Assembly (NCBI GenBank): GCA_036939355.1
Contig: JALLAP010001493.1
Span: 1 to 15,693 of the forward strand
Direction of reading: 5' to 3'
Length of the DNA stretch: 15,693 nt
Source: Thalassiosira profunda
Lineage: Eukaryota; Bacillariophyta; Thalassiosirophyceae; Thalassiosirales; Thalassiosiraceae
The notes beneath the pieces were generated by a model. It did not search any database. It was not told the origin of the DNA and worked only from the letters and a program-made list of their open reading frames with translations. Positions 1-15,693 of the stretch are shown piece after piece (positions within the stretch are counted from its first letter, which is position 1; each line of letters begins with the position of its first letter). The translations under genes and the position numbers were made by a program.

Positions 1-161
1 AGTGGTTCTCGGGCTTCGATTGGAACTCCCTCCTCGCGCGGGAGCTGAAGGTGCCGCTCAAGCCCGACGTGAAGGACCTGGAAGACGCCAGCAACTTTGA
101 CGAGTATCCAGAGGAGGCCGACGACTGCGGGAAGCCCACGAACTGGAACCCGGCGCTGTGA
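1..161 (+). CDS. AGC protein kinase, probably cGMP-dependent (PKG), 3' end only
   Basis: The last 52 codons of a gene cut by the left edge; the frame starts at base 3 and ends in TGA at 159-161. It opens with WFSGFDWNSL, the end of the kinase C-lobe, and continues into an AGC-kinase C-terminal extension with SNFDEYPEE and a final NWNPAL. In PKA and PKG family kinases the C-lobe ends in W-F-x-G-F-x-W and the extension carries S-N-F-D-x-[FY]-P-E; the acidic, Trp-containing end fits PKG better than PKA. These enzymes phosphorylate Ser/Thr in response to cyclic nucleotides. The cyclic-nucleotide-binding and catalytic domains lie outside the window, so the PKG assignment is inferred from the tail alone. 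The gene runs tail-to-tail with the Sm protein gene at 501-856. Confidence 0.72.
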   Translation, partial: WFSGFDWNSLLARELKVPLKPDVKDLEDASNFDEYPEEADDCGKPTNWNPAL

Positions 162-500
162 CCAAGAGCGCAAACAAAGAAAGAGATCAGAGAGTTGATG
201 TCCTGGACAGTTTAGGTTCCACAGCAAAGATAAGATGTATCCCCACCTTAATGCACATTCGTTGACGTCTGTGCCATTTTCATGTCCTGGGCTTGGCTTG
301 GCCAGAACCCCCGCAGCTTGTGCCTCCCCCATCCCATCTCCACTGAACCGCAACGTAGTGTGGAGTTTTGCCAATTCACCTCCCCTCTGGCAATCTCCCC
401 CCTTTCTTCCTTAATACTACCCCCACCCATTAAAAATATTGTCAATGAAACATGCGTGTACTCTCCCTCATCTCCCCCGTTCACCTCACAAGGCAACACC
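162..500. other. Intergenic region between two converging genes
   Basis: 339 bases between the kinase stop and the SmE stop. It holds the 3' UTRs of both genes. I see no canonical AATAAA on the kinase side; an AT-rich patch (ATTAAAAATATTG, about 429-441) is the only candidate for 3'-end formation. Open frames here are short, lack any recognisable domain, and overlap SmE. No tRNA or other RNA gene was recognised. Confidence 0.5.
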
Positions 501-856
501 TTATGCGGCCTGGAGCAACGTAATGCTATCGCCCTTCAACAATATTCTCCCCACGTCCACCCGCTTGTCGGTCTTCAAGTCGACCTCCGTGGCCCCGTCC
601 AGCACGAAGTTCATGTACTCGTCGAACCCGACGATCTGCCCCTCGATGGCCATCCGCGTGTCCTCGTACAGCCAGACCTTCACCCGCGTCTTCTTCTGCG
701 AATGAGAGGGTTCATGTGAGATAATTGCAGTAACATGTGAATAGTGATCATCCGAGCACAATATCGTCGCAACTTGGATGGAGGACGCACCTGCAAATGG
801 CCGAAGATGACGTTGATGGGCAACGTCATCACCTTCTTGACTTTTCGCGGCGGCAT
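501..856 (-). CDS. SNRPE: Small nuclear ribonucleoprotein Sm E
   Basis: Two exons. Exon 1 is 856-791 (22 codons, [18 protein letters not shown] then GHLQ); exon 2 is 695-501 (64 codons plus stop). Both junctions are phase 0 and the product is 86 residues, close to the usual 90 or so for SmE. Sm1 is seen in [25 protein letters not shown]; Sm2 is [14 protein letters not shown]. SmE is one of seven proteins forming the ring around the U-rich Sm site of U1, U2, U4 and U5 snRNAs. The conserved N-terminal PIN.IF..LQ is only recovered by splicing, which supports the exon 1 call; unspliced reading gives an unrelated N-terminus. The gene is divergent from CD2BP2, another spliceosomal gene. Confidence 0.95.
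696..790 (-). other. Spliceosomal intron of SmE
   Basis: 95-nt phase 0 intron, read on the minus strand. The donor is CAG|GTGCGTC and the acceptor TTCGCAG|AAG. Splicing joins GHLQ to [11 protein letters not shown], matching the contiguous SmE family sequence. Confidence 0.92.
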
Positions 857-1282
857 GGTGGAAAATTATTGGCGTATGTTGCAAATCGAAGGGGGCCAAT
901 CGGCGGCTGTGAGAGCTCGAGGCTGAGAGGCGACGCGGCAAAGGCCAACGCAAAGAGGGTGCCGAGGGGAAGAGGAGGCGTCGACGGCGGCGGCGGGGAG
1001 CAAGGGCGAGCAGGGGCCGGGCGGGGGTGTTGTTGTGTTGTGTGTTGTGTGGTGGCGTAGCTGAAGGCACTACATAAATGAGGGGTAATAGTTATTGATA
1101 AATCTTCCTCATTATTGTCCCTACGGGGTGGAAGATGCATTTATTCCCTAAGAGAAAGGCATTAGTAGATACCGGGGGAGAAGTACAAATGAGGGGGCGA
1201 TTGCAAAAATCTTCGCCCCCTCCCCCCCCCTCCCACCGCCCACCCACCACCCACCCCCAAACGGAGCAAAGAGGCAAAGGCA
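857..1282. promoter_or_regulatory. Divergent promoter region of SmE and CD2BP2
   Basis: 426 bases between two divergent start codons. From the SmE side it contains a GC-rich stretch, then a GT-rich low-complexity run (about 1025-1055), an AT-rich centre (1072-1115, with CATAAATG and TTATTGATAAATC), and a C-rich run just before the CD2BP2 ATG. A perfect 10-bp inverted repeat (1191-1200 and 1213-1222) lies at the edge of the C-run. Frames crossing this region have no recognisable domain. Promoter function is inferred from the divergent layout. Confidence 0.55.
1191..1258. repeat. 10-bp inverted repeat followed by a 43-nt C-rich tract
   Basis: GAGGGGGCGA at 1191-1200 is exactly complementary to TCGCCCCCTC at 1213-1222, with a 12-nt A/T-rich loop. 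The right arm runs into 1216-1258, made almost only of C with a few A, T and one G. The opposite strand therefore has at least six runs of three or more Gs, which suits a G-quadruplex. It sits 25-67 nt before the CD2BP2 ATG, probably in the 5' UTR or core promoter. Confidence 0.6.
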
Positions 1283-2881
1283 ATGAGCAGCGGCGGAGCA
1301 CCCTCCCAAACGAGCCAAGGGGGCCGCGGGATCCTCCGCTCCCCCCACAAGGGCGCGGGGGGCAGCAATGGCGGGCCGAGGCGCGTGGCCTTTTCCGCGA
1401 CAGACGACGGCGACGATGCCAACAGGAAGAGGCGAACCCCGGCCATCAGATCCACAAACGAGGGGGGCTACGACAGCGACGAGGTCGAGGACGCCCTTTT
1501 GGCGTCCGGGGATGCCCTCTCCATGGGACTTCAGCACGGGGAATCTGATGGCGATGCGGACATGGACGACGCGGCGGTGCATTCGTTAGTCGATGTAGAG
1601 GAGGCGAAGCGACGAAGGGGGAAGGTCCGGAGAAGGGAGGACGGCGATGGCGCCGAAGAGTTCGACAAGGACGACATGGACGATCACGATGGGAGGGACG
1701 GGCGGGGACTGTCCCTCATCACAAATCAGAGCTTGGATCCGGAGCTGATGGAATCGAACGCGGGAGAGAACGCCGAGTGCCCGGTGGAGCCATTCAACAT
1801 GGAGGCCGAGAAGGAGAGCGGTTTGGGCTATTTTGATGGGGACACGTACGTCTTTCGCCAAAACAAGGGAGTGGACGGGGAGGAGGACGCGTGGCTGGAC
1901 GGGTTCGGAAGCGAAGACGAGAAGGATACAAGAGGGGGCGGGCTGGACTCGACGGCCGTGTGGAATCCCCCGGAGGCCAAGAAGGGGACGGCGGGGAAGC
2001 GCAAGGCCAAGTTCGTCAGCGAGGATGCAATACCGGAAGATCTGGGGCGAAGGGTGGTCACGTTATTGCAACGGGACGACGAGACGGTCATGGTGGCGCT
2101 GACGCGGTATGGGGCGGCGATGCGGGAATTGCAATCGCAGGAGCGGAAGAGGAGCAAGAAGGCCAAGGTGAAGAAGCGCAAATCCAAAGGCCAAGGCGCA
2201 GAAGAAGGGGATTCTGCGAAAGCATCGTCTGGTGATGCCGCTATGGAACAAAAGCTGTTGAAACGAAAGATGGTGCAGACGCGGGAGACGGTGGAAGAGC
2301 TGACGGAGCTGGCCGATGCGCTGTTGTTCGGAGGCGAGGCAGATGCGTATGAACTGACGCGGACGGATTGGATTCATCGATTCAAGCTGGAGCAGTACTT
2401 TCCCTCGGCCAAGAGGAAGCGATCTGCAGGGGAAGCCGAAGCAGGCGATGCGCCGGAGACGAAGAAGGGCCGTGGTTACTTTGAGGAGGCGGGCACTACC
2501 GCCGATCAGGAGGCAGTGTTTGAGCCCGACGCAACAACAAAGCCCCAGCACGCCGAGGTCCTCTGGGAGTACAAGGGGAACGAGGACGGCCAAATCCACG
2601 GCCCCTACACGAGTCAGCAGATGCTCGACTGGACGTCCCGGGGATACTTCGTCGGCGCGGGCGCCGTGGACATTCGAAAGGTGGGAAGCGGTGGCGCTAC
2701 GGGAGGGGACGCCAAGCCGAAGGAGGAGGCCAAAACGGACGTGGACGACCTGATGGCGGACCTCATGGACGACGACGACGAGGAAGGGGAGGCCAAGAAT
2801 GGGGCCGAGGATGCCGGCGCCGCTACGGAATCTTTTTGGATGCGCTCGGACCGGGTTGACTTCAGCCTGTATCTATCATAG
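1283..2881 (+). CDS. CD2BP2: CD2BP2/LIN1-like GYF-domain protein of the U5 snRNP
   Basis: An uninterrupted 532-codon frame starting at ATG 1283 after the C-rich tract. Near the start is ILRSPHKG; residues 170-206 match the family's PFN(M/L)..E.E.G.FD...Y...RQ...D.WLDG block. The middle (about 285-300) is a Lys/Arg-rich nuclear-localisation stretch. The GYF domain starts at residue 427 (LWEYKGN, then HGPYTSQQMLDW, RGYF) and closes at the C-terminus with FWMRSDRVDFSLYL, which mirrors the family's RIDFDLY end. CD2BP2 (yeast Lin1) is the U5-52K protein, binding U5 snRNP through Prp6 and Prp8-associated proteins before tri-snRNP assembly; its GYF domain binds proline-rich peptides. The GYF domain here is split by about 50 acidic residues (467-516). 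Neighbouring SmE is also an snRNP protein. Confidence 0.88.
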   Translation: MSSGGAPSQTSQGGRGILRSPHKGAGGSNGGPRRVAFSATDDGDDANRKRRTPAIRSTNEGGYDSDEVEDALLASGDALSMGLQHGESDGDADMDDAAVHSLVDVEEAKRRRGKVRRREDGDGAEEFDKDDMDDHDGRDGRGLSLITNQSLDPELMESNAGENAECPVEPFNMEAEKESGLGYFDGDTYVFRQNKGVDGEEDAWLDGFGSEDEKDTRGGGLDSTAVWNPPEAKKGTAGKRKAKFVSEDAIPEDLGRRVVTLLQRDDETVMVALTRYGAAMRELQSQERKRSKKAKVKKRKSKGQGAEEGDSAKASSGDAAMEQKLLKRKMVQTRETVEELTELADALLFGGEADAYELTRTDWIHRFKLEQYFPSAKRKRSAGEAEAGDAPETKKGRGYFEEAGTTADQEAVFEPDATTKPQHAEVLWEYKGNEDGQIHGPYTSQQMLDWTSRGYFVGAGAVDIRKVGSGGATGGDAKPKEEAKTDVDDLMADLMDDDDEEGEAKNGAEDAGAATESFWMRSDRVDFSLYLS

Positions 2882-3164
2882 CTACCGGTACAATGCAGCA
2901 TAATACTGAGCGTGCTTATGAGATGGATTGCTTCCGCTGTAGTCAAGAGGAATCGCAGCACCGACACTACCGTCGAGAGAAGGGGTTTCAACTTTGCTAT
3001 GTACGTAAGTTGGTACGTAACCTTACGTAGGTAACTGATTGAGTCATCCGCCGCGCCCTCGCGCTCGCGAGACGAGAGCTCGGCGCGGCGTGCCGTGTGG
3101 CACAATTCGAGGAGCGAGGAACACCACCAACCTCCTTGCAAGTCCACGCCGACCGTCGCGGCTA
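2882..3164 (+). promoter_or_regulatory. Photolyase upstream region with three TACGTA palindromes
   Basis: TACGTA occurs at 3002-3007, 3014-3019 and 3024-3029, i.e. three palindromic ACGT cores within 28 bases. ACGT-core palindromes are classic bZIP sites, and stramenopile aureochromes are light-regulated bZIP proteins that prefer TGACGT. The cluster lies inside an 11-codon upstream frame (ATG 2999 to TAA 3034). A role in light control of the photolyase is an inference from motif and position. Confidence 0.4.
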
Positions 3165-5108
3165 ATGCATTGTCCGCGGGGCAGTCTCGTCTGCGCAGCC
3201 ATCTTCTCCACCGCCAGCCGAGTTTGTGCCGCAAGTAGCAAAGGAGCTGCATCTCCCCTCGGCCATCGCATTGCTTTTGCAACTTCCCGTAATCGACCTC
3301 GCCTTTCATTGCAACAGCCGTCGGGTGCGTTCTCGGCTCGGACGTCTTCTCCTCCTCGCTATTCGTTCAGTCTCTGCGCCAAGGGCCAGGAAAAGTCCAG
3401 CGGTGCCGCCACCAAAAGGAAGTCGTCAACCACAACAAAATCCAAGAAGAAAGGCACCAAGCGAAAGATGTCCGCCACCAAGAAGAAGACCGCCGGCAAG
3501 AAGGGCGCGGCGAAAAATGACGCCCCCGCCATCCCGCACGCGCCCAACAGCCTCATCACGAGCGACTTTGACCAGACGCGGAGTAAGCTGCTCACGCTGA
3601 ACACGCCCCTTCCCCGGGAGAAGGGATCGCTTGAGGATCCGTGCGTTGTGTATTGGATGATGAGGGATATGCGGACGGTGGACAACTGGGCGTTGGTCTT
3701 TGCGCAGAGCCTCGCGGTGCAGAAGGAGGTGCCCCTGCGCGTGGTGTACTGCCTCCCTTCGCCGCCCGATGCCGAGGCTCCGGAGGGCGAGGATGGCGCC
3801 CCGCCCAGCCCGGCGGAGATGTCATTGACGGCCAGGCACGGGACCTTCCTACTGGATGGACTGAAGGTGGTGGTGGACGAGCTGACGTCGGCAAAGGTGC
3901 CTTTTGACGTGCTTTGCCCTGCGTCGCGTTCAGCTGTTGGAGACTCGATCCATTCCTACTGCACGACCTCATCTCACGATGCCCTTGCAGTGGTGTGCGA
4001 TATGTCTCCGCTGCGGTACCCTCGCCAGTGGACGGAGAAGCAAGCCGCGCCAAAGTTGGAAGCTGCTGGCATCCCGCTGTATCAGGTGGATGCGCACAAT
4101 GTTGTGCCGGTGTGGATTGCCTCTCCCAAACGGGAGGTGGGGGCTCGCACGCTCAGGCCAAAGATCCACAATGTCTTTGGAGATTACATGACGACGTTTC
4201 CAGAGTTCCACGGCAACAGTCATTTGGACGAAGAGGTGTCCGTGAGCAACAGTCATGACTGGGGACAATACAAAGACTTTCTGAGATTGGACGGCTCCAT
4301 CAAAGAGGTAAAGGGCATGGAGGCGGGCCATGAAGTGGCCATGAAGCGCTTTGCCACTTTCTGCAACTCGAAAGAGTACGGGCTGAAGAACTTTGACAAG
4401 CTCCGGAATGACCCCAACTATTCAGAGGTTTGCACCAATCTATCACCCTGGATCAATTTCGGACAAGTGTCGTTCCAGCGGTTGGCCCTTACGGTTCGCG
4501 CTCTCAAAAAGCACAGCAATGGCACCGCGGCGTACATCGAAGAGGGCGTCGTTCGCCGCGAGCTGAGCGACAACTTCGTGTATTACACGCCGGACGGATA
4601 CGACAGCCTCGCGGGTGCGGCCGATTGGGCGCGTCAGAGCTTGGAGCTGCATGCCTCGGACGAGCGCGAGAACTTGTACACTTGGAAGGAGCTGGAGGTC
4701 GGAATGACCCACGATGACTTGTGGAACGCGGCCCAACTCCAATTGGTGCGCGAGGGCGGCATGCACGGATTCATGCGCATGTACTGGGCAAAGAAGATTC
4801 TGGAATGGACCGCGTCGCCGGCCTATGCACTTGCCACGGCGCAATATTTCAATGACCGATACGCCTACGACGGAAACGACCCGAACGGATTCGTGGGCGT
4901 TGGGTGGAGCATCATGGGAATCCACGATATGGGGTGGAAGGAGAGGCCCATCTTCGGAAAGATACGGTACATGAACTATGCCGGTTGCAAGCGGAAGTTC
5001 AAGATCGACCCGTTCGTGGCCCGGTATCAGGGAGCTGCAGAGAATGCGGCCAAGGTGTCGGGCAGCAAGAAGCCGGCTAGCGTCTCTGGGAAGAAGCGCA
5101 AAGCGTAG
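3165..5108 (+). CDS. Class II CPD photolyase with N-terminal targeting/basic extension
   Basis: A DNA repair flavoenzyme that uses blue light and FADH- to split cyclobutane pyrimidine dimers. From ATG 3165 it is 647 residues without introns. The frame is open upstream to 3039, but only TTG lies there. Residues 1-75 are Ser/Ala/Arg-rich (SLVCAAIFSTASRVCAASS, then SGAFSART), like an organelle presequence; residues 76-118 are strongly basic with KKKGTKRK. The photolyase N-domain begins at about 157 (CVVYWMMRDMRTVDNWAL). FAD-domain signatures follow: NLSPWINFGQVSFQR (425-439), RRELSDNFVYY (464-474), THDDLWNAAQLQLV (515-528), MHGFMRMYWAKKILEW (533-548), and DPNGFVG with FGKIRYMNYAGCKRKF near 572-612. 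These are class II motifs, not those of cryptochromes or class I enzymes. A basic C-terminal tail (SGKKRKA) could be a nuclear signal. An in-frame ATG at 3468 could start a shorter nuclear form. Confidence 0.93.
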   Translation: MHCPRGSLVCAAIFSTASRVCAASSKGAASPLGHRIAFATSRNRPRLSLQQPSGAFSARTSSPPRYSFSLCAKGQEKSSGAATKRKSSTTTKSKKKGTKRKMSATKKKTAGKKGAAKNDAPAIPHAPNSLITSDFDQTRSKLLTLNTPLPREKGSLEDPCVVYWMMRDMRTVDNWALVFAQSLAVQKEVPLRVVYCLPSPPDAEAPEGEDGAPPSPAEMSLTARHGTFLLDGLKVVVDELTSAKVPFDVLCPASRSAVGDSIHSYCTTSSHDALAVVCDMSPLRYPRQWTEKQAAPKLEAAGIPLYQVDAHNVVPVWIASPKREVGARTLRPKIHNVFGDYMTTFPEFHGNSHLDEEVSVSNSHDWGQYKDFLRLDGSIKEVKGMEAGHEVAMKRFATFCNSKEYGLKNFDKLRNDPNYSEVCTNLSPWINFGQVSFQRLALTVRALKKHSNGTAAYIEEGVVRRELSDNFVYYTPDGYDSLAGAADWARQSLELHASDERENLYTWKELEVGMTHDDLWNAAQLQLVREGGMHGFMRMYWAKKILEWTASPAYALATAQYFNDRYAYDGNDPNGFVGVGWSIMGIHDMGWKERPIFGKIRYMNYAGCKRKFKIDPFVARYQGAAENAAKVSGSKKPASVSGKKRKA

Positions 5109-5519
5109 GACACTCTTCTTCATCAATTTCAACACATATCACATCTAGAGAGCATCATCACGATCGCCTTGTCTCTTAGTTCCTCTTGGTCGGAATGTTT
5201 GTACAACGTACAGATCTAGCTAACCATCACTCCTCTTCATTCAACGACCTCCAGCTCCAGCTTCCTCAACAACAACAACTCAAACACAAGCTGCCCAAAC
5301 GACGACCGGCCGACGTCTCCCAGCGCCTCTTCGACGGAACGGACTGCCCGGCCCTTGGGCATTGGTCGGCTCGTGACGGTGGTGGCATTGACGAGCAGCG
5401 GTATTATCAGGCACTAGTTCAACACAAGCAGATACGAGGTGCACCACAAGGTGCACCAGTTCTCAACAGAGAGACTTTCAATACCAGCTCGACAAATCCG
5501 CCTCATTTGTTTCAACATC
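5109..5519. promoter_or_regulatory. Intergenic: photolyase 3' end and Deg protease promoter
   Basis: 411 bases between two genes on the same strand. The A/T-rich start (5109-5160) probably holds the photolyase 3' UTR, though I see no AATAAA. The remainder has CAA-rich stretches (about 5263-5285), typical of a 5' leader. Two copies of the 8-bp palindrome GGTGCACC lie at 5438-5445 and 5450-5457, separated by ACAA, 63-82 bases before the Deg ATG. No gene was recognised. Confidence 0.45.
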
Positions 5520-8158
5520 ATGAGCGCCATGGTGCACATCTTATGTGCATTCATCCTACTACCGGCGGCGCAAGCGCTGGCGTTCCCCGCCAGCAGCACC
5601 GCCGCGCTCACAACACGTGCGCCGTCATCTTGGTGCGGTCAGCCACCACTAGGATTTCATGCTACTACCACTGCGTCTCATGCCACAACATTTTGTGATC
5701 ACAGTAGACAGAGAAGAAGATGTAGTTACTTGTTCCTTTCTCTCGGGAAAGGTGGCGATGATGAAGATTTGCAAAGCATTGACAGCAACCCAGATGCAAC
5801 TGATGCCGAGAATAATTCCACAAATGCAACGAAGGAAACAAAACAGCACGAGCACGATGATCTCGTTGCTGACGACGACGGAAAGCTGGCTTTAGGAATG
5901 GAGAGTGGGTGGAGCAGCTTTGGACGGCACATCCTGCATTTATGGGCGTCTTCTGAGCCATCTCATTCAGCACCACAAGATATTGCTGCTGCAGATCGAA
6001 ATGCGTCTGGCGATGGTGGTGGCTCAATGCTTTCCCCAACTTTGATCTATCCTTCGAATGAAACAGCAAATGTCGCAGAGAGGAGTGGCGTGATTGACGT
6101 GGATGCCCAAGTGGTAGAACCAGAACGCAACAATGGCACGTCGTTACAGGTTTATAATGCGACCGATGGACCCATTTCGAAGACCAAGATGGCGAAGCAG
6201 CTTCTCAAGGGCGTGCAGGCTGTCCTAGTGAAGGGGGGAAAGAAACTGCTGGATGCCAGCAGGGAGATCCTGGACGGAGGGGAAGGTGCCGCATCACCTG
6301 TAACTATTGAATCAAACGCAACTCTGAGCGACGTCTCGAATGATGACAGTTCTGGTGAGCAAGAAGTCGGAAGTGATGAAGCGCAGGACGCTGGTATTGA
6401 AAACCGACGACGTCGACGGTCAAAGATCAGGGAATCATTGCACGACAGCAGCGCGATATTTACTTCTCTGGAGTCGAAAGATATCGACACAACAACACGC
6501 TCGAAGCAAATGAAATGGGAACGTCGAAGAAAGAGGGCACTGGTACTGGGCAAAGCTGCAAAGAACGCAGTCGTACTCTTCGTTGTTACTTTTCTGGCCG
6601 GCAATGTGATGAACCAGTTTGTCGACTTGGACGAAGATGGCAGCTTTGAGGTTCATTTTGGCAAAGTGCTGTCATCTCCGTCGCCGTCGCCTGCCTCTGG
6701 TGGTCCTGCGCCACCGGCCACCACTCCCAACAGATCGGAGAAGACCCAAACAAAACCAACCACGAAAAAGAAGTTATTCCATACCGTCGCAACGCCAAAA
6801 CAGAACTACAATGTGGATGGAGCGCGTGCTCAGGCCCTCGGCTTGGTCTCGAGGGCTGTCCAGCGCGTCGGGCCGGCTGTGGTGCGCGTCGAAACCGAGA
6901 CGCATTTGGATGGGGTCGATGGAAACGCCGAGATCAATGGCGATGATAGTGGAGACCTCTCTAGCGATGGGGAAGATAGGGGAGACGTGTTCGATGGCGT
7001 GCCAGAATTGGAGTCGGATGACGCAGGCCAAAACATTGACTTTGGGCAAGGCTCTGGCTTTTTGGTGAATAGCCAGGGATACATTCTGACCAACGCCCAT
7101 GTCGTGGAGGGAGCGACGAGGGTTTACGTGCTTCTAACTGATGGGAGAAGGTTCCGGGCAGAGATACAAGGCGCCGACGATATTGTGGACGTGGCTGTTC
7201 TCAAAATCGTGCCCGACCCGGACGAAGCCGGCAGGTCTACCAAGCGGAAACTTGACATCGCCAACCTGCCTTCTGCTCAACTTGGCAATTCGGACCAAAT
7301 GGAAGTGGGGCAATTTGTCACCGCGATTGGTAGCCCTGGTGGCCTCGATAATACGTGCACGTGAGTGTTTGTCTGATTTGCCTGGCCTCCTCTTATGTGC
7401 TGGTCATACCTCATCCATCTTCTGCTGGCATCCTCTCAGAATTGGGATCGTCTCCGGGTTGAAGCGCTGTCCAAAGATAGTGGGCATACCAGACAAACTG
7501 GGAGCACTCGATTACATCCAGACCGATGCTGGTGAGCGCTCGCTATATGTTGACTTGCTTTAGGCCTTCTCTGGAGAATTGCTCACTCCTCTCTCTGATA
7601 TGAGTAGCCATTAATCAAGGCAACAGTGGAGGCCCACTTGTCGACGTCGAAAGTGGCAACATTGTCGGGATCAACACTTGTATTCGAGCGAACATGGAAG
7701 GCACTAGCTTCGCCATTCCCATAAATAAAGTCATGGGCATCGTGGACGACCTTGCGGAAGGAAAGCGGATAACCCACGGCTATCTTGGGGTGCAAATGAC
7801 GACGATGAATCCGACACTTGCTCGATACTACAATAAAGTCCAGCCTAACGAGAGTGGCAGGAGAATCCCCGAAAAGGAAGGAGTGATGATTGAAAAGGTG
7901 TTCAAGAAGTCTCCTGCGCAGTCGGGAGGGCTGCAGAAGTTCGATTTCGTCACGGAGATCGGAGGGCAGCGCCTTGAAAATGCAGACGATGCGCACGTCG
8001 TCATTGACCGGTCGGCAGTTGGAGAGGAGTTGAGCATCAAAGTAATGCGCGACGATGCCGAGATGACGGTTAGGGTTAAGCCGGAGGACCTCTCACCTCG
8101 CCTCAAAAAGCTGCGCAAAGAAAGGCTGAAAAGAAAGAAGGTAGGGGTTAAGGAGTAA
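5520..8158 (+). CDS. Deg/HtrA-family serine protease with plastid-type presequence and one PDZ domain
   Basis: Three exons: 5520-7360, 7440-7531 and 7608-8158, giving 827 residues. The N-terminus MVHILCAFILLPAAQALA|FP is a signal peptide ending in an ASAFAP-like site with Phe at +1, followed by a Ser/Thr-rich, acid-poor stretch to about residue 76; in diatoms this bipartite form directs proteins to the plastid. Residues 80-330 are charged and have no domain I recognise. Residues 349-364 (NAVVLFVVTFLAGNVM), preceded by RRRKR, form a likely membrane segment. The trypsin-like domain follows with His527 (TNAHVV), Asp557 (DIVDVAVLKI) and Ser651 (GNSGGPL), all present. A single PDZ domain spans about 700-806, then a Lys/Arg-rich tail. 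HtrA proteins degrade damaged or misfolded proteins; plant Deg proteases do so in thylakoids. The exact compartment and substrates are not shown by sequence. Confidence 0.9.
7361..7439 (+). other. Intron 1 of the Deg protease gene
   Basis: 79 nt, donor CAC|GTGAGTG, acceptor CTCTCAG|AATTGG. It splits a Thr codon (AC/A). Splicing gives GLDNTCTIGIVSGLKR, matching the continuous HtrA pattern GLDNTVT.GIVS; without splicing the frame stops at once. Confidence 0.92.
7532..7607 (+). other. Intron 2 of the Deg protease gene
   Basis: 76 nt, donor CTG|GTGAGCG, acceptor GAGTAG|CCATTA. It splits an Ala codon (G/CC). Splicing yields QTDAAINQGNSGGPL, the catalytic serine block of HtrA enzymes. Confidence 0.92.
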
Positions 8159-8208
8159 CGAAGAAGCTAAAGCTATGCACATATACTCATCAAGCGATGA
8201 AATGATAG

Positions 8209-8214
8209 AATAAA
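8209..8214 (+). terminator. Polyadenylation signal AATAAA for the Deg gene
   Basis: AATAAA 51 bases after the Deg stop codon, in a 75-base gap before the stop codon of the converging gene. The Deg transcript therefore probably ends very near, or inside, the 3' end of the opposite gene. Confidence 0.5.
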
Positions 8215-8233
8215 TGCATTGATTAGCAGGAAA

Positions 8234-11200
8234 CTAGAATACAATGTCAATGGCGCGCATGATCTCATAGAGTGAGAGGGCTGTTGCCAGAGTTTGATTG
8301 GAGACCTTGCCGTAGTCGTTTGAGGCATCGCCAATGCTGTTGAGCAGCTCCTCTGAGGTTCTGCTGACGTATTTTGCAACCTTCGACGTTTGCTTCTCGT
8401 TCAGCAATTGGTGGTAACGATCGACCAGAGTCACCGATGCACTACTCTGCAAAGCTTGCCGTACGATTGCCTGGCGCATCACCGGGAGGAATGCCATTGC
8501 CTCGTTTGGGGAAAGAACATCGGAGCCAATGGCAAAGCCAACAAGAGTGTCTCTCCTTGCAATCGACAGGCTTCCAAGCCCTACATTTGCACAGCAGTCG
8601 TTCTGGACGTTGCCTTGAATGCTGGTGCTTCGCATCGAACTGGAACAGCAGTGCACTTTGGCGTCGTCTGTGACACCGTGATTTGCTGCAGAGAGAATCC
8701 ATTGCTTCTCTTTCAAGAGTGGCATCACATACTCTGACGGCCGATTTGGGTGCATCTGACGAACGAGCATTTCTGCAATGCATCGCGGATCTTTTTCCCC
8801 AGGCATACTCGATAAAGCTGGATGGTCACTGCTTGTCAAACAAGTAAGAATATTGACTCCAGCGGCAACCTCAAATGGTAGCGATGCACCAAGGAATTCA
8901 GTTCTCTCAGACCTGCTTCCTCTTTGGGAGCAAGCCCTTGCCAATGATGTCAAACAGTGCAGGTCCAGTGGGTCAATCCCGGTTTGCGCTTTGGATGATT
9001 TGGTCCAGCCGGTGTCGTCTTCGGCAAACACCATCGACAGGGACGCGTAAACCGACGCTGGAATGAAATCGTTCAGGCCAACGTCAATACTCAATCGCCC
9101 AAAGGTATCCTCCAAGCTGTCTCCGACGTCACAAGCATTGTAACTAGTCGCGGTGCCTCCATAACCGACAGCTGTTGGCCTCCCATCACCTCTCAGAGTC
9201 CTGCGGTAGCAAAGTGGTGGCATGGAGCCAATTGACTCTGCTCTGAGCATCGGCGACAGTGCTTGGGTGCAGGATTGCAAAACGTGTGTAGAAGGAAGCC
9301 ACGCATCAGGCTGCTGGGCAGTCAGAGACCCGGCCTTGAGACGGCACTCAACAATTCCGGGCTTGTGAGCGTTCAGCGTTTTGACCTCGCATTGAAATGG
9401 CGGCGGCATACTCTTGAATGACCTGTTCACGAGAGCAGCCATCTGTGTCGCCGATCTGATCTCCTTCATTGCGTGATTTGATTGATGATTGACTGCGTCA
9501 CATTGCTCCTCTGTGTCGCATCTGCTCTGCTTCATATTTGCTGACCTGAGCTGTTGGATGACAGACTCAAGCACTGTCGATCCACTTTTGTTCGGGTTGC
9601 TGATGCGGTCGATCTCATTTGGTCTGGCAGCAATTTGGTCGCTAGAGCTAGACTGCGGACCAGACAGAGACGATTTGTCCAGAGATAGTACGAGCACTTT
9701 CCCTCCGGGGGAAGACACCACAAATGTACCGCGGGTCGGTCCAGGATGGCAATGAACAGATGACGCTGCCGATATTGGAAGGCGCTGTGAATTGTATTCG
9801 CCACCATGCCTAGACGTGCCATCCACGCTGCTTGCAGATTGCCCGAGCATTGAGTGGCAAAGGAATGTTTGCCTCGAATCGTTCACTGCCACAAATGACA
9901 CGACAGCTGTAGGCGACTCCAATGCTCCAGGGCTGGAACGAGCGCAATCTCGGTTGTCGAGAAAGCGGCACCCAACGCATTCCATTGATACCCAGCGCCC
10001 TCCACGAGGCTTCAATGACTGTTCAATTGCAAACTTTGGTATACTGGCGGGCTTGCGCGGCCCGAGAAAGGAGGAAAGGGAGATGACTGTGCCCATCGCA
10101 CCAATACAAAGCAAGACGGGCGCCGCTGCCGCCGACTTGTCTGAGCCAAATGCCAGTAGAGGCAAGTTGAGAGATACCAGCGGCTCGTTTTCGCCCAATT
10201 GCAATATGGTTGTGGCTTTGCTAACCGCAAGGGTAACCCTTGCTGGTCCTTTAGACGCACTTGGCTGGCTAATAACGATGGATGCACGCACGGTTCCATC
10301 TTTGAAGCNCCCTTGCTGGTCCTTTAGACGCACTTGGCTGGCTAATAACGATGGATGCACGCACGGTTCCATCTTTGAAGCCCATCAGGACAACGCCCGC
10401 ATCGCACTCATCGTCGTCGATACCGGGCGGCAATTCTGCATCTTCAGTCGAATATGATTCAATGGCCGATATGACCTTCTTCCAAATCTGCGGCCCAACC
10501 TTTAGTCGGGAGGCAAACAGGATGCAGGTCATTGGGACGTGGATATTTTCTAGGCCGGGGACTTCCGACCAAGCCAGACCCGAACATTGGTAGCTGGCGC
10601 CTGATCCATCAGCCTCAGAGCATCCAGACGAAGACAAGAGCATCGCAATAGGCGGCGATTGTGATGCCGGAATGCAAAGATCGATATTCGAGGCAACCAA
10701 GTGAATTGAGTCACTTTGTGCAGTCGTTCCCCCCTCGAGCTTTCTCTTCCGCCCCTTCCCTTTGGTGGGAGAAGATTTCGATGGCGATTTTGCGTGTGTG
10801 GGGGTCATACGGCCGCCCGATTCCAACCTTGCAGTCAGCGTATTTGTCATAGTCAATGGTGGGGGGGAGCAGCCATCCGATGTCTCAGTCTGTTTCTTTG
10901 TTGACTTTGCTTTCTTCCCTCTTTTGGGCGTATCTCCACGAGCAGCAGCATTGAAGGTGCATTCCTGCATATCCAGAAGATATTGCTCGCTTTTCCCCTG
11001 CACTAAGTGACAAGTGTGGAGCCTCCCAGATTTATCGGTGGCAAGCAAAATGGAGTGTGGCCGCACAGTTCTAGCACCATTGTCTTGCCGGGCACAGGGG
11101 ACAATACCCACCGTACAAAAGGACGGTGCATCGTCTGGCGAGTATTGCATGCCCACCACACGGCAGCCATGGCCATTTGCTGCCGGTGGATTCTCCGCAA

Positions 11201-11634
11201 TTGTGGCTAGGGATATCCTCCCCTTCGTTGACGTGCCCTCGTCCTGGGTATCGTCGCNGTGGATTCTCCGCAATTGTGGCTAGGGATATCCTCCCCTTCG
11301 TTGACGTGCCCTCGTCCTGGGTATCGTCGCCATTGGCGCTGGTGCACGTGGCGACCAACGTCGTGCGTTTGTCGTCAATTCCATGCCCGTCGTTCAATTC
11401 CCCCTCCAGCTCATTGCAACTGACGCTTGCAATTGCAACGGACGGAGGTGGGGCACCGCTGCTGCACAGGTCAATGGGCAATCCGCGTCGCCTCCGATTG
11501 CTCAACGACGTCGGTCTGCGAGAGCGGTGGCATGATGGCGAGTTGAGGGTGACCACCGATCGGACGCTGCCAGCAGGGAGAAGCGGGGCCTCGCCGCTAT
11601 TCCGGTCCCCATTTGGGAGATGCGAGGAAGACAT
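8234..11634 (-). CDS. Large protein, probably FAAP100-like (Fanconi anaemia core complex component); frame interrupted by assembly artefacts
   Basis: From ATG 11634 to TAG 8234 the gene reads as one 1084-residue protein once two 72-bp assembly duplications, each with its N, are counted once; as deposited it falls into three frames. No introns seen. The N-terminal 600 residues look like a beta-propeller with long disordered loops: strand-like blades such as ILLATDKSGRLHTCHL, VVLMGFKDGTVRASIVI and GTFVVSSPGGKVLVLSLD. Two basic stretches (213-223, 269-275) could be nuclear signals. A helical segment follows (638-690), then beta-sandwich-like pieces (697-735, 798-822, 867-888) and a helical C-terminus (993-1083). 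This order (propeller, short coiled coil, beta-rich platform, helical end) and local resemblances match animal FAAP100, which pairs with FANCB and FANCL in monoubiquitinating FANCD2-FANCI at DNA crosslinks. Overall similarity is weak, so the name is an inference; a different propeller scaffold is possible. Confidence 0.45.
10237..10381. repeat. 72-bp exact duplication around a single N (assembly join)
   Basis: Bases 10237-10308 and 10310-10381 are identical over 72 bases with only N10309 between them. The reading frame of the minus-strand gene enters the right copy (ending ASKGPAR) and continues after the left copy (VTLAVSK), so counting the repeat once restores a continuous protein. This fits two contigs with overlapping ends joined by a token gap rather than a real tandem repeat. 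Confidence 0.9.
11186..11330. repeat. Second 72-bp exact duplication around a single N (assembly join)
   Basis: Bases 11186-11257 and 11259-11330 are identical over 72 bases, flanking N11258. Collapsing them joins the frames at LATIAENPPAANG. The repeat length is exactly that of the other join, which points to one assembly parameter as the cause. Confidence 0.9.
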
Positions 11635-11866
11635 GCTGGCCGCACAGGCATGAGGCTTCTGAGTCGCCGCGGGAGGAGAGGATGGAGGCGGTGCGGCCGG
11701 TGGCGGTCGGGGCGGGGGGCGCTCGACGCGCCGCCAACAACCAACAAGTTAACTTTATCCACTTCCCACTTCTCACCGCCTTCCTCTCCAGTCCTCTCCC
11801 GCCTCCATCAGCATCAGTGCACCTTCAGTGCTTGCATCCACTTCCAGCACCTCCCACTCCGCCACG
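11635..11866. promoter_or_regulatory. Divergent promoter of the FAAP100-like and F-box/histone genes
   Basis: 232 bases between the two ATGs. The half next to the minus-strand gene is very GC-rich, with GGGGCGGGGGGCGCTCGACGC (part of 11709-11732) forming an imperfect GGCGC...GCGCC palindrome; the half next to the F-box gene is C/T-rich with no ATG, like a 5' leader. GTTAACTTTATCC at about 11748 is the only AT-rich core. Shared regulation is inferred from spacing. Confidence 0.45.
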
Positions 11867-13099
11867 ATGAACATTGACTTCTTCTCCGCACTCCCAGAAG
11901 ACCCGGTGAAGCACATCTTGGGTTATGTCAGCGTGCCGCGTGCTTTGATGGCGTGCGAGAGGGCGTGCACCAGATTCCGACGAATCTTATCAGACGACAG
12001 CGTCTGGAGATACTGCAAAGGAGCAGATGCCGAGAGGGTGGAGTCTTACAGGGAAAATGCGTTAATCGAGGCAGTATTGGGGGAAATTCGTATCGAACAA
12101 AAGCGTTCGAGAAGAATACTAAACCTGTCTCCCGAATCGGTTCGAAGCATCATTGATGTCGGACTCACTCGAACGATTCTTGAAACAGCCTGGGGAGGGC
12201 CCCCGCCCGTAGACTTTACGTTTGACATTCGAGGAGATGCTCTTGGATTAGCTCTGGATGTGGTGGAAGGTCATATCATTGCAACGCTTCAAAACGCCAA
12301 TCTGACAGCCATACACGCCGCACGAAACGACTATCCTGAGGTCGAATCACAAGATCTGAATCTCGTCTGGCGCATTCGTTTCAGTGAAACTGATAATGCT
12401 GCTTTGCATTGCATTTGGGGATTTAGTGGCGTAGCCTTGACAACGCAAATCGATGAAGCGATTGAAAGGGAGTGGGATGAGGCAGAGCGTATTCGACTCG
12501 TTCGACGCCTCGCAAATCGAGCTGGCATTGTAAAGATATCCAACGTGGCAATGCACCAAGTTAGCAGGGATATCATCCGATGGCTGGTCGTTCTCATCAG
12601 GAAGCCTATGGTACATCACGAGAAGCAACTCTGGCCGAAACAAGTGAGGTTCGATTCAACAGAATCTATAGATCTCTGGAGTGACATCCCACCTGCCATC
12701 CGCACTGTTGGGGTGGGAAACAGGCCTGGAGAAATTCATTGTGTGATAGTGCCTGCTCAAATCGCTGATGCGGCAAAAGATGCGGGCTTGCCCGCTTATG
12801 GAGAGGGGAGAGGATGGGTTTTGTCGGAGAATCAGACTCTCGAAGAGGCCACAAATGCGGCCAAGGAGCGTTATATGATTCAATCAAGTTATGCTTTCGA
12901 CGAAGATGAAATGTCAACTTCTTCTAATGATAGCGAGTTCAAGAGCCTGTCCGTCACTGACGAAGACAGCTATTCCGTTTATGACGACGACGATTGCCCG
13001 GATGGAAACTGGCCCTATCCGATGTACGGTGAAGAGGGATATATTCCAGGAAGAAGTGTGATCGTTGATCAGCAACTGAATGATATGAAAGAAGGGTGA
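11867..13099 (+). CDS. F-box protein with fused H3-like and H4-like histone folds
   Basis: A 410-residue intronless frame; the first ATG is 11867 (upstream in-frame codons offer only GTG). Residues 4-50 form an F-box (LPEDPVKHILGYV, ending SDDSVWRYC), the part that binds Skp1 in SCF ubiquitin ligases. Residues 71-171 align with histone H3: LGEIRIEQK against H3 LREIRRYQK (alpha-N), DFTF against DLRF (loop 1), NLTAIHAAR against NLCAIHAKR (alpha-2), and DLNLVWRIR against DIQLARRIR (alpha-3). Residues 212-252 align without gaps with H4 alpha-1 to alpha-2 (VRRLANRAGIVKIS against IRRLARRGGVKRIS). After a 39-residue insertion, residues 292-314 match H4 loop 2, alpha-3 and tail (AAKDAGLPAYGEG against ALKRQGRTLYGFG). 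Residues 345-390 are acidic. Basic histone tails are absent. It is therefore unlikely to be a core nucleosomal histone; a ubiquitin-ligase receptor that mimics or binds H3-H4 or its chaperones is inferred. Codon use is less GC-biased than in the proteasome genes beside it. Confidence 0.8.
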   Translation: MNIDFFSALPEDPVKHILGYVSVPRALMACERACTRFRRILSDDSVWRYCKGADAERVESYRENALIEAVLGEIRIEQKRSRRILNLSPESVRSIIDVGLTRTILETAWGGPPPVDFTFDIRGDALGLALDVVEGHIIATLQNANLTAIHAARNDYPEVESQDLNLVWRIRFSETDNAALHCIWGFSGVALTTQIDEAIEREWDEAERIRLVRRLANRAGIVKISNVAMHQVSRDIIRWLVVLIRKPMVHHEKQLWPKQVRFDSTESIDLWSDIPPAIRTVGVGNRPGEIHCVIVPAQIADAAKDAGLPAYGEGRGWVLSENQTLEEATNAAKERYMIQSSYAFDEDEMSTSSNDSEFKSLSVTDEDSYSVYDDDDCPDGNWPYPMYGEEGYIPGRSVIVDQQLNDMKEG

Positions 13100-13260
13100 T
13101 CGATGGTCAAGAAACAGGTGTTTGGAAGAGGAAGTGGGAGGATGAGGCGGTGCGTACCGAGGAGGTGTTTGAGGGTTGGCGCAGAAAAGATATGCATACT
13201 TCTTGAGCGATTCTTACGCCACTACGATATCGTAAGACTTCGCCCTGCAATCCCTCAAAC

Positions 13261-14158
13261 TCATGTCTCCATGGCATCCTCGTCCTTCTCCCCCTCTGCA
13301 TCACCATCACCACCCTCATCGTCGTCGTCGTCCCCTCCGTTGTTTCCCCCCTCCAACTCCAGCCGATCCAGGTACGGCTGCAGCTCGTCCCCCTCGATCA
13401 CCACGAACTTCTCGTCCTTCCCCACGATACCGATGCTCCCGTTCTCCTTCGTCAACTCCCCGTCCCCGCTCACGCACCCCACCAGCGCCCGGAGCGCGTG
13501 CATGATGAGGTCGTCCCGCGAGCACTCGGGGAAACTCTCGTGGTGCTTCTCCAGGTACGTCCGCCCGCTCTGGCTCCGCGCCCCGATGGCCGTGGCGTAG
13601 CACTCGTAGACGTTTCCGGACGGGCACGTCTGGTAGACGTGCGGCCCGTTCTTGTCGAACGACGCCAGGAGCAGTCCCACCCCGTACGGCCTCCTCACAT
13701 AGGTCTGGGTGGTGCGCTGGTGCCGGTCCGCGAGGTCGGTGGCCAGCCGCCCCGTGGGCATGGACGTCCCGTAGACGTACTTGTGGTTGAGGCACTCGTT
13801 CCGCATCCACTTGGCGAGGGTTCGCGCGTCGGCGGTGAGGCCGGCGATGCCGATGCCGAGGTGGTCGTCGATTTCGAGGAGCTTTTGCTGGTGGGACGAG
13901 AGCTCGGAGACGGCCCGCTTGAGGGCTCCGAGGACTGAGTGGGTGGAGGAGCGAAGGGCGATGCAGGCCGACCCCTGCTTGACGGATTCCATGGCGTATT
14001 CGACCTGCACATGATTTGCAATAGATTGATTGAGAGGGGTGAGGGGGGAGAGGATCGGTTGCAAATCAATGGAGGCACATCTCGTGCTAACTCACCTGAA
14101 GCAGACGGCCCTCGGGGCTCCAGACCGTCACGTCGGTGTCATACATGTTCCGAAACAT
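13261..14158 (-). CDS. PSMA1: 20S proteasome subunit alpha type 1 (alpha-6)
   Basis: Two exons: 14158-14096 (21 codons) and 14004-13261 (247 codons plus stop), phase 0, giving 268 residues against about 263 in animals. Exon 1 is [21 protein letters not shown] less its last residue in typical alignments, the alpha-subunit N-terminal gate segment; exon 2 begins [13 protein letters not shown], the signature after it. Later family blocks are [54 protein letters not shown] and SIGIVGKD. Alpha subunits form the outer rings of the 20S core and gate substrate entry; they are not catalytic. The C-terminus is a low-complexity acidic tail ([16 protein letters not shown]). The gene is head-to-head with RPT5 and tail-to-tail with the F-box gene. 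Confidence 0.96.
14005..14095 (-). other. Intron of PSMA1
   Basis: 91 nt, phase 0, donor CAG|GTGAGTT, acceptor ATGTGCAG|GTC on the minus strand. It contains a perfect 10-bp inverted repeat (14012-14021 and 14059-14068, TGATTTGCAA/TTGCAAATCA). Translation through the intron produces an N-terminus unlike the family. Confidence 0.93.
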
Positions 14159-14683
14159 CCTGGCGCTATTATTTGGGGGTTTCAGGCAACTATCTCCTCA
14201 GCGAGGGCGTGGTTGGACCGTGGCGGCGGCTTGCGGTGAGGCGTCGAGGCCACAGGTTTGGATTTTTCCTCGGCTTTCGTCTGCCTTCGTCAAATGGCAC
14301 CAAATACGATACCCCAGGATTTCATAGTTAGTGTAGGATCGATCTAAATAGAGGGAATTGTAGTGTGGGGTGTTTGTTTGGTTCATTTCCCTGCCACAAA
14401 ATCAACACTCGTCGCTGTCGGTCCTCACCCATGGCGCCGACCCCCTAGTCCAGCGCCAAATCACCGCCCTGCGCTCTGCGCTGCCCTACCGCCCCATAAA
14501 AGGCACGTACCTGCGGCGGACTCTCATCCCTGTGGCTGTCAAAAGCGCAGTCTGCATCCGTCCACAGATAAGCACGTAACTGCACCAAACACCATCTGTT
14601 GTGGTGGTGCTCAAATATCAGCCACGCATCGGGCATTGATAGACGCACCCCCTGCAACCATTTCCATCACATAATTTGCAATC
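14159..14683. promoter_or_regulatory. Divergent promoter region of PSMA1 and RPT5
   Basis: 525 bases between start codons of two proteasome genes. A TATA-like CATAAAAG lies at 14495-14502, about 182 bases before the RPT5 ATG. GCACGTA occurs twice (14503-14509 and 14572-14578). ATTTGCAAT precedes the RPT5 ATG (14673-14681). I found no exact match to the yeast proteasome element GGTGGCAAA, and no RNA gene. Open frames here lack known domains. Confidence 0.5.
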
Positions 14684-15693
14684 ATGTCCGATGATTTAGA
14701 GGGAGCGGATATTTGGGGAGACGCGGGTGACGCCGGCAGCGGCGGCGATGCCCCGGAGAAGGGCGACAAGCCCTCCGGCGCGGCCAGCGGAGGCGATGGA
14801 GGCGGCGAGGAGTCCAAGCAGGACGAGCCCGCCGCGGCCGACGAGGACGAGGACATGATCGACGACGAAACGGCGGCCATGTCCACGGCCGAGCTCCGCC
14901 AGCGCATCCAGCTGATCGACAACGAGGTTCGCATTTTTCGGAGCGACATCCAGAGGATCCAGCACGAGAGTCGGGGGCAGCGGGAGGCGATCCGGGAGAA
15001 CATCGAGAAGGTCAAACTGAACAAGCAGCTCCCCTATTTGGTCGGGAACGTCGTGGAGGTGCTGGAGCCGGACGCCGAGGACGGATTGGAAGAGGAGGAG
15101 GCCGACGAGGGCGGCGCCACCGACGTCGACGCCCAGCGCAAGACCCGCTCGGCCGTCATCCGGACCTCCACCCGCCAGACCATCTACCTCCCCGTCCCGG
15201 GCCTCGTCGACACCGACGAGCTCAAGCCGTCCGACCTCGTGGGGACCAACAAGGATTCCTACCTCATCCTCGAGAAGCTCCCCGCCGAATTCGACTCCCG
15301 CGTCAAGGCCATGGAGGTCGACGAGCGTCCCACCGAGGAGTACTCGGACATTGGCGGGGCCGACAAGCAGATCCAGGAACTGATCGAGGCCATCGTCCTC
15401 CCCATGACGCACAAGGACATGTTCGACACGATCGGGATCAAGCCCCCCAAGGGGGTGCTCCTCCACGGTCCGCCGGGGACGGGGAAGACGCTGCTGGCGC
15501 GCGCGTGCGCCAACCAGACCAACGCCGTGTTCCTCAAACTGGCGGGACCGCAGTTGGTTCAGATGTTCATCGGGGACGGCGCCAAGCTGATCCGGGACGC
15601 GTTCGAATTGGCCAAGGAGAAGATCGCCGACGGCACGAGCTGCGGGGCGATCATCTTCATCGACGAGTTGGACGCCATTGGCACGAAGCGGTT
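14684..15693 (+). CDS. PSMC3: 26S proteasome regulatory ATPase RPT5, 5' part
   Basis: 336 complete codons from ATG 14684 to the right edge; the full protein is usually about 430-440 residues, so the C-terminal AAA+ subdomain and HbYX tail are missing. Residues 1-60 are an acidic, Gly-rich extension. Residues 66-115 form the coiled coil that pairs with a partner ATPase (Rpt4 in other eukaryotes). The OB domain follows ([37 protein letters not shown]). The AAA+ domain has [20 protein letters not shown] (221-240), Walker A GPPGTGKT (262-269), the pore loop region [14 protein letters not shown] and Walker B IIFIDEL (323-329). RPT5 is one of six ATPases of the 19S base that unfold substrates and open the 20S gate. 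A six-residue insertion (IADGTSCGA in place of APS or APA) lies just before Walker B. It is divergent from PSMA1. Confidence 0.96.

Follow-up and report, generated by a model that had tools for sequence, protein, structure and literature searches.

Earlier work has described double histone folds as well as F-box receptors, and we found no report in the open-licence literature in which the two are joined in one protein. We know of no F-box in either Sos or SPT3, and, to our knowledge, no histone fold is present in the yeast F-box proteins Met30, Cdc4, and Rcy1. BTB domains, for their part, link to CUL3. Nearest in spirit to the architecture reported here is ABTB2/Cca3, in which a double histone fold is joined to a BTB, a kind of domain that frequently serves cullins as an adaptor; it differs in that it is an animal protein with a BTB instead of an F-box, and the available text of a 2026 review on double histone folds describes the related Cca3S family as H2B/H2A-like (PMC13088155). 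In that text, archaeal doublets are set beside Sos, ABTB2, SPT3, bacterial, animal single-domain, and viral kinds; the H3-H4-like doublets are given as viral, and the eukaryotic kinds as Sos, ABTB2, SPT3, and the animal single-domain proteins (PMC13088155).

The protein P0001, which is encoded by the diatom gene studied here, departs from each of these systems. In the Marseilleviridae doublet (Melbournevirus, 7n8n chain A) the order is H4-H3, whereas P0001 has the order H3-H4, possesses an F-box in front, is diatom-encoded, and is not known to package a genome. The Sos histone domain (1q9c, 3ksy) is H2B-H2A-like and part of a signalling protein, as far as the available text of the review goes (PMC13088155), and SPT3 of SAGA (6t9i, 7ktr) is a subunit of a transcription coactivator. 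An H3-H4-like pseudodimer within a single chain has been predicted for HzNV-1; the likeness to P0001 is drawn from this description, the protein is viral, and the accessible portion of the report mentions no F-box (PMC1866393). With respect to ligase function, the yeast SCF receptors Met30 and Cdc4, and also Rcy1, act on the H3 variant CENP-A according to the portions available of two reports (PMC7032732, PMC13079627); Met30 differs in carrying a WD40 domain (PMC13079627). The terms "F-box", "ubiquitin", "diatom", and "stramenopile" do not occur in the main text of the double-histone-fold review as available (PMC13088155), nor does "F-box" in that of a survey of viral histones (PMC11222145), and we found no earlier report of an F-box/histone-fold fusion in the open-licence literature.

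An F-box gene of Thalassiosira profunda and its surroundings

The window, i.e., the whole stretch of 15,693 nucleotides that was analyzed, contains on its plus strand an open frame (11867-13099) that runs from an ATG at position 11867 to a TGA at 13097-13099 and is complete without an intron; it encodes the 410 amino acids of P0001 (Table 1). ORF analysis returned exactly the coordinates that had been proposed in the first-pass annotation, which was made from the letters alone. The gene is located on contig C1109 of a 21.8-Mb genome that is assembled in 1366 contigs. The F-box that had been read at the N-terminus scores above the curated Pfam cut-off (PF12937, 31.0 bits vs. 24.3) and stands in the place that the basic N-terminal tail occupies in core histones. 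F-box families are the only Pfam matches of P0001; ankyrin repeats and a BTB are not among them. F-box-like matches were obtained for 12 of the 21 members of a family alignment, and some of the remainder are fragments that do not contain this part of the protein. The same genome harbors Skp1 genes at three loci and a cullin-family gene; judged by its domain, P0001 is a putative Skp1-binding component of a cullin ligase.

Table 1. Features of the P0001 gene and the encoded protein; positions refer to the window.
Feature	Position	Strand	Evidence
Whole coding sequence, 410 amino acids and stop, intronless frame	11867..13099	+	ORF; relatives P0002-P0004 with 33-37% identity across 62-92% of the query
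F-box, residues 6-48	11882..12010	+	PF12937
H3-like histone fold, residues 61-174	12047..12388	+	hhalign to H3, shuffles, AlphaFold2
Elements of the H3-like fold: αN 61-79, α1 89-99, strand 117-121, α2 123-151, α3 161-174			
Linker between the folds, residues 175-204, partly helical (178-184, 189-202)	12389..12478	+	AlphaFold2 model
H4-like α1 and α2, residues 205-255, with loop-1 motif RRLANRAGIVKIS	12479..12631	+	hhalign to H4, shuffles; G220 24/24, R213 23/24
Insertion into H4-like loop 2, residues 256-289, modelled with low confidence, length varies	12632..12733	+	alignment, model
H4-like loop-2 strand and α3, residues 290-305	12734..12781	+	model, alignment
Acidic, disordered C-terminal tail, residues 342-410	12890..13096	+	pLDDT <50 over most of the tail

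The F-box gene is adjoined by a gene for a 20S proteasome subunit (PF00227, 165 bits; 13261-14064, minus strand), and a gene for a proteasomal AAA ATPase (PF16450, PF00004; 14684-15691, plus strand) runs off the contig; the proximity of these proteasome genes to an F-box gene is possibly a coincidence. Between positions 501 and 8158, the window holds genes for an LSM protein (minus strand), a GYF-domain protein, and a member of the DNA photolyase/cryptochrome family (both plus strand), as well as two successive plus-strand frames, the first for a trypsin-like protease and the second with a PDZ domain, that possibly represent one intron-bearing gene of the Deg type. Two exact 72-nt direct repeats are present at 10237-10381 and 11186-11330, with their copies one base apart (spacing 73), and the translations read X at both sites. 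These are probably scaffold joins, which seem to break a minus-strand gene in 8234-11273. Canonical H3 and H4 (human queries) and ASF1 were not found in this assembly, although H2B is present (L005); the missing H3 and H4 genes perhaps reside in unassembled repeats.

The two histone-like halves of P0001

When P0001 alone was compared by phmmer to 177,635 distinct PDB sequences, H3 was the top match (residues 116-171, E 0.09) and H4 was matched at residues 211-252 (E 0.94); since neither value is significant, the likeness of the single sequence is suggestive only. For alignment-based comparisons by hhalign, and for the tree described below, we used a set of 24 rows consisting of P0001 to P0024 without P0005, which repeats P0008, plus a paralogue from contig C98. 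In this set, the segment of residues 58-178 matched H3 with a probability of 96.3 (score 57.1, 91 columns), and probabilities below 3 were obtained for H4, H2A, H2B, HMfB, NF-YB, NF-YC, TAF9, and TAF6. None of 300 column shuffles reached the score of the H3 match (maximum 28.6), and the reversed alignment scored 9.4. With the sub-clades tested singly, H3 was best for this first segment in three of four sets; within clade B taken singly, HMfB draws level with H3 (scores of 28.45 and 28.54 and probabilities of 59.1 and 37.8, respectively).

Among the best 60 of 228 PDB matches to a seven-member profile, 42 were H3 or CENP-A, six H4, 11 F-box proteins, and one other; H2A and H2B were absent from these 60. 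An H3 profile was also searched against a pool made up of the 24 members, the same 24 reversed, and 845 ORFs taken from the window and the loci; at E <0.9 it found six of the 24 members (best 1.5e-4), the same genes as ORFs, and nothing besides. The H3 matches are gone when a 21-member profile is compared to the PDB (13 matches: four H4, seven F-box, two other). Pfam Histone (PF00125) does not match P0001 or any protein of the 21-member set; at the locus of the paralogue P0007 it reaches E 7.4e-4 with 23.7 bits, below the cut-off of 26.4, and hmmscan reports it for one of seven members (1.3e-4). In P0005/P0008, the likeness to H3 is visible by eye, with VRKYQKSTENLLLDVL in the position of IRRYQKSTELLIRKLP of H3. 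At the level of sequence, the profile comparisons demonstrate an H3-like segment in the P0001 family, and together with the predicted fold they bear out the proposal that it follows H3 from αN to the end of α3. The top PDB histone of the seven-member profile was S. pombe Cnp1 (E 0.0017, aligned from αN to the end of α3), and hhalign ranks H3 above a CENP-A-with-Cse4 profile (52.5 vs. 44.8); as to an origin from CENP-A or from H3, the two comparisons thus differ in the histone that they favor.

The second segment (residues 198-325) had H4 as its best reference (probability 44.8, score 28.2, 38 columns); the eight other references stayed below 3, the runner-up among them at 2.6. None of 300 column shuffles attained the observed score (maximum 22.4), and the reversed alignment scored 14.0. 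The signal is located in α1, loop 1, and α2, where the equivalents of H4 G42 (24/24), R35 (23/24), A38 (23/24), and R40 (20/24) are kept and that of R45 is a lysine in 22 of the 24 rows; the loop preceding the H4-like α3 contains an insertion of variable length. H4 also came first in all four sub-clade sets tested singly, with low probabilities (3.6-12.0), and a search with an H4 profile alone gave no significant match (lowest E 0.06, for P0001, with a reversed decoy at 0.62). The H4 half is for these reasons less certain by sequence than the H3-like half; its identity is well supported, with the weight carried by position, fold, and the loop-1 motif more than by a strong profile score. The first-pass annotation had extended the H4 segment from α1 to a "YG.G tail": its assignment to H4 stands, and the YG.G end is lost in an 11-row clade with Skeletonema menzelii. 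Placing H3 before H4 behind the F-box was likewise sound, in that the order recurs in the family and the reverse one is far weaker; for H4-then-H3, the cross comparisons gave hhalign probabilities of 0.25 and 0.63, and 59 and 4 of 300 shuffles reached the observed scores, so that this order was rejected. TAF6, TAF9, NF-YB, NF-YC, H2A, H2B, and HMfB were rejected as alternative families on the grounds of hhalign probabilities below 3 (HMfB ties in clade B only).

Template-free AlphaFold2 models of P0001 and of P0008 both build a double histone fold, and the folds predicted for P0001 (61-174 and 205-305) agree with the spans of 71-171 and 212-314 that had been outlined from the letters. A prediction devoid of histone folds and profile searches hitting no histone family had been named as counter-evidence; both models contain the folds, and histones H3 and H4 are the best references by hhalign. 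In structural comparisons, the top matches of the P0001 and P0008 models (ranks 1-27 and 1-36, respectively) are histone pairs and SAGA chains. This comparison of models fails to separate the H3-H4 from the H2A-H2B type. Within the single chain, the two folds are predicted to form a pseudodimer. The P0008 model possesses in addition a long C-terminal helix (491-578), a region in which the P0005 frame differs, and one member of the 21-member set has a UVR-motif match (PF02151, E 0.0027).

Family members, constraint, and conserved residues

Searching 5.8 billion proteins with P0001 returned three relatives of 33-37% identity with 8000 candidates scored, a depth at which the alignment search recovered two of three known relatives. 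A trimmed version of the paralogue P0005, which is encoded in the same genome and is 99% identical to T. profunda ACHAXT_005151 (P0008), found 17 relatives, including proteins from T. profunda and S. menzelii (EukProt) and an MMETSP transcript; the latter indicates that at least one family member is transcribed. The genome itself carries at least five members: the P0001 gene, P0005, P0006, P0007, and one on contig C98. In a maximum-likelihood tree of the 24 rows, midpoint-rooted for drawing and with several long end branches (that of P0001 included), P0001-P0004 and P0024 come together as clade A, and P0006, P0007, and C98 as clade B. The other 16 sequences, P0008 among them, make up a third group, and 11 of these 16 form the clade with S. 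menzelii. All three groups are represented in this genome when P0005 is counted via its near-twin P0008. The idea that the F-box/H3/H4 order might mark a conserved stramenopile family is thus matched by diatom relatives in which the order recurs, and these data confirm that diatoms have a family of F-box proteins that contain an H3-H4-like double histone fold. A viral source was rejected: one pattern matched 16 IMG/VR stretches, none of which encodes a relative.

The paralogues L003 (contig C75) and L014 (contig C98) share a downstream neighbor that looks by eye like a peptidase. Since P0006 and the C98 paralogue adjoin the same neighbor gene, they look like a segmental duplicate. For this pair, which does not include P0001 and for several parts of which dS approaches saturation, the lowest dN/dS values fall in the F-box (0.08) and both histone folds (H3-like 0.09, H4-like α1-α2 0.09, H4-like α3 0.05); the N-terminal part and the linker both gave 0.15, the stretch that separates the F-box from the H3-like fold gave 0.29, and values were highest in the tail (0.36) and the loop-2 insertion (0.51). 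In the 21-member alignment, all 17 (near-)invariant columns lie within residues 62-223 of P0001, in the histone part; F-box columns may be missing from this list owing to the fragments that lack an F-box.

Conservation is uneven among individual histone residues. The equivalent of αN Q55 is a glutamine in 21 of 22 members. H113, R116, and D123, which we take to be residues of the H3-H3' four-helix bundle, all have their equivalents in P0001, and the motifs quoted in the first-pass annotation are present in it; these motifs are not all family-wide, and the three residues are found in 6, 7, and 21 of the 24 members, respectively. The low counts for H113 and R116 imply that the family does not conserve a tetramer-style mode of pairing with an H3-H4 dimer of the cell. 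Taken together, surface residues and charge single out no one partner.

A possible histone-like substrate receptor

We propose that the F-box protein would be the interchangeable subunit by which an SCF (Skp1-cullin-F-box) ubiquitin ligase receives its substrate, and that its receptor module would be a double histone fold in which a divergent H3 precedes a divergent H4. Judged by its domain, the F-box would dock on Skp1; the H3-like and H4-like halves are predicted to clasp into the pseudodimer, whose surfaces, possibly aided by the acidic tail, would hold a substrate that is then ubiquitylated by the ligase. Because the receptor copies the shape of H3-H4, our guess is that its likeliest substrates would be proteins that recognize H3-H4, such as histone chaperones, or surplus histones. 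The architecture alone, an F-box plus an H3-H4-like double histone fold, we consider highly probable, and an SCF receptor that uses the histone pair as its interaction module probable; for the whole statement, substrate class included, our confidence falls somewhat short of even. We favor this reading because the F-box exceeds its cut-off, the H3 and H4 matches are specific under the controls, two models build the fold, Skp1 and cullin genes are present, and the dN/dS values fit, and also because SCF-Met30 and SCF-Cdc4 degrade an H3 variant in yeast, according to the available portion of the report (PMC7032732). Speaking against it are the bundle residues that are not family-wide, the lack of a Pfam Histone match in P0001, and the H4 profile that is insignificant alone.

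The module may also be a general one. In this case, the pseudodimer would be a protein-interaction or regulatory domain like the histone domain of Sos, and the substrate would be unrelated to chromatin. We regard this as rather unlikely, since the match is specific to H3 and does not extend to histone folds at large, and since few parts of the family are kept as well as the loop-1 motif of H4.

We consider it improbable that the pseudodimer is a tether for DNA or nucleosomes that brings the SCF ligase to chromatin. Conserved basic residues in the H4-like α1 and loop 1 (K223 22/24, R218 20/24, R213 23/24), a net charge of +8 over residues 205-258 of P0001, and, in loop 1 of the H3-like fold, an R122 that is almost invariant would suit such a role. 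Yet DNA-contact residues are partly lost, with the equivalents of H4 R39 and K44 replaced in 24 of 24 members; in 11 of the 24, the H3-like part has a negative net charge (-4 in P0001, where it is less basic than in H3-H4); and a strongly acidic tail follows behind (-18 over residues 319-410 of P0001).

This tail, net negative in all 22 of the 24 members that have one, would befit a histone chaperone or a mimic of H3-H4 that ends in an acidic tail and whose F-box would serve solely to have the protein itself turned over or to bind Skp1 apart from a ligase, and F-box-like matches in just over half of the 21-member set, some others being fragments, point the same way. We deem this explanation very unlikely, since in the P0006/C98 pair constraint is among the weakest in the tail and among the strongest in the F-box. 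A chance or convergent helical likeness to histones, to which the insignificant single-sequence E-values, the 21-member profile with four H4 and no H3 among its 13 PDB matches, a Foldseek search with no match at E 0.001 or better, and the middling Z that helical models reach by chance would lend themselves, was rejected as highly improbable in view of the shuffle, reversal, and cross-family controls, the restriction of H3-model hits at E <0.9 to members and their ORFs in a search that included reversed members, and the histone pairs and SAGA chains that fill the top 27 and 36 structural ranks.

More speculatively, diatom SCF receptors might have evolved a built-in H3-H4 look-alike as bait, which could capture usual partners of H3-H4 such as chaperones, remodellers, or CENP-A loaders, or pair with free histones, and so, by mimicking the histone dimer, place chromatin assembly under proteolytic control; we regard this as a tentative possibility. 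If true, the multi-copy diatom family would represent a new connection of proteolysis with histone supply or chromatin.
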